From Microbulbifer harenosus (GTDB taxonomy: Bacteria; Pseudomonadota; Gammaproteobacteria; Pseudomonadales; Cellvibrionaceae): DNA of 64,000 bases. Within the stretch, counting starts at the first letter, position 1, and every line of letters starts with the position of its first letter. The translations under genes were made by a program, and so were the position numbers. The stretch lies in assembly GCF_005771435.1 (NCBI RefSeq), contig NZ_VANI01000011.1:209730-273729 (forward strand), given 5' to 3'. Of this stretch, positions 1-64,000 are shown piece after piece. The notes below the pieces were generated by a model. The model was not told where the DNA came from, searched no databases, and was given only the letters and a program-made list of their open reading frames with translations.

Positions 1-114
1 CTGATCATGGATATGGGTATTGGTGAGAGCCTGGAAGGTGGTCGCCGCGGCGCCATCATCGTACTCGTGCTTTCTGTTGTACTCATTCTGCTGGCGGGGG
101 TCCTGATATGGTAA
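1..114 (+). CDS. sdhC: Succinate dehydrogenase cytochrome b556 subunit, C-terminal part
   Basis: The window opens inside this gene; 37 codons and a TAA stop remain. The visible tail has a polar stretch (MDMGIGESLEGGRRG) followed by one hydrophobic helix (IIVLVLSVVLILLAGVLIW), as in the last transmembrane helix of SdhC, a heme b and quinone-binding anchor of complex II. Its last 7 bases overlap the start of sdhD, so the two anchors are probably translationally coupled. The identification rests mainly on position directly before sdhD-sdhA-sdhB and the helix; the N-terminal SdhC motifs are outside the window. Confidence 0.9.
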   Translation: MIMDMGIGESLEGGRRGAIIVLVLSVVLILLAGVLIW

Positions 115-476
115 AGGCAGTCACAGGTTTCGGTCGCAGTGGTCTCTACGACTGGTTCATTCAGCGCGTCAGTGCCGTGGTACTGGTGGCTTATACCCTC
201 TTTATAGTGGGTTTCATTTTTCTATCCAAAGATTTCGGCTACGCCAGCTGGTCCGCGCTGTTTGAGCAGCGCTGGGTGCGCGTATTCAGCCTGATCGCCC
301 TGATCTCCACAATCGCTCACGCCTGGATCGGTCTCTGGTCCGTGGTGACCGACTACCTCACCAACCGCATGATGGGTGGCAAAGCCACCGTGCTGCGTAT
401 TCTGGTGGAGGTGCTGTTGGGCGCTGTTGCCGTGTTCTATGCGGTGTGGGGCATTGAAATTCTGTGGGGTGTGTAA
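108..476 (+). CDS. sdhD: Succinate dehydrogenase hydrophobic anchor subunit
   Basis: A 122-residue inner-membrane protein that with SdhC anchors SdhAB and forms the ubiquinone and heme b site of complex II. Three hydrophobic helices are visible at about residues 16-38, 58-82 and 92-118. The N-terminal segment (GRSGLYDWFIQRVSAVVL) with its conserved Ser/Arg and the central 'AHAWIGLWSVVTDY' with heme-ligand-type His and quinone-site Asp/Tyr are typical of the family. The length matches the usual 115-125 residues. The ATG at 108 overlaps the sdhC stop, and sdhA begins 3 bases after the sdhD stop, so this is one tight operon. Confidence 0.96.
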   Translation: MVKAVTGFGRSGLYDWFIQRVSAVVLVAYTLFIVGFIFLSKDFGYASWSALFEQRWVRVFSLIALISTIAHAWIGLWSVVTDYLTNRMMGGKATVLRILVEVLLGAVAVFYAVWGIEILWGV

Positions 477-479
477 GAC

Positions 480-2252
480 ATGTCGAATATGCGAACAATT
501 ACCTTTGACGGTATCGTAGTTGGCGGCGGCGGCGCGGGTATGCGCGCAGCCCTGCAGATGGCCCAGTCCGGTTTCAAGACTGCGGTGATCACCAAAGTAT
601 TCCCGACCCGTTCGCACACGGTTTCCGCCCAGGGCGGTATCACCTGTGCGATCGCCAGTGACGATCCCAATGACGATTGGCGCTGGCACATGTACGACAC
701 CGTCAAGGGCTCCGACTACATCGGTGACCAGGACGCGATTGAGTACATGTGTTCCGTAGGCCCGGAAGCGGTGTTCGAGCTTGAGCACATGGGTCTGCCG
801 TTCTCCCGTACCAAAGAAGGGCGTATCTATCAGCGTCCGTTCGGCGGCCAGTCCAAGGACTACGGTCGCGGCGGTCAGGCAGCGCGCACCTGTGCGGCGG
901 CGGACCGTACCGGTCACGCCCTGCTGCACACCCTGTATCAGAACAACGTCAAGCACAACACCGTATTCCTGAACGAGTGGTTCGCGGTGGACCTGGTGAA
1001 AAACCAGGACGGCGTGGTTGTGGGTGTGATCGCCATTTGTATCGAAGACGGCGAAGTGGTCTTCATCAAGTCCAAGGCGACCGTATTCGCCACCGGCGGT
1101 GCCGGCCGTATCTTCGCGTCCACCACCAACGCGCACATCAATACCGGTGACGGCGTGGGTATGGCCCTGCGCGCGGGTGTACCGGTGCAGGACATTGAAA
1201 TGTGGCAGTTCCACCCCACCGGTATTGCCGGCGCCGGTGTGCTGGTCACCGAAGGTTGTCGCGGTGAAGGCGGCTACCTGATCAACAAGGACGGCGAGCG
1301 TTTTATGGAGCGCTACGCGCCCAACGCCAAAGACCTGGCGTCCCGCGACGTGGTTGCCCGTTCCATGGTGCTGGAAATCCTCGACGGCCGCGGTGCCGGC
1401 CCGAACGCCGACCACGTGTTCCTGAAACTGGATCACCTGGGCGAAGAGCTGCTGCACAGCCGCCTGCCGGGTATCTGTGAACTGGCCAAGACCTTTGCCC
1501 ATGTGGACCCGGTCAAGGAGCCGATCCCGGTTGTTCCCACCTGTCACTACATGATGGGCGGTATCCCGACCAATATTCACGGCCAGGCCCTGACCCAGGA
1601 TGTCTCCGGCAACGACCAGATCGTCGACGGTCTCTTTGCCTGTGGTGAGGTTGCGTGTGTTTCCGTACACGGTGCCAACCGTCTGGGCGGCAACTCGCTG
1701 CTCGACCTGGTGGTGTTCGGTCGCGCTTCCGGCCTGTTCATCGAGAAGGCCCTGCGTGAGGGCATCGAGGCCCGCGAAGCGAGCGATTCCGATATCGAAG
1801 CGGCGATGTCCCGCCTGAATCGTCTGGAAACCACCAACAACGGTGAGAAAGCCTCCGATCTGCGCACCGAGCTGCAGAACGTCATGCAGAACCACTTCGG
1901 TGTATTCCGTCGCGGCGACTACATGGCCGAAGGCGTGAAGAAACTGGAAAGCCTGCGCGAGCGTATCGCCAACGTGCGCCTGGACGACAAGTCCCGCGCG
2001 TTCAATACCGCGCGTATCGAAGCGCTGGAACTGCAAAACCTGCTGGAAGTGGCGGAAGCCACTGCGATCGCTGCGGAAGTCCGCACCGAGAGCCGCGGCG
2101 CCCACGCCCGCGAAGACTTCCAGGAGCGCGACGACGAAAACTGGCTGTGCCACTCCATGTTCTTCCCGGCGGAGAAACGTGTGGGTAAGCGCGCGGTCAA
2201 CTTTGCGCCCAACACCGTGCCCGCTTTCGAGCCGAAAGCGCGTACCTATTAA
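480..2252 (+). CDS. sdhA: Succinate dehydrogenase flavoprotein subunit
   Basis: A 590-residue flavoprotein that oxidises succinate to fumarate and passes electrons to SdhB. It has the N-terminal dinucleotide fold ([10 protein letters not shown], residues 15-24), the FAD-attachment motif '[10 protein letters not shown]' with His46 as the expected covalent flavin site, the substrate-site 'FHPTGI', and '[18 protein letters not shown]' near residue 400. The C-terminal fumarate-reductase helical domain is complete and ends in a Tyr-rich tail. Length is almost the same as the E. coli enzyme (588). It starts 3 bases after sdhD and ends 18 bases before sdhB. No internal stops or odd residues were seen. 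Confidence 0.99.
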
Positions 2253-2270
2253 TTCGGGAGCGGAAAGAAT

Positions 2271-2975
2271 ATGTTGAAAGTAAGCATCTACCGTTACAAC
2301 CCGGAAACCGATTCTGCGCCCTACATGCAGGATTACGAGCTGGATACCCAGGGCAAGGACCTGATGGTGCTGGACGTACTGGAGCTGTTGAAGGCCCAGG
2401 ACCCGTCACTGGCATTCCGTCGCTCTTGCCGTGAGGGCGTGTGTGGTTCCGACGGTATGAACATTTCCGGCAAGAACGGTCTTGCCTGTATCATGCCGAT
2501 CTCCCAGGCGGCCCCCAAGGGCAAGCTGGTACTGCGTCCGCTGCCCGGGCTGCCGGTCATTCGCGACCTGGTGGTGGACATGGAGCAGTTCTACACCCAG
2601 TACAAGAAGATTGAACCTTACCTGCAGAACAGCACACCGGCTCCGGCCATTGAGCGTCTGCAGTCGCCGGAAGAGCGTGAAAAGCTGGATGGCCTGTACG
2701 AGTGTATTCTCTGTGCCTGCTGTTCCACTGCGTGTCCGTCTTTCTGGTGGAACCCCGACAAATTCATCGGTCCCGCGGGCCTGTTGCAGGCTTACCGCTT
2801 CCTGGCGGACAGCCGCGATACCGCCACCGATGAACGCCTCGGCAAACTGGATGACCCCTTCAGCGTATTCCGCTGCCACGGCATCCAGAATTGTGTGAAT
2901 GTGTGCCCGAAGGGTTTGAATCCCACCCGGGCCATTGGCCATATCCGCAATATGCTGATAACCCGCGCCGTATAG
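2271..2975 (+). CDS. sdhB: Succinate dehydrogenase iron-sulfur subunit
   Basis: A 234-residue electron-transfer subunit of complex II. Three cluster motifs are visible in order: the plant-type [2Fe-2S] set 'CREGVCGSDGMNISG' plus a later Cys, the [4Fe-4S] set 'CILCACCSTACP', and the [3Fe-4S] set 'CHGIQNCVNVCPKGLNP'. Together they form the wire from SdhA flavin to quinone. The upstream 'GGGAGCGGAAAG' supplies a ribosome-binding site for the ATG at 2271. It is the last gene before a 172-base gap that contains a strong hairpin ahead of sucA. Confidence 0.99.
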   Translation: MLKVSIYRYNPETDSAPYMQDYELDTQGKDLMVLDVLELLKAQDPSLAFRRSCREGVCGSDGMNISGKNGLACIMPISQAAPKGKLVLRPLPGLPVIRDLVVDMEQFYTQYKKIEPYLQNSTPAPAIERLQSPEEREKLDGLYECILCACCSTACPSFWWNPDKFIGPAGLLQAYRFLADSRDTATDERLGKLDDPFSVFRCHGIQNCVNVCPKGLNPTRAIGHIRNMLITRAV

Positions 2976-3044
2976 CGTGGGTTACCCCACCAAAAATAAT
3001 CACAATTAGGCCGACAGCAGCGCAGGTGTCAGGCCTATACGAAG

Positions 3045-3077
3045 AAGGGGAGGTGTCTTATCAGCACCTCCCCTTTT
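3045..3077 (+). terminator. Hairpin with T-tract between sdhB and sucA
   Basis: A perfect 9-bp stem GGGGAGGTG / CACCTCCCC with a 9-base loop, extended by AA on the left and TTTT on the right (an A-T extension of the stem that also serves as U-tract). This is the shape of a rho-independent terminator or attenuator. Because sucA follows on the same strand only 70 bases later, partial termination would lower suc expression relative to sdh. Confidence 0.8.
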
Positions 3078-3147
3078 GTGAGTGAAAAGACAGGAAAGAG
3101 CGGCGCGGAATTTAAAGGGTGCGCGTCGTCAATTGAGGTAGGCATTA

Positions 3148-5973
<2,826 letters not shown>

Positions 5974-6059
5974 GGCAGCAGTACAACGAAGAGCATGGGG
6001 CCGCGAAAAATGAAAAAGGTTTTTCCGGCGCCCAACAGAAATCTCAGGAAACAGGACCA

Positions 6060-7262
6060 ATGACCATCGAGATTAAAGCGCCAACTTTCCCCGAATCCGT
6101 TCAGGACGGCACCGTTGCCACCTGGCACAAACAGGCAGGGGAAGCCGTGTCCCGCGATGAACTGATCGTGGATATTGAAACCGACAAAGTGGTGCTGGAA
6201 GTTGTTGCGCCGGCAGACGGCGTCCTCAGTGAAATCATCAAGGGCGAGGGTGAGACCATCCTCTCCAACGAAGTGATCGCCATTCTGACTGAAGGTGCCG
6301 CCGGCAGCACTGCTGCTCCGGCTCCGGCTGCGGAAGAAAAAGCCGCTGCGCCGGCACCGGCTGCTGCCGGCAGCGACAAGATCGCCATGCCGTCCGCTAA
6401 GAAAATGGCGGCCGAAAAAGGCGTGGACCTCGCTTCTGTCGAAGGCAGTGGCAAAGGCGGTCGCGTGCTGAAAGAAGATGTGATGAAAGCGGGCTCCGCG
6501 CCGGCAGCGGCTGCTGCACCGGCTGCGGCTGCTGCGCAGGTAGCGGTCGCCCCGGGCGAACGCGTCGAGAAGCGCGTGCCGATGACCCGTATGCGCAAGC
6601 GCATCGCCGAGCGTCTGCTGGACGCGTCCCAGTCCACCGCCATGCTCACTACATTCAACGAAGTGAACATGAAGCCGATCATGGATCTGCGCGCGAACTA
6701 CAAGGACCTGTTCGAGAAGACCCACAATGGCACCCGTCTGGGTTTCATGGGCTTCTTCGTAAAAGCGGCGGTGGAAGCGCTGAAGCGTTACTCCGCGGTG
6801 AACGCGTCCATCGACGGTGACGACATTGTTTACCACGGCTACCAGGACATCGGTGTAGCGGTTTCCTCGCCGAAAGGTCTTGTGGTGCCGATCCTGCGCG
6901 GCGCGGAGAACATGGGCCTGGCGGACATCGAAAACAACATCCGCGATATGGGCCTGCGCGCCCGCGACGGCAAACTGTCCATCGAAGAGATGACCGGCGG
7001 CACCTTCACCATCACCAACGGTGGTGTGTTCGGTTCCCTGCTGTCCACCCCGATCCTGAACCCGCCGCAAACCGCCATTCTGGGTATGCACAAGATCCAG
7101 GATCGCCCGATGGCAGTGAACGGCAAGGTGGAAATCCTGCCGATGATGTACCTGGCGCTGTCTTACGACCACCGCCTGATCGACGGCAAGGAAGCGGTTG
7201 GCTTCCTGGTAGCGATCAAGGAAATGATCGAAGACCCGGCGCGCATCCTGCTGGAAGTGTAA
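6060..7262 (+). CDS. sucB: Dihydrolipoyllysine succinyltransferase (E2)
   Basis: A 400-residue core protein of the 2-oxoglutarate dehydrogenase complex. An N-terminal lipoyl domain carries '[11 protein letters not shown]' with Lys43 as the lipoylated residue. An Ala/Pro linker follows (about 80-105), then the E1/E3-binding domain ([20 protein letters not shown]), a second Ala-rich linker, and a catalytic acyltransferase domain ending with '[16 protein letters not shown]', whose His and Asp are catalytic. The start follows an 'AGGAAACAGGACCA' ribosome site. Only one lipoyl domain is present, as expected for SucB rather than AceF. Confidence 0.99.
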
Positions 7263-7296
7263 TTCCTGCAATTTGAATTAGATGGAGCTGTGGCGG

Positions 7297-7434
7297 CTCT
7301 GCTGCCGCTGGTCTTTTCCGGGACACGCCGTGAATACATCCCTGTAGGCTCTTCCGCGAGTGATCCGGCCGCTTCAACGCGGCGCCTACGGCCCATCTCG
7401 CGGAAGGTCCCGGAAAAGACCAGCGGCACCAGAG
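7297..7434. repeat. 138-bp palindromic intergenic element between sucB and lpd
   Basis: Outer inverted arms at 7297-7324 and 7407-7434 are 28 bases each and pair at 27 of 28 positions; both contain GCCGCTGGTCTTTTCCGGGA or its complement. Inner arms at 7351-7360 and 7397-7406 (CTTCCGCGAG / CTCGCGGAAG) pair perfectly and abut the right outer arm. Smaller inverted pairs lie inside: GCCGC / GCGGC at 7368-7372 and 7379-7383, and GTAGGC / GCCTAC at 7344-7349 and 7384-7389. It fills most of the 325-base sucB-lpd gap and has no convincing gene. The form suggests a MITE-like or REP/BIME-like repeat that would fold into a long branched hairpin in the operon mRNA. Confidence 0.85.
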
Positions 7435-7563
7435 CCTTCGCATCGAAGCACTGTTGCTTTGAAAGAATTAAGCCTGCAATCACAGGCATCAGCGGCAAGA
7501 AGACCGCCTCAGGGAAAGCCGGGCAGATCCCCGGCGATGTGGATATGAATCCGCATTCGTTGA

Positions 7564-9027
<1,464 letters not shown>

Positions 9028-9045
9028 TCAACGCGACTCGCATGT

Positions 9046-9082
9046 CGGGGTGGATACAGAAATATCCGCCCCGGTTTCATTT
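9046..9082 (+). terminator. Hairpin with T-rich tail between lpd and sucC
   Basis: Arms CGGGGTGGATA (9046-9056) and TATCCGCCCCG (9063-9073) pair over 11 positions with one G-T wobble around a 6-base loop. The tail GTTTCATTT is T-rich. It lies 19 bases after the lpd stop. As sucCD continue on the same strand, this is probably an attenuator or mRNA-end stabiliser rather than an absolute terminator. Confidence 0.7.
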
Positions 9083-9182
9083 CAGAGCCCGGATTTGTAA
9101 TGAAGCACTTCGGGGCTTTGTCTAAAGGTGCAGAGCAATCTGCAATTGGTAAACACATTTCAAATGTGAATTGGTATTGACT

Positions 9183-10349
9183 ATGAACTTGCATGAGTAT
9201 CAGGGCAAACAACTGTTTGCAGCATACGGATTGCCGGTTTCCAAAGGCATTGCAGCGGAAACCCCGGCAGCGGCAGCAGCGGCAGCAGACGAAATCGGCG
9301 GAAACAAGTGGGTTGTAAAGGCCCAGGTACACGCCGGCGGCCGCGGTAAAGCGGGCGGCGTGAAGCTGGTGGACTCCAAGGCAGAAATCGAAGAATTTGC
9401 CAAGAAGTGGCTGGGCAACAACCTGGTAACTTATCAGACAGACGAAAAAGGTCAGCCGGTTTCCCGCATCTTGGTAGAAAGCTGCACCGACATTGAACAG
9501 GAACTGTACCTGGGCGCGGTGGTAGACCGCTCTACCCGTCGCATCGTTTTCATGGCCTCCACCGAAGGCGGTGTTGAGATCGAGAAAGTTGCGGAAGAGA
9601 CTCCGGAAAAAATCCTGAAAGCCATCATCGACCCGCTGGTAGGCGCTCAGCCTTACCAGGCGCGTGAACTGGCGTTCAAACTGGGCCTCGAAGGCGACCA
9701 GATCAAGCAGTTCACCAAGATCTTCCTGGGCCTCGCCAAGATGTTCAAAGAGAAAGATCTGGCCCTGCTGGAAATCAACCCGCTGGTCATCACTCCAGAG
9801 AAGAACCTGCACTGTCTGGATGCCAAGATCGTGATCGACAGCAATGCGCTGTACCGCCACCCGGATCTGCGTGAAATGCACGACCCGTCTCAGGAAGACG
9901 CCCGTGAAGCACACGCTGCCAAGTGGGACCTGAACTATGTAGCGCTGGATGGCAACATCGGCTGCATGGTGAACGGTGCTGGTCTGGCCATGGGTACCAT
10001 GGACATCGTGAACCTGCACGGCGGCAAGCCGGCCAACTTCCTGGACGTTGGCGGCGGCGCGACCAAAGAGCGCGTAATCGAAGCGTTCAAAATCATTCTG
10101 TCTGACGAAAATGTGAAGGCAGTTCTGATCAACATCTTCGGCGGTATCGTGCGCTGCGACATGATCGCAGAAGGCGTGATCGGCGCAGTGAAAGAAGTCG
10201 GCGTTAAAATCCCGGTTGTTGTGCGCCTTGAAGGTAATAACGCCGACCTGGGTGCCAAGGTACTGAGCGAAAGCGGCCTGAACATCATCGCAGCGACCAG
10301 CCTGACCGATGCTGCAGAGCAGGTAGTAAAAGCCGCGGAGGGTAAATAA
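9183..10349 (+). CDS. sucC: Succinyl-CoA synthetase beta subunit (ADP-forming)
   Basis: A 388-residue ATP-grasp subunit that with SucD converts succinyl-CoA, ADP and phosphate to succinate, CoA and ATP. It starts with the family signature '[19 protein letters not shown]' at the ATG at 9183; the in-frame TTG at 9171 would add four unusual residues. The nucleotide site '[16 protein letters not shown]', 'LEINPLVIT' and the C-terminal '[19 protein letters not shown]' are all present. Length equals the E. coli protein (388). The stop is 2 bases before sucD. Confidence 0.99.
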
Positions 10350-10351
10350 TC

Positions 10352-11224
10352 ATGTCCGTATTGATTAACAAAGACACCAAAGTAATCTGCCAGGGCTTCA
10401 CCGGCTCCCAGGGTACTTTCCACTCTGAGCAAGCGATTGCTTACGGCACCAAAATGGTTGGTGGTGTAACGCCGGGTAAAGGCGGCCAGACTCACCTGGG
10501 CCTGCCGGTATTCGACACCGTGAAAGAAGCGGTGGAAGCCACCGGTGCAGAAGCGTCCGTAATCTACGTTCCGGCGCCTTTCTGTAAAGACTCCATCCTG
10601 GAAGCCGCCAACGGCGGCATCAAGCTGATCGTGTGCATCACCGAAGGCATTCCCACCATGGATATGCTGGACGCGAAAGTGAAGTGCGACGAGCTGGGCG
10701 TACGCCTGATCGGCCCGAACTGCCCGGGCGTGATCACTCCCGGTGAGTGCAAAATCGGCATCATGCCGGGTCACATCCACAAGCCGGGCAAAGTGGGCAT
10801 CGTTTCCCGCTCCGGCACCCTGACCTATGAAGCGGTCAAGCAGACCACCGACTACGGCTTCGGCCAGTCCACCTGCGTGGGCATCGGTGGCGACCCCATC
10901 CCGGGCTCCAACTTCATCGACATTCTGGAAATGTTCCAGAACGACCCGCAGACCGAAGCGATCGTAATGATCGGTGAGATCGGCGGTTCTGCGGAAGAAG
11001 AAGCGGCTGCTTACATCAAGGCAAACGTCACCAAGCCGGTGGTTTCCTACATCGCAGGTGTTACCGCTCCTCCCGGAAAGCGCATGGGCCACGCTGGTGC
11101 GATCATCTCCGGTGGTAAAGGCACTGCCGACGAGAAATTTGCTGCTCTGGAAGATGCCGGCGTTAAAACCGTGCGCTCCCTGGCACAGATCGGCGACGCA
11201 CTGAAGGAAGTAACCGGCTGGTAA
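10352..11224 (+). CDS. sucD: Succinyl-CoA synthetase alpha subunit
   Basis: A 290-residue partner of SucC. The N-terminal CoA-binding fold has '[15 protein letters not shown]' and '[16 protein letters not shown]'. The phosphohistidine is His247 in '[20 protein letters not shown]', matching His246 of E. coli. Length is the family norm. It is the last gene of the sdh-suc cluster and is followed 24 bases later by a typical terminator. Confidence 0.99.
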
Positions 11225-11248
11225 TTTCCCGCTGCGTGTTTGCTTTCG

Positions 11249-11279
11249 AAAACGGGTCTCATTGAGGCCCGTTTTTTTT
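11249..11279 (+). terminator. Rho-independent terminator of the sdh-suc operon
   Basis: The stem AACGGGTC / GGCCCGTT (8 pairs including one G-T) encloses a short loop and is followed by an uninterrupted run of eight T. It lies just after sucD and ends the cluster. Confidence 0.92.
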
Positions 11280-11433
11280 CGCCTGAATTTTGGCCCGGGA
11301 ATGAAAGAGACCGATGCTCGAGCGTTCCATTTCGTGCCAGTTTTCCCGCGGATTTCTGACTGCGCACTTTCCCGAACCCCATTTTAGTGGCACTTTTGAC
11401 CCATGGATTCAGGTCTCACCATTGGAGGCGAGC

Positions 11434-11970
11434 TTGTTGTTTCGATGGTTTTTTTTATTGGTTGGTATTTCATCTATCTGGAACTGTAGTGCAGATTCCG
11501 GTGCGGCAATGGTTTCGGTCAAGGAAAAGGAAATGTTCGGAAAAGTAAAGGAAGAAACGTATGTGATTGCGTCTCCATTGAGCGGAGTGCTGTTGCGGGA
11601 TGGCAAGCCGATGCCGAATGCGCGTCTTTTGCGGCGGTTAACATGGAATGGCAATGAAGAGGGGGTTGTACAGGAGTTCAGAACCGACGAGGAAGGACGC
11701 TTTGAATTGCCAGTGCACGAAGAGGGCTTGAGTTTGAATTTCCTAACGCAGTTTGTGGCTAAGTCCACAGTTTATGTGGCGAGCGAAGCAGATGAAAACA
11801 TGATCTGGTATAGCAGCAAATTAACCCCCGAATTGAATTCCGAGATTGAAAATCCTGTTGTGGGATTAACTTGTGATATGGCTGATGATGAGGTCATTGT
11901 TCACGGTAGAGAGTCCAGTGTGCCTAACATTATGACGCGCTGTCGTTGGAGCTCAATGAAGAAGGCGTAG
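11434..11970 (+). CDS. DUF6795-like exported or membrane-anchored protein
   Basis: A protein of about 178 residues. A hydrophobic N-terminus (FRWFFLLVGISSIWNC) suggests a signal peptide or anchor; the Cys at about 18 is not in a good lipobox. The core 'YVIASPLSGVLLRDGKPM' ... 'TDEEGRFELPV' resembles the DUF6795/carboxypeptidase-regulatory beta sandwich; this is recognition by pattern, not by search. The TTG at 11434 is chosen because GGAGG ends 5 bases before it; TTG 11437 is an alternative and ATG 11512 would lose the hydrophobic part. Base composition is clearly more A+T-rich than the TCA genes. It lies 41 bases before a lipase gene, so it may be a partner or immunity-type protein for it (inference). 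Confidence 0.65.
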   Translation: MLFRWFFLLVGISSIWNCSADSGAAMVSVKEKEMFGKVKEETYVIASPLSGVLLRDGKPMPNARLLRRLTWNGNEEGVVQEFRTDEEGRFELPVHEEGLSLNFLTQFVAKSTVYVASEADENMIWYSSKLTPELNSEIENPVVGLTCDMADDEVIVHGRESSVPNIMTRCRWSSMKKA

Positions 11971-12011
11971 TCGGAAATAAACAGATATTACTTAAAAACA
12001 AGGGTGATTAA

Positions 12012-13166
12012 ATGGAAGTTTCGCCAATTCTCTCGGCTGATCTCGCGGAAGGGGTTTACTCGGTCAATAAAAATGATCCAGTTGCATTGAAGATTTTCTT
12101 GTCTGCTTCAGCATTTTCTCAAAAGGTCAAACCCAGTGTCCTCACTGCGTCGGTAGGTGGTCGGTTACTTCGGGCTGCCAAAGATGGATTCGGGGTATGC
12201 GCACAAGGTGGAGGCGATTACCAGGGGCACGTATTTCTCGTATTTCGTGGAACTACCGAAGCCAATAATAAGGCTGATTTTGTAACCGACGCACGCATCG
12301 GCATTACAATCTCCAAAACGGGCCTGCCGGTCCATATTGGTTTTAATCACACCTTCAACAGCATGCTCCCGGATATCCGTGATTTTTTGGCAAAGGCGGA
12401 TATCACCGGGCCCGTACATTGTATCGGACACAGCTTGGGCGGCGCGGTGGCGTCACTGGCGGCGGATTGGGTATCGAGAAATACATCGCACCCGGTACGC
12501 CTGTATACCTTTGGGGCACCGCGCGTCGGCACAGACTGGTTTGTGAACCGAACGACGGTCTCCATCGGGCGGGAGAATATGTACCGCGTATACCACAAGA
12601 CCGATCCGGTTCCGATGGTTGCGATGTATCCCTTTATGCAGGCTCCCTACGGCTCGCCTGGCTACTTTATTCATTCTTCAGAACTCGCGCTCACGGGCGC
12701 CGCTCACAAGATGGGTAAATATATCGCCTCGTTAAAAAGCAAATCCTGGGAGCAGGTGGCGGATGTGCCGGATCAGCCATATCTCTTTGATTCTGCAGTG
12801 GAGGACTGGCTCAAATCCAGAAATTGGGCCAGCGCCGATAGCCCTGTTTTCTGGCAATGGGCGGAGGCGGCGCTGCGCTACGTATTAAAAAAGGTCATCG
12901 TGGTTGTCGCCTATTCATTACAGACAACCTTTGTGGGCGTGCTAACGGTCGCAGACAAACTCGCCATTATCCTGGAAAAAGGACTGCATCTCGCCGAGCA
13001 CATCAGTCTCTGGGTGGAATTGCTGATCCGTAAACTGCTGCACGCACTCGGAATGAAAGTGGAAGCCAGCAAGGAGGCAATCACGCGCTCGCTGATAAGA
13101 ATAGTGCTGGTCCAACTAATGGAAAAAGCGAATCGCCAGGCCCGCAACGCGCTGAGGAATCTGTGA
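12012..13166 (+). CDS. Class 3 (alpha/beta hydrolase) lipase family protein
   Basis: A 384-residue protein with the lipase elbow 'CIGHSLGGAVASLAADW' (GHSLGG at 139-144, nucleophile Ser141), the preceding oxyanion-type 'HVFLVFRGTTEA', and 'LYTFGAPRVGTDWFV' plus 'VYHKTDPVPMV', which carries the expected catalytic Asp. A His near 'GYFIHSSELALTG' is a plausible third triad member. There is no signal peptide. After about residue 280 a long region of hydrophobic or amphipathic helices (VLKKVIVVVAYSLQTTFVGV onward) replaces the usual end, which suggests membrane association. The upstream DUF6795-like gene and the downstream overlapping small gene form one cassette. The substrate is unknown; an orphan secreted-effector phospholipase is possible but unproven. 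Confidence 0.85.
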   Translation: MEVSPILSADLAEGVYSVNKNDPVALKIFLSASAFSQKVKPSVLTASVGGRLLRAAKDGFGVCAQGGGDYQGHVFLVFRGTTEANNKADFVTDARIGITISKTGLPVHIGFNHTFNSMLPDIRDFLAKADITGPVHCIGHSLGGAVASLAADWVSRNTSHPVRLYTFGAPRVGTDWFVNRTTVSIGRENMYRVYHKTDPVPMVAMYPFMQAPYGSPGYFIHSSELALTGAAHKMGKYIASLKSKSWEQVADVPDQPYLFDSAVEDWLKSRNWASADSPVFWQWAEAALRYVLKKVIVVVAYSLQTTFVGVLTVADKLAIILEKGLHLAEHISLWVELLIRKLLHALGMKVEASKEAITRSLIRIVLVQLMEKANRQARNALRNL

Positions 13167-13348
13167 GTTTTCTTATTTTGCTGGGGAAGCTGCTGGCTTC
13201 CTTCCTATTAGTAATGGCCGTACTGGTCGGTGCCCTGATGGCCAACCCGCGCTGGCACAGTGGAAATTACCGGCCGGCTGCGGGTTTTGCCTCGGGGTTT
13301 ATCTTTTTTATTGGTGGTCTGTCAGGGCTCTATTACCTGTGGGTTTAG
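13163..13348 (+). CDS. Small hydrophobic membrane protein
   Basis: A 61-residue protein with two predicted helices, about residues 4-26 and 42-60, and a short basic or polar loop (NPRWHSGNYRPAAG). The GTG start at 13163 overlaps the lipase TGA by 4 bases, a typical coupled junction. I do not recognise the family. The 3' end overlaps the convergent DGPF gene by 41 bases. Its coupling to the lipase suggests a role with it. Confidence 0.6.
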   Translation: MSFLILLGKLLASFLLVMAVLVGALMANPRWHSGNYRPAAGFASGFIFFIGGLSGLYYLWV

Positions 13349-13730
13349 TGCCCGCATTGCCGCCGGCCTGATTGCCTTCTTCCCGCAACTCGCGTGTGGG
13401 GCGGACTTCTATTGAGCCATAGCGCGCCGGCGGAATCTTCCCGGCGAGGGCAATGGCTTCATTGAGATCCCGCGCTTCCAGCATATAGAAGCCGGCGAGC
13501 TGTTCCTTGGTTTCCGCAAAGGGACCATCCGTGGTGGTGATGCGATTGTCCCGCATGCGCACCGTGGTTGCGCTGCTGGTGGGTAGCAGGGGGCTGCCGG
13601 TGATGAAGTGGCCATTGGCAGTGAGGCTGGCAACACACTCCATACATTCCCGATTCAGGACATCCCACTCCTGCTGGGACATACGTTCCATGACCTTTTC
13701 ATCGTAATAAACCAGCGCCAGATACTTCAT
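13308..13730 (-). CDS. YCII/DGPF-domain protein
   Basis: A 140-residue protein of the DGPF family: it starts 'MKYLALVYYDEKVMERMS', contains the diagnostic 'TTDGPFAETKEQLAGFYMLE', and ends with 'SIEVRPTRELREEG'. The DGPF segment lies around residues 88-95. Function is not known for the family; it is commonly encoded beside ECF42 sigma factors, and the next gene on this strand is one. A good GGAG site precedes the ATG at 13730. The C-terminal tail after the family core (about 25 residues, Gly/Asn/Thr-rich) is extra. Confidence 0.9.
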   Translation of the reverse strand: MKYLALVYYDEKVMERMSQQEWDVLNRECMECVASLTANGHFITGSPLLPTSSATTVRMRDNRITTTDGPFAETKEQLAGFYMLEARDLNEAIALAGKIPPARYGSIEVRPTRELREEGNQAGGNAGTKPTGNRALTDHQ

Positions 13731-13842
13731 GGGTTGCTCCTTGGATTAAGTTGAAGTTGTCGTGCGTTTGCAGTTGTTTCTCTAACTGGTCGATTTGCGG
13801 CCATCGAATTCGACAGGGGCGCAAAAAAATATTAAGACAGGT

Positions 13843-15084
13843 TTAATTCTCAGCCAACTCCGCCAATCGGCGGTGGAGGAAGCGCTGTTCTGGTCCCTGC
13901 TGGGCCAGTGTAAGTGCGCGCTCGTAGGCGGCGCGCGCGTCGTCAAGATGGCCAAGGCGTCGACACAGGTCCGCACGGGCGGCGTGGGCCAGGTGATAGT
14001 CACTGAGCGCACCGCGGGCGAGCAGGGCATCGATGAGTTGCAGCCCTTGCTCGGCGCCATCGCGCATGGCGATGGCGACGGCGCGATTGAGTTCAACGAT
14101 GGGCGACGGATAGCGCTCGAGCAGGGCGTCATAGAGGCCGACGATCTGCTGCCAGTCTGTGGCATCCATGTTAGGTGCTTCCGCGTGAACCGCGGCAATG
14201 GCCGCCTGCAGGGAATAGCTTCCGAAGCGACGGCTGCCCAGTGCGCGCAGTACCAGGCCGATGCCCTCGCGGATCTGCTGCTGGTCCCACAGGGTGCGAT
14301 CCTGCTGTTCCAGCAGAATCAGGTCCCCCTCGGGGGAGACGCGGGCGGCGCGACGGGAATCCTGCAGGAGCATCAGTGCCAGCAGGCCTTCCACCTCAGG
14401 ATCCGGCAACAGCTGACACAGCAAACGCGCGAGGCGAATGGCTTCGGCGGCCAGATCGTGCCGGAGCAGACTGTTGCCGCTGGAGGCGGAATAGCCTTCG
14501 TTAAAGATCAGATAGATCACGTGCAGGACCGACTGCAACCGCTCGGGCAACTGTTCCGGCTCGGGAACTTCGTAGGGAATCCCGGCATCGCGAATTTTTG
14601 CTTTTGCACGCACGATGCGTTGTGCCAGGGTGGGCGTGGACGTGAGAAACGCGCTGGCAATCTCTTCCGTGGTCAGGCCACACACTTCCCGCAGGGTCAG
14701 TGCCAGCTGCGCCTCCGGTGCGATGGCGGGGTGACAGCAGGTGAAGATCAACCGCAGGCGGTCGTCCTCGATCCCCTGTTCCTCCTCGTCCTCTGTGGCC
14801 AGCTCGGATTCCAGCTGCTCGGCGATATCTTCATAAGACACCGTAAAGCGCGCCCTGCGGCGAATCTGGTCGATGGCTTTGAAGCGTCCAGTGGAGACCA
14901 GCCAGGCGCGCGGGTTGTCGGGCACGCCATCGACAGGCCACTGGGTGAGCGCAGCAGTGAAGGCTTCGTGCAGCGCCTCCTCGGCCAGGTCGAAGTCACC
15001 GAGCAGGCGGATCAGGGTTGCCAGTACGCGGCGGGACTCGGTCTCATAGAACTGGTTGAGCCAGGTTCGGGTTACCGGGGGCAT
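13843..15084 (-). CDS. ECF42-type RNA polymerase sigma factor with C-terminal TPR-like extension
   Basis: About 413 residues from the ATG at 15084. An ECF sigma-2 region occupies roughly residues 8-80 (LIRLLGDFDLAEEALHEAF ... ARFTVSYEDI), and the sigma-4 region includes 'LREVCGLTTEEIASAFL' and 'TLAQRIVRAKAKIRDA'. The C-terminal 230 residues are helical repeats such as 'VGLYDALLERYPSPIVELNRAVA', the signature of the ECF42 group. There is no anti-sigma gene beside it; this group is thought to be controlled through the C-terminal extension. It pairs with the downstream DGPF gene. An upstream in-frame extension would overlap selU and is not used. Confidence 0.92.
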   Translation of the reverse strand: MPPVTRTWLNQFYETESRRVLATLIRLLGDFDLAEEALHEAFTAALTQWPVDGVPDNPRAWLVSTGRFKAIDQIRRRARFTVSYEDIAEQLESELATEDEEEQGIEDDRLRLIFTCCHPAIAPEAQLALTLREVCGLTTEEIASAFLTSTPTLAQRIVRAKAKIRDAGIPYEVPEPEQLPERLQSVLHVIYLIFNEGYSASSGNSLLRHDLAAEAIRLARLLCQLLPDPEVEGLLALMLLQDSRRAARVSPEGDLILLEQQDRTLWDQQQIREGIGLVLRALGSRRFGSYSLQAAIAAVHAEAPNMDATDWQQIVGLYDALLERYPSPIVELNRAVAIAMRDGAEQGLQLIDALLARGALSDYHLAHAARADLCRRLGHLDDARAAYERALTLAQQGPEQRFLHRRLAELAEN

Positions 15085-15149
15085 AGATTCGCTCTTGTTA
15101 TGGGCGCTGGTGCCGGTGTTATTGTCGATGTTCTTGCCGACGTGGGCGT

Positions 15150-16262
15150 TCAGATTCTGCAATGTTCCCGCAGAAATGCCACCACTTCCTGCTGATTTCC
15201 CCGGAATAGAATACGGCTGCCATTTTTCTCCAGCTGGTAGTCGTACATGGGATCGTAGTAGTCGTGCAGCAGGGCCGCGATCCACTCGCGGTGCTGGTCA
15301 ACGGTGCCATCGCGCAATTGCTGGGTGAGTGCGGAGTGCATGATGGTATCGAGTTTCTGGTAGCGCTCTCCCCCGAGGCGACGGGTGATGTTGGCGAGAT
15401 TGTTGCGCAGCGTCTCGGCAAATTTTTGCGCGCCGATTTCACCTCCGAATGTATTCTCGAACTCCGTGCAGAGATCGATCACGTAGTCTTTCAGAATGCG
15501 CTCTATCCGGCTCTCCCGGCTGTCTTCCAGCCACACCAGCGGGCTCGTTTGCATTGCCCGGTGCAGAGAGAGCGGCACCGAGCAACGGCCGATCAGGCGG
15601 CTTTCGTCCTCCAGCACAAATCGGTTGCTGCCGCTGTGGCGTTGTTTGAGAACGTCGATGGCGAGGGCATTCTCAAAGCCGATCTGCGGCGGTTGCGGTG
15701 AAGCTTTTTTGCCAAAGCTGGAGCCGCGGTGATTGGCGTGTCCCTCGAGATCTACGGCGTTATCCAGTTGCGCGAGTACTTCGGTCTTGCCGGTGCCGGT
15801 CATTCCACCTACCAGGGTAAAGTCGCACTCGCGCGCGGCGCGTTCAATTTCCTCGATCAGAAAATGGCGCATGGCTTTGTAACCGCCGGTAATGCGGGGA
15901 TAGGGGATACCCGCGTCATATAGCCACTGCTGAGTGATCTGGGAGCGCAGGCCGCCGCGAAAGCAGAACAGGTAGCCATCGGGGTGGGTGCGTGCAAATT
16001 CCGCCCAGGCATCCACGCGCGCCTCTTTCACCTTGCCACCGACCAGTTCGTGGCCCAGGGCAATGGCCGCCTGTTGGCCCTGCTGCTTGTAGCAGGTTCC
16101 GACCTGCTGGCGCTCGCTGTCCGTCATCAGCGGCAGGCTGACCGCGTTCGGAAACGAACCCTTGTTGAATTCCACCGGTGCGCGCGTGTCGATCAGCGGC
16201 AGGTCATGCAGGAATATTTCCCGATAGTCGGCGCTGTCCTGTCTCAGGGGCGGCGGGCTCAT
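15150..16262 (-). CDS. selU: tRNA 2-selenouridine synthase
   Basis: A 370-residue enzyme (also called MnmH/YbbB) that converts 2-thiouridine to 2-selenouridine at the wobble base of certain tRNAs through a geranylated intermediate. The N-terminal rhodanese domain has '[14 protein letters not shown]' and the active-site '[13 protein letters not shown]' (Cys100). The C-terminal P-loop domain has '[11 protein letters not shown]' at about 153-163. Length fits the family (about 364). Its start overlaps the selD stop by 4 bases, so the selenophosphate donor and the user enzyme are co-translated. Confidence 0.97.
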
Positions 16263-17329
16263 ACGACGATTACCGCGGGCGCTTCGCTATTACTCTTTGG
16301 CCCCAGCGTTCCTATGGCGGTGAGTGTCAGATCGAATTCGGCGGCCGCCGCAAGGAATTCCTGTTCGCCCTCTGCGGCGACGGCCACCAGCAGACCACCA
16401 CTGGTCTGCGGGTCCGCGAGCAACAATTTCTGCTGTGCGTCCGATAGCTGCACCCTGTGCCCATAGCTGTCGAAGTTGCGCCCGGTGCCCCCGGGAATAC
16501 AGCCCTGTTGCAGATAGTGCTCGACACCCGCAATTCGCGGCACCGCATCGAAGTTGAGTCTTGCGGTGAGCCCGCTGCCGTCTGCCATTTCCACCAGGTG
16601 CCCCAGCAGGCCGAAACCGGTGACGTCGGTCATGGCTTTGACTCCGTCGATGCGCGCGAAGCGGCTGCCGGGGCGGTTCAGGGTGCACATGAGGTCGCGC
16701 GCGACGCCCACATCCTCCGGCCTCAGCTTGCCCTGCTTTTCCGCGGTGGTGAGTATGCCGATACCCAGTGGCTTGGTGAGGTAGAGCCTGCAGCCGGCGC
16801 TGGCGGTGTCATTGCGCTTCAGCCAGCGCCTTTCCACAACGCCGGTGACGGCGAGGCCGAAAATGGGTTCGGGGGCGTCGATGGAGTGGCCGCCCGCCAG
16901 CGGGATACCCGCCGCGTCGCACACCGCGCGACCGCCGCGAATCACCTCCCGCGCCACTTCCGGCGGCAGCACATTTACCGGCCAGCCGAGGATGGCGATG
17001 GCCATCAGCGGGTCGGCGCCCATGGCGTAGATGTCGCTGATGGCATTGGTGGCGGCGATGCGGCCGAAGTCGAAGGGATCGTCGACGATGGGCATAAAGA
17101 AGTCGGTGGTGGATACCACGCCGCGCGTGTCATCCAGCGCGTAAACGGCGGCATCATCACGGGAGGCGTTGCCCACCCACAGCCTGGGGTCGTCGATCTG
17201 GGAGCCGCTGCCGGCGAGAATCCGGTCGAGCACTGCGGGGGATATCTTGCAGCCGCAGCCGGCGCCGTGGCTGTACTGGGTCAGGCGAATGGCGGCGGGG
17301 GCTGCCGCAGCGGCTGGTGATTGACTCAT
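16259..17329 (-). CDS. selD: Selenide, water dikinase (selenophosphate synthetase)
   Basis: A 356-residue enzyme making selenophosphate from selenide and ATP. The N-terminal motif '[16 protein letters not shown]' has Cys25 and Lys28 at the catalytic positions. Here the active-site residue is Cys, not selenocysteine. '[20 protein letters not shown]' and '[15 protein letters not shown]' are the ATP/metal motifs. It lies 4 bases into selU; no selA, selB or tRNA-Sec gene is visible nearby, so the local pair points to selenouridine rather than selenoproteins. Divergent from the catalase gene across 191 bases. Confidence 0.98.
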
Positions 17330-17520
17330 ATGGGCTCCGGCGGATGACTATGGCGCAAGTTTACTGGCTTGAGCCGGTGGATTTCATCCGCAGCGTTCCG
17401 TTGTGCACTATGTTTTTGTCTGTTTCTGCCCGCGCGTGCGGGCGGCGCTCCCGCAGGGAGCGGAGTCACAAATGAAATAGGCCGAAATAAAACGGAAACA
17501 GACGCGGAGGAACCAGCCGA

Positions 17521-18966
17521 GTGAGCAAAGATAAATCCAATCGCACGACCAACGATGCCGGCAATCCTGTCGCCAGTGATGAATTCTCGCTGACGGTCGG
17601 TGCTGACGGCCCCATCCTGCTGCAGGATCACTACCTGATCGAGCAGATGGCCAATTTCAATCGCGAGCATATCCCAGAGCGCCAGCCCCACGCCAAGGGC
17701 TCCGGTGCCTTCGGCCATTTCGAAGTCACGCAGGATGTGAGTGCCTACACCAAGGCGGCGGTGTTTCAGCCCGGTACCAAGACCGATACGCTGATCCGCT
17801 TTTCCACCGTGGCGGGAGAAAAAGGCAGCCCGGATACCTGGCGCGACCCGCGCGGCTTTGCCCTCAAGTTCTACACCAGCGAGGGCAATTACGATCTGGT
17901 GGGCAACAATACCCCGGTATTCTTTATCCGCGACCCGATGAAATTCCAGCAGTTCATTCGCTCGCAGAAGCGCCGCGCGGATTCCGGCCTGCGGGACCAC
18001 GACATGCAGTGGGATTTCTGGACCCTGTCACCGGAGTCGGCACATCAGGTTACCTGGCTGATGGGGGATCGCGGCGTACCCAAAACCTATCGTCACATGG
18101 ACGGCTTCTCCTCCCACACTTACATGTGGGTCAATGCCAAGGGCGAGCGCTTCTGGGTGAAATACCACTTCAAAACCGACCAGGGGATTGAGTTTCTCAC
18201 CCAGCAGGAGGCGGACCGGATCGCCGGAGAGGATTCCGATGCGCACCGCCGCGACCTGTTCGAATCCATCGCCCGCGGCGACTATCCGAGCTGGACATTG
18301 CGGGTCCAGATCATGCCATATGAGGAGGCGAAGAATTACCGCTTCAACCCTTTCGATCTCACCAAGGTCTGGCCCCACGGCGACTATCCGCTGCACGAGG
18401 TGGGCAAGCTGGTGCTGGATCGCAACCCCACGGACTTCCACACCGAGATCGAGCAGGCGGCGTTCGAGCCCAGCAATGTGGTGCCCGGTATCGGCTTCAG
18501 CCCGGATAAGATGTTGCAGGGCAGGGTGTTCTCCTATGCCGATGCCCACCGCGCGCGTATCGGCGTCAACTACAAGCAGATTCCGGTGAACCGGCCCAAG
18601 TCCCCGGTGCACAGCTACAGCAAGGATGGCGCCATGCGGGTGGAGAACGTCTCGGATCCGGTTTACGCGCCGAACTCCAAGGGTGGGCCCAGCGCCAATC
18701 ACACTTACACGGAAAAGTGGGAGGCGAGCGGCGAATTCATGCACGCGGCCTACACCCCGCATGCGGAAGATGACGACTTTGTACAACCCGGCGTGCTGGT
18801 GCGGGAGGTGATGGACGACGCGGCGCGGGACCGCCTGGTTTCCAATGTGGTTGGGCATCTCAAGGCGGGCGTGTCCGACGAGGTCCTGAAGCGCGCCTTC
18901 GAGTACTGGCGCAAGGTGGACAAAGACGTGGGAGACCGCATTGAGCAGGGCGTGAAGAAAAAGTAA
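17521..18966 (+). CDS. katA: Monofunctional heme catalase (small-subunit, clade 3 type)
   Basis: A 481-residue enzyme dismutating hydrogen peroxide. The distal His is His57 in '[18 protein letters not shown]', the distal Asn is in '[14 protein letters not shown]', and the proximal heme ligand Tyr is in '[16 protein letters not shown]'. The NADPH-site type motif '[18 protein letters not shown]' is also present. Length fits clade 3. The GTG at 17521 is used because 'GCGGAGGAACCAGCC' precedes it and the protein begins MSKDKSN as in relatives; there is no signal peptide, so it is cytoplasmic. The symbol is by similarity to KatA-type catalases. Confidence 0.95.
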
Positions 18967-18978
18967 GGCGATGTGGAT

Positions 18979-19027
18979 GATCGGGACGCGCCCGATCCCC
19001 CGGAAAGCTGGGCCAGGAAACTGGCCC
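18979..19027. terminator. Two hairpins between convergent catalase and phosphodiesterase genes
   Basis: Hairpin one is GATCGGG / CCCGATC (18979-18985 with 18991-18997). Hairpin two is GGGCCAG / CTGGCCC (19010-19016 with 19021-19027) closed by a GAAA tetraloop. They fill the 68-base gap between two converging genes. Neither has a long T-tract, so transcription end formation is likely but not certain. Confidence 0.5.
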
Positions 19028-19034
19028 TGGAACT

Positions 19035-19805
19035 TCAGCTTGTCTGATTCAGGTCGTCGAACTGGTCGATCTGGCGCACCATCATTTCCGCCGCCTTGGC
19101 GGTGTTGTAGTCCATCACCAACTGCGGTTCATCGGTAAATACACCGTCGACGCCCATGGCGGCGACGAGATGCAGGTCGTGGCCATTGTTGACGGTATAC
19201 ACGTAGTTTTTCAGCCCCCGCCGGCGGCCGTCCGCGATCATTTCCTGGCAGACGAAGTCCAGCCCTAGATGTTGGGAGTAGGCCTGCAGTGGCTCGGTGC
19301 TGGCGGCGAGGTCCAGTGGCACGCCATAGATAAGCACACCACGGCGTACCTGCGGGATCAGTTTGAGGCACTCGTGAATCTGGCGGTGATCGAAGGACGA
19401 CAGGATGTACTGTTCGTAGCTGGCACCGTTGTCGCGGATGTAGGACTCGAGTTCCCTTGCGGCGAGCGCCGCGCAGTTGGGTCCCTTTAGCTCGATATTG
19501 AGCTGTACGTTGTTGCCCACCAGTTCCAGCACTTCCCGCAGAGTCGGTACCTGTTCGCCGCCGGGTAGCAGCATCTGGCGCAACACTGCAGGGGCCACCT
19601 CCGTCAGCAGCTCCTGGCCGGCGAGCAGTCGGCCCAGGCGGCGGTCGTGCTTCACGATCAGTTCCCCACCCACATTCCACACATCGATCTCGACGCCGTC
19701 GATATCAAATTCCAGCGCGTGGGTGATGGCCTGCAGGGTGTTTTCCGTGGCCCGTTTCGGGTAGCCACGGTGGGCAAAACAGAAGAGCGTATCGGTACTG
19801 TACAT
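19035..19805 (-). CDS. Glycerophosphodiester phosphodiesterase
   Basis: A GDPD TIM-barrel enzyme of about 256 residues that releases glycerol 3-phosphate and an alcohol from deacylated phospholipids. It shows 'FCFAHRGYPKRATENTLQA' (catalytic His-Arg and the Glu-Asn pair), 'FDIDGVEIDVW' (metal Glu/Asp), 'VKHDRRLGRL' (catalytic His) and 'NIELKGPN'. No signal peptide from ATG 19805, so it is likely cytoplasmic and UgpQ-like. A GTG at 19814 with GGGAGG 11 bases upstream is an equally reasonable start; a TTG further upstream (19892) is less likely. Confidence 0.92.
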   Translation of the reverse strand: MYSTDTLFCFAHRGYPKRATENTLQAITHALEFDIDGVEIDVWNVGGELIVKHDRRLGRLLAGQELLTEVAPAVLRQMLLPGGEQVPTLREVLELVGNNVQLNIELKGPNCAALAARELESYIRDNGASYEQYILSSFDHRQIHECLKLIPQVRRGVLIYGVPLDLAASTEPLQAYSQHLGLDFVCQEMIADGRRRGLKNYVYTVNNGHDLHLVAAMGVDGVFTDEPQLVMDYNTAKAAEMMVRQIDQFDDLNQTS

Positions 19806-19951
19806 TTCGACGTCCACGGTTGCGGAGGCCTCCCAAGGGTGTACCAGAAGTATGAATGTGAGGTTACAGCGACACAAAGCCGTCGCCGTCAAATTCTACC
19901 GTGACTAGGGGGGTATGGCGCCAGAATGTACCGAAGTGGGGTATATGACCC

Positions 19952-20497
19952 TTACTCGCCCGCCAGCGCCCGGTAGCGGCCGCGGTGGAAGATCAAAGGC
20001 TCGCCGCCGCTGGCGGAGAATTCCAGTACCTCACCGAGCAGGATGGTGTGGTCGCCGCCGTCGATGTTCTGTGCGCGGCGGCAGTGGAACAGGGCGGCGC
20101 AGTCGTCCAGTTGCGGGACATTGCCCGGGCCTGCGTGCCATTTCACCTGTCCGAACTTGTCGGCGCCACGGCCGGCGAACAGGTTGGAGACGTGCTGTTG
20201 ATCGCCCTTCAGTACGTGCACCACAAAACGCTCGCACTGGGTGAAGGCGGCGTAACCCAGCGAGCCGCGGTCGATGCTCCACAGAATCAGCGCCGGGTCG
20301 AGAGAGACGGAATTGAAGCTGTTGACAGTCATGCCCACCGGTTTGCCACTGGCGTCGAGAGTGGTGACCACGGTGACGCCGGTGGCGAACTGGCCCAGGG
20401 TGTCGCGCAGGGCGCGGCTGCGCTCCACCGGGGACTGCTCGGAACTGCCAGAATGGTCAATGCTGGCCTGGGCTGCGGAGTTGCTGGGTACCGTCAT
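19952..20497 (-). CDS. Flavin reductase-like (FMN-binding split barrel) protein
   Basis: A 181-residue protein of the short-chain flavin reductase family, which reduce FMN or FAD with NAD(P)H for a partner monooxygenase. Family signatures are 'LGQFATGVTVVTTLD', 'GMTVNSFNSVSLDPALILWS' and the late 'DHTILLGEVLEFSAS'. The first 25 residues are a Ser/Gln-rich tail. No oxygenase partner is beside it; the nearest redox gene is the rubredoxin-reductase fusion 152 bases upstream on the same strand. Substrate and partner cannot be told from sequence. Confidence 0.9.
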   Translation of the reverse strand: MTVPSNSAAQASIDHSGSSEQSPVERSRALRDTLGQFATGVTVVTTLDASGKPVGMTVNSFNSVSLDPALILWSIDRGSLGYAAFTQCERFVVHVLKGDQQHVSNLFAGRGADKFGQVKWHAGPGNVPQLDDCAALFHCRRAQNIDGGDHTILLGEVLEFSASGGEPLIFHRGRYRALAGE

Positions 20498-20648
20498 AGA
20501 TCGATCAAAAGTTGTTCAAATTTTGTGCTGGCGGCCATTTTACGGGAAAAATGCCCGCGTTGCGTGATTTTCTTTGGACGCACCGGCTATGGGGGTAATA
20601 GCCGGCGCGTGCAGACAGCGCAAAACGGTGCAGAAGACTGCCGGGTCT

Positions 20649-22301
20649 TCAATCCATCAGGGGCGCGCAGCGCTTGCTGAGGGCGTCGCGCTCGGTGATG
20701 GCGTTGCCGGTCAGGGCAAATCCCAGCAGTTTGCCGGCGCCATCCAGGAACTCGGCGCGCACACCGGCAGCGGTTGCTGTGACTTGCCATTCTCCCTGGC
20801 TACCGTGCCGCGGCGGGCACACCACGGTGGGGCGCAGAGTTGTTTTCACGGCCACCGGCAGGCTGCCGTAGTGCACCGGAGTCGGTGTTCCGGTGAGGGT
20901 CTGCGCCAGGGCGCGGGCGCTCTGGGTGAGCGGGGCGACAAAGTAGAGACTGTGGCCGTCCACCTCGGCACAGTCGCCCAGAGCGAAGATATTGGCGTCG
21001 CTGGTGCGCAGTTCCCGGTCGGTGACGATACCGCGGTTGGTGGCGATACCCGCCACGTCAGCGAGGCCGGCGTTCGGTATCAGACCGAGCGCGGCGAGGG
21101 CGATGTCCGCTTCGATGATCGTGTCATCCCCGCTTGGGCCACCCGCCAGCTGCGCGCGGATACCGTCGGCGCGGCGGGCAATGGACGCAACGCCAGCGCC
21201 GAAGTGGAAGCGCACACCGGCCTGCTCGAGGGTCTGCTGGATATCGCGTCCCGCGGCCTCCGGCAGCAGGTTGGCCAGTGGCCAGGGTTGCAGGTCCACC
21301 AGATCCACCTCGTAGCCCGCCTGCACCAGGTCGTTGGCAAATTCGCAGCCGATCAGTCCGGCGCCGATCAGCAGCACGCGTTTGCGGTTGGCGAGAGCGG
21401 TGCGGAAGCGGTGGTAATCCTCCAGGGTGTTGACCCGGAACAGGCGCGACAGGCCGTCGCCTGCAATGGCGGGCAGAGGTGCACAGCTGGCACCGGTGGC
21501 AAACACTAGGCGGCCATAGCGCACTTCCGAGCGAAGGCCGCCGTTGTCGGAGACCAGGGTCAGCAAGCGGGACTCGCGGTTCACATCGGTCACATGGGTG
21601 TGCACCAGAATTTCCGCGTTCAGCTCCCGCGCCATGTCCTCGGCGCTGGCGGTGGCCAGTTGCGCCGGCGTCTTGCCGTGGGCGAGGGACGCGGACAGCA
21701 GCGGTTTGGAATAGAAGGTGCCGTCGTCGCCTGTGATCAGAAGCAGCGGCGTACGCTGGTCCAGCTTGCGGAATTCCTTCGCCAGGTGATAGCCGGCGAG
21801 GCCGGTGCCGATGATGACCAGCGGATCGGTGTCGTCCAGTGCCGGCACTTCCTGAGGCGGCGGCAGTTCTTCCGCTTCCGGCTGGCTCACCAGCACCATG
21901 TCGAAGTCTTCCTTACCCACGCCGCACTCGGGGCAGGTCCAGTCGTCGGGGATGTCTTCCCAGCGGGTGCCGGCGGGGATGCCTTCTTCCGGAGCGCCCC
22001 GGGACTCGTCGTACACCCAGCCGCACACCATGCACTCCCAGATGCGGCCGGCAGCGGCTTGAGGCTTGGCGGCGGCCGCGGGTTTGCTTTCCACGGCGGT
22101 TGTGGCCGCGGCTTTCGGCGCTTTGCTGACGACCGCGAGCATCAGGAATTCGTCTTTGCTGGCGCCGCACTCGGGGCAGGTCCAGTCGTCGGGTACATCT
22201 TCCCAGCGGGTGCCCGGGGGAATGCCGTCGTCCGGCGAGCCCTTGGCCTCGTCGTAAATCCAGCCACAAATCTGGCATTCCCAAACACGAAAATCGGACA
22301 T
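20649..22301 (-). CDS. Double rubredoxin-rubredoxin reductase fusion
   Basis: A 550-residue protein with three parts. Rubredoxin 1 (1-54) has Cys9, 12, 42 and 45 in '[12 protein letters not shown]' and '[13 protein letters not shown]'. An Ala/Pro/Lys linker follows (60-84), then rubredoxin 2 (86-135) with Cys90, 93, 123 and 126. From about residue 155 there is an FAD/NAD(P)H reductase with '[20 protein letters not shown]', '[20 protein letters not shown]' and '[13 protein letters not shown]'. It would pass electrons from NAD(P)H through FAD to its own two iron centres, then to a hydroxylase or for peroxide/superoxide defence. The usual system uses separate proteins; no alkane hydroxylase is in the window. 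Confidence 0.93.
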
Positions 22302-22419
22302 GAAAACCTTTTATCTACAAAGTGGTGTAAATCGAGAGGCTGGGGAGTGTAGGGAAAAACGGGGGGAAAGTTAACTTGTGGCTAACGCAAACCGGTAGCC
22401 ACAAGGGAAACGGCTTGAG

Positions 22420-23085
22420 TCAGTCCTTGGTGGGCTGGGCCAGGTTGGTGAGCGCGCGGTGGTAGATGTCCTGAATCTGCGCGGTGTTTTCCACTGTGAC
22501 CTGCAGATCGTTGACCAGTCCGTTGGACAGGCCATAACACCAGCCGTGGACCGAGAGGTTCTGGCCGCGCTCCCAAGCGTCGCGCACCGGCGTGGTCTGG
22601 CACACGTGGATCACCTGTTCCAGCACATTAAGCTCACACAACAGGTCCACCCGGTCCTCTTCCGGGAAGAGTTCGATCAGGGTGTGGTGTTTGTCGCGCA
22701 CATCCTTGATATGGCGCAGCCAGCTTTCGATCAGTCCCAGGCGGGTGTCTTCCAGCGCTGCGCGCACACCGCCGCAGCCATAGTGGCCCACCACCATGAT
22801 GTGTTTGACCTTAAGCACCTCCACCGCATACTGCACCACCGACAGGCAGTTCAGGTCGGATGGCACCACCACATTGGCCACGTTGCGGTGTACGAAGAGT
22901 TCGCCGGGCAGCAGGTCGACAATCTGGTTGGCGGGCACGCGGCTGTCGGCGCAGCCGATCCACAGGTACTCGGGGGACTGCTGTTCTGAGAGTTTGAGGA
23001 AGAAATCGGGCTTTTCCCGGCGGGTGGCTTCGGACCACTCGCGGTTTTTCTGGATCAGGTCATTTAGCTGTGACAAAGCAATCAT
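22420..23085 (-). CDS. can: Beta-class carbonic anhydrase
   Basis: A 221-residue zinc enzyme interconverting CO2 and bicarbonate. Zinc ligands are Cys45 and Asp47 in 'WIGCADSRVP' and His101 and Cys104 in 'VVGHYGCGGV'; Asp47 and Arg49 form the dyad of beta enzymes. Length equals E. coli Can (220). The ATG at 23085 gives the family start MIALSQLNDLI; longer upstream reading frame is not family-like. It is divergent from the small basic gene at 23269. Confidence 0.97.
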   Translation of the reverse strand: MIALSQLNDLIQKNREWSEATRREKPDFFLKLSEQQSPEYLWIGCADSRVPANQIVDLLPGELFVHRNVANVVVPSDLNCLSVVQYAVEVLKVKHIMVVGHYGCGGVRAALEDTRLGLIESWLRHIKDVRDKHHTLIELFPEEDRVDLLCELNVLEQVIHVCQTTPVRDAWERGQNLSVHGWCYGLSNGLVNDLQVTVENTAQIQDIYHRALTNLAQPTKD

Positions 23086-23268
23086 TCCGTCGTGTGCATT
23101 GACCGCGCAGGATAGCGTTTTTGGGCTGGCGCGCCAATGCAGTGCCGCGGCAAATGAAACGGGGCGGCGGATTCTGTATCGAACGCCGGTATCACATCTG
23201 CTAACCTGCCGCGTCATCGGATGTTCGCCAGCCAACCAATCCAGTCGTTCAGTGAAAGGAGAGGCCTG

Positions 23269-23469
23269 ATGGGTCTTCGCAATACCGTGCTCCGCCGCCC
23301 GCGCCGTCTGAACAAACACAATGCCACGCTTTCGCGCCGGCGCCTGAAGATGCGCTGGCTGTTGGCCCAGCGCGCCCGTGTGCGCAATTACCGCCGCTTT
23401 TTTCACACCCAATGCGAAATTGCCGCGCTCGCCGAGACCAAGCGGCAGGCGGGCGAACAACAGCAATGA
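23269..23469 (+). CDS. Small, very basic hypothetical protein
   Basis: A 66-residue protein whose first 55 residues are extremely Arg-rich (RNTVLRRPRRLNKHNATLSR and on), ending in an acidic-to-Gln tail. The ATG at 23269 has an excellent AAAGGAGAG ribosome site 7 bases upstream, which decides the start over the upstream ATG at 23221. I do not recognise a family. Its charge suggests nucleic acid or ribosome binding. An acetyltransferase gene follows 31 bases downstream on the same strand. Confidence 0.65.
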   Translation: MGLRNTVLRRPRRLNKHNATLSRRRLKMRWLLAQRARVRNYRRFFHTQCEIAALAETKRQAGEQQQ

Positions 23470-23500
23470 CTTTCGAAAAACAAGTATTGGAGACAGAGGT

Positions 23501-24001
23501 TTGACGATTCAGGAAAACGCGCAATTGGAAATGGTGCTGGTGGATTACCGCGATCAGAAACAGGCCGCCGATCTGTTGGCCTTGCTGGATGAGTACGCGC
23601 GAGACCCCTTTGGCGGCGGCGAACCACTGCCGGATATCTGCCACCGTGAACTGGTCGAGCGGCTCGCCGCTTTTCCCGGGGCATTTTCCGTCATCGCCTA
23701 TCGCGGGGAGCAGCCGCTGGGGCTGGCGAACTGTTTTATGGGGTTTTCCACATTCTTGTGCAAACCGCTGGTGAATATCCACGATGTCGTGGTGAGTGAC
23801 GCGGCGCGCGGGCAGGGTGTGTGCACGCGGCTACTGGAAAAGGTGGCGCAGGAAGCCCGCGAGCGCGGCTGCGCAAAGATTACTCTGGAAGTGCTGGAAA
23901 AAAACCACCCCGCCCGCGCCGCCTATCGCAAATGCGGTTTTCGGCCCTATGCACTGGATGAAGAGTACGGGCAGGCGGAGTTCTGGCAGCGCTATCTGTA
24001 G
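23501..24001 (+). CDS. GNAT family N-acetyltransferase
   Basis: A 166-residue acyl-CoA-dependent N-acetyltransferase. Motif A is 'VVSDAARGQGVCTRLLEKV' (the RGQGV pyrophosphate loop) and motif B is 'LEVLEKNHPARAAYRKCGF'. The TTG at 23501 follows GACAGAGG; ATG 23532 is a shorter alternative. The acceptor is unknown. It lies right behind the small basic protein gene, an arrangement that would suit acetylation of that protein, but this is only inference. Its stop codon sits in a 13-bp hairpin. Confidence 0.9.
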   Translation: MTIQENAQLEMVLVDYRDQKQAADLLALLDEYARDPFGGGEPLPDICHRELVERLAAFPGAFSVIAYRGEQPLGLANCFMGFSTFLCKPLVNIHDVVVSDAARGQGVCTRLLEKVAQEARERGCAKITLEVLEKNHPARAAYRKCGFRPYALDEEYGQAEFWQRYL

Positions 24002-24011
24002 CGCTGCCAGA
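23982..24011. terminator. 13-bp perfect hairpin across the GNAT stop codon
   Basis: Arms TCTGGCAGCGCTA (23982-23994) and TAGCGCTGCCAGA (23999-24011) are perfectly complementary around a TCTG loop. The TAG stop of the acetyltransferase is the start of the right arm. It lies between convergent genes and can end transcription of both strands, although no strong T-tract follows. Confidence 0.6.
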
Positions 24012-24019
24012 GAATAGAT

Positions 24020-24865
24020 TTAACGGTTCAGCAGACCTTTGATCGCGTGCGGCAGGTCCGCCGGGAAGATGATGTTTTTGGCATTGTCGGACGCGGAGAG
24101 ATTTTCCAGCGCGCCGATATAGCGCTCGCCCAGCAGATACATCACCGGCAGCTCCTTGTCGCTGATCGCGCGGGTGACGCGCTCGATGGCCTCGCGGCTG
24201 GCATCGGCGAGAACGATCTGTGCCTGCGCATCCCGCTTGGAGGCTTCAAGACGGCCGTCCGCTTCCAGGATTGCCGCCTGCTTTTCACCTTCCGCACGGG
24301 TCACGGTCGCGCGGCGCTGACGTTCCGCCGCGGCCTGTTCTTCCATCGCCTTCTGCATGGTCGCCGAGGGGTTGATGTCCTGAATCTCAACCGTCTTCAG
24401 ATTGATGCCCCAGTCCGCGATATCGTCGGAAATGCCTTCCTTAAGCTTCGCCTTGATCAGGTCGCGGGACGACAGCGCCGAGTCCAGTGACATTTCACCG
24501 ACGATGGAGCGCAGTGCTGTCTGTACCAGATTCTGAATGGCGATCTCGTAATCCTCCACCCCGTACACGGCCTTCTCCGGCGACACGATATTGATATAGG
24601 CCACCGCGTTGGCAATGATCGTGGCGTTGTCTTCGGTGATTACCTCCTGGGAGGGAATATCCAGCACGATATCCTTGGTGGTCACCTTGTACGGCACCTG
24701 ATCCACATAGGGAATAATGATATTCATACCCGGGTTCAGGGTGCTGTGGTATTTGCCCAGCCGCTGCACGATATGTTTGGAGCCCTGGGGCACAATCCGC
24801 ACACCCATGCCAATGGTGACGATCACCAGAATCACCAGTGCGACTACTACAGATAATCCTTCCAC
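24020..24865 (-). CDS. SPFH/band 7 (stomatin-like) membrane protein
   Basis: About 281 residues: one N-terminal membrane helix (LSVVVALVILVIVTIGMGV), the band 7 domain (VRIVPQGSKHIVQRLGKYHS ... EITEDNATI-like core), then an Ala/Glu/Arg-rich coiled coil (EEQAAAERQRRATVTRAEGE) and a C-terminal region. It matches QmcA/YbbK-type proteins that form oligomeric cages at the inner membrane and work with NfeD partners and proteases. GTG 24865 is preferred because GGGGGA lies 7 bases upstream; TTG 24880 is possible. The NfeD gene is directly upstream on the same strand. Confidence 0.94.
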   Translation of the reverse strand: MEGLSVVVALVILVIVTIGMGVRIVPQGSKHIVQRLGKYHSTLNPGMNIIIPYVDQVPYKVTTKDIVLDIPSQEVITEDNATIIANAVAYINIVSPEKAVYGVEDYEIAIQNLVQTALRSIVGEMSLDSALSSRDLIKAKLKEGISDDIADWGINLKTVEIQDINPSATMQKAMEEQAAAERQRRATVTRAEGEKQAAILEADGRLEASKRDAQAQIVLADASREAIERVTRAISDKELPVMYLLGERYIGALENLSASDNAKNIIFPADLPHAIKGLLNR

Positions 24866-24937
24866 GTTGGTTTCCCCCAAAAATCGGAATCGAAGTTGTT
24901 TGATAATGATGGTTTTATGACGGTGGTCAGCGGGTTC

Positions 24938-25399
24938 TCAGTGAGGGCTTACCACCAGGGTGTTGCCTGAAATATTGATGACCTTCACCCGCTCGCCAAT
25001 GGCGATTTCACTGGTGCTCATGAACGACCATTCGTCCTCGCCGAGGATCGGCGCCGGGAAGCGCAGACGGCCGCGGGGTTTGCCGATATTCGATTCGATC
25101 ACCGACCCCACCTGGCCGGTGAGCGCTTCCATCGCCATGCCGGAGGTGGTGCGGTCTTTCCAGTTGGGTTTGATGAATTTCAGCCACAGAAATACCAGAG
25201 CGGCCGACATTCCCGCCCACAGCAGCAACTGCGCGGCGATGGGCATGCCCACCAGTATCAGCAATACCCCCATGGCAAGTGCGGCGAGTCCGAACCAGAA
25301 CAGGATAAATCCGGAAACAAAAATTTCCGCGGTGACCAACAACAGCCCGAGAACGAGCCAGTGCCAGTAAGCGATATGCGTATTGAGCCATTCGAGCAT
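24938..25399 (-). CDS. NfeD-like membrane protein
   Basis: A 153-residue protein with three or four helices in its first half (WHWLVLGLLLVTAEIFVSGF, 'FWFGLAALAMGVLLIL', 'AAQLLLWAGMSAALVFLWL') and a small soluble OB-fold at the end (LTGQVGSVIESNIGKPRGRL ... GERVKVINISGNTLVV). This is the short NfeD form (YbbJ-like), lacking the ClpP-like domain. Such proteins pair with SPFH proteins; the partner gene follows 72 bases downstream on the same strand. Confidence 0.93.
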   Translation of the reverse strand: MLEWLNTHIAYWHWLVLGLLLVTAEIFVSGFILFWFGLAALAMGVLLILVGMPIAAQLLLWAGMSAALVFLWLKFIKPNWKDRTTSGMAMEALTGQVGSVIESNIGKPRGRLRFPAPILGEDEWSFMSTSEIAIGERVKVINISGNTLVVSPH

Positions 25400-25764
25400 G
25401 TGGTCCTTCCCCCTGAATATTTTCCTGGCAAGTGTCGCTGTAACAAATTGGTAGCAGCAAACCCGGCGATTATGCCCGAAAGTTGTTCCGCACGGGCATC
25501 TCGTGTGTTGATGGCGAAAAGGCGCAGGCTTGGTGTGCCGACTCACGGGGTTTTCCCGTTCAGCAAATATTCAGCTTGGTGATACTGGCATCCTGTGTTC
25601 AGACCCAACAAAAAGTTCCCGCAAACGTCATAAATTCGCAGCAAATCCGTATGCCTGTGCAATACTTTTTGTATGCGAAAGCGCAAGAAAACATGCATCA
25701 AACTTGTGCGTGTGCACCGATCAAATCACTTTCAGCATCAAGAGAAATCACGGACGAAGATCTT
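25400..25764. other. 365-base divergent intergenic region
   Basis: Lies between the NfeD gene (minus) and a hypothetical gene (plus). The plus frame stays open through most of it, so an upstream start for the next gene (ATG 25651 or 25693) cannot be excluded, but the encoded residues look non-protein-like (many Gln, Cys and Ser). It must hold promoters for both directions; I see no clear -35/-10 pair or operator. Confidence 0.5.
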
Positions 25765-26487
25765 ATGCGAATGACTGCTAACCTGGCCCAGGGCCGCTAC
25801 CAATACAGTTGCGATGGCCGAACCATGCCGGTGCATGATGACTGGCAGCTGGGGCGCGATGCAAAGGGCAATCTGGCGCTGGTCGCCCGGCGGTTGGTGG
25901 GCGACGAAGGGCACGGAATGGAAGTGCGTGCGCTGATGGCCGCGGGCCTGGTCACCGAGTGTCGCGTGTTGTGGAAAGATGAAATGGGCGAGGTTAATGC
26001 CCGCTATCGTCTCGCTCCCCGCGCCGGCGAGGTACCTGCTATGGGTTCCCCCATCGAGGCGGAGTGGGCCGGTCCCAACGGGTTGCAACAGAGTGTGCTC
26101 GACGGCGACAACCGGCTGCTGTTTCCGCTGATGCGGATTTTCATGGGGCCGCTGTTGCTGCGCCTGTGTGATATGGAGTTTGGCGTGGAAGTGGTCGCAC
26201 CGGATATCGTCGACCCCTCACAGCGCGGTAAATTGTTGGCGCCCCGGGTGAATCACCGTCGCGCGGCCAGTTTGCCCGGCGATGCCAATATCCAGGGCGT
26301 TCACGATCTGGGGGCGGATATCCGCGTGTTTTCCTACCTCGGCGACGAAGCGGAGCGCGACGCGCATTGCTTCGTAGATCGGCGCGGCCTGCTGGTGGGT
26401 TACGACTGGCCGAGCAGCACCGGGCGCCTGTGGCAGGTGCGCCTGCGGGATCTGGAGTGGTCCCCGGAGCTGGTTTCCCTCTGTTGA
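25765..26487 (+). CDS. Hypothetical protein
   Basis: About 240 residues, soluble, no signal peptide or membrane helix. It has a repeated beta-rich feel (YQYSCDGRTMPVHDDWQLGR; 'HDLGADIRVFSYLGDEAERD'), and ends with 'YDWPSSTGRLWQVRLRDLEW'. I do not recognise the family. The start is uncertain: ATG 25765 and 25771 are close together and no strong ribosome site precedes either. The coding character is consistent from here to the stop. Confidence 0.7.
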   Translation: MRMTANLAQGRYQYSCDGRTMPVHDDWQLGRDAKGNLALVARRLVGDEGHGMEVRALMAAGLVTECRVLWKDEMGEVNARYRLAPRAGEVPAMGSPIEAEWAGPNGLQQSVLDGDNRLLFPLMRIFMGPLLLRLCDMEFGVEVVAPDIVDPSQRGKLLAPRVNHRRAASLPGDANIQGVHDLGADIRVFSYLGDEAERDAHCFVDRRGLLVGYDWPSSTGRLWQVRLRDLEWSPELVSLC

Positions 26488-26589
26488 GACGAATACGCTT
26501 CGGGCACAGATCAGGATCTGACCCGTTGCACAACTCTGGTTAATAAAGCGTGTACACTGGCACTCTGCATCTGTTCAGGAGCGCCTGTT

Positions 26590-27747
26590 TTGTCTGCACC
26601 GCGTCGTTATTTCCCTCTGATTCTGTTGCTGTTGTGTAGTGTCCAAATTCTGCCTCACGCTGCCGCCCAGGTGGTTGAGCCACCAAATGACGCGTTGCCA
26701 CAGGAAGCAGAAGGCGGCGCCGACGAACCGGACGTCGAGCTGCTGCAGATGGACGATTCGCTGCAGAGTGAGGAGACGCGCCAGCAGAACTGTCTGCGGG
26801 AACAGCTGGTTACCGCACCCGCCAATATCACCCTGGAAGAAATGCGTATTCGCTGCAAACTGGCGGTGATACGCGACAATCCGCAAGCGGAGACCCCGCT
26901 GTTTGCCACGGTGCCGGAAGCGGAACCGCTCTCTGAAGGAGAAGTGTTGTTCAGTGAGCGCGCCAAGGCCATTCGCGAAGCGGCAGAAAACCCGTTTACT
27001 CTCGCATCCCACAAGGTCAACTACCTGTTGCCCGTCACCTACAACCCGTCGCCCAACAAGGCGGGCCTTGAAGGCGAATTGGTGAACGGCGAGCCCGTCG
27101 ATCTGGATTCGATAGAGGTGCAATTCCAGCTCTCGGTGCAGGTACCGGTGTGGCGGGGATTTCTGGGTAAGGCGTCGTTCATGAGTGTCGCCTACACCAA
27201 CCGCTCCTTCTGGCAAGCCTACAACTCCGACGATTCCTCACCGTTTCGCGAGACCAACCACGAGCCGGAGCTGATCATGACCTGGTTGAACGATTGGACA
27301 GTGTTCGGCTTCCAGAATGTCGCCAACCAGCTCGCCGTCAATCATCAGTCCAATGGCCGCAGCGAACCTTATTCCCGCAGTTGGAACCGTATTTACGCCA
27401 ATTTGGTGTTTGAAAAGGACGAGTATTTTCTTGCGTTCAAGCCCTGGTACCGCATTCCCGAAAAGCGCGAAGACGACGACAATCCGGATCTCGAGTATTA
27501 CCTGGGACACTTCGAACTCACCGGCGGCGTGGATCTGGGGCAACATGCGGTGTCGATCATGCTGCGCAACAATCTGCGCTCCGACAACAAGGGCGCGGGT
27601 GAGCTGCGCTGGAGTTTCCCCATGGGGCGGCGGGTGCGTGGCTACGTGAAGTACTTCAACGGCTACGGCGAGAGCCTGATCGACTACGATGAATCGGTAC
27701 AGACCCTGGGGATTGGCTTTGAGCTGGCCCGGGGCACCGGAAGCTGA
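26590..27747 (+). CDS. pldA: Outer-membrane phospholipase A (OMPLA)
   Basis: A 385-residue beta-barrel phospholipase A1/A2 of the outer membrane that removes misplaced phospholipids from the outer leaflet. A signal peptide spans 1-26 (PLILLLLCSVQILPHAAA). The catalytic motif is 'VNHQSNGRSEPYSRSWNRIY' with His252 and Ser254, and the barrel closes with alternating strands ending 'GIGFELARGTGS'. A roughly 100-residue acidic, Glu-rich N-terminal region precedes the barrel, making it longer than E. coli PldA (289). The TTG start at 26590 follows AGGAG with about 9 bases spacing. Confidence 0.95.
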   Translation: MSAPRRYFPLILLLLCSVQILPHAAAQVVEPPNDALPQEAEGGADEPDVELLQMDDSLQSEETRQQNCLREQLVTAPANITLEEMRIRCKLAVIRDNPQAETPLFATVPEAEPLSEGEVLFSERAKAIREAAENPFTLASHKVNYLLPVTYNPSPNKAGLEGELVNGEPVDLDSIEVQFQLSVQVPVWRGFLGKASFMSVAYTNRSFWQAYNSDDSSPFRETNHEPELIMTWLNDWTVFGFQNVANQLAVNHQSNGRSEPYSRSWNRIYANLVFEKDEYFLAFKPWYRIPEKREDDDNPDLEYYLGHFELTGGVDLGQHAVSIMLRNNLRSDNKGAGELRWSFPMGRRVRGYVKYFNGYGESLIDYDESVQTLGIGFELARGTGS

Positions 27748-27779
27748 AGCGCCCTGCTGAAAATCTGCAAGGTCCAAGG

Positions 27780-28184
27780 ATGGGATTTGACGACACCTAC
27801 AAACTGAGCGCCCATGCGGTAATCACAAATGATGCCGGTGACGTGCTGCAAGTGCGCGCTACTTACGCCGACAAATCCTGGGGGCTGCCCGGCGGCGCAC
27901 TGGATCTCGGTGAAACCATCCATGAGGCGCTGCACCGGGAGTGCCGTGAGGAACTCGGGCGTGACATCGTCATCGACTATCTGAGCGGCGTCTATTACCA
28001 CCGCGTATACAACTCCCACGTGTTTATTTTTCGTGCACACTTTAAGGGCAATGGCGAAATTCGCCTGTCTTCCGAGCATTCCTCCTACGATTATTTCCCA
28101 CTCGTCGAGTTAACCCCGGTACAGCGGGTGCGGGTAGTGGATTGCCTTCAATTCAGCGGTGAGGTGCGCAGCGCAAAATTTTGA
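27780..28184 (+). CDS. Nudix hydrolase
   Basis: A 134-residue Nudix enzyme. The box 'GALDLGETIHEALHRECREE' followed by LG fits GX5EX7REUXEEXGU exactly and would bind the metal. The N-terminus 'KLSAHAVITNDAGDVLQVRA' is typical. These enzymes cleave nucleoside diphosphates linked to another group; the substrate here is not evident. It lies 32 bases after pldA on the same strand. Confidence 0.94.
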   Translation: MGFDDTYKLSAHAVITNDAGDVLQVRATYADKSWGLPGGALDLGETIHEALHRECREELGRDIVIDYLSGVYYHRVYNSHVFIFRAHFKGNGEIRLSSEHSSYDYFPLVELTPVQRVRVVDCLQFSGEVRSAKF

Positions 28185-28194
28185 CTTGCGCTGT

Positions 28195-28210
28195 ATTTGT
28201 GATCACAAAT
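28195..28210. promoter_or_regulatory. Perfect 16-bp palindrome upstream of the decarboxylase
   Basis: ATTTGTGATCACAAAT is fully self-complementary and lies 114 bases before the decarboxylase ATG and 10 bases after the Nudix stop. The half-site TTTGTGA resembles CRP/FNR-type half-sites (TGTGA, TTGAT), but the spacing is shorter than the CRP consensus. It is a strong candidate operator for a dimeric regulator of unknown identity. Confidence 0.6.
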
Positions 28211-28323
28211 CCGATATGGTTCGGGTTTAGTGGAATGAGGGGGCAGATTGCCGCCGGCGCCATCTAGCGCCTTTTCCCTCCTTTTGCTTCCACCTTCTAT
28301 GCTGAAAGATAAGAAGAAATGTT

Positions 28324-30297
28324 ATGGATCTGGAAGTGACGATGCCTGATCTGGGCAACCTGAGCGAGCAGCGCCAGCCACTGGAATGCCGCGTGGCCCT
28401 GGTGAGCAGTGATCGCGAGCTGAGTAACAGTTGGGTGAGTGCGCTGAACGCCACCGCCGCGCAACACGAAAACCCCCTCGGGCTGCGGTTTGAGGCGGTG
28501 ACCGTGGGGGCAGTGGAGAAGCGCCTCCTCAACGAGGACAAGCTGCAGGCACTGATCATCGATGGTGGCAGCAGTCCGGACGAGTTGAAGGATGCGGAAC
28601 TGCTGGCCGATCGCATGCACGACCTCCGCGCGCAGCTGAATGTCTTCCTGGTGGCGCAAGATTCTTTCTTGAGCGACCAGGGCGGGGCGCCCGCGTCGGT
28701 ACGCAAGCGCTTTGACGAGCTGTTCGATCGCCGCGAGGGCAACTTCAACCACATGTTCCGCCTGGTGCAGGCATTCATTGCCCGCCGGGCCTCCACGCCC
28801 TTTGCCGATACCCTCAAGGAATACGTGTTTTCCGCCCGCGATGCCTGGCACACCCCCGGCCACTCCGGCGGCGACAGCCTGCGCAACAGCCCGTGGGTGG
28901 GGGATTTTTACCGTTTTATGGGTGAACACGTGTTCAATACCGATCTCTCGGTATCGGTGCAGGTGCTCGACAGTCTGCTGGAGCCGCACTCGGTGATCCA
29001 GGAGGCGCAGGACCTCGCTGCCCAGGCCTTCGGTGCCGAGCACACTTTCTTTCTAACCAATGGCACATCCACCGCCAACAAGGTGGTTATCCAACAGATC
29101 CTCGGCGGCGGCGGCAAGATCATCGTTGACCAGGCCTGCCACAAGTCGGTGCACCACGCCATTGTCATGAACCGGGTGGAACCGGTCTATCTCAAGTCCA
29201 CCCTGCATCCGGAATTTGGCATCTACGGCCCGGTGCGCCGCGCGGATATCGAACAGGCGCTGGATGACCATCCGGATGCGGGGCTGCTGGTCATCACCTC
29301 CTGCACCTACGACGGTCTGCGCTATGACCTGAAGCCGATCATCGACTATGCCCACGAGCGCGGTGTGAAGGTGTTGATCGACGAGGCCTGGTACGCCCAC
29401 GGCTACTTCCACACCGAGCTGCGCCCCACCGCGCTCGAATGCGGGGCTGATTACGTCACCCAGAGTACCCACAAAATGCTGTCGGCCTTTTCCCAGGCGA
29501 GCATGATCCATGTGCAGGACCCGGATTTCGATGAATTCCGCTTCCGCGAGAATCTCAATATGTACGCGTCCACCAGTCCGCAGTACTCGATGATTGCGAG
29601 CCTGGATGTGGCCCGCAAACAGATGGTGATGGAAGGCTACGGCTGTCTGCGCCATTGCCTGCTCATGGTGGAAACCCTGCGCCGGGAAGTGGACGCCACC
29701 GGCGTGTTCCGCGCGCTCACCCGCGAAGACCTGATCCCGGCGCCGCTTGCCAATGACAATATCTGTCTGGACCCCACCAAGGTCACCATCGATGTCAGTG
29801 CGAGCGGTTATTCCGGTAAGGAGATCCAGGTAAAACTGTTCGACCAGTTCGGCATTCAGGTGGAAAAAACCACCTACAACACCGTTACCGTGTTGGTGAC
29901 TCTTGGCAGTACCGAGAGCAAACTGCTGCGTCTGGTGCACGCACTGAAAGAGCTGGCACGCAACCCGCGTCGCCGCAGTCATATCAGCGCGTCGCGTCAG
30001 CTGCCGGAGTTCACCCAGCTGAACTGTCTGCCGGCGGATGCCTATTTCGCCGAGACCGAAGAGCTGCCGCTGATGGACAACGGCGTGGTGGCCGAGAAAA
30101 AACTGGTGGGACGCACCTGCGCCGATGAAATCGTACCCTATCCACCGGGGATTCCCGTGCTGGTGCCAGGGCAGGAAATTTCCGCGCAGATTGTGCAGTT
30201 CCTGCAGCAGCTGTTACAGGGGCAGAACACCACGGAAATTCACGGGTTGATTTTCCGCTCCGACGAGCCAATGTTGCGTGTTGTGAAGAAAAACTAA
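28324..30297 (+). CDS. Orn/Lys/Arg decarboxylase (PLP fold type I)
   Basis: A 657-residue member of the basic amino-acid decarboxylase family. The first 130 residues form a response-regulator-like wing domain (LECRVALVSSDRELSNSW). The PLP domain has 'HTFFLTNGTSTANKVVIQQI', 'VDQACHKSVHHAIV', 'KVLIDEAWYAHGYFH' and the Schiff-base lysine in 'TQSTHKMLSAFSQASM' (Lys384). The C-terminal domain has 'DEIVPYPPGIPVLVPGQEI'. The reaction is amino acid to amine plus CO2, consuming a proton. Arginine, lysine or ornithine cannot be settled by eye. The gene stands alone behind a palindromic operator. Confidence 0.92.
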   Translation: MDLEVTMPDLGNLSEQRQPLECRVALVSSDRELSNSWVSALNATAAQHENPLGLRFEAVTVGAVEKRLLNEDKLQALIIDGGSSPDELKDAELLADRMHDLRAQLNVFLVAQDSFLSDQGGAPASVRKRFDELFDRREGNFNHMFRLVQAFIARRASTPFADTLKEYVFSARDAWHTPGHSGGDSLRNSPWVGDFYRFMGEHVFNTDLSVSVQVLDSLLEPHSVIQEAQDLAAQAFGAEHTFFLTNGTSTANKVVIQQILGGGGKIIVDQACHKSVHHAIVMNRVEPVYLKSTLHPEFGIYGPVRRADIEQALDDHPDAGLLVITSCTYDGLRYDLKPIIDYAHERGVKVLIDEAWYAHGYFHTELRPTALECGADYVTQSTHKMLSAFSQASMIHVQDPDFDEFRFRENLNMYASTSPQYSMIASLDVARKQMVMEGYGCLRHCLLMVETLRREVDATGVFRALTREDLIPAPLANDNICLDPTKVTIDVSASGYSGKEIQVKLFDQFGIQVEKTTYNTVTVLVTLGSTESKLLRLVHALKELARNPRRRSHISASRQLPEFTQLNCLPADAYFAETEELPLMDNGVVAEKKLVGRTCADEIVPYPPGIPVLVPGQEISAQIVQFLQQLLQGQNTTEIHGLIFRSDEPMLRVVKKN

Positions 30298-30405
30298 ACT
30301 CTCGCGCTGATACCGCTCTCGCTATTTGGCTTCGTATCCTGACCATTTTCCGGGCTCCTCGTTAGAGGGGTCTGTTGATTTATGGTCACTTTTCTCCGTG
30401 TTTTA

Positions 30406-30491
30406 TGACGAATCGTCAGCACTCCTGATTTTCTCGCAATCCCCTTGTATTCAATCTTGCGCCAGGCGGTAGGCGCAGCTATAGTTGCGCC
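30406..30491. promoter_or_regulatory. Two inverted repeats upstream of the TonB receptor
   Basis: Within the 301-base gap before the receptor gene are TGACGAATCGTCA (30406-30418, perfect arms around one central base) and GGCGCAGCTATAGTTGCGCC (30472-30491, near-perfect, one mismatched pair). The second lies 14 bases upstream of a Fur-box-like site. They may be operators for a second regulator. The rest of the gap before 30406 shows only a weak GC hairpin after the decarboxylase stop. Confidence 0.4.
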
Positions 30492-30504
30492 CGCTAAACA
30501 AGGT

Positions 30505-30523
30505 GCGAATGATAATGTTTTGC
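30505..30523 (+). promoter_or_regulatory. Fur-box-like sequence before the siderophore receptor
   Basis: GCGAATGATAATGTTTTGC matches the 19-bp Fur consensus GATAATGATAATCATTATC at 13 positions, including the core AATGATAAT. It sits 75 bases before the receptor ATG. Together with a TonB receptor and PepSY membrane protein it points to iron-repressed transcription. Confidence 0.6.
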
Positions 30524-30598
30524 GTTTAGTTGTGCGCATTGGCGCGGGTATGCCGCTCGCACATTCCGGCTTTCTCACACAATTCCATCGGAGCTGAT

Positions 30599-32848
30599 AT
30601 GTCACTGCGATCACCTGCGGCTGCCCGTTTTCTGGCGGCGTCACTTCTGTTTGTCGGTATTGCCGAGGCCAACGCCGAGCGCGCGGCGCGGCCGGGGGTA
30701 AAGGAAAACCTCGAAGAAGTGGTGGTGACCGCCACGGGTCTCTCCAAAGCGAGTTCGGCGACCAAAGCTGGTATTCCCATCATTGAATCGGCGCAGACCG
30801 TGTCTGTTATCAGCCGCGAAGAGATCGACCTGCGCGCTGCCTCCACCATCGCCGATGCCCTGTCTTACACTGCCGGTGTGCAGCCCGAGGCGTTCGGTAT
30901 CGACAGCCGCACCGATGAAATTTCCGTACGCGGTTTTGGTGCCGGTGGCTTCTCTAGCAACAGCAACTTTGTCGATGGCTTGCGCCTGCCGGCCGGTGGC
31001 CAGTGGACCCGTTTCGGTTTCGATACCTTTGGCCTGCAGCAGGTGGAGGTACTGAAAGGCCCATCCAGCGTGCTCTACGGCCAGTCTGCGCCGGGCGGTA
31101 TGGTGAACATGGTGACCAAGCGCGCAGATGGCAACACCACCCGTGAACTGTTGGTTCAGGGCCAGGGTTACACGGACCTGGACAATTTTTCCGGCCGCAT
31201 CGCTTCCGATTTTGGCGGCAATCTGAATGAAGCCGGCACCGTCAGCGGGCGTCTCGTCACCGTCGCCGAAGACGGCGGCAGTCAGGTGAATGACGTCGAC
31301 AAGAGCCGCTACTACCTGTCGCCGAGCGTGACCTGGAAACCGAGCGACGCCACTACCTGGACCCTCCTGACCCAGTATCAACGGGACGAGGGCGGCTCCA
31401 CTTTTCAGTTCCTGCCGGCACTCGGTTCACTGGAGTCGTCTAACGGTCAGTACATCGAAAACGACGCGAATATTGGCGAGCCGGATTGGAACACATTTGA
31501 CCGCGACCAGTTGCTGGTGGGTTCCTTCCTTGAGCACGATATCAACGACAGCCTGACCCTACGCAACAATCTGCGCTACACCCACATTGAAACGCTTTAT
31601 CAGGTCACCGTGCTGTCTGGCAACACCATTGCCGATTGCTCTGCCACGGCTTTTGGCGACCAGTGTATCGACGGGCAGACCATCGGCCGCCGCGCCGTGC
31701 AGGGTGATGGCGAGAGCGACGGCTATGCCGTCGACACCCAGCTTGAGGGCCGTTTCGATACCGGCAACCTGCAGCACACCGTGCTCGGTGGCGTCGACTA
31801 CTTCCATACCGAGTGGGAGCACTTCCGCGATCTGGTGAGCCTGCCGGGCCTGCCCCGCGGTCAGGTCGACCCCCTGTGGGACATCTTCAACCCCGAGTCC
31901 CGCGGCAGTGGCACCTATGTGGACAATATGAATCCGCAGGTATACAGCGCTGCGGTGAGCAAGCAGAGCGGCGTATACCTGCAGGACCAGATCAGCACCG
32001 GCAAGCTGCGTTTCAATATTGGCGGCCGCTACGACTGGACCGACGATACCAGCACCAATCTTCTGACCGGGAGCGAATTTGAGACCGAAGCGGATGCGTT
32101 CACCTGGCGCACTGGCGCGGTCTACCTGTTCGACAATGGTTTCGCGCCCTATGTAAGTTACTCGGAATCGTTTCTGCCGCAGCTGGTCGATCCGTCCAGC
32201 ACTTTGAACGGCGTGCTGTTCGACCCGACCACCGGCGAGCAGATTGAGGCGGGGCTCCGTTTCCAGAGTGGCAACAATGTCTACGTAAGCCTGGGTGGTT
32301 TCGAGATAACCCAGCAGAATGTGTCCACCCCGGATCCGAACGGCGCCCTGTGCGGCAATTCCACCTGCCGCGTACAGACCGGTGAAGCGCAGGTGCGCGG
32401 AGTAGAGCTGGAAGGCCGCGCGGCGCTCGCGTCCGGCACCACCCTGATCGCCTCGGCCTCGTGCCTGGACGCCGAGGTGACCAAGTCCAACGATCCGATT
32501 GTTGGCAACACCATGCCGCAGGTGCCAGACATGCTGGCGTCGCTGTTTATCGACCACCGCATTGAGCAGGGCGCGCTGGCGGGGCTCGGATTCGGCGCCG
32601 GCGTGCGCTACACCGGTGAGAGTTTCGGCGACACCAATAACACGCTCGAAATCGGTGATTACACCCTGTTTGACCTGCTGGCCCGCTACGACTTCGGCGT
32701 GGCGCGTCCAGAACTGGATGGCGTATCCCTGTCGCTGAATGCGCGCAACCTGAACGATGAGCGCTATGTGGCAACCTGTACCGCCACCGCGGCCTGTTAC
32801 TACGGCCAGGGCCGCGTGGTGACCGCGCGTCTTCAGTACCGGTGGTAA
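30599..32848 (+). CDS. TonB-dependent siderophore receptor
   Basis: A 749-residue outer-membrane receptor. The signal peptide runs to about residue 26 (ASLLFVGIAEANA), then a TonB-box-like 'LEEVVVTATG'. The plug domain has 'SVISREEIDLRAASTIADAL', 'RTDEISVRGFGAGG' and 'LKGPSSVLYGQSAPGGMVNM', all typical of ferric hydroxamate-type (FhuA/FoxA) receptors, and the barrel ends 'ACYYGQGRVVTARLQYRW' with a terminal Trp. The ATG at 30599 follows CGGAGCTGAT and is preferred to an upstream in-frame start. The ligand is unknown. Three membrane-protein genes follow on the same strand. Confidence 0.95.
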   Translation: MSLRSPAAARFLAASLLFVGIAEANAERAARPGVKENLEEVVVTATGLSKASSATKAGIPIIESAQTVSVISREEIDLRAASTIADALSYTAGVQPEAFGIDSRTDEISVRGFGAGGFSSNSNFVDGLRLPAGGQWTRFGFDTFGLQQVEVLKGPSSVLYGQSAPGGMVNMVTKRADGNTTRELLVQGQGYTDLDNFSGRIASDFGGNLNEAGTVSGRLVTVAEDGGSQVNDVDKSRYYLSPSVTWKPSDATTWTLLTQYQRDEGGSTFQFLPALGSLESSNGQYIENDANIGEPDWNTFDRDQLLVGSFLEHDINDSLTLRNNLRYTHIETLYQVTVLSGNTIADCSATAFGDQCIDGQTIGRRAVQGDGESDGYAVDTQLEGRFDTGNLQHTVLGGVDYFHTEWEHFRDLVSLPGLPRGQVDPLWDIFNPESRGSGTYVDNMNPQVYSAAVSKQSGVYLQDQISTGKLRFNIGGRYDWTDDTSTNLLTGSEFETEADAFTWRTGAVYLFDNGFAPYVSYSESFLPQLVDPSSTLNGVLFDPTTGEQIEAGLRFQSGNNVYVSLGGFEITQQNVSTPDPNGALCGNSTCRVQTGEAQVRGVELEGRAALASGTTLIASASCLDAEVTKSNDPIVGNTMPQVPDMLASLFIDHRIEQGALAGLGFGAGVRYTGESFGDTNNTLEIGDYTLFDLLARYDFGVARPELDGVSLSLNARNLNDERYVATCTATAACYYGQGRVVTARLQYRW

Positions 32849-32937
32849 CCCGCAGTAAAAGAAGCCTGACACTGCACCCTCCGTTCTGGCTGTTTAACTT
32901 CGTCGGGGATATTGCGAATTAACAAGGGAATAACCCA

Positions 32938-33219
32938 GTGACAGTGCTACTTCTGAGTTCAGCTGCATTGCTAATCGCGCTCGGTGCGGGGCTGTTGTAC
33001 CTCGCCAGCCCGAATCAACGCATTTTTTCTTCTGTTCTGCCGGCGCGCCCTCTGTTATGGGCCGGACTGCTACTGCTGGCGCTTGCGCTGGTACTGCTGC
33101 TGCAGTATTCCGGCACCGCAACATCGGTGTTTATTCTTCTCACCGGTGTGATGTTCACGTGGACCATTCCGCCGATGGTCATTGCTTACCTTCGACACAA
33201 GCGGGAGGTGCAATCGTGA
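32938..33219 (+). CDS. Small membrane protein of the siderophore-uptake operon
   Basis: A 93-residue protein with three hydrophobic segments (about 3-22, 37-58, 63-84) and a basic end 'YLRHKREVQS'. The GTG at 32938 is used. It resembles the short DUF3325/DUF3649-type proteins that accompany PepSY proteins in iron-uptake operons, but I cannot assign one of these firmly. Its stop overlaps the next GTG by 4 bases. Confidence 0.65.
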   Translation: MTVLLLSSAALLIALGAGLLYLASPNQRIFSSVLPARPLLWAGLLLLALALVLLLQYSGTATSVFILLTGVMFTWTIPPMVIAYLRHKREVQS

Positions 33220-33536
33220 GCGCGAAACTGCCCAAAGCACAGCAGCTCTCCAGTGCCAACTGGTTCGGTAAGGCGAGTGCCGGTGTGATTGCCGGTTTTA
33301 TGCTGACCCTGGCCATATGCGGATTACTGGCCCACTTCGGGCCACTCGACGTGGGGTATTTTTCCGCACAGTCGCAGATCAGCATGTGGCTGATGTCCCC
33401 GGTGTGGGGGCTGATCATGAGTTTCTGCTTTCTGTTCCGTAACGGCGTGCACGCCTGGGCCTGGTTGGGTAGTGGCAATGCGGTTCTGTGGGGGCTGCTG
33501 TTGGGCAGCCAGTATCTGGTGGGGCAGGGCGGATAA
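33216..33536 (+). CDS. Small membrane protein, iron-uptake-associated
   Basis: A 106-residue protein with a cytoplasmic N-terminus (SAKLPKAQQLSSANWFGKAS) and three helices (about 20-40, 52-72, 80-100). The GTG at 33216 overlaps the preceding stop and has GGGAGG 5-6 bases upstream. By position between a TonB receptor and a PepSY protein it is probably a DUF3649-like subunit of a ferrisiderophore inner-membrane system. This is inference from context. Confidence 0.65.
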   Translation: MSAKLPKAQQLSSANWFGKASAGVIAGFMLTLAICGLLAHFGPLDVGYFSAQSQISMWLMSPVWGLIMSFCFLFRNGVHAWAWLGSGNAVLWGLLLGSQYLVGQGG

Positions 33537-33550
33537 TCGGGTAGAGAATC

Positions 33551-35197
33551 ATGAAGATACGTAGCGACATTGTGCGCATGTACCGCGACATCCACAGCTG
33601 GGTGGGTATTGTCTGCGGGCTTGCACTGTTCATCGCGTTTTATGCGGGCGCCATCACCATGTTCGAAGCGCCGCTGAAGCGCTGGGCGTCACCGCCGATG
33701 CATGTTACCGAGCACACACCGCTGGAGCGAACTCCGGAACTGGTGGAAAAAGTGCTGATGGAATACCCCAAGGCCGCGCTCAATTACGACATCACACTTG
33801 CACCAGACCTGGAGCGGCCGGCGCGCATGAGCTGGAACAGTGGCCCGCGCGGTAGCGGCACCACTTACTACGCAGAACTCGCGCAAGACGGCTCCCTGCT
33901 GGTACACAGTGAGGGGCCAAGTGCGGTGGGCCAGTTAGTGGATGACCTGCACCGGCAGATCGGGATTCTGGTGGACCACGATATCGCCATGCCGATCATG
34001 GGCATCATTTCGTTTTTGTATTTTATCGCGCTGGTATCCGGTGTAATCGTGCTGCTGCCGACGCTGGTGAAAGACCTGTTCATCTTGCGTATCGGAAAAA
34101 ATCTGAAACGTATGTGGTTGGACTTTCACAATGCACTCGGACTGTTCAGCCTGCCGTTCCACATCATTATGGCGCTGACTGCCGTGGTGTTTGCCTTCCA
34201 CGATCAGTTCTACGATGCCCAGGGCGCACTGCTGGCAAAGAACGATCGCATCGCCATGGAGGAGCACGCAGAGCTACACCGCAACCAGGTGCCGCTGAAC
34301 CCGCAGCAGATCGTGGCGCGTCTGAAAGAACAGTCGCCGGACTTTGAGCCCGTGTATATCAATTATCACTACGAGGAAGACCACGGTGTTGAGATGCGTG
34401 TGGCGGGCAGCAACCCCCGTTACGGCATGCGCGGCGCGACGTTCGGTTTTGCCGGCGTCGACGCTTACACCGGCGACCTCACCATGACCGGCTACATGCC
34501 CGGTGAGCAGGACGGCTGGTTTGCCACGGTGACCAGTTTCTTTGCACTGCACTTCGGCAACTTCGGTGGCAACCCCGTGCGTTGGGCGTACTTTCTGCTC
34601 GGGCTTGCAGGCGCGGTATTGTTCTACACCGGCAACCTGCTGTGGATCGAGACCCATCGCAAAAAGCGCCGCAAAGGGTACGAGTATCTTGATGTGCAGC
34701 AGACGCGCGCGTCGAAAATTCTGGGTGCGCTGACGGTGGGTATTTCCCTCGGCTGTATCGCCGGCATCTCTTCTACCATCGCCGCCGCCAAGGTGCTGCC
34801 ACAGTGGACGGATGCAGTGGGCGCGTGGCACACCGGGATTTACTATGCCGTATTTTTCCTGTTCAGTGCCTGGGCATTCATTCGCGGTGCCGCGAGGGGG
34901 GCGGTGGAGCTACTGTGTGCATCCGCCATCGCGACACTGCTGATTCCTCTGGTGAGTCTATTTTCGGCCTTCCTCCCCGGTTTTGGTTGGAACCACGGCG
35001 GCAGCAGTTATCTGATTGATATCGTGGCTGTCATTGGTGCCGGCAGTTTGGCATTGCTCGCGCGCAAAACCCTGCAGCGGATTCACCGTGCGCCGGAATA
35101 TAGCATCTGGTATGTGGGCACTGACGAGAGTGCACAGTCGGCCGGAGCAACTGAACCGGAAACTGACGCGGTGAACGTCGCTTCCAGCCCGACCTGA
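33551..35197 (+). CDS. PepSY-associated TM protein (iron-regulated, PiuB/FoxB-like)
   Basis: A 548-residue inner-membrane protein. The PepSY_TM start 'MYRDIHSWVGIVCGLALFIA' and the second 'LDFHNALGLFSLPFHIIMAL' carry conserved His pairs that may bind heme. A periplasmic domain follows each, with 'DDLHRQIGILVDHDIAMPIM' before a helix. Further helices end with 'DIVAVIGAGSLALLARKTL'. Proteins of this type reduce or release iron from siderophores at the inner membrane. It ends the operon; a strong terminator lies 27 bases downstream. Confidence 0.92.
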   Translation: MKIRSDIVRMYRDIHSWVGIVCGLALFIAFYAGAITMFEAPLKRWASPPMHVTEHTPLERTPELVEKVLMEYPKAALNYDITLAPDLERPARMSWNSGPRGSGTTYYAELAQDGSLLVHSEGPSAVGQLVDDLHRQIGILVDHDIAMPIMGIISFLYFIALVSGVIVLLPTLVKDLFILRIGKNLKRMWLDFHNALGLFSLPFHIIMALTAVVFAFHDQFYDAQGALLAKNDRIAMEEHAELHRNQVPLNPQQIVARLKEQSPDFEPVYINYHYEEDHGVEMRVAGSNPRYGMRGATFGFAGVDAYTGDLTMTGYMPGEQDGWFATVTSFFALHFGNFGGNPVRWAYFLLGLAGAVLFYTGNLLWIETHRKKRRKGYEYLDVQQTRASKILGALTVGISLGCIAGISSTIAAAKVLPQWTDAVGAWHTGIYYAVFFLFSAWAFIRGAARGAVELLCASAIATLLIPLVSLFSAFLPGFGWNHGGSSYLIDIVAVIGAGSLALLARKTLQRIHRAPEYSIWYVGTDESAQSAGATEPETDAVNVASSPT

Positions 35198-35224
35198 TGG
35201 AACGACGGTATCGAGGCTGAAACG

Positions 35225-35258
35225 AAAAAAGCTGCGCTCGGATGAACACAGCTTTTTT
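35225..35258. terminator. Bidirectional rho-independent terminator
   Basis: AAAAAAGCTG (35225-35234) and CAGCTTTTTT (35249-35258) are perfectly complementary, with a 14-base loop, giving an A-tract before and a T-tract after a GC core. It ends the siderophore operon on the + strand and can also stop transcription coming from the minus-strand ThuA gene. Confidence 0.85.
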
Positions 35259-35301
35259 GAAAGAATATCGAGATCGGGCATTACCTGCGCCGATCGGACT
35301 T

Positions 35302-35472
35302 CTAATGCTTCGCCAGTACCCGCACAGGTTGCTCCGCAAAAAACGGAAGCTGGCTGGCGGGATCGATCACCTCACCGTTCTGACGCAGCTCCCAGTGCAG
35401 GTGTGGGCCTGTGGCTTTGCCGGTGCTACCCACCAGACCGAGGATCTGCCCCTGATTTCGCTGAACTCGGCT
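35302..35472 (-). pseudogene. C-terminal remnant of an M23 (LytM) peptidase
   Basis: Read on the minus strand this encodes 'VQRNQGQILGLVGSTGKATG' followed by PHLHWELR and a tail ending in ALAKH-like 'QPVRVLAKH', then TAG. 'GSTGKATGPHLHWE' is the classic M23 zinc-peptidase motif with its catalytic HLH. About 55 residues remain; the N-terminal two-thirds, with the first zinc ligands, are absent and there is no start codon or ribosome site. It directly abuts the 3' end of the ThuA-like gene, which replaces the missing part. It is a fossil left by deletion or recombination. Confidence 0.85.
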
Positions 35473-35483
35473 CGGCCTAAGTC

Positions 35484-36272
35484 TCAGTTTTTGCTATCGG
35501 AGCCGCTGTGCTCTCCAATCGCGTAGCGGATGCCTCCGAGAATATGCTGCAGAAACAGTGGGTCCCGATAGCTCTCCCCGGTATGTCCGCCGGCGGTATA
35601 GAAAGCGCGCCCGCCGTCGTACTCGTGATACCAGGCGATGGGGTGATTCTCCCCGTTCTCTCCGCCCTCATAGGTGGACTCGTCGAGCTTCATCAACACC
35701 CGGATATCCGGGTTCACGGATTTGAAGTTGTACCACTCGTCAAAGCGCCGCCAGCGGTTGCCCTCCAGTTCTGCCTGCAAAAAACCGGTGGCCGGGTGCT
35801 CGAAATCCACCACCACCTTCTCCGCCTCCTGCTGTTGCGGATGGTTGGCAAAATAGGCTCCCACCAGCTTGTTGTACCAGGGCCACTCGTATTCCGTATC
35901 CGTGGCGGCATGAATTCCCACAAAGCCGCCGCCGGAACGGATGTAGTGCTCGAAGGCCTTGCGCTGGCTGTTACTGAAAATATTGCCGGTGGTATTCAGA
36001 AACACCACCGCGTCATAGCCAGCCAGTGTGTCGCTGTTGAAGAGTGCCGCGTTCTCCGAGATGTCCACCGCTAGCCCTTCTTCCAGCCCTAATTCCAGCA
36101 GGGCTTTTTTGCCAACGATAATGGACTCATGGCGCCAGCCATTGGTTTTGGAAAAGACCAGGATTCGTTTTTCCGCCGCGGTTTCTGCGGCCTGCGCAAA
36201 GGCGGGTGACAGCAGAGCGCCGATGGCCAGGGCGACGGCAGAGGGGGAGAGCCATTTATTTTTATTCGGCAT
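35484..36272 (-). CDS. Secreted ThuA-domain protein (trehalose-utilisation like)
   Basis: A 262-residue protein with a signal peptide (SAVALAIGALLSPAFAQA, cleaved near residue 30). It has a glutamine-amidotransferase-like ThuA fold: 'RILVFSKTNGWRHESIIVGK', 'YDAVVFLNTTGNIFSNSQRK', 'GGGFVGIHAATDTEYEWPWY' and 'HPIAWYHEYDGGRAFYTAGG'. These proteins occur with sugar-degradation genes; the reaction is not established. The start at 36272 follows GAGGAAACC. Divergent from the DUF454 gene. Confidence 0.92.
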   Translation of the reverse strand: MPNKNKWLSPSAVALAIGALLSPAFAQAAETAAEKRILVFSKTNGWRHESIIVGKKALLELGLEEGLAVDISENAALFNSDTLAGYDAVVFLNTTGNIFSNSQRKAFEHYIRSGGGFVGIHAATDTEYEWPWYNKLVGAYFANHPQQQEAEKVVVDFEHPATGFLQAELEGNRWRRFDEWYNFKSVNPDIRVLMKLDESTYEGGENGENHPIAWYHEYDGGRAFYTAGGHTGESYRDPLFLQHILGGIRYAIGEHSGSDSKN

Positions 36273-36363
36273 TTTGGTTTCCTCGGGGCTTTCATTGCGT
36301 TCAGTAGCGCAGTCTCTCAGAATAGGGCCTTGAATTGAACATGCCTCGGGAGAAGAGTGCTTT

Positions 36364-36741
36364 GTGAGCCGTCGCCCGTTACAACGCTTCTGCTGGCTGG
36401 CCCTGGCCTGGTCTTCCCTGGGCCTGGCGGTGGCTGGCGCCGTCTTGCCTCTGCTGCCCACAACACCATTTCTGTTGCTGTCGGCCTGGGCTGCGGCTAA
36501 AGGTTCTCCGCGGCTGGCTCACTGGCTGGAGGAGCACCCCCGATTCGGACCGCTTCTGCACGCCTGGCGCACCCAGGGGGCTGTACCTCTCTCGGCCAAG
36601 ATAACGGCGTTGGGGTTGATGGTGTTTAGCTGGCTGACGCTCTTCTGGCTCGGAGCGGGCTGGATACTGCTGGCCATGCTCGGCCTGCTGTTTGCCACCG
36701 CGGGCACCTGGCTCGCAACCCGCCCGCTGCCGGGAGAGTGA
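36364..36741 (+). CDS. DUF454 (YbaN-like) inner-membrane protein
   Basis: A 125-residue membrane protein with the family core 'PLLPTTPFLLLSAWAAAKGS' followed by 'LAHWLEEHPRFGPLLHAWR' and two C-terminal helices. The GTG at 36364 gives the usual length. Function of the family is unknown; one member is a heat-shock-linked membrane protein in E. coli. It faces the ThuA gene across 91 bases. Confidence 0.92.
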   Translation: MSRRPLQRFCWLALAWSSLGLAVAGAVLPLLPTTPFLLLSAWAAAKGSPRLAHWLEEHPRFGPLLHAWRTQGAVPLSAKITALGLMVFSWLTLFWLGAGWILLAMLGLLFATAGTWLATRPLPGE

Positions 36742-36842
36742 AGATCCCGCTCGTCCTTTACGATAATGTCAGGGGCCAATTAGGGCCTGAGTCACGGCTC
36801 CATTTAAACTTGCCAACTTGAAGGCAGAAGCCTTGAACAATC

Positions 36843-37700
36843 ATGTTTAAACAGTTGTCGACATTCATCTCTCGAATAGCCTCTTTACATCGACACAGGT
36901 TACTCAGCTATGGAGCCGGGGATGTGGTCGCTCCCATGGTGGCTTGGGGCCTGTACCTGATTGCCCTGACCTGCTACTGCCTGGTTTACAAGCAAGTCCT
37001 TTTGTCCAGCCCTGTCAACTGGGCGGTGGCCTGGGATACCCTGGGTTGGGCTTGCCGGGAATGGGGGGCGTGGTTGATTCTCACCCCTGTTGCGCTCAGA
37101 TTCTTGCGATGCTACACCCATGCCGGTGACAAGTCGGTCGAGCCGTGGCTGGGGGTGGCTGTGCTGCTGATTGTTGCCCTGCTGATCAGAATCAGTCTCG
37201 ATCTGATGGCCAAGACAGGAGACGAAATCGCTAGTCTGGTCATTCTGTTTCCACGCTATCTGGTGGCGTCTTTGGTGGTGCTGCTGGTGTGGCGCTTCTA
37301 CCTTTGCCCCAAGGCTGTCCGGCGGACTTCGACAACCCCGGACGCAAACGAGGCCACCGCATCGGAACAGTGCCCAGAGTCTATCCTGGTGAATAAAGGC
37401 AGCGGCCTAACTCTGCTGCCCATTAAACAGATCCAGTGGTTAAGCGCATCCGGCAACTATGTGGAAGTGCATTGCGAAGAAGCGAGTTATCTGGTTCGTT
37501 CAACCATGCAGCAATTACAACGAAAGCTGCCGGCAGACAGCTTCCTGCGCATTCACCGCTCTTATATCGTCAATCGGGAGGCCATCAGCCAGATCACCGC
37601 GCGATCATCGGGAGGTGGCGAGGTTCTGTTGAACAACGGGAAAACACTGGCCCTGAGCAAGAAGTTCCGCCGGGAATTGCAGCAGTTCAAGCTTCAGTAA
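36843..37700 (+). CDS. Membrane-bound LytTR-family transcriptional regulator
   Basis: A 285-residue protein. The first 160 residues hold four membrane helices ([19 protein letters not shown]; '[13 protein letters not shown]'; '[20 protein letters not shown]'; '[17 protein letters not shown]'). After a Thr/Glu linker (about 160-178) comes a LytTR DNA-binding domain: '[20 protein letters not shown]', '[18 protein letters not shown]' and '[14 protein letters not shown]'. It would sense a membrane signal and bind DNA directly. It is convergent with, and overlaps by 14 bases, the (2Fe-2S) subunit gene, a plausible target or a coincidence. Confidence 0.93.
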
Positions 37701-38169
37701 CGGGCTTTTCGGCATGCGTTTCCGCCGCCTGTCTGATGGCCTTTCGAATACGGGTATAGGTGCCACAACGGCAGATATTGGTCATGTTGTCGGAAATTTG
37801 CTGGTCCGTCGGCTGATTGATGCGCTCCAGCAGCGAAACTGCCGCCATGATCTGTCCGGCCTGGCAATAGCCGCACTGGGGGACGTCCTGATCCAGCCAG
37901 GCCTGTTGCACCGGATGTAACTGCCCTGTGGGCGCCAAGCCTTCGATGGTGCGGATCTGGCTGCCCTGCAACTGCCCGACGGGTAACAGGCATGAGCGTA
38001 CTGCGGTGCCGTTAATATGTACTGTACAGGCACCGCACTGACCTATGCCGCAGCCGAACTTACTGCCGGTCAAACGCAATTTTTCGCGAAGAAACCAGAG
38101 TAACGGCATCTCCTCTTCGCCCGGGCCCACTTCGACCTCTTGCTGGTTCACGGAAAAGTGAATGGCCAT
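37687..38169 (-). CDS. iorA: (2Fe-2S) subunit of an isoquinoline 1-oxidoreductase-like hydroxylase
   Basis: A 160-residue electron-transfer subunit. The N-terminal plant-type [2Fe-2S] motif is '[22 protein letters not shown]', read in pieces as [10 protein letters not shown] and SC; the C-terminal [2Fe-2S] has '[18 protein letters not shown]' and '[18 protein letters not shown]'. It belongs with the large catalytic subunit encoded 2 bases upstream. It has no signal peptide of its own and would be carried out by the Tat signal of the partner. The symbol is by family similarity; the natural substrate is not known. Confidence 0.92.
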
Positions 38170-38171
38170 AG

Positions 38172-40382
38172 TTAAATCCTGATGTGCTCTGAAAATGGCA
38201 TGCGGCGCAAACGCAGGCCGCTGGCGGCAAAAATGGCGTTGGCCAGGGCCGCCGGCGCGGGTGGGACGGGGGGCTCGCCCACACCAGTGGGTTCCCTGTC
38301 GCTTTCGATGATTTCTGTTTCTATCTCAAGTGGCGTTTCCCCCATACGCATCCAGCGCAACTGGCCGAAATTGCGGGTCTGCACCCGGCTGTCTTCGATG
38401 ACGGCTTCATTGAACAGTGCGGCATTCAAACCGTCGATAAACCCCCCTTCCATTTGCGCGCGGATATGGTTGGGGTTGACCGCAAAGCCGCAGTCAATAG
38501 CACCCCAGGCCTTTTGCAGGGAAAGCTGTTTGTTGTCATCCACATGCACCTGCAGCACAAAGGCCACATAGGTGCCGAAGGTAACGTGCCCGGCGATGCC
38601 CAGCCCTTCTCCCTTTTCCAGCTTCCGCCCCCAGCCCGCCATTTCGGCGGCGGAGCGGTAGCAACGGGCCATACGCCCTGAGTCAAGGTGGTCGGCGGCC
38701 CAGTAATCAATGGGGTGGGCTTTGGCCGGTTCCATCAGGGCCAGCCGGAACGCCAGCGGGTCGGCAGCGGCCGCATGGGCCAGCTCATCCAGCATGGATT
38801 CAATGGCAAAGGCCTGCTGCATTTGTCTTGGCCCGCGCCAGGTTCCCAGGGGAAACGGCTCGTTTCCAGCCAGGCTTTCTATCCGGCAATCCCTGACCAG
38901 GTGTGCGGGAAAATTGTGGGATTCCGCCTCACCGGCGGTTTGCGCGTGGCGCATATGCCAGCCGTGAATCCGCCCCTGTTTCACGCCGGCGCGTATCTGC
39001 ACAGCCGCCGCGGGAGCGAAGAAGTCCCGCTCCATATCGTTTTCACGGGTCCAGATCACCTGGACCGGCTGGCCGACTTTGTGGCTGAGCCAGATGGCCT
39101 CGCGCAGATAATCCGCCTCGCCTTTGCGGCCGAAGCCACCGCCCATGCGCTTGTTGATGACCTCCACCTTGAGGGCGTCTATGCCGGCGATCTCCTCCAC
39201 CGCCAGTGCCGCCGCGTGGGGCCATTGGTGGCCCACCACTACGGTGGCGCTGTCCTTGCGCACGTCGGCGATGCAATTGAGGGGCTCCATGCAGGCGTGG
39301 GCGAGAAAGGAGCGCTCATAGCAGTGTTCCAGGACTTTATCGGCCTGCTGCAACGCCCGCGTCACCTCGCCGTCGTCCCGCAGGTGTTTGCCCGGTTGAT
39401 CGGACCGTGCCAGGGCCTTGAGGGTTTCCCTGTGCGCCTTTGAGTTCAATCCCGCGTATTGATGGGTATCTTTCCAGGTTGTTTTCAGTGCGTCTTTGCC
39501 CCGCATGGCGGCCCAGAAGCTGTCCGCGAGCACGGCGACACCGGCGGCGCGCAACTGGGTTTCTCCGTCGGGCCAATGGGGGCCACTTTCGTGTGGCATT
39601 TCCACAACCTGCCTGACGCCGGGCACCGCCAGCGCGGCCTTTTTGTCATAGCCGGCAATTTGTGCACCCATAGCCGGAGCCCTGTCTATGGCCACCCGTA
39701 GGGCATTGGCATAATTTTCATCTATACCAAACAGAGGTGCGCCGGTGACGATGTCCCTGGCGTCGATGGCCGGCTGGTTTTTGCCCATGATATGAAACTG
39801 GGCGGGCTGCTTGAGCTTCAGCTTATTGGTATCCACCTGCCGGCGCGCGGCCTTTTCGGCCAGATCCCCGTAGCTGAATTTACGACCGGTGGGGGTGTCG
39901 ATTATCTGACTCAGCCTGGCCGTCAGCCGCTCCGGGCTGCAATCCCACCGCTCCGCCGCCTCTTCTATCATCATGCGTCTGATCGTCGCGCCGGCGGTGC
40001 GCAGGTAGGTCCAGTTGTTTTTCAGCGTCTGGCTGCCCCCTGTGCCTATTTGCGCGTGGTCGTAGACCAGGTCTCCCTTCCGGTTACGTGTCAGGTAGGT
40101 GGGCATATTGAGGTCGAAGCGGATCAGGGACCAGTCCAGATCCATTTCGTCTGCCAGTATCATCGGCCCCGCAGTGCGCATGAACTGCCCCATCTCCATA
40201 ATGGGGGATTGCATGACAACGGAGTTGTCCCTATTGATGCTGACATACACACACCACTGGGGAGAGACCGGCTGTTGTGCACTACTGCTACGGGTGCGCA
40301 GGGGCAGGGTGACGGAAACCAGCATGGCGCCGGCTGACAGTGCCGATATTTTTAGGAAATGACGTCTGTGCGGGTTCTGCAT
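38172..40382 (-). CDS. iorB: Tat-exported molybdenum hydroxylase large subunit (IorB type)
   Basis: A 736-residue catalytic subunit of the xanthine dehydrogenase superfamily, isoquinoline 1-oxidoreductase beta type. The Tat motif is '[19 protein letters not shown]'. The molybdopterin regions include '[19 protein letters not shown]', '[20 protein letters not shown]' and '[20 protein letters not shown]', which holds the catalytic-type Glu. These enzymes hydroxylate N-heterocycles or oxidise aldehydes in the periplasm, passing electrons to the (2Fe-2S) subunit. No XdhC-like maturation gene or cytochrome partner is seen nearby. The substrate is unknown. Confidence 0.92.
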
Positions 40383-40569
40383 ACTCGCTCACCTGACAGG
40401 AAGGGGGGATTGGTTGGCCTGTTGAGAGTGGCTACAGCCTATAAAATCCTGGCAATTGGGATAAAGGACTGTGGGACAAGTGGACGAAATCCGTGTTGAA
40501 GGCGCGGGGAGGATCACCCAGGTGGTTTTAGGCGTCTAGTCGGCATCTGCACCCATCGGGGGAAGCGGT

Positions 40570-40585
40570 GCCCCCATGAGGGGGC
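40570..40585. terminator. Short GC hairpin downstream of aidB
   Basis: GCCCCC / GGGGGC with ATGA loop at 40570-40585, 15 bases past the aidB stop on the minus strand. No T-tract follows, so it is a weak candidate. The remaining part of the 217-base gap up to the IorB-type gene shows no gene. Confidence 0.35.
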
Positions 40586-40599
40586 TTGCGAAAGGAGGT

Positions 40600-42258
40600 C
40601 TAGGCAGAAAGGGGATTGCCCCGCTCGATGATGGTTTTCACATCCACGCCCACCGGCAGGGTACCGGTATTGCCGACGCCCTGCGCACCGAGGCGCGAGG
40701 CGATAAAGCCTTCCGCCACGGCGCTGTTGCCGGATTGCATCAGAAGGTGGCTCTGCATGGTCAGTGCGAGCTGGTCGACGATATGCCGCGCGCGGAATTC
40801 GATATCGTTGAAGTCGGCCAGCTGGTTTTTCAGTTGCGCGATAGCGCGGTCGTAGCGGAGGTCGCTGCCCTTGCTCTGTTCCAGTTCGTCGAACCAGTTG
40901 CCGAGCACTTCCGGGGTTTTGGTGATGGCGCGCAGCACGTCGAGTGCCTGGATGTTGCCGGAACCTTCCCAGATCGCATTGATTGGCGCATCGCGGTATA
41001 GCCGCGCAGTGATGAAGTTTTCGATCACGCCGTTGCCACCGAGGCATTCCATCGCCTCATAGGCGTGGTGCGGAGTGCGCTTGCAGATCCAGTATTTGCC
41101 CACTGCGGTGCCGAGGCGCATCAGCAGCTTCTGCCGCTCGCTATCCAGATGGTCCATGGCTTGGGCCATGCGCATGGTCATCGCGATGGAACCCTCTACT
41201 TCGAGTTGTAAATCGGCGAGCACGTTCTGCATCAGCGGCTGATCGATCAGGGCTTTGCCAAAGGCGCTGCGGTTTGCGGCGTGGTAGATTGCCTGCACCA
41301 CCGCCTGGCGCTGGCCGCCACTGGAGCCGATCATGCAGTCGAAGCGGGTGGCGGAGACCATTTCGATAATCGCCGGTACACCGCGACCCTCTTCGCCTAC
41401 CAGCCAGCCCAACGCGCCGCGCAGTTCAATTTCTGACGAGGCGTTGGAGACATTGCCGGCCTTGTTCTTGAGCCGCTGCACCTGGATTGGGTTTTTGGCG
41501 CCGTCCGGGCGCCAGCGAGGTACCAGGAAGCAACTAAGGCCGGCGTCTGTCTGCGCCAGCATCAGAAAGGCATCGCACATGGGTGCCGAGGTAAACCACT
41601 TGTGGCCGACAAGCTCGTAGCTGCCATCGCCAAGCGCTGTGGCGGTAGTGGTGTTGGCGCGCACATCAGAGCCGCCCTGTTTCTCGGTCATACCCATGCC
41701 GATGGTGAGGGCCGATTTCTCGGTGTGCGGGCGGTTGCTGGGGTCGTAGCCGCGATCGGTGATTTTGGGCAACCACTCCTTCGCCAGCGCCGGCGTCAGT
41801 TTGATTGAAGGCACTGAGGCAAAGGTCATGGTTACCGGACAGCCGTGGCCGGACTCCACCTGGCTGTGCAGATAGTACTTGGCCGCGCGCACCACATGGG
41901 CGCCGGGTTTGGGATCGGTCCAGGGCGCGGAGTGCAGCCCTTCACTCATGGCCAGCTGCATCAGCTGGTGGTAGGCGGGATGGTAGTTGACCTGATCGAC
42001 ACGGTTGCCCACGCGATCGTGGGGTTCGAACTCCGGTTTGTAGTGATTGGCCTGGAATCCGCGTTCGATCCACTCCGGCCGGCCGCAGATCTCGCCATAG
42101 CGCTGCAGGTCGTCTTCGCCCCAGTGGCCGCCGTTGCGGGCGACGGCGTCCCTGAGTGCGGCATCGCCGGCGTAGAGATTGTGGCCGTGCAGTGGCTTGG
42201 GCTGGTTGAGTACCGTGTGGGTACTGGCGAGGTCTGAAGGCGCTTGAGGTGCACTCAT
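40600..42258 (-). CDS. aidB: AidB-like acyl-CoA dehydrogenase (alkylation response)
   Basis: A 552-residue flavoprotein. The N-terminus has 'HTVLNQPKPLHGHNLYAGDA' as in AidB, the acyl-CoA dehydrogenase core has 'GMGMTEKQGGSDVRANTT' and 'RFDCMIGSSGGQRQAVVQAI', and the C-terminal part has 'HHAYEAMECLGGNGVIENFI'. AidB binds DNA and helps protect against alkylating agents, and shows weak isovaleryl-CoA dehydrogenase activity. Length agrees with E. coli (541). The ATG at 42258 follows GGAGAGAGATCC; longer frames are not family-like. Divergent from the DUF486 gene. Confidence 0.95.
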   Translation of the reverse strand: MSAPQAPSDLASTHTVLNQPKPLHGHNLYAGDAALRDAVARNGGHWGEDDLQRYGEICGRPEWIERGFQANHYKPEFEPHDRVGNRVDQVNYHPAYHQLMQLAMSEGLHSAPWTDPKPGAHVVRAAKYYLHSQVESGHGCPVTMTFASVPSIKLTPALAKEWLPKITDRGYDPSNRPHTEKSALTIGMGMTEKQGGSDVRANTTTATALGDGSYELVGHKWFTSAPMCDAFLMLAQTDAGLSCFLVPRWRPDGAKNPIQVQRLKNKAGNVSNASSEIELRGALGWLVGEEGRGVPAIIEMVSATRFDCMIGSSGGQRQAVVQAIYHAANRSAFGKALIDQPLMQNVLADLQLEVEGSIAMTMRMAQAMDHLDSERQKLLMRLGTAVGKYWICKRTPHHAYEAMECLGGNGVIENFITARLYRDAPINAIWEGSGNIQALDVLRAITKTPEVLGNWFDELEQSKGSDLRYDRAIAQLKNQLADFNDIEFRARHIVDQLALTMQSHLLMQSGNSAVAEGFIASRLGAQGVGNTGTLPVGVDVKTIIERGNPLSA

Positions 42259-42536
42259 GGATCTCTCTCCGTATTGTTTTTTGCAGGCCGCAGGGCACAA
42301 GCATAGCCAGCGCGCGTGGCGTTGCGGGATATCCTAGAGGTTTGCGCCCGGTGGGGCTTGTCTTGCGGCGCCGGATTGATTGGCCACTTGCGCCAGATTT
42401 GTAAGGCACCGATCTGGCCGCAGGCCGACACATCGTCTTCGCGGTCATGCAAAGGGCTGTTCTGGCGGCGGAATCCGGTGTAAAACGCGCTCTCCCGGTG
42501 CCTGTTCTGGCGCCATTTTTATTCCGGTACCCTATC

Positions 42537-42893
42537 GTGCATCCAATTCTGACTGCGACCGCATTACTGGTAATCAGCAATGTATTTATGACGTTCGCCT
42601 GGTACTCCCATCTCAAGGAGCTGAGCCACAAGCCGTGGATCATCGCCGCACTGCTGAGCTGGGGAATTGCGCTGTTTGAATACCTGTTCCAGGTGCCCGC
42701 CAACCGGGTCGGCTACTCCGCGTTAAACGTGGGGCAGCTCAAGATCCTGCAGGAGGTCATCACGCTCTCGGTATTCGTGCCGTTTGCGGTCTACTACCTC
42801 AAGGAACCGCTGAAGCTCGACTATTTATGGGCCGGGCTGTGTATCCTCGGCGCGGTGTTCTTTATCTTCCGCAGTAAGTGGGCCGGTGCCTGA
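42537..42893 (+). CDS. DUF486 (DMT-like) membrane protein
   Basis: A 118-residue protein with four helices: 'ILTATALLVISNVFMTFAWY', 'WIIAALLSWGIALFEYLFQV', 'EVITLSVFVPFAVYYL' and 'YLWAGLCILGAVFFIFRS'. The segment 'YLFQVPANRVGYSALNVGQL' is the family signature. It is a small transporter-superfamily relative of unknown substrate. The GTG at 42537 gives the standard length; an upstream extension to 42447 would add a non-conserved basic segment. Confidence 0.9.
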   Translation: MHPILTATALLVISNVFMTFAWYSHLKELSHKPWIIAALLSWGIALFEYLFQVPANRVGYSALNVGQLKILQEVITLSVFVPFAVYYLKEPLKLDYLWAGLCILGAVFFIFRSKWAGA

Positions 42894-42961
42894 GGCCGGC
42901 CTGCAGGGTAAACTCCGCCCCCTCGGCACACGGCTTTCATACAACGAACAAGGAAAAAAAG

Positions 42962-43921
42962 ATGACGGGATTTTACGTGGGCGCCTATGCAACGGCTCCG
43001 GTGACATCATCCTGGGACCCGGAGGTCCAGACCGCTTACTTCAACGGCCTCAAGGCCATCCCCGGCATCTGCGGGCTGGAGCACCCGTTCACCGGCGCGC
43101 TGCACGGACACGACGACGCCTGGTTCCTCACCAATATCGATCCGCACTGGGACTTCGTATTTACCGGCATTCCCGGGGTGATGGGGCGCCTGGGTGAGGA
43201 CGCGGGCTTCGGTATCGCCTCCAGCGCAGAGGCCGGCCGCCAGGCGGCGTTGGCGTTCTACCAGGAGGCGCGACAGGCCATCCGCAAACTCAATGGCCAC
43301 CTGGGGCGCCAGGCGGTCAAGGCGATGATGATCCACACCGCGCCGCGTCCGGCAGAGGGCGTTCGCCCGGATGCGGCGGCGCTGGTGGCGTCACTACAAG
43401 AGATGGTGTCCTGGGACTGGGATGGCGCCGCGCTGGTGATCGAACACTGCGATACCCGCATTGAGGGCCAGGTGCCGTCCAAAGGCTTCCTGACCATCGA
43501 AACCGAGATCGAGGCCGTCCTGGAAGTAAACCGCAATACCGGCGGCAATCTCGGCCTGTGTATCAACTGGGGCCGCTCCGCGCTGGAAACACGCAGTGTG
43601 GACGGGCCGGTACGGCACATTGAGGCGGCGCGCACTGCCGGCCTGCTGCGCGGGTTGATGTTCTCCGGCGTCTCCGGTGCCGAGGGTCCCTACGGTGCCT
43701 GGGCAGATACCCATATGCCGCCGGCAGGCGCGACGGGCGCCTTCGAGCCCAGCTCCCTGCTCAACGAAGCGGAATTCCGCCGCTGTGTGGAAGCTGCAGA
43801 CCCACAGGCGCTGGATTACATGGGTATCAAGATCGGCGTGCGCCCCGAGACCCTGACGACAGAACAGCGCCTAGCCTACATCGAGAGCGCGCTGGGCATG
43901 CTGCAGCGCGCTGTCGGTTGA
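42962..43921 (+). CDS. DUF4862 family protein
   Basis: A 319-residue soluble protein starting 'MTGFYVGAYATAPVTSSWDP', with 'GLEHPFTGALHGHDDAWFL', 'ALVIEHCDTRIEGQVPSKGF' and 'NLGLCINWGRSALETRS'. The conserved His, Glu, Asp and Asn residues and their spacing resemble a xylose-isomerase-like TIM barrel with a metal site. The activity is unknown; relatives are often near sugar genes. The ATG at 42962 follows AAGGAAAAAAAG. It lies 68 bases after the DUF486 gene on the same strand. Confidence 0.85.
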   Translation: MTGFYVGAYATAPVTSSWDPEVQTAYFNGLKAIPGICGLEHPFTGALHGHDDAWFLTNIDPHWDFVFTGIPGVMGRLGEDAGFGIASSAEAGRQAALAFYQEARQAIRKLNGHLGRQAVKAMMIHTAPRPAEGVRPDAAALVASLQEMVSWDWDGAALVIEHCDTRIEGQVPSKGFLTIETEIEAVLEVNRNTGGNLGLCINWGRSALETRSVDGPVRHIEAARTAGLLRGLMFSGVSGAEGPYGAWADTHMPPAGATGAFEPSSLLNEAEFRRCVEAADPQALDYMGIKIGVRPETLTTEQRLAYIESALGMLQRAVG

Positions 43922-43949
43922 GCGTCTCGCGAATCCCTTGCCTCAAATA

Positions 43950-43972
43950 AAAAGCGGGCATTGCGCCCGCTT
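43950..43972. terminator. Terminator between convergent DUF4862 and DUF2750 genes
   Basis: AAGCGGGC / GCCCGCTT with a 5-base loop. On the minus strand the stem is followed by TTTTTATTT, so it ends the DUF2750 transcript well. On the + strand the T-run is short. Confidence 0.75.
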
Positions 43973-43974
43973 GT

Positions 43975-44361
43975 TCAGAATCGCGCGAGTTCGTCCCGCA
44001 GGTCCTGCCCCAGATCGTCCGACCCGGTGATCCACACGCTTTTATCCGCACCGGGAAACACCCCGATTTCGATGCCATCTTTGTCCAGCCCCGGGAGCCA
44101 GCGGCTCAGGAACTGGGGCAGGGGGATACCGCGGGGCTTCAAATCGCTGTCGTCTGCGGCGTAATCCCCGGCAAATGCGGCGCTCGGCCACACTGGCAGG
44201 TATTCGAACTCCCCTTGGTCTTCCGCATGCAGCTTGAGGAAGTGTTCCTCGCTGTTGACCAGAATCCACACCTCCCGCTCCTCGCCAACGGCGTCGAGAA
44301 AGTATTCGTAGCGGGCTTCGCAGTCCAGATCGAGGATCGCGTTCAGGTCGTCGTTGTTCAT
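43975..44361 (-). CDS. DUF2750 domain protein
   Basis: A 128-residue small acidic cytoplasmic protein: 'ARYEYFLDAVGEEREVWILV', 'LPVWPSAAFAGDYAADDSDL', 'RWLPGLDKDGIEIGVFPGAD'. The pattern is that of DUF2750, whose members are immunity-protein-like in fold size but of unknown role. A single-gene unit with its own terminator. Confidence 0.85.
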   Translation of the reverse strand: MNNDDLNAILDLDCEARYEYFLDAVGEEREVWILVNSEEHFLKLHAEDQGEFEYLPVWPSAAFAGDYAADDSDLKPRGIPLPQFLSRWLPGLDKDGIEIGVFPGADKSVWITGSDDLGQDLRDELARF

Positions 44362-44592
44362 TGTTTGGATAACTCTCAGCTCCGGGTTAATGGGGCAAGG
44401 TTACGCTACTCCGGGGGCTCGTCCCAATGCTTTCTCTGGCGGACAAATGCCGCACGGAGCCCCGGCAGCGGCTCTCGCGTCTGCTAGTCTGGCTAGATCG
44501 GGTCAGCCGGATTTCCTCTGGTTCTGGCCGTCAAACCTTCTTCCCCCGAATGTTTCATTCAAAAACCTGTCGCGACCTGCGAGGAGAGCACG

Positions 44593-45417
44593 ATGCCGAC
44601 GATCACCACGAAAGATGGCGCTGAAATTTTTTACAAGGATTGGGGCTCAGGGCAGCCCATTGTGTTTCACCACGGCTGGCCACTGAGCAGTGACGACTGG
44701 GATGCCCAAATGTTGTTTTTCGTGCGTCAGGGGTTTCGTGTCGTCGCCCATGATCGCCGCGGCCACGGCCGCTCCAGTCAGATTGCCAGCGGGCACGACA
44801 TGGACCACTACATCATGGATGTCGCCGCGGTCACCGAGCACCTGGGGTTGGCGGACGCCATTCATATCGGCCACTCCACCGGAGGCGGCGAGGCGGCGGG
44901 CTATGTGGCGCGTTTTGGTCGGGGCAGGGTAGACAAGCTGGTGATGATCGGCGCCGTACCGCCGATCATGCTGAAAAGCGACAGCAACCCGGAGGGCACG
45001 CCGATTGAGGTATTCGATGACTTCCGTAAACAACTCGCGGCCGACCGCGCGCAGTTTTACCTCGATGTTGCCAGCGGTCCCTTCTACGGGTTCAACCGCA
45101 AAGGCGCGGAGATTTCCGAGGGCGCCATACGCAACTGGTGGCGCCAGGGAATGATGGGCAGCACGCTGGCGCATTACGAAGGAATCAAAGCCTTCTCGGA
45201 AACTGACTTCACCGAAGACCTGAAAAAAATCGAAGTGCCCACGCTGGTGATGCATGGCGACGACGATCAGGTGGTGCCGATCAAGGCCTCCGGAATCAAA
45301 TCCGCGGAAATTCTTAAGGATGCCACCCTCAAGGTGTACAAAGGCTACCCCCACGGCATGGCGACCATCCACGCGGATGAAATCAACAACGACATATTGA
45401 AATTCATCCAGGCGTGA
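44593..45417 (+). CDS. Alpha/beta hydrolase, non-heme chloroperoxidase/arylesterase type
   Basis: A 274-residue hydrolase with the perhydrolase-type motif '[20 protein letters not shown]' (nucleophile Ser95), an Asp within '[11 protein letters not shown]' (about 223-225), and His254 in '[10 protein letters not shown]'. The oxyanion segment is '[17 protein letters not shown]'. Relatives act as esterases and as cofactor-free haloperoxidases through peracids. No signal peptide. The ATG at 44593 follows GAGGAGAGCACG. The gene stands alone. Confidence 0.93.
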
Positions 45418-45478
45418 GCAGTGCGTCGAGCTAGAACGTCGGGTGTGGGGGGACGAGATATTCGCGCCGTGCTCTGAA

Positions 45479-46852
45479 TCAATAGGACCTGGTCAAAAAG
45501 GTTGTATTTTTCACTGTAGACAAGGTCTCCCCCCTAAAGTGAAAGGTCAATTCTGTCTTCGGCAATGTCAGGTCGCGCGCGCACACGCGGTAGGGAAACC
45601 AATAGGCACTGTCTTCCGCGAGGTCGATTTTCCGCGGGCCAAACAGGCGGAACTCGCCTTCCCCGCTAATTGACACATCCACAAAGCGCTGAGTCTCGCT
45701 GTATCCCTCCACCTTGACCTGATACACGTTACACACCGTGTGCTGATCCACCTGCCGGAACATCGCGCCGCGGTCGCGCCTGATTTCCACCAGCAACTGG
45801 GTAGTCTGGGTGAAGCCGTACAAGACCGCGGTAAAGGCCAGCAGCATTACCGCGGCATAGCCGGCCAGGCGCGGGCGAAGGAAGCGGGAATTTTCGCCTT
45901 GCAGCTGCGCCTCGGAGGCGAAGCGGATGAGTCCCGCGGGGCGTTCGAGTTTTGACATAACCTTGTCGCACGCATCGATGCACGCGGCGCAGTCGATACA
46001 TGCGGCCTGCAGGCCATCGCGAATATCGATACCGGCGGGGCACACCTGCACACAGAGCCCGCAGTCGACGCAGTCACCACTGTTGTCGCTTCCTTTGCGC
46101 AGGTTCGCGCGGGGTTCGCCGCGGCGCGCGTCGTAACTGACGGTCAGTGTATGTTCGTCGAACATCACGCCCTGGAATCGCGCGTAGGGGCAGGCGTGCA
46201 GGCAGATTTTCTCGCGTACCAGCCCGGCATTCAGATAGGTTAGCCCTGCCATGATCAGGATCCAGCCGGAGACCGCCGCCGACAATTCGAATTGCACCGC
46301 GGCAGACAGGATCTCGCGCACGGGCACGAAATAGCCGGTGAAGGTGATGGCGGTAGCGAGGGCGAGCAGTATCCAAAGCAGGTGTTTGAGCAGCCGGCGG
46401 AGCATGATGTGCAGGCCAAGTGGCGCGCCGGCCTGCCGGGCTCTCTTGTCCGCCCGGCCTTCGGTCAGATCCTCAACGCGGATGAACAGCCAGGTCCAGA
46501 TACTCTGCGGACACGCGAAGCCGCACCACACGCGCCCCCAGGCCACCGCGAGAAAAAACAGCAGGGCGGCACTGGCGATCAGCAATCCCGCCAGCAGGGA
46601 CAGGTCGCGCCACGACAGCGCGTGGCCGAAGAGGATGATCCGGTGCTGTTCAAACGAAAACAGCAACCAGGGCTGGCCGTCGAACTGCACCCACACCAGC
46701 CCGAAGTACAGCGCGAGCAGAGGCCAGCTGATCAGGCGCCGCACATTCTGGAAGTAGCCTTCCGTCAGTCGCACATGAAACTTGCCATCGCGGGTGGGTG
46801 GTGGGGCGGAGTGCAGGGCAACCGGTTCCTGAACAACGGGAATTTTTTCCAT
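45479..46852 (-). CDS. ccoG: Cytochrome c oxidase accessory protein CcoG
   Basis: A 457-residue membrane iron-sulfur protein (RdxA/FixG family) that reduces copper for assembly of cbb3 oxidase. Membrane helices are at about 40-60, 88-110 and 160-185; ferredoxin motifs include 'CGFACPQSIWTW', 'CLHACPYARFQGVM', 'CVDCGLCVQVCPAGIDIRDG' and 'CIDCAACIDACDKVM'. The C-terminal Ig-like domain ends 'LTFHFRGETLSTVKNTTFL'. Usually next to ccoNOPQ; here it stands alone in the visible region. It faces a MocR gene across 115 bases. Confidence 0.95.
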   Translation of the reverse strand: MEKIPVVQEPVALHSAPPPTRDGKFHVRLTEGYFQNVRRLISWPLLALYFGLVWVQFDGQPWLLFSFEQHRIILFGHALSWRDLSLLAGLLIASAALLFFLAVAWGRVWCGFACPQSIWTWLFIRVEDLTEGRADKRARQAGAPLGLHIMLRRLLKHLLWILLALATAITFTGYFVPVREILSAAVQFELSAAVSGWILIMAGLTYLNAGLVREKICLHACPYARFQGVMFDEHTLTVSYDARRGEPRANLRKGSDNSGDCVDCGLCVQVCPAGIDIRDGLQAACIDCAACIDACDKVMSKLERPAGLIRFASEAQLQGENSRFLRPRLAGYAAVMLLAFTAVLYGFTQTTQLLVEIRRDRGAMFRQVDQHTVCNVYQVKVEGYSETQRFVDVSISGEGEFRLFGPRKIDLAEDSAYWFPYRVCARDLTLPKTELTFHFRGETLSTVKNTTFLTRSY

Positions 46853-46930
46853 GACAACTCATCCGCGCAGATTTAGACGGCGGCAGACTACGCCGGCCCG
46901 CCCGATAGGTGCAGGCATAAAAAAATAAAA

Positions 46931-46936
46931 TACAAT
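46931..46936 (+). promoter_or_regulatory. Candidate -10 element for the MocR gene
   Basis: TACAAT in an A+T-rich stretch, 31 bases before the GTG start. No good -35 is seen at the expected distance, so a regulator may be needed. The ccoG gene leaves in the other direction from the same gap. Confidence 0.3.
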
Positions 46937-46967
46937 GGGTACAGATTGAGGGGCTGGAGTTGAGTGG

Positions 46968-48377
46968 GTGACACAGGAATTTCGCTACCAGCAGCTGGAG
47001 GCGTGGTTGTTGCAGGGCATCGAGGAGCAGCGCTGGCGGCAGGGAGAGCGCTTGCCCTCGATTCGGACCCTGTGCCGGGAGCACAAGCTCTCCAAGGCCA
47101 CCGTGCAGCACGCGCTGCAGCGGCTGGAGGTACAGGGCCAGGTTGAGGCGCGGCCCAAGGCGGGCTATTTCGTATCCCTGCAAGCGCCTGCGGTAAACAG
47201 ACCCGTTAGCCGAGCCCGCATCGAGGCGCCGCGGCCGGTAACGGTCAGTGAACTGCTGCAGGACATCATGCGCCGCAGTGCGGCCTTCGATCTGCTGCCA
47301 CAGCATTCACCCGGCGATCTGCCCCCCGGTATCGTCGCCCTCAACCGCGCCATCGGGCGCTCGCTCAGGCGGCAAAGCGGCCAGGATTTCCAGTACTACG
47401 ATGAACCCGCCGGCAACGTCGCGCTGCGCGAGCAGCTCGCGCTGCACATGGCCCGGCGGGGATGGCCGTGCGAGCCGGATGCGCTGTGCATTACCTCGGG
47501 CTGTCAGCACGCGTTGTTTCTCGCCCTGATGGCCTGCTGCACTCGTGGTGATGTGGTGGCGGTAGAGTCGCCGGGATTTTACGGCGTAATGCAGATCATC
47601 GAGCAGCTGGGACTGCAGGTGGTCGAAGTGCCGGCTTCGCTCGAAACCGGAATGGATATCGATGCGCTGGAAGATGTTTTGCAGCGCTGGAAGGTGCGCG
47701 CGTGCGTTGTCTCTCCCGCATTCGCCACCCCCGGTGGCGCATTGATGCCGGAATCGTCCAAGCGCCGGCTGCTGGCCCTGGCGGAGTCTTATGATCTGGC
47801 TGTTATCGAAGACGACATCTATGCCGATACCGCACTGGGGGCCGTCCCCGATCCGCTCAAAGCGCTGGACAGGGATCAGCGGGTAATCCTTTGCAGCTCC
47901 TTCTCGAAATGCCTCTCCCGGGATCTGCGGATCGGATGGGTTTCCGGTGCCCGCTGGCACGCGCGCATCCTCCACCTGAAACTGGTGACGCAGTTGTCCA
48001 GCAGCCAGTTTGTGCAGCGCGGCCTGGCGGAGTTCATGGCCGACGGCAGCTTCACCGCGCATTTGCGCCGGCTGCGGACAGAATTGCGAACTCAACGAGA
48101 CCGCCTGCTGCAATTGCTGAACGACTGGCCGGGAAGTATCCGGGTGAGTAAGCCACAAGGAGGCCTGGCGGTTTGGGTGGAACTGCCCAGCGGGGAGGAT
48201 ACGCTCGCGCTCTACGCCAAAGCATTGCAACAGCAGGTGGTGATCACGCCCGGTCCATTGTTTTCGGCATCGGGGCAATTCAGAAACTGTATGCGCATCA
48301 GTTTTGCCCACCCGTGGAATCCGCTGAGAGAGCAGGCGCTCAGTCGGCTGGCGGCGTTATGCGCCTTGAGTCCATAG
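46968..48377 (+). CDS. MocR-family transcriptional regulator (GntR helix-turn-helix plus aminotransferase domain)
   Basis: A 469-residue regulator. The N-terminal GntR winged helix is 'QRWRQGERLPSIRTLCREHK' with 'LSKATVQHALQRLEVQGQVE'. The fold-type-I PLP domain has 'CITSGCQHALFLALMAC', 'PSFATPGGALMP'-like 'SPAFATPGGALMPESS', and the PLP lysine in 'CSSFSKCLSRDLRIGWVSG' (Lys314). Such proteins bind PLP or an amino acid to control nearby genes. GTG 46968 is the only reasonable start. The ligand and targets are unknown. Confidence 0.93.
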   Translation: MTQEFRYQQLEAWLLQGIEEQRWRQGERLPSIRTLCREHKLSKATVQHALQRLEVQGQVEARPKAGYFVSLQAPAVNRPVSRARIEAPRPVTVSELLQDIMRRSAAFDLLPQHSPGDLPPGIVALNRAIGRSLRRQSGQDFQYYDEPAGNVALREQLALHMARRGWPCEPDALCITSGCQHALFLALMACCTRGDVVAVESPGFYGVMQIIEQLGLQVVEVPASLETGMDIDALEDVLQRWKVRACVVSPAFATPGGALMPESSKRRLLALAESYDLAVIEDDIYADTALGAVPDPLKALDRDQRVILCSSFSKCLSRDLRIGWVSGARWHARILHLKLVTQLSSSQFVQRGLAEFMADGSFTAHLRRLRTELRTQRDRLLQLLNDWPGSIRVSKPQGGLAVWVELPSGEDTLALYAKALQQQVVITPGPLFSASGQFRNCMRISFAHPWNPLREQALSRLAALCALSP

Positions 48378-48392
48378 TGTTGTGGCCGTGAT

Positions 48393-48722
48393 TCAGATCG
48401 CGGCCAGAAAACCGCCGAGCAGCAGAGTCAGGGCAATGGTGAGTAGCCCCTGGATGATCGCAATAAGAATACCCTTCAGAAAACCGGTGCCTAGCACCAG
48501 CATGTAGGCGATGGCAGCGAGTGGAATCGTGAGCAGTAATCCGAGCTCTGCGCTGACACCGGGAATTAACGCACCCACAAAATGCTGAATGATCACCGCC
48601 AGCAGCAGCGCGAAAAGGCAGGAAAAGACACCAGTATTGCGCGCGCCCAACATGCCGGCCGCTATTTTCAGCGGCAATACCAAAAGCGCCACGACAATGA
48701 TCAGGAGGATCAAAAATTCCAT
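48393..48722 (-). CDS. Small multi-helix membrane protein
   Basis: A 109-residue, strongly hydrophobic protein with four predicted helices (2-20, 30-52, 62-82, 86-106) and almost no charged residues. I do not recognise the family. Its 3' end meets the MocR gene convergently with a 15-base gap. The high Ile/Leu/Ala content and complete frame support a real gene. Confidence 0.6.
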   Translation of the reverse strand: MEFLILLIIVVALLVLPLKIAAGMLGARNTGVFSCLFALLLAVIIQHFVGALIPGVSAELGLLLTIPLAAIAYMLVLGTGFLKGILIAIIQGLLTIALTLLLGGFLAAI

Positions 48723-49023
48723 TCAGGCTCCGCGTTGTTTGTCGTTGATTGGAAATTAAGGAGCTCAGACTATAGCGCGGTGTTGTTGATTTGGCATTTT
48801 CCAGTCATTGCGATGTTTTTCGCGCTCCATGGTTGGTGCCGAGATATCGAGACCTTGTGAGCGGAATGTGAAACAACGCGCAAACGGCGATGTTTTTGGG
48901 GGGCGCGGCAGTGGCGCAGGCGAGGAGCGGAGGAGCCGGTGAACGCCAGTACCAGAAACTCCCTTGCAGGATGAAAAATACGTCTACGCTTACTTAGGAA
49001 CGGTAGACATCAGGAGTGCTGAT
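48723..49023. other. 301-base intergenic region
   Basis: Lies between the small membrane protein (minus) and the small helical protein (plus). It holds an A+T-rich half near 48760-48830 and a G+A-rich half near 48890-48950. No gene, no strong hairpin and no convincing operator were seen. An upstream extension of the next gene to 48964 is possible. Confidence 0.4.
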
Positions 49024-49212
49024 ATGGCATCGATGGAACAAATCGAGATGGATAAACACCGCAAATCCCTGGACCGGGATGTCTCGCATCTCGTGGATAA
49101 ATATCTCAAGGCGATGGAGTGGGATATCCCCGATGTGGATGAGCCCGCCGCGCGGCAAATGATCCTCGATGAAATCAAGCGGGAAGTCGGGCGCATCGAA
49201 TCCCAGCACTGA
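49024..49212 (+). CDS. Small acidic helical hypothetical protein
   Basis: A 62-residue, probably all-helical protein: 'EQIEMDKHRKSLDRDVSHLV', 'KYLKAMEWDIPDVDEPAARQ', 'ILDEIKREVGRIESQ'. The ATG at 49024 has CAGGAG 7 bases upstream; the in-frame start at 48964 would add 20 residues but has no such site. No family recognised. Confidence 0.6.
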   Translation: MASMEQIEMDKHRKSLDRDVSHLVDKYLKAMEWDIPDVDEPAARQMILDEIKREVGRIESQH

Positions 49213-49278
49213 TTCGACACGGCGCGGTTGCCGGTGGCCCGGCGGCCGCCCTTCCACCAGCATCGGAAGTCCACCAAA

Positions 49279-49298
49279 TCGCCCCCGTTTGGGGGCGA
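49279..49298. terminator. GC hairpin between small gene and DoxX gene
   Basis: TCGCCCCC / GGGGGCGA with a GTTT loop, located between the convergent genes ending at 49212 and 49316. The T-tract is short on both strands, so its strength is uncertain. Confidence 0.5.
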
Positions 49299-49315
49299 AA
49301 GACGACTTGCCGTGG

Positions 49316-49807
49316 TTAGGCCACGCGACCTGCAGGCTGTACGGCATTCCGGTTACTACCATCTGCCAAGATGCTGCTCAGGCCGTTATCCACGGCGTAG
49401 ACACCACCACCCTGAATGGCCAGCGCCACGGTTGCCGCCAGCAGCGCCAGCGCGAATTCATAACCGTTGTTGGACATGAACAAGCCGTTGTCGATATGAG
49501 TGCTGAAAATCGCCACCACCATGGTGAAGGCACTGACGGCGGCTGCCGGCCGGGTCAGCAGGCCGAACACCAACGCCAGGCCGCCAAAGAATTCCGCACT
49601 GCCCGCCAGCAGGGCCATCAGGTACCCCGGCTCCAGGCCAATGCTCGCCATCCACTGCCCAGTGCCCTCTAGCCCGTAGCCTCCAAACCAACCAAACAGC
49701 TTCTGGGCGCCGTGCGCGGCGAGGATGATACCGACCGGCACGCGCAGGGCCAGGGCGCCCAGTCCGGCGTTCGAGTTCAAAATCTTGTTGATCACTTGAG
49801 TGTTCAT
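49316..49807 (-). CDS. DoxX-family membrane protein
   Basis: A 163-residue protein with four helices: 'ALRVPVGIILAAHGAQKLFG', 'GYLMALLAGSAEFFGGLALV', 'AAAVSAFTMVVAIFSTHID' and 'YEFALALLAATVALAIQGGG'. The 'AHGAQKLFGWFGGYGLEGTG' signature is typical of DoxX. Members associate with thiosulfate or quinone oxidation and redox defence. The ATG at 49807 follows GGAGAACGG. It shares a 147-base intergenic region with a divergent LysR gene, which probably controls it. Confidence 0.94.
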   Translation of the reverse strand: MNTQVINKILNSNAGLGALALRVPVGIILAAHGAQKLFGWFGGYGLEGTGQWMASIGLEPGYLMALLAGSAEFFGGLALVFGLLTRPAAAVSAFTMVVAIFSTHIDNGLFMSNNGYEFALALLAATVALAIQGGGVYAVDNGLSSILADGSNRNAVQPAGRVA

Positions 49808-49887
49808 AACCGTTCTCCACATTGTTGGGTTTGGGCGTGGTGTAGGAACCTCACCAGCTTGAGATGCAGTCTAATGGCAACATTTCT

Positions 49888-49939
49888 GCATATAAATATG
49901 CGTTCTGTTGATCTATTATCAATAAAATATTGGCAATAT
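49888..49939. promoter_or_regulatory. Two inverted repeats in the DoxX-LysR intergenic region
   Basis: GCATATAAATATGC (49888-49901; arms nearly perfect) and ATATTGGCAATAT (49927-49939; perfect arms around one base) lie in the A+T-rich gap between the divergent DoxX and LysR genes. LysR regulators commonly bind such T-N11-A-like repeats to control themselves and the neighbour. Confidence 0.5.
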
Positions 49940-49954
49940 GGCCGGGAATATCCC

Positions 49955-50866
49955 ATGGACCGGATTAGCGCGTTGAACGCTTTCGTGGCAGTTGCAGACG
50001 AGGGTGGCTTCAGTAAGGCCGCGGACAAGCTGAATTTGTCGAATCAGCTGGTGAGCAAGTACGTGTCGCAGTTGGAGGAGCATCTCAAAGTGCGCCTGTT
50101 CAATCGCACCACGCGGCGTGTACGCCTGACGGAGGAGGGGGCGCAGTGCTATCAGTTTGCCCAGCAAATCTTGGAAAGCCTGGCGGACATGGAGAGCCAG
50201 TTGGGCGAGATGCAGAGCGAGGCGCAGGGACATCTGCGCATCAGCGCCCCGGTCACCTTTGCTACCCGCCACCTGGCGCCGTTGATTGGGGACTTTAAGA
50301 AAGCGCACCCGGCCGTTGGTATGGAACTGCAGCTCAACGACCGCAAGGTGGACGTGGTAGAGGAGGGGTTCGATGTGGCGCTGCGCATCGGTAAGCTGAA
50401 GAACTCGTCGTTCATTGCCCGGCGCCTGGCACCGATACGGCTGGTAGTGTGTGCATCCCCGGACTATCTGGCGCGGGAGGGCGTACCCGAAACTCCGGAG
50501 GATTTACGCCCGGAGCACTACCTGCGCTATAGCTATCTGGAACCCGACCCCGCCGAGTCACGACTGATGCTCGCGCTGAAAAGAAATAGTGCAGCCACTG
50601 CCGCAAGCCTGGCGAGCAACAACGGCGAAATCCTCATGCAGGCCGCCATTGCCGGACAGGGCTATGTATTGCAGCCAACGTTTATCGTCGGCGACGCGAT
50701 CAAAGCGGGCAAACTCCGCGCCATTCTGCGGACGTTCGAGCCGGAGCCTCTCGGGCTTTACGCCGTCTATCCACACAGGAAACTGCTGGCGACAAAGCTC
50801 AAAGTATTTATCGAATTCATCAGCAGCTATTTTGGTGACCCGCCGTACTGGGATGACTTTGAGTGA
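49955..50866 (+). CDS. LysR-family transcriptional regulator
   Basis: A 303-residue regulator. The N-terminal helix-turn-helix is 'MDRISALNAFVAVADEGGFS' with 'KAADKLNLSNQLVSKYVSQL' and 'LFNRTTRRVRLTEEG'. The effector-binding domain has 'GHLRISAPVTFATRHLAPLI' and 'EEGFDVALRIGKLKNSSFIA'. Length is standard. The ATG at 49955 is family-like; an upstream extension is not. Divergent from DoxX, the likely target. Confidence 0.95.
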   Translation: MDRISALNAFVAVADEGGFSKAADKLNLSNQLVSKYVSQLEEHLKVRLFNRTTRRVRLTEEGAQCYQFAQQILESLADMESQLGEMQSEAQGHLRISAPVTFATRHLAPLIGDFKKAHPAVGMELQLNDRKVDVVEEGFDVALRIGKLKNSSFIARRLAPIRLVVCASPDYLAREGVPETPEDLRPEHYLRYSYLEPDPAESRLMLALKRNSAATAASLASNNGEILMQAAIAGQGYVLQPTFIVGDAIKAGKLRAILRTFEPEPLGLYAVYPHRKLLATKLKVFIEFISSYFGDPPYWDDFE

Positions 50867-50897
50867 TGGCTGCCCCTGCATCGACTCATAAGATGCA

Positions 50898-51305
50898 TCA
50901 ACGCTTATCTGCAGGGTGATTAACCCCGTCATAGGTCGGGATTCCCTCGATCTTGAGCGGGTTGATACCCTCCAGGCAGGCCACGTTAAATCCGAACTGG
51001 GTCGGATTCGAGCGTCGTTGGTGGTGGGTGTAGATACCGCAGTTCCCACAGAAATAATGCTTCGCCATCTTGGTATTGAACTGATAGAGCTTAAGGTGCT
51101 CCGCGCCCTTCACGATCCTAATGCCATCCAGCGTCACAGAAGCCGCAATGGCGCCGCGCCTGCGGCACATGGAGCAATCGCAGCGGCGGACATCTACCAG
51201 CCCTGCTGGCAAATCGAGTTCCAATTCGACGGCGCCGCAGTGGCAGGTCGCCCGATGCTTTGGCTGTATTTTAACGCCATCTACTTCCGCTAAGTTAGTC
51301 GGCAA
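50898..51305 (-). CDS. GFA-family (Mss4-like) zinc protein
   Basis: A 135-residue protein with zinc-binding cysteines in 'ATCHCGAVELELDL', 'VRRCDCSMCRRRGAIAAS' and 'KHYFCGNCGIYTHHQRR'. This is the glutathione-dependent formaldehyde-activating (GFA) fold, although few members have a proven activity. The TTG at 51305 is supported by GGGGAAG upstream. It is convergent with the LysR gene. Confidence 0.93.
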   Translation of the reverse strand: MPTNLAEVDGVKIQPKHRATCHCGAVELELDLPAGLVDVRRCDCSMCRRRGAIAASVTLDGIRIVKGAEHLKLYQFNTKMAKHYFCGNCGIYTHHQRRSNPTQFGFNVACLEGINPLKIEGIPTYDGVNHPADKR

Positions 51306-51347
51306 TTTTTCTTCCCCTGCTTAGGCCAAGTCGTATAGCCGTTAACT

Positions 51348-52052
51348 TTAAACGCGTTTTTCCCACATTTCTTGTTCGCTTGATAATTCACCGCAACCAT
51401 AAACCTCCCAGGCTGGGACCGGAAAACCGATCCAGGCGGCCGTGCTTGTTGGCTTAATTCCCGCTATGCTGGCGATATGTTGAGCCCAAGTGCCACAGTT
51501 GTGTCCCCCATGCCCTAATAAATTAAATTTGGGGGTTTGCGTAGCATTCTTCCACTCAGCTTTGGCAGCATTAAATGCTCTATTTCCGGAGTTGAAATCG
51601 ACCAGCCAGCTTCTGTATTTTGCGCCTATCAGGAAGTTGCTCTCCGATACCTGCCTGGCCTGCTCCGCATAGTACCTTCCTTTGTGCAGGTTTCCGTCTT
51701 TTGGCTTTTCTGAAGCTTTTTTTCCGTTCTCTAAAGGAATGGTTCGTCGAAATCGTTCAATGCGTCCCGGTACTACTTGAGTCGATGACTGCCAGGATCC
51801 CAATTCATTGAGTGAGTTACCTTTCGCGGGGTATAAATGGAATCCTTTATGCTTTCGGTAACAGTCGTCAGTTCCATAACCATGGCCCCATTCGAATACG
51901 ATTACCTGATGCCCGAAGGTAAACGAGCCTTGGGAGAGAATGGTAATTACCATTTCATTTTCATTCAGTGGGTAGCCTGTGTATCGGCTCCGAAGGGTGT
52001 GCCCTATAGGTGCCGTCTGCCATGCGGTATTCGGGTCCAATTCAGTAGCCAT
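51348..52052 (-). CDS. Orphan protein with possible permuted papain/NlpC-like active site
   Basis: A 234-residue protein without signal peptide. A candidate His is in 'FTFGHQVIVFEWGHG' (His48) and a candidate nucleophile Cys in 'LLGHGGHNCGTWAQHIASIA' (Cys186). This His-then-Cys order is that of permuted NlpC/P60 or YiiX-like cysteine peptidases. The middle is Lys/Arg-rich and the protein is visibly more A+T-rich than neighbours. The ATG at 52052 follows AGGGAAGATC. The role is unknown; a secreted toxin or effector is one possibility. Confidence 0.65.
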   Translation of the reverse strand: MATELDPNTAWQTAPIGHTLRSRYTGYPLNENEMVITILSQGSFTFGHQVIVFEWGHGYGTDDCYRKHKGFHLYPAKGNSLNELGSWQSSTQVVPGRIERFRRTIPLENGKKASEKPKDGNLHKGRYYAEQARQVSESNFLIGAKYRSWLVDFNSGNRAFNAAKAEWKNATQTPKFNLLGHGGHNCGTWAQHIASIAGIKPTSTAAWIGFPVPAWEVYGCGELSSEQEMWEKRV

Positions 52053-52534
52053 GATCTTCCCTGTGGTATTAAATTTTTTTAAAAACCGACGCTGGATGCT
52101 AGCAGGAATACTTTTCTGCGAACAGATTGTAGGCGTTACTTTCGACTCGGTATTTCGTGAGAATATTGGTGCCATTTGGCCGGGTGGGCAGCAGCTGGCT
52201 GCCAAAAATCTGTCGGAATTCGGGCGTAATTTTAACGTAATCGGTCGCGGGATGTTTTGGCGGGGATCCCCAAAGAAATCGGATGTAGCGTGAGTAAAAT
52301 ACCCGCACACGAATCGCTCTGCAGATTTGTGTGCGGAGACTTAAAATGGATATTTGGTTTAACCTGTCTTGTATGGGAAAAAGAGAGAATACCACTGCGG
52401 GATTTGGGAGCGTTGCGACGCTATGAATGCTGGTTGTCCATATCGACCTATAGGTGATACAGCTGAGCTTCCACCAGAGCTGCTTTTCGCGGGCGGCCGT
52501 GAACTGGTAAACGGCTGCACTATACCGGGGATTC
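52053..52534. other. 482-base A+T-rich intergenic region
   Basis: Lies between the orphan NlpC-like gene and the OmpA-like lipoprotein gene, both on the minus strand. It has a long T-run near 52074 and weak open frames on both strands, for example a 98-codon minus frame at 52099-52395. None has a ribosome site or a recognisable motif, so it may be decayed coding DNA. Confidence 0.5.
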
Positions 52535-53176
52535 CTACTTTTCGTCGGCCCAGGAAACAGTGACCAGTACCCGTCGGTACGGAGCCAGGCAGGCTATCTT
52601 TTCCGCGCGCGGCAGGCTAATGGGGCAGTTGCTGTCGGCCTGGCTTTCGCCCTGTGCGCTCGGCGCGATGGCGGCGTCGTCAGCACCCCGCTGGCGTAGC
52701 CAGTCGCTCACGCTCTGCGCGCGACGGGTGGAGAGTCGCCGATTGTCCTCGGCTCTGCCCATAGGATCCGCGTGACCCTCTACTCGAAACAACAGTTGCG
52801 GCAGCTTTTCCGCTGGCAGTTGCGCCAGGAAATTCTCCAGGGCTCTGAGCGCATTGCTGTCCAGTTGATACTGGCCGGAGGCGAAGGGTAGGGTGATGGA
52901 CACAGGCTGAAAAGCCTGCGACTCGGGGGCGGGTTCGGGCTCCGGCGCGGTTTCGGCTATTTGTGGCGGTCCCGCCAGCGACGGGTCGCAGTCCGGCAGG
53001 GCGTGGTCCACCCGCCAGTCGGCATTGCGCCAGCAGTGGCCATCGCGGTCGCGCAGCAACTGGCCCTGGCGGTCGCTGGCATAGCCGGGAAAGTGGTCCG
53101 TGGGTTTGTCCGCGCCGGCGCAACCGGCCAGGAGTAGGACGGTGATAGCGGCGAGTGTTTTTTGTTTGTTCCGCAT
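52535..53176 (-). CDS. OmpA-like peptidoglycan-binding lipoprotein
   Basis: A 213-residue lipoprotein with lipobox 'LLLAGCAGADK' (Cys19). A Trp/His region (DGHCWRNADWRVDHALPDCD) is followed by a Pro/Glu linker and the OmpA C-terminal domain: 'LPFASGQYQLDSNALRALEN', 'FRVEGHADPMGRAEDNRRLS', 'ARRAQSVSDWLRQRG'-like 'TRRAQSVSDWLRQRGADD'. The domain binds peptidoglycan and would tether the outer membrane. It is 51 bases downstream of the autotransporter gene on the same strand, so they may share a transcript. Confidence 0.94.
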   Translation of the reverse strand: MRNKQKTLAAITVLLLAGCAGADKPTDHFPGYASDRQGQLLRDRDGHCWRNADWRVDHALPDCDPSLAGPPQIAETAPEPEPAPESQAFQPVSITLPFASGQYQLDSNALRALENFLAQLPAEKLPQLLFRVEGHADPMGRAEDNRRLSTRRAQSVSDWLRQRGADDAAIAPSAQGESQADSNCPISLPRAEKIACLAPYRRVLVTVSWADEK

Positions 53177-53227
53177 GGATGATTCCTTGTTTTTACCTGC
53201 AGGTGACTGTGTGCAGGGTGATTTGAC

Positions 53228-56200
53228 CTACCAGCGATACTGGGCGCCAAGCTGCCCGCCGTGCACTTCGCTGTCGCCACCAAAGCGGCCGCGGTAGCCG
53301 GCCCACAGAGACAGTCTTCGGCTGATGTGCATCTCCGCCGACAACGATGTGTCCAACTGAGTGGCGTCTACGTCCGCGCTGTACAGGGTAAAGGTGTCGC
53401 CACCGGCGAAGCGCGCATCCTGTTCCGCCGAGATGTCGCCGAAGCCGCGCACCGCGGCCAACCCGGCTTGCACCTGAACCCAGGTGCCGTTGGCCAGGAA
53501 GGCCCGCGACAGATCCAGCCCCAGGGTTGCCTCGCCGCTGCTTTGGCTGTTGCCCTCCACGGTCAGCTCCGCGCTGCTAGTGCCTTTCTCTGTAAAGCCG
53601 TTCCGCTTCAGGTGTTCGCTTGCGGCCTGGGCATAGGGGCGCAGGTCCAGACCGGCCCAGTGCAGGTCCAGGCCCGCTTCCAGAGCCAGGCGGGTGCCGC
53701 GAACGGAATCGGATGCGCTGAGTCGGTCTGCGTCAACTTGGCGGCGATAATCCGTATCTCCGTCGGCATAGCTCAGATCCCCGCGCAGGTACAGCGGGCC
53801 GTCGCTGTCCCAGCGTGCGTAAAGTCCGAGGTAGCGGGCGGAAAGTTCGCCTTCGGCATCGCGGTTGCGGTAGTCCAGGTCTGCGTCCGCCGTTGCAAGC
53901 GCGGTGCCCAGCAGCCACTGCTCGTTCCAGCGCGCGTCTGCACCGGCCGCGAGCAGTTGGCCGCTCATGCGATAGCTGGCGTTGCCAGTGATCAGCTGCC
54001 CGTCCTCTTCGAAGCGAGTGGATTCCACCTGTACCCACGCGGCGGGGCCCTCGCCGTGCTCGCCCGGTGCCGGGCCGACAGCCAGGGCGCCCATGGGTGA
54101 ACTCTGGCGGCGGAGTTCTGCGGAGAAGCGTCGCTGCAGTTCGCGGCTGGCGTTGATACCAGCGAGCAGGCTGTCGCCACTCAGGGCTTCGAAGGCAGTG
54201 GGCGCCGAGTCCGCGTCCAGGGTCACCACCCGCTGGTACACCGGGTGCTGGCGGCCCAGGGTCTCTATGCCGTCGGCTGTGGCGCGTTGGTTGCGGGTGC
54301 GCGCCAGATCGCCGAACGGCAGATCGTTGCGGGTCAGTTCCAGATAGACGTGGCTGGCGTCGTAACTCAGCTGCGGCGCGAGGAAGGCGTAGTTGGTGGT
54401 GACGGCGCCGAACTGGCCGTCGATCCCGCCGTCGGCGACAAGGATGGTGTAGTCGGTAAAGGGTTCGAAGTCGCCGCTGGCCACCACATGCACTGCCGAG
54501 CCGTTCCCCAGAGTCGTTCTGCCGCTGACATGAATCTGGTCGCCGTTGCCGTCAGCGTCCACGTCCGCCAGATAGACGGAGCCATTGCCGAAAGTGAGAT
54601 CGCCGTACACGGTTAGGGTGCCGATGGTATTACCGGGGGCCAGAATACCGCCGCTCTGTAGTTGAGTGCTCCCCACTGTACCGCTGCCGCCGAGGACTGC
54701 AGCGTCCTGTACGGTGAGGGAGCCACCGAGGCTGCCATTTACCATCAGCAGGCCCGCGGCGATGGTGGTGTTGCCCGCAAAGCCGGCGCTGTTGCCGCTC
54801 AGGGTCAGGGTGCCCGCGCCGGTTTTGCGCAGGCCTTCGCTGCCGGCGACTGCGCTGTCGATGGTGGCGGTCCAGGTTTCACTGCCGACACCGCCGTCGC
54901 CGACGCGAATTTCGCTATCGACGCTTAGGGTCAGAGTGCCACCGGTGAGCCGATAACCATCGCTGGCGAATTGCAGGCCGGTGGCGGTTACCTCGCCATC
55001 GCTGGTGTCGAGGGTCACGGTGCCAGCTTCGCCGCCGAAAATGGCGAAGCCAGGTTGCGAACGCATGGCGCCGGTGAGGATGCCATGAGCGTCCGCCCAG
55101 ACTTCCGCAGACGCGGACCAGGTGCCGTTGCCGCCGCCTAGTTGGCTTTCGCCGGCCTGGCCGTTGGCATTCCAGAAGTTCAGGACCATGCCGCTGGTGT
55201 TGAGCAGGTTGATCTGGCCGCCTGACGTTTCATTGGAGAGGTACTGGAAGGCAAGCACCGTCTCGTCCTGGGCATCGTCGAGCAGCAGGCCGCCGTTGCT
55301 CAGGGTGAGGCTGCCATCGTAGTCAAATAGGCGGTATAGGCCGGGGCCGAAGCCGCCGGTGTCGGTGATATCGAGGATGGTACCCTCCAGGGCCAGGTCG
55401 CCGCTCACCGTCACGCTGTCGCTGTCGCCGGGGGTATTGAAATCCGCGCCCGGGGCGCCGAACTCGAAGTCGAGGATAGAGCCCTGGGCCAGGGTCAGGT
55501 CGCCGTCCACGGTGAGGGTGCCGGTAGAGTTGCCGGGGGCCAGAATGCCGCCTTCTTCCATGGTGGTGCTGCCCACTGTGCCGCTGCCGCCGAGGGTGGC
55601 GCCGTTCTGCACGGTAAGGTCGCCACCCAAGATGCCGTTGACCGCCAGCAGGCCCTGCTCGACCAAGGTCGCGCCGGTAAAGCCGGAGCTGTCGCCCGAA
55701 AATTCCAGTGTGCCGCTGCCTGTCTTTTGAAAGGAGCCGACGCCGGTGAGGGCGCCCGCATAGGCGGTATCGCCCGTCTGATCGACGGTTAGCCCGGCGC
55801 CACCGATAGCCAAGGTGCCGCCCCCGCCGGAAAGGGAGGACATGACGTGGTCGTAGCCGTTGAGATCCAGGGTGCCGCCGTTGATGGTGAAGGCGGTGTT
55901 CTGGACCAAGGCGGTCGAGGCGCCGGCCAGCAAGGTGCCGGCCTCAATAGTGGTACTGCCGGTATAGCTGTTGGCGCCCGCGAGTGTCAGCGTGCCTGCG
56001 CCCAGCTTGGTCAGGCTGCCGCTGCCTTGCAGATCCGTGGCGATGCCGATGTCGAAGCCGTTGCTGTCGATATAGGCGCCGCCGGCGGCGATGGTCACAT
56101 CGCCCGCGGCGAAGCTGGGCAGGAAATCTGCCTGGTTCGCGGTCGCGCGCAAAATGCCGCCATCGAAGGTGAAACTGGCGCCGCCGTCGCGTTTTTGCAC

Positions 56201-57250
56201 AAACCCGGTTTCCAGCACCCCGCGGCCAGTTTCCGTGCCGGACAGAAGAAGCGCGCCGCTGCTACCGTCGGCATCGCCCATCGCAAGCGCGGCCCCACTC
56301 ACCTTGCCGCCGTCTTCGATATTCAGCATGCCGCTGCCATCAATGCCGACAATGATCCAGCCGGAATTGGTCCAGCCCGAACCAGCGCCGGTCACCGTCA
56401 CCGTGCCGGTGGAACTGGAGAAGCGGCCGATATAGCTGGAGCTATTGCTGACCGTGCCGCCGTTTTCGATATTCAGCGTGCCGCTGCCATTAATACCGAC
56501 ATAGAGCCAGTTGGAATTGGTCCAGCCCGAGCCTTTGCCGGTCACCGTCACCCTGCCGGTGGAACCGTGGTTGGCGCCGATATAGCCGGCGGTATTACTG
56601 ACTGAGCCACCGTCTTCGATATTCAGCGTGCCGGTGCCATTAATGCCGACATGAAGGGCACTGGAATTGGTCCAGCCCGAACCTTCGCCGGTTACCGTCA
56701 CCGTGCCGCTGGAACCGGCGTCGTAACCGATATAGCCATCGGTATTGCTGACCATGCCGCCGTCTTCGATACTCAGCGTGCCGGTGCCGCGATTGCCGAC
56801 AGACAGGCTGCCGTTATTGGCCCAGTCTGAGCCCTCGCCCGTCACCGTCACCATGCCGCTGGAACCGGTGTCGACGCCGATAGTGCCCCAGAGATTGCTG
56901 ACCTTGCCGCCGTTCCGGATTACCAGCCCGGCATCGTCGCCAGCCTGACGGCCGATAAAGAGGGCCCCCTCAAGGTTCCACGGGCTGTCCTGCGTGCCCG
57001 TGGTGCCGTCACCGCTGCCGTCCACTATCTCGACACTGGCGCCGTCGATTATCTGTACCGCCCCAGCCGGCGTGGCCGCCAGCGCCAGCGTCAGTGCGAG
57101 CGAGCGCAACCCGCGCCTCGGGCTCCGCGCGGCAGCCTTTTCGCCCGGGGTGGCGGAGCCGCTGCCCGCGCGCGAGGCGGTTGCCAGTTCCGAGACTACC
57201 TGAAACAGCCGCAGGCTGTGATTGAAGGTGATGCGGTAGTTGTGGTTCAT
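53228..57250 (-). CDS. Large autotransporter (type Va secretion) adhesin-like protein
   Basis: A 1340-residue protein. The N-terminus has an extended signal (MNHNYRITFNHSLRLFQVVS, ESPR type) and a hydrophobic core 'LALTLALAATPAGA' with cleavage near 64. Residues 101-320 are 50-residue repeats with 'GSGWTNSSALHVGINGTGTL'. Then come autotransporter-associated beta-strand repeats such as 'LTKLGAGTLTLAGANSYTGS' and 'LRKTGAGTLTLSGNSAGFAG'. The last 280 residues are the beta-barrel, ending 'GQLGAQYRW'. The passenger should be a surface beta-helix; no protease or esterase motif was seen. An AraC gene lies upstream on the same strand. Confidence 0.95.
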   Translation of the reverse strand: MNHNYRITFNHSLRLFQVVSELATASRAGSGSATPGEKAAARSPRRGLRSLALTLALAATPAGAVQIIDGASVEIVDGSGDGTTGTQDSPWNLEGALFIGRQAGDDAGLVIRNGGKVSNLWGTIGVDTGSSGMVTVTGEGSDWANNGSLSVGNRGTGTLSIEDGGMVSNTDGYIGYDAGSSGTVTVTGEGSGWTNSSALHVGINGTGTLNIEDGGSVSNTAGYIGANHGSTGRVTVTGKGSGWTNSNWLYVGINGSGTLNIENGGTVSNSSSYIGRFSSSTGTVTVTGAGSGWTNSGWIIVGIDGSGMLNIEDGGKVSGAALAMGDADGSSGALLLSGTETGRGVLETGFVQKRDGGASFTFDGGILRATANQADFLPSFAAGDVTIAAGGAYIDSNGFDIGIATDLQGSGSLTKLGAGTLTLAGANSYTGSTTIEAGTLLAGASTALVQNTAFTINGGTLDLNGYDHVMSSLSGGGGTLAIGGAGLTVDQTGDTAYAGALTGVGSFQKTGSGTLEFSGDSSGFTGATLVEQGLLAVNGILGGDLTVQNGATLGGSGTVGSTTMEEGGILAPGNSTGTLTVDGDLTLAQGSILDFEFGAPGADFNTPGDSDSVTVSGDLALEGTILDITDTGGFGPGLYRLFDYDGSLTLSNGGLLLDDAQDETVLAFQYLSNETSGGQINLLNTSGMVLNFWNANGQAGESQLGGGNGTWSASAEVWADAHGILTGAMRSQPGFAIFGGEAGTVTLDTSDGEVTATGLQFASDGYRLTGGTLTLSVDSEIRVGDGGVGSETWTATIDSAVAGSEGLRKTGAGTLTLSGNSAGFAGNTTIAAGLLMVNGSLGGSLTVQDAAVLGGSGTVGSTQLQSGGILAPGNTIGTLTVYGDLTFGNGSVYLADVDADGNGDQIHVSGRTTLGNGSAVHVVASGDFEPFTDYTILVADGGIDGQFGAVTTNYAFLAPQLSYDASHVYLELTRNDLPFGDLARTRNQRATADGIETLGRQHPVYQRVVTLDADSAPTAFEALSGDSLLAGINASRELQRRFSAELRRQSSPMGALAVGPAPGEHGEGPAAWVQVESTRFEEDGQLITGNASYRMSGQLLAAGADARWNEQWLLGTALATADADLDYRNRDAEGELSARYLGLYARWDSDGPLYLRGDLSYADGDTDYRRQVDADRLSASDSVRGTRLALEAGLDLHWAGLDLRPYAQAASEHLKRNGFTEKGTSSAELTVEGNSQSSGEATLGLDLSRAFLANGTWVQVQAGLAAVRGFGDISAEQDARFAGGDTFTLYSADVDATQLDTSLSAEMHISRRLSLWAGYRGRFGGDSEVHGGQLGAQYRW
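56291..56950 (-). repeat. 150-bp tandem repeats coding 50-residue units in the autotransporter
   Basis: Four to five units occur with an exact 50-residue period between residues 101 and 320: GGKVSNLWGTIG, GGMVSNTDGYIG, GGSVSNTAGYIG, GGTVSNSSSYIG and GGKVSGAALAMG recur at 50-residue spacing, each with 'TVTGxGSxW' and 'VGxxGxGTLxI'. This is the T5SS/PEP-CTERM-associated repeat type. DNA identity among units is high but not complete, so slippage or recombination may change the copy number. Confidence 0.9.
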
Positions 57251-57448
57251 GCCTCTTCCCCGATGAGAAATGCGTTCCAGTGCCCGCGCTTTGTGTGACA
57301 CAGCGCGAAATCGGGCGGATTATGCGGGCGCCGGGAGAAGGGGTGTTATGCGAGGAGTCTCGGGGGAATTGCAGTATGTCTCAGCGCCGCTGCGCGCACC
57401 GTGCTGGCTATTTACAAGCGGGTTTTGCCGTGGATATCAAGGGGGGCG

Positions 57449-58513
57449 TCAGCCGTGGCGCAGCTCCCGCGGACTGATACCGAAATGGTGGCGGAACAAA
57501 CGGCTGAAGCTAGCGCTGTCCAGAAAACCGCAGCGGGCGGCAATCTCGGCGATGGTGAGGTGGGGCGGGGCGCTTTGCAGCAACTGGTGAACCCGCTGCA
57601 AGCGGGCGTCGCGCAGGTACCCGGCCACGGTGAGGCCCTGTTGTGCGAAGGCGCGGTAGAGGCTGGCGCGGGAGCAACTCAGATGGCGGGCAATGGCGCG
57701 GGCGTTGAACTCGGGATTCGCCAGTTGCTGCTGGACAAGGTGCTGTGCGGCGAGGAACAAGCCGTTGCCATTCCGATGACCTGCGCCGTCCGGTTCATCC
57801 AGAGCGCTGCTGCCGAGCGCCGCCAGGGCAAGATCCTGGGTCTGTTCCAGCACCAGAGCGCGCTCGTGCGACGCCAGCCGGCCCCCATACTGCGCCAACA
57901 GCTGCAACTGGGCGTAAAGGAAGGGATACAGGCGGCTGTGGCGCAGGCCGGCGATCACCTGGCTGGGCGGGGGTAAGTAGCCGCCCAGGGCCTTGCGCAC
58001 GCTTTCCCGCTCCAGTGTCAGATGCACGCCGCTGTGCTCTTCCCAAGCGGTGCGCGAGGGGTAGGCGGGGTCGTAAAAGATCAGTTCTCCGGGGCCGGCA
58101 CTCTGCGCGCGGTCTCCAGCCTGTTCGTGGTGGCGTTTACCGGCGAGCACGAGTCCCAGGTTGATCGGTTCGCCTTCATACAAACGGCACTGGCGCTCGG
58201 TGCGCCTGCCGGATACGGCGTCAGACCGGTACCAGAAGAGGTTTCCGCGGGGGGTGAAGAGAGCGCTGGCGCGAGCGCTGAAGCCGCGTCTTTGGTTCGT
58301 GTCGGGACTGTCGGCATCCCAGCCGTGGAGCACGGTTTCCCGCCAGTAGTCATAGGCCTCGGCAGGATTCTGGCCGGCAGTGGAAATTTCCAGAGATACA
58401 TTGGCGCTGGGCCCGCCATACTCCGGCGACCAACAGCCCAGCTTCGGATTCCAGCGCCAGATTTCCGGCGTCCAATCCCAGTATGCGGACTTGTCACCCT
58501 TGTTCGCGGTCAA
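57449..58513 (-). CDS. AraC-family transcriptional regulator
   Basis: A 354-residue regulator. The first 230 residues are an effector or cupin-like domain (LVLAGKRHHEQAGDRAQSAG). The C-terminal double helix-turn-helix has 'ARAIARHLSCSRASLYRAFA', 'RDARLQRVHQLLQ' and 'IAEIAARCGFLDSASFSRLF' followed by RHHFGISPRELR. The TTG at 58513 follows GCGAGGAAC and is the best start. The ligand is unknown; the autotransporter gene follows it on the same strand after 198 bases. Confidence 0.93.
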   Translation of the reverse strand: MTANKGDKSAYWDWTPEIWRWNPKLGCWSPEYGGPSANVSLEISTAGQNPAEAYDYWRETVLHGWDADSPDTNQRRGFSARASALFTPRGNLFWYRSDAVSGRRTERQCRLYEGEPINLGLVLAGKRHHEQAGDRAQSAGPGELIFYDPAYPSRTAWEEHSGVHLTLERESVRKALGGYLPPPSQVIAGLRHSRLYPFLYAQLQLLAQYGGRLASHERALVLEQTQDLALAALGSSALDEPDGAGHRNGNGLFLAAQHLVQQQLANPEFNARAIARHLSCSRASLYRAFAQQGLTVAGYLRDARLQRVHQLLQSAPPHLTIAEIAARCGFLDSASFSRLFRHHFGISPRELRHG

Positions 58514-58555
58514 TCGAGTTCCTCGCCCCAGCGCTTTATGCAGGAGGTTATCGTG

Positions 58556-60100
58556 TCACAAGCGCTGCTGCGCAAGCAACACGATCAGGCTACCCGCGCT
58601 CCCGAGCACAATCAGCAGGCCCGGCAGCCCGGCCAGGTTGGCGAGCATCTTGATACCGTCGACTCCCAGAAAGGTGACGCTGCACCAGCCTACGGCCCCG
58701 ATCACGCCCGCCCATAGCAGTTTTATTCCGAACGGCGAGTTCATCTCCCGCGCTGTGACCGCGCGCTTGCACAGGCCACCAATCGCATCCGTATTGGAAT
58801 CTGTGGCGGTTATAAATGAGATAAGACAGGCAAAGATAAAAAACAGGCCGAGCGCAAAGCCGCCGGGCAGGTAGCCAAACAACTGGTAGGCCATGATCGC
58901 CAGACCTTCGCGCTGGTAGGCGCCGTACATGGCACCCTGATCCTGAATATCGAAATAAAGCGCGGATAGACCGAAAACGGAAAACCACAGTGCGCCAAAG
59001 GCAGACGGGAGCAGCAGGTTTACCAAGATGAACTGGCGCACGGTATAGCCTCGGGCAATCTTGCCCAGGAACAGACAGGAAAGGGGAGCCCAGGCAAACC
59101 AGCTTGCAAAGAAGGCCGTGGTCCACCACCCCGACCAGCGGCTGCCTGGTGGTTCGTCCAGCATCAGGTGACGAGGAATAAATTCTGATAGATACGTTAA
59201 CAGGGACTCGCCACCGGCCCGCGCGATAAACGCGCTTGGGCCCAGTGCCAGCACATACAGCATCAACAGCAGAAAAAGCACGGTATTGACGCGGGCCAGC
59301 AGCTGTATACCCCGGCGCAAGCCGCTGGCGGCGGAGAGGAGCGCCACCGCGATGATAAAGGCCGAGGTTGCCGCATACACCAGCGGTGATTTTGCAATGC
59401 CAAACAGCATCTGCAGGCCGTCGCCGATCAGCAGTAGCCCGCCGCTCAGCACCGCCGACATGCCCACCACCGCGGAGAACAGCACCAGTCCATCCACCAG
59501 TTGCGCAAGCGGGCCGCGCAGGCGCGCACCCAGCAGAGGGTGCAATAGTGCATCCACGGAAAAACCGTAGCCACGGTTGTAAAAGCCCAGTGCAAACGTC
59601 AGGCCCGCCACCGTGTAGATGGCATAGGGAGCCAGTGTCCAGTGCACGAACACCGTGGACATAGCGAATCGCAGCGCGCCGTCACTGCCTGCCTGCACAC
59701 CGGCGAAAGGGGGCGGCTCGCGAAAGTGCAGCACCGGTTCCGCCACCGCCCAGAAAAGGATACCCATGGCGATCACGGTGGTCAGGGATACGGAGAACCA
59801 GCGGAAGGGGGAGTAGATGGGTTTTGCGCCATCGCCGCCGATGCGAACGCGGCCGAGCGGGGATACAAATACAGCAATGCACAGCAGCAACAGGGCGAGC
59901 GCCGAATACAGATAAAGGGGCGATAATCTATCGACAATTGCGGCATTTAGAGCGCCGGCAACGCGCACAAACTGCGCCGGGTCGACGGCGATTGTCACCA
60001 GTGCCAGCAGCATGGCGGCGAGGGTGGGCCAGAAGGCGATGGGTTTCAGCTCTCGCCAAGGAGAGACGGGCCGGTCTCTGGTTGCCGCGGAGGTTAACAT
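58556..60100 (-). CDS. BCCT-family transporter (betaine/carnitine/choline type)
   Basis: A 514-residue membrane protein with about twelve helices. The signature 'IAMGILFWAVAEPVLHFREP' and 'TVFVHWTLAPYAIYTVAGL' are typical BCCT motifs, and 'GWWTTAFFASWFAWAPLSCL' plus 'FLGKIARGYTVRQFI' carry the Trp-rich substrate region and its following loop. It would import a quaternary-amine osmolyte or a related compound using Na+ or H+. The C-terminal end is short, without a long osmosensing tail. The nearest regulator is the AraC gene 42 bases downstream. Confidence 0.94.
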   Translation of the reverse strand: MLTSAATRDRPVSPWRELKPIAFWPTLAAMLLALVTIAVDPAQFVRVAGALNAAIVDRLSPLYLYSALALLLLCIAVFVSPLGRVRIGGDGAKPIYSPFRWFSVSLTTVIAMGILFWAVAEPVLHFREPPPFAGVQAGSDGALRFAMSTVFVHWTLAPYAIYTVAGLTFALGFYNRGYGFSVDALLHPLLGARLRGPLAQLVDGLVLFSAVVGMSAVLSGGLLLIGDGLQMLFGIAKSPLVYAATSAFIIAVALLSAASGLRRGIQLLARVNTVLFLLLMLYVLALGPSAFIARAGGESLLTYLSEFIPRHLMLDEPPGSRWSGWWTTAFFASWFAWAPLSCLFLGKIARGYTVRQFILVNLLLPSAFGALWFSVFGLSALYFDIQDQGAMYGAYQREGLAIMAYQLFGYLPGGFALGLFFIFACLISFITATDSNTDAIGGLCKRAVTAREMNSPFGIKLLWAGVIGAVGWCSVTFLGVDGIKMLANLAGLPGLLIVLGSAGSLIVLLAQQRL

Positions 60101-60164
60101 TTGGCCGTTTCCGGATTATTGAGCAGGGCGGATACCTTATCGCTGTGGCCGAAGCTGTGGCAAA

Positions 60165-60629
60165 TTAGGAATGCAGAAATCTTGTAAACGTATCGCCGGG
60201 CCGGGGTATGCCGCATGCGGTAAGTAACATACCGATATTGCCTCGATGGTAGGTTCCGTGAATGATCAGATGATCCAGAATCTCACTGACGGACATGCTG
60301 CCGCGATCGCAGTCAGTAAATGTGAAACTGATGACTCTGTTATCTTGCAAGCGGTCAAACTCAACGGCGTAGTTGATCAGCCATTGGTCTGTACTCTGGA
60401 TTTTGGCATTCAACTCGGCAAGCGTAGGAGTTTCCGGAGTATTGGTAGCGGTGTAGGGGTGATCTTCACCTTTCAAGTGGGCGATAAAAATCTTGTCCAC
60501 CACATGAGTATGGTTGAGAAGACGCACAGCCATGGTCCACTGCTCGGGATGCTCTTCCCTGTTGATCTGACGAATGAGTTCCAGTAACTCCTGATTCGCC
60601 CACGCCTTGTAGCGGAACTTACTCTCCAT
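60165..60629 (-). CDS. DinB-family protein
   Basis: A 154-residue four-helix-bundle protein: 'FRYKAWANQELLELIRQINR', 'VRLLNHTHVVDKIFIAHLKG', 'SVSEILDHLIIHGTYHRGNI' and 'GMLLTACGIPRPGDTFTRFL'. The three metal-type His residues (in HTHVVD and HGTYHRGN) are in place. DinB family members are damage-inducible or thiol-transferase-like; the specific role is unknown. Confidence 0.93.
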   Translation of the reverse strand: MESKFRYKAWANQELLELIRQINREEHPEQWTMAVRLLNHTHVVDKIFIAHLKGEDHPYTATNTPETPTLAELNAKIQSTDQWLINYAVEFDRLQDNRVISFTFTDCDRGSMSVSEILDHLIIHGTYHRGNIGMLLTACGIPRPGDTFTRFLHS

Positions 60630-60772
60630 GGCTGGTTTCCCTCACTTTTGCGTGGGAGCCGGTAATTTCATATTCAATGGCTTCGCATAAACAACGGCCG
60701 GTTAACTTTTGCATGATTCATTCCTTTCAAAAAATAAGGCACCAGTTTTTTCATTCTGTGCTTGCGGTGCGG

Positions 60773-61822
60773 TTACTCGCGGCTATCGGTTTTAATTGTT
60801 TGGCCACTGGCACTGCTCTGCTGCGCAAGGAGGACCAAGCGTATGTTGCAAAGAGCCTGTTCTGCGCTTACCGGGACTTCGCCGCCAGAAAGAACCGCCC
60901 GGGCCAATTGCTGGAAGTAGTGCTGGTAACCTCCGGTTTCAGTGGTGACCTGGGTCGTGCCGTTTGTCGTGTAAAGCTGGCCGTATTGCTCGGGAGCTTC
61001 ATGGGCCCAATTTCTAGTCACCGGCAACAGCCCGGCTTTCAGGCGGTCTTCCTGCGGGTCCAGGCCATACTTCACATAGCTGCCGGCCTCGCCCTGCACT
61101 TCAAAGCGCAGGTTTGGAGAGGCGCAGAAAGGGCTGCTGCGGAGTACCACCAATCGCTCCGGGTAGTGCAGGGTGAGATGGAAAAAGTCATCGACCTCGG
61201 CGTGTGGTCGCAGTGCTTTTACCTGCGCAGTGATCGCGGTCGGAGGACCAAACAGCTGCAGCGCCTGGTCTAGCAGGTGCGGCCCAAGATCGAACAGGAT
61301 ACCGCCGCCCTCAACGTTTGACTCGCGCCAGCGCTTGCGCACCTCGGGCCGGAAGCGATCGAAATGGCTTTCAAAGTAACGCACAGTGCCCAGGCGGCCA
61401 TCGTCAATCAGTTTCCGTACGGTCAGGAAGTCTCCATCCCAGCGCCGGTTGTGGTAAACACTCAGTACCCGCTGCTGTTTGCGGGCCAGCGCGATCAGCT
61501 CTTCGCCCTGTTCGACGCGGGTCACGAAGGGCTTTTCCAACACTACATGCTTGCCCTGCTGCAGCGCCAACTTGGCCAACGCAAAGTGTGCTTCGTTTGG
61601 TGCGGTGATGATCACCAGATCGGCATTACTTTCGGTCAGCAGCTTCTCGGCCTGTGTATAAACCTCTACACCCGGATGTTGTTGACGCACCACGTCCCCC
61701 TTGGACGTGCTGACCGCGGTGAACCGAAAGGGCGGCAGGTTCAGAATAAACGGCAAATGAAAGGTGGTGGCGGAGAAGCCGTAGCCGATGATGGCAGTTT
61801 TGATTTCGGCAGTTGTACTCAT
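60773..61822 (-). CDS. Gfo/Idh/MocA-family NAD(P)-dependent oxidoreductase
   Basis: A 349-residue enzyme. The Rossmann fold start is 'IKTAIIGYGFSATTFHLPFI', then 'VVLEKPFVTRVEQGEEL' with the catalytic-type Lys in EKP, and 'GGGILFDLGPHLLDQALQLF' with the conserved Asp-His. Substrates are usually sugars or inositols; none can be assigned. No neighbour suggests a pathway. The ATG at 61822 gives the normal length. Confidence 0.94.
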   Translation of the reverse strand: MSTTAEIKTAIIGYGFSATTFHLPFILNLPPFRFTAVSTSKGDVVRQQHPGVEVYTQAEKLLTESNADLVIITAPNEAHFALAKLALQQGKHVVLEKPFVTRVEQGEELIALARKQQRVLSVYHNRRWDGDFLTVRKLIDDGRLGTVRYFESHFDRFRPEVRKRWRESNVEGGGILFDLGPHLLDQALQLFGPPTAITAQVKALRPHAEVDDFFHLTLHYPERLVVLRSSPFCASPNLRFEVQGEAGSYVKYGLDPQEDRLKAGLLPVTRNWAHEAPEQYGQLYTTNGTTQVTTETGGYQHYFQQLARAVLSGGEVPVSAEQALCNIRLVLLAQQSSASGQTIKTDSRE

Positions 61823-61948
61823 GGAAAACAGCGCTCCGCGGTGCTCATTTGAAAAACCATATCCACCGACACAATCTCAACGTTTAACGGTGCGTAGTGT
61901 CGATAAAAGCCTGCAAATATGGTCGCTTACCTAAATGGGGGGTGATCT

Positions 61949-62452
61949 TTATGAATTGGTTCCGGCTTGCCCATTGGCTTTGACAATAATCTCGTTCACC
62001 AAGTCTGCAGGAAACAGCGATTTGGACAAGTACTGCCGGCTGCCGGATTTGGCCACCAGTATCAGTCCCAAATCGGTTTCGATAACACGCTCGATATCAG
62101 ACCATATCAGCGCTGTTTGCGCATAGGCGTTCTGCGTCTGGATACCATCTTCATCTATGGTTAATTTCACTTCGGCACCGGCACCTTTTCCCCACATCTG
62201 CCGTGTTAACCACCAAGCTCGCCGGAAGCGAATATGCAGCAGCTCCAGAACCGCCAACGCGATCAGCATGTAGCCGGCGACTTTAGATTGCTCGATGAAC
62301 AGCAGTAACCCGGCACCAGCCGCAAACAGTAATACCGGGAACAGATAATTGGGCTTGGCGCCTTTCCCGTGGGGTAGAGACTGGTCGAAACACTCAGCAA
62401 GGTATTCTCGGGATAACGTAAATTGTGTACTAAACGGTTGCACTGGAGCCAC
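61949..62452 (-). CDS. YcxB-like membrane protein
   Basis: A 167-residue protein with two membrane helices (NYLFPVLLFAAGAGLLLFI and 'AGYMLIALAVLELLHI') and a C-terminal soluble YcxB-like domain: 'KLTIDEDGIQTQNAYAQTAL', 'IWSDIERVIETDLGLILVAK'. A GTG start at 62452 (or a nearby GTG) is needed, with only a weak ribosome site. Function is unknown. Confidence 0.85.
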   Translation of the reverse strand: MAPVQPFSTQFTLSREYLAECFDQSLPHGKGAKPNYLFPVLLFAAGAGLLLFIEQSKVAGYMLIALAVLELLHIRFRRAWWLTRQMWGKGAGAEVKLTIDEDGIQTQNAYAQTALIWSDIERVIETDLGLILVAKSGSRQYLSKSLFPADLVNEIIVKANGQAGTNS

Positions 62453-62565
62453 TCGTTATTTTCGGTTGGTTGTCAGGTTTGATGTTATACCTGCCCCGGT
62501 GATGGTAGATAGGCCATTTGCGGGCCTACCTGCTCCCCAAGGGCAGCGTATTCTGCATCGGCGGA

Positions 62566-63823
62566 TTATATGCCGAACGGCCAGGTCTCTGGTGGCTCCT
62601 GCTGGTCCCAGCCCTCGGTGAGATCCAGAGGTTCGAGCGCGGTGGTTTCATCCAGGTGAAATAGCACATCGAACTGGTCGCGGATATCTACGTAAAAATA
62701 GTGGCTCAGCCGTTCCGTTTCCGGCCGATAGATAACGCCGATGGCCCGCTCCAGCAGCGGCTCGCGCAGGGCGTCGCCCTGCAACGGGCTCATATCGAGA
62801 TAAAAACGGCCGAGCCCGCTCTGATGGAACAGTGCCTCGGCACTGCCTTCCAGTGCTGGCCGCACCCAGCGATGGTCAGCAGTATCACCCCACTCTTGAG
62901 CCGCAGTGACATGTCCTGTGTAGGTGGTGAATCCTACCAGTAATGCCTCGCCAGCAGTTTTTTCACGCACCAATTGACCGACATTGAGTTCCCCGCGTTG
63001 CACCGATTCCGTGGCTCGCGCATCACCCAGGTGCGAGTTGTGCGCCCACACCGCGATGCGCGCCGGTCGTCCTCGCTGCCGCTCGATGTGCCGTCGCAGC
63101 GCCAGTAAAGTGTCTACCATATGTTCGTCACGCAGGTTCCAGGTGTTCACACGGGTGGAAAACATACCGCGGTAGTAGGCCTCCGCATGCTGCACCACAT
63201 GCGCATTGCGCTCCGCATAGAACTGCTCGTCTTCGGCCAGGATACCGTCCTTTTGCAGCCACTGGCTGCGGGCCTGCATCATCTCCAGCACCTGCTCCAC
63301 CGCCTTGTGCTGGCAGGATTCACTGATGCCCATTGCGGCGGTATAGCCGTAGCGTTGTGGGTCGCCGTGGTGATTCATGCACGCATAGCGCTCGCGCGCG
63401 CGTCCCGCGGCTTCGGGATCGACCTGGTCGAGATAGGACACCACGGCGTCGGCCGAGCGGTACATACTGTACAAATCCATCCCGTAAACACCGGTCTGTT
63501 GCTCTCTGGGTCGCTGGGAATTCCACTCATGCAGCCATTGGATAAATGACTCCATCACCGTATTACGCCACATCCACAGCGGAAAGCGCTCGAAATCTCC
63601 CAGAGCTTCCCCCGCGCTGGCGTCGCCGCCCAGCCCGCGCACAAAGCGGTTGATGCGGTAGACATCGGGCCAGTCCCCCTCAACGACTACAGCGTCGATA
63701 CCCTGTTCCTCGATCATACGTCGGGTGATTTCGGCGCGGGCCGTGTAAAAGTCATGGGTGCCGTGGCTGGCCTCACCCAGAAGTATGAACCGGCGACTGG
63801 CGGCCTTTGCGAGCAGTGCATCG
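62566..63823 (-). pseudogene. Erythromycin-esterase-like hydrolase, 5' end cut off by an IS66-family element
   Basis: Homology begins at codons next to the IS end with 'RRFILLGEASHGTHDFYTAR' and runs on through 'EEQGIDAVVVEGDWPDVYRI', 'VYGMDLYSMYRSADAVVSYL' and 'IAVWAHNSHLGDARATESV' to the natural stop. The usual first 20-40 residues and start codon are missing. The interruption is exactly where the IS end GTAAGCG begins (63824). From the ATG at 63717 a shortened 383-residue protein could be made, but it would lack the first active-site His and Glu (GEASHG), so it is probably inactive. Confidence 0.88.
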
Positions 63824-64000
63824 GTAAGCGCCGTTAAATCGACACACTTCCCCTAACCATACTGAGCCAAATTTTTTGAAACAGGCTTCAAGGGCACATT
63901 CCACGGCAGAAGGGCTTCGAGCTTCTCCAGCGTGTCGGCCTCACCGATTCGGTCCAGTACATAGTGGATGTAGGCTGAGGGCTCCAACTGATTGGCCTTG
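63824..64000 (-). mobile_element. IS66-family insertion sequence, right end (partial)
   Basis: The end starts GTAAGCGCCGTTAAATCGAC, matching the GTAAGCG start typical of IS66-family terminal inverted repeats. A transposase C-terminus follows at 63853. The flanking 8 bases GTGCATCG (63816-63823) are the expected target duplication; the other copy lies outside the window. Confidence 0.85.
63853..64000 (-). CDS. IS66-family transposase TnpC, C-terminal part
   Basis: The last 48 codons read 'ANQLEPSAYIHYVLDRIGEA', then DTLEKLEALLPWNVPLKP and a TAG stop. The 'A(N/G)xLEPxAY' and 'ALLPWN' motifs are the end of IS66 DDE transposases. The catalytic core lies past the edge of the window. The stop is 29 bases from the IS end. 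Confidence 0.9.
   Translation of the reverse strand, partial: KANQLEPSAYIHYVLDRIGEADTLEKLEALLPWNVPLKPVSKNLAQYG

Follow-up and report, generated by a model that had tools for sequence, protein, structure and literature searches.

Insertion sequences of the IS66 family typically carry terminal inverted repeats of the GTAA type. Target-site duplications of 8 bp are given for two IS66 elements in the available part of their description (PMC3281130), where the Paracoccus elements ISPpa5a and ISPpa7 measure 2829 and 2731 bp. In EreC, which belongs with EreA, EreB, EreD and the Bacillus cereus proteins of structures 3b55/2rad and 2qgm to the PF05139 family, catalytic roles are assigned to E47, H50, E78 and H289 in the accessible text of PMC7979712. 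Among the matches listed in a literature search, no title or abstract start dealt with IS66 in Microbulbifer or with the disruption of an erythromycin-esterase gene by an IS66 element; IS66 is touched on in a general way by one Microbulbifer paper (PMC12388028).

In Microbulbifer harenosus, an IS66-family insertion sequence (IS) almost certainly lies in codon 25 of a 443-codon erythromycin-esterase-like gene, splitting the start and the first predicted helix from the core, and the gene was likely inactivated recently. The window, by which we mean the whole stretch of 64,000 nucleotides analysed (C2:209730-273729), ends with contig C2, 177 bp into the element. The features at this edge, and their counterpart on contig C22, are:

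62566..63823, minus strand: PF05139 gene remnant; of the uninterrupted gene it keeps the third base of codon 25 and all of codons 26-443
62566-62568, minus strand: TAA stop of the remnant
63715..63717, minus strand: earliest in-frame ATG in the remnant, at residue 61, 3' of the GEASHG motif
63760-63777, minus strand: GEASHG motif at residues 41-46, in which Glu42 and His45 are predicted to be catalytic (from the analogous E47 and H50 of EreC, PMC7979712)
63816..63823, no strand: first copy of the 8-bp target-site duplication GTGCATCG
63824..64000, minus strand: right end of the IS66-family element, inverted repeat GTAAGCGCC..., truncated by the contig end; 177 bp of an expected ~2.1 kb, a size taken by analogy with a 2146-bp relative in genome G023
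63824..63852, minus strand: open in-frame linker from the tnpC stop to the remnant; ten codons, base 63823 completing the last; no ATG, GTG or TTG
63853..63999, minus strand: C-terminal 48 codons of tnpC and TAG stop (63853-63855); PF13817, 42.1 bits, cut-off 30
63907, minus strand: single base separating this IS right end from the other four in the genome; silent in TnpC
C22:94-101 (L021): second copy of the 8-bp duplication GTGCATCG

The remnant and its enzyme family

A Pfam profile search matched PF05139 to the remnant frame (62566-63822) with 397 bits against a cut-off of 26.4, covering the profile from 1 to 358 of 358. The earlier note had read from the letters a clean esterase frame up to 63823, a GEASHG motif retained without a start codon, and an IS66-type end followed by a transposase C-terminus on the esterase strand, and all of this was borne out: the minus-strand frame is open from its TAA up to 63823, with neither a stop nor a frameshift in 418 codons, and the IS starts at 63824; a search in frame 5' of residue 61 found no ATG, GTG or TTG between the tnpC stop and the ATG at 63717; and PF13817 scores above its cut-off at 63853-63999. 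No PF05139 match besides the remnant was found in the M. harenosus genome, which is listed as 100% complete with 0.05% contamination.

The motifs of the catalytic residues, GEASHG, EGDW and WAHNSH, are present, and E42, H45, E73 and H286, invariant in 30 homologues, lie in motifs kept in the remnant; by motif, they would correspond to the four catalytic EreC residues in that order. The predicted fold of the homologue P0001 best matches 3b55 and 2qgm (TM 0.76), with EreC next (6xcs/6xcq, TM 0.64/0.66). Thus the whole Pfam domain, the motifs and the predicted Ere fold are shared with the PF05139 family, whereas identity to the solved structures is only 13-17%, the gene comes from a marine genus and is broken, and the curated EreB model (NCBIfam NF000209) is far from reached (31.1 bits, cut-off 750). 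On the sequence evidence "erythromycin esterase" is a family name only, and nothing here points to macrolide action.

The element and the missing 5' end

The 177 bp at 63824-64000 recur at four other sites in the genome (contigs C67, C53, C16 and C1) at 99% identity, with matches starting exactly at 63824, and each of these contigs ends after 177 bp of the right end. Left ends of 93 bp, identical in all five copies, are found at ends of C42, C22 and C18 and at both ends of C5. The genome holds five copies of the element, and the assembly is broken inside every one. The interior, sought in the 67 contigs with the PF03050 profile and with the G023 element as a DNA query, was absent, the DNA query matching the five right ends only, as is expected of a collapsed repeat. 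The sole PF03050 match of the assembly (C9:113151-113996, L011/L023) is a transposase with a 522-codon frame and is apparently part of another IS66 element; C9 matches neither end of the IS in the window nor the interior of the G023 element. At L019 1499-1516 (C21:2422-2439), 18 bases match the IS right end exactly but stand alone, the rest of the element being absent; they may be a relic or the terminus of a related IS.

Both ends of the element begin GTAAGCGCC, and 17 of their first 30 bases agree. An 8-bp target duplication accompanies all five copies and also the complete relative in G023 (L133), which is 86% identical over the right end, is flanked on either side by TTATCACT, and encodes a 100-aa ORF without a Pfam match at the tnpA position, a PF05717 TnpB, and a TnpC with PF03050 and PF13817. 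As far as the available description of ISPpa5a and ISPpa7 extends, a TnpC with DDE_Tnp_IS66_C, inverted repeats of the GTAAGCG type and 8-bp duplications are shared with those elements, and nothing of note sets the part of the element read in M. harenosus apart from them; the complete G023 relative measures 2146 bp.

The octamers beside the five right ends are GTGCATCG, AGTCCGCA, AATACAGC, ACTGAAAT and CATTCCTC, and each also stands beside exactly one of the five left ends, giving the pairs C2-C22, C67-C5, C1-C42, C53-C5 and C16-C18. Judged from these sequences, such a one-to-one pairing of five with five is far beyond chance. The 15-mer composed of IS left end and octamer has one exact match in 4.67 Mb and matches in five places when up to two mismatches are allowed (seven for a backwards control), and GTGCATCG, which occurs 185 times in the whole genome (96 + 89), lies directly beside an IS left end once only. 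The C67-C5 pair serves as a control in which no octamers are used: the end of C67 carries a reverse transcriptase frame together with group II intron domains, and the sequence resumes on C5 with the maturase domain and a further match to group II introns, so that the reverse transcriptase/maturase parts and the RNA domains of one intron are united and the pair is correct. Duplications of 8 bp are therefore able to rejoin contigs broken at IS copies. The copy at this junction (L007 end, C67; L136 start, C5) lies inside the reverse transcriptase/maturase gene of the intron, and another (L008 end, C1; L134 end, C42) interrupts a gene whose C1 part places it in the PF00144 beta-lactamase/serine hydrolase family.

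On C22 (4645 bp) the IS left end occupies positions 1-93 and is followed, after the octamer, by the 5' part of a gene on the minus strand, comprising an ATG at 173-175 with a ribosome-binding-site-like GGGGA upstream, 24 complete codons counted from that ATG, and two bases of the 25th. The rejoined gene has 25 + 418 = 443 codons; seven of the eight closest homologues are 443 aa long and one is 441, and the intact 443-aa homologues include P0001 (89% identity) and P0003 (75%). The earlier note had suggested extending the sequence to find the other IS end, a second GTGCATCG and the missing 5' codons, all of which are on C22; it would have abandoned its reading if the esterase N-terminus were absent beyond the IS or if no repeat partner existed, and C22 carries both. 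The C2-C22 link is drawn from the octamer, frame continuity and synteny, with no single continuous contig running across the element.

That the assembly breaks inside all five copies gives room for the view that the halves are not of one gene, the IS ends coming from different copies or from an IS-mediated rearrangement. Against this stand the five right ends, each with exactly one left end bearing the same octamer, and the codon phase, the gene length and the deaminase neighbour, which all agree; on these grounds a wrong pairing of IS ends was rejected and is considered extremely improbable. We give just as little credence to an assembly artefact at the junction that would leave the gene whole in the cell. 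The window edge is a contig end, as an artefact might produce, but the IS end is exact, the octamer stands on both sides, and the genome holds no second PF05139 match; this candidate was likewise rejected. The preferred reading remains that of one gene interrupted at codon 25.

Age of the insertion and fate of the product

Against four intact orthologues the remnant shows dN/dS values of 0.058, 0.065, 0.074 and 0.082, and the six pairs among the intact orthologues themselves give 0.060-0.093. Codon changes private to the remnant number 28 synonymous and 3 non-synonymous, compared with 12:2, 18:3, 31:1 and 19.5:6.5 in the intact genes; a three-way count of private changes gives 51:9 for the remnant and 46:7 and 51:20 for intact genes; and ten residues are private to the remnant, compared with 4, 12, 5 and 8 in the intact genes. 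Relaxed selection on the remnant was thus not found in either dN/dS or private changes, in a comparison whose power is limited by a synonymous distance to the nearest relative of already 0.58 and which dates the insertion no finer than late relative to species divergence. The IS copies are near-identical, with one silent difference in the 177-bp right end and none in the 93-bp left end, and neither end gave a match in the five nearest relatives, while the same queries did match M. harenosus. The remaining four right ends do not differ among themselves, which makes the copy in the window the odd one of five, and it need not be the youngest.

Since the frame is undecayed and its dN/dS equals that of intact relatives, the insertion is recent when measured against species divergence, and it most likely happened in the M. 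harenosus lineage, late relative to that divergence. Where the earlier note spoke of a recent inactivation, the word "recent" is upheld by the intact frame, the dN/dS values, the near-identical IS copies and the absence of the IS in five relatives; "inactivation" is something we infer only. In the predicted model of P0001 (mean pLDDT 89), helices at residues 4-14 and 22-32 precede a first strand (37-42) that runs into GEASHG. Mapped on this model, the cut at residue 25 costs the protein its first predicted helix and part of the second and leaves the predicted catalytic core in place; in the 30 homologues the invariant residues of the lost part are L18 and D24. The element inserted at codon 25, with the 8-bp GTGCATCG duplicated on both sides; transcription from the native promoter would then be ended or uncoupled within the IS, and ribosomes would be left without a standard start for the remnant, yielding no working esterase. 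As the first standard start (ATG 63717, residue 61) comes after GEASHG, the interrupted gene most likely gives no active esterase product. The predicted catalytic residues are still present, and weak starts or read-through of the tnpC stop are possible.

Such routes would amount to a re-wiring of the gene, either as a latent transposase-esterase fusion made from tnpC by read-through of its TAG or as a core translated from a non-standard start, which we regard as improbable, albeit somewhat less so than a faulty junction. The tnpC TAG (63853-63855) and the remnant share strand and reading frame, only ten sense codons lie between them, the predicted catalytic core is whole, and selection on the remnant is not visibly relaxed. 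A young pseudogene, however, accounts for the selection result equally well, the linker and the frame before residue 61 lack ATG, GTG and TTG, and a phase match would arise by chance in one case out of three. At the other four IS copies the outward frame runs for 12-22 codons beyond the TAG before it closes, so the in-frame position is no built-in property of the element and is taken as chance here. A scan of window positions 63500-64000, covering sigma-70-type consensus promoters and only 177 bp of the IS, found none where 0.3 would be expected by chance, and the same type of consensus had no match in C22:1-500, a region with two terminator-like matches (0.7 expected). With no promoter match in the IS right end, a TnpC-esterase fusion product is unproven and unlikely. 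The earlier note had asked whether a promoter inside the IS drives a fusion, and this question is now narrowed to a frame shared across one TAG, with no start in the linker and no promoter in the 177-bp end. Simple interruption thus stays the favoured account.

The locus in related genomes

The empty site that the earlier note had hoped to see in related strains was found in Microbulbifer mangrovi DD-13 (G018/L024), where the octamer CGATGCAC occurs once and uninterrupted; the other four relatives compared (G021, G016, G037 and G005) depart from that octamer at one or two positions, and in all five the ATG of the esterase gene lies 75 bases before the site. The insertion, the duplication, both gene halves and the empty site are all visible, which fully brackets what is probably a gene loss in progress. 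It is an ordinary event, and one that does not change the view of IS66 elements or Ere enzymes.

A PF05139 match is present in 20 of the 48 genomes of the genus, M. harenosus included, and spans the whole profile in 18; of the 17 besides M. harenosus, ten are 70-93% and seven 37-41% identical to the remnant. A close relative has lost the same gene otherwise, by an internal deletion: the G005 orthologue (L140, G005:C5 9948-10498; 87% identity over remnant residues 1-136) lacks ~0.7 kb inside the gene, out of frame. Of the six genomes in the closest group (at least 86% identity), two, M. harenosus and G005, thus have copies broken by different events, which suggests that the Ere-like enzyme is dispensable for some Microbulbifer.

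The deaminase gene adjoining the 5' side of the esterase on C22 is also upstream of the esterase in the nearest relative, G021 (92.6% identity), with 82% identity. The four remaining C22 proteins that were compared with seven relative loci gave no hit there at E <= 1e-5; the beta-lactamase, FMN reductase and GNAT acetyltransferase described next had none in these loci. Upstream of the split gene, C22 carries a class D beta-lactamase gene (L021 1837-2619, minus strand; NF012161, 304 bits, cut-off 250), most like the OXA-50-like model yet under the cut-off of that model, and FMN reductase and GNAT acetyltransferase genes at 2666-3250 and 3580-4194. About 60 bp of C22 (L021 1018-1080), flanked by the deaminase gene and a TonB-C gene, resemble the start of the oxidoreductase gene at 60773-61822 of the window, and in G021 an oxidoreductase gene lies on that same side of the deaminase, which indicates that the region has been rearranged.
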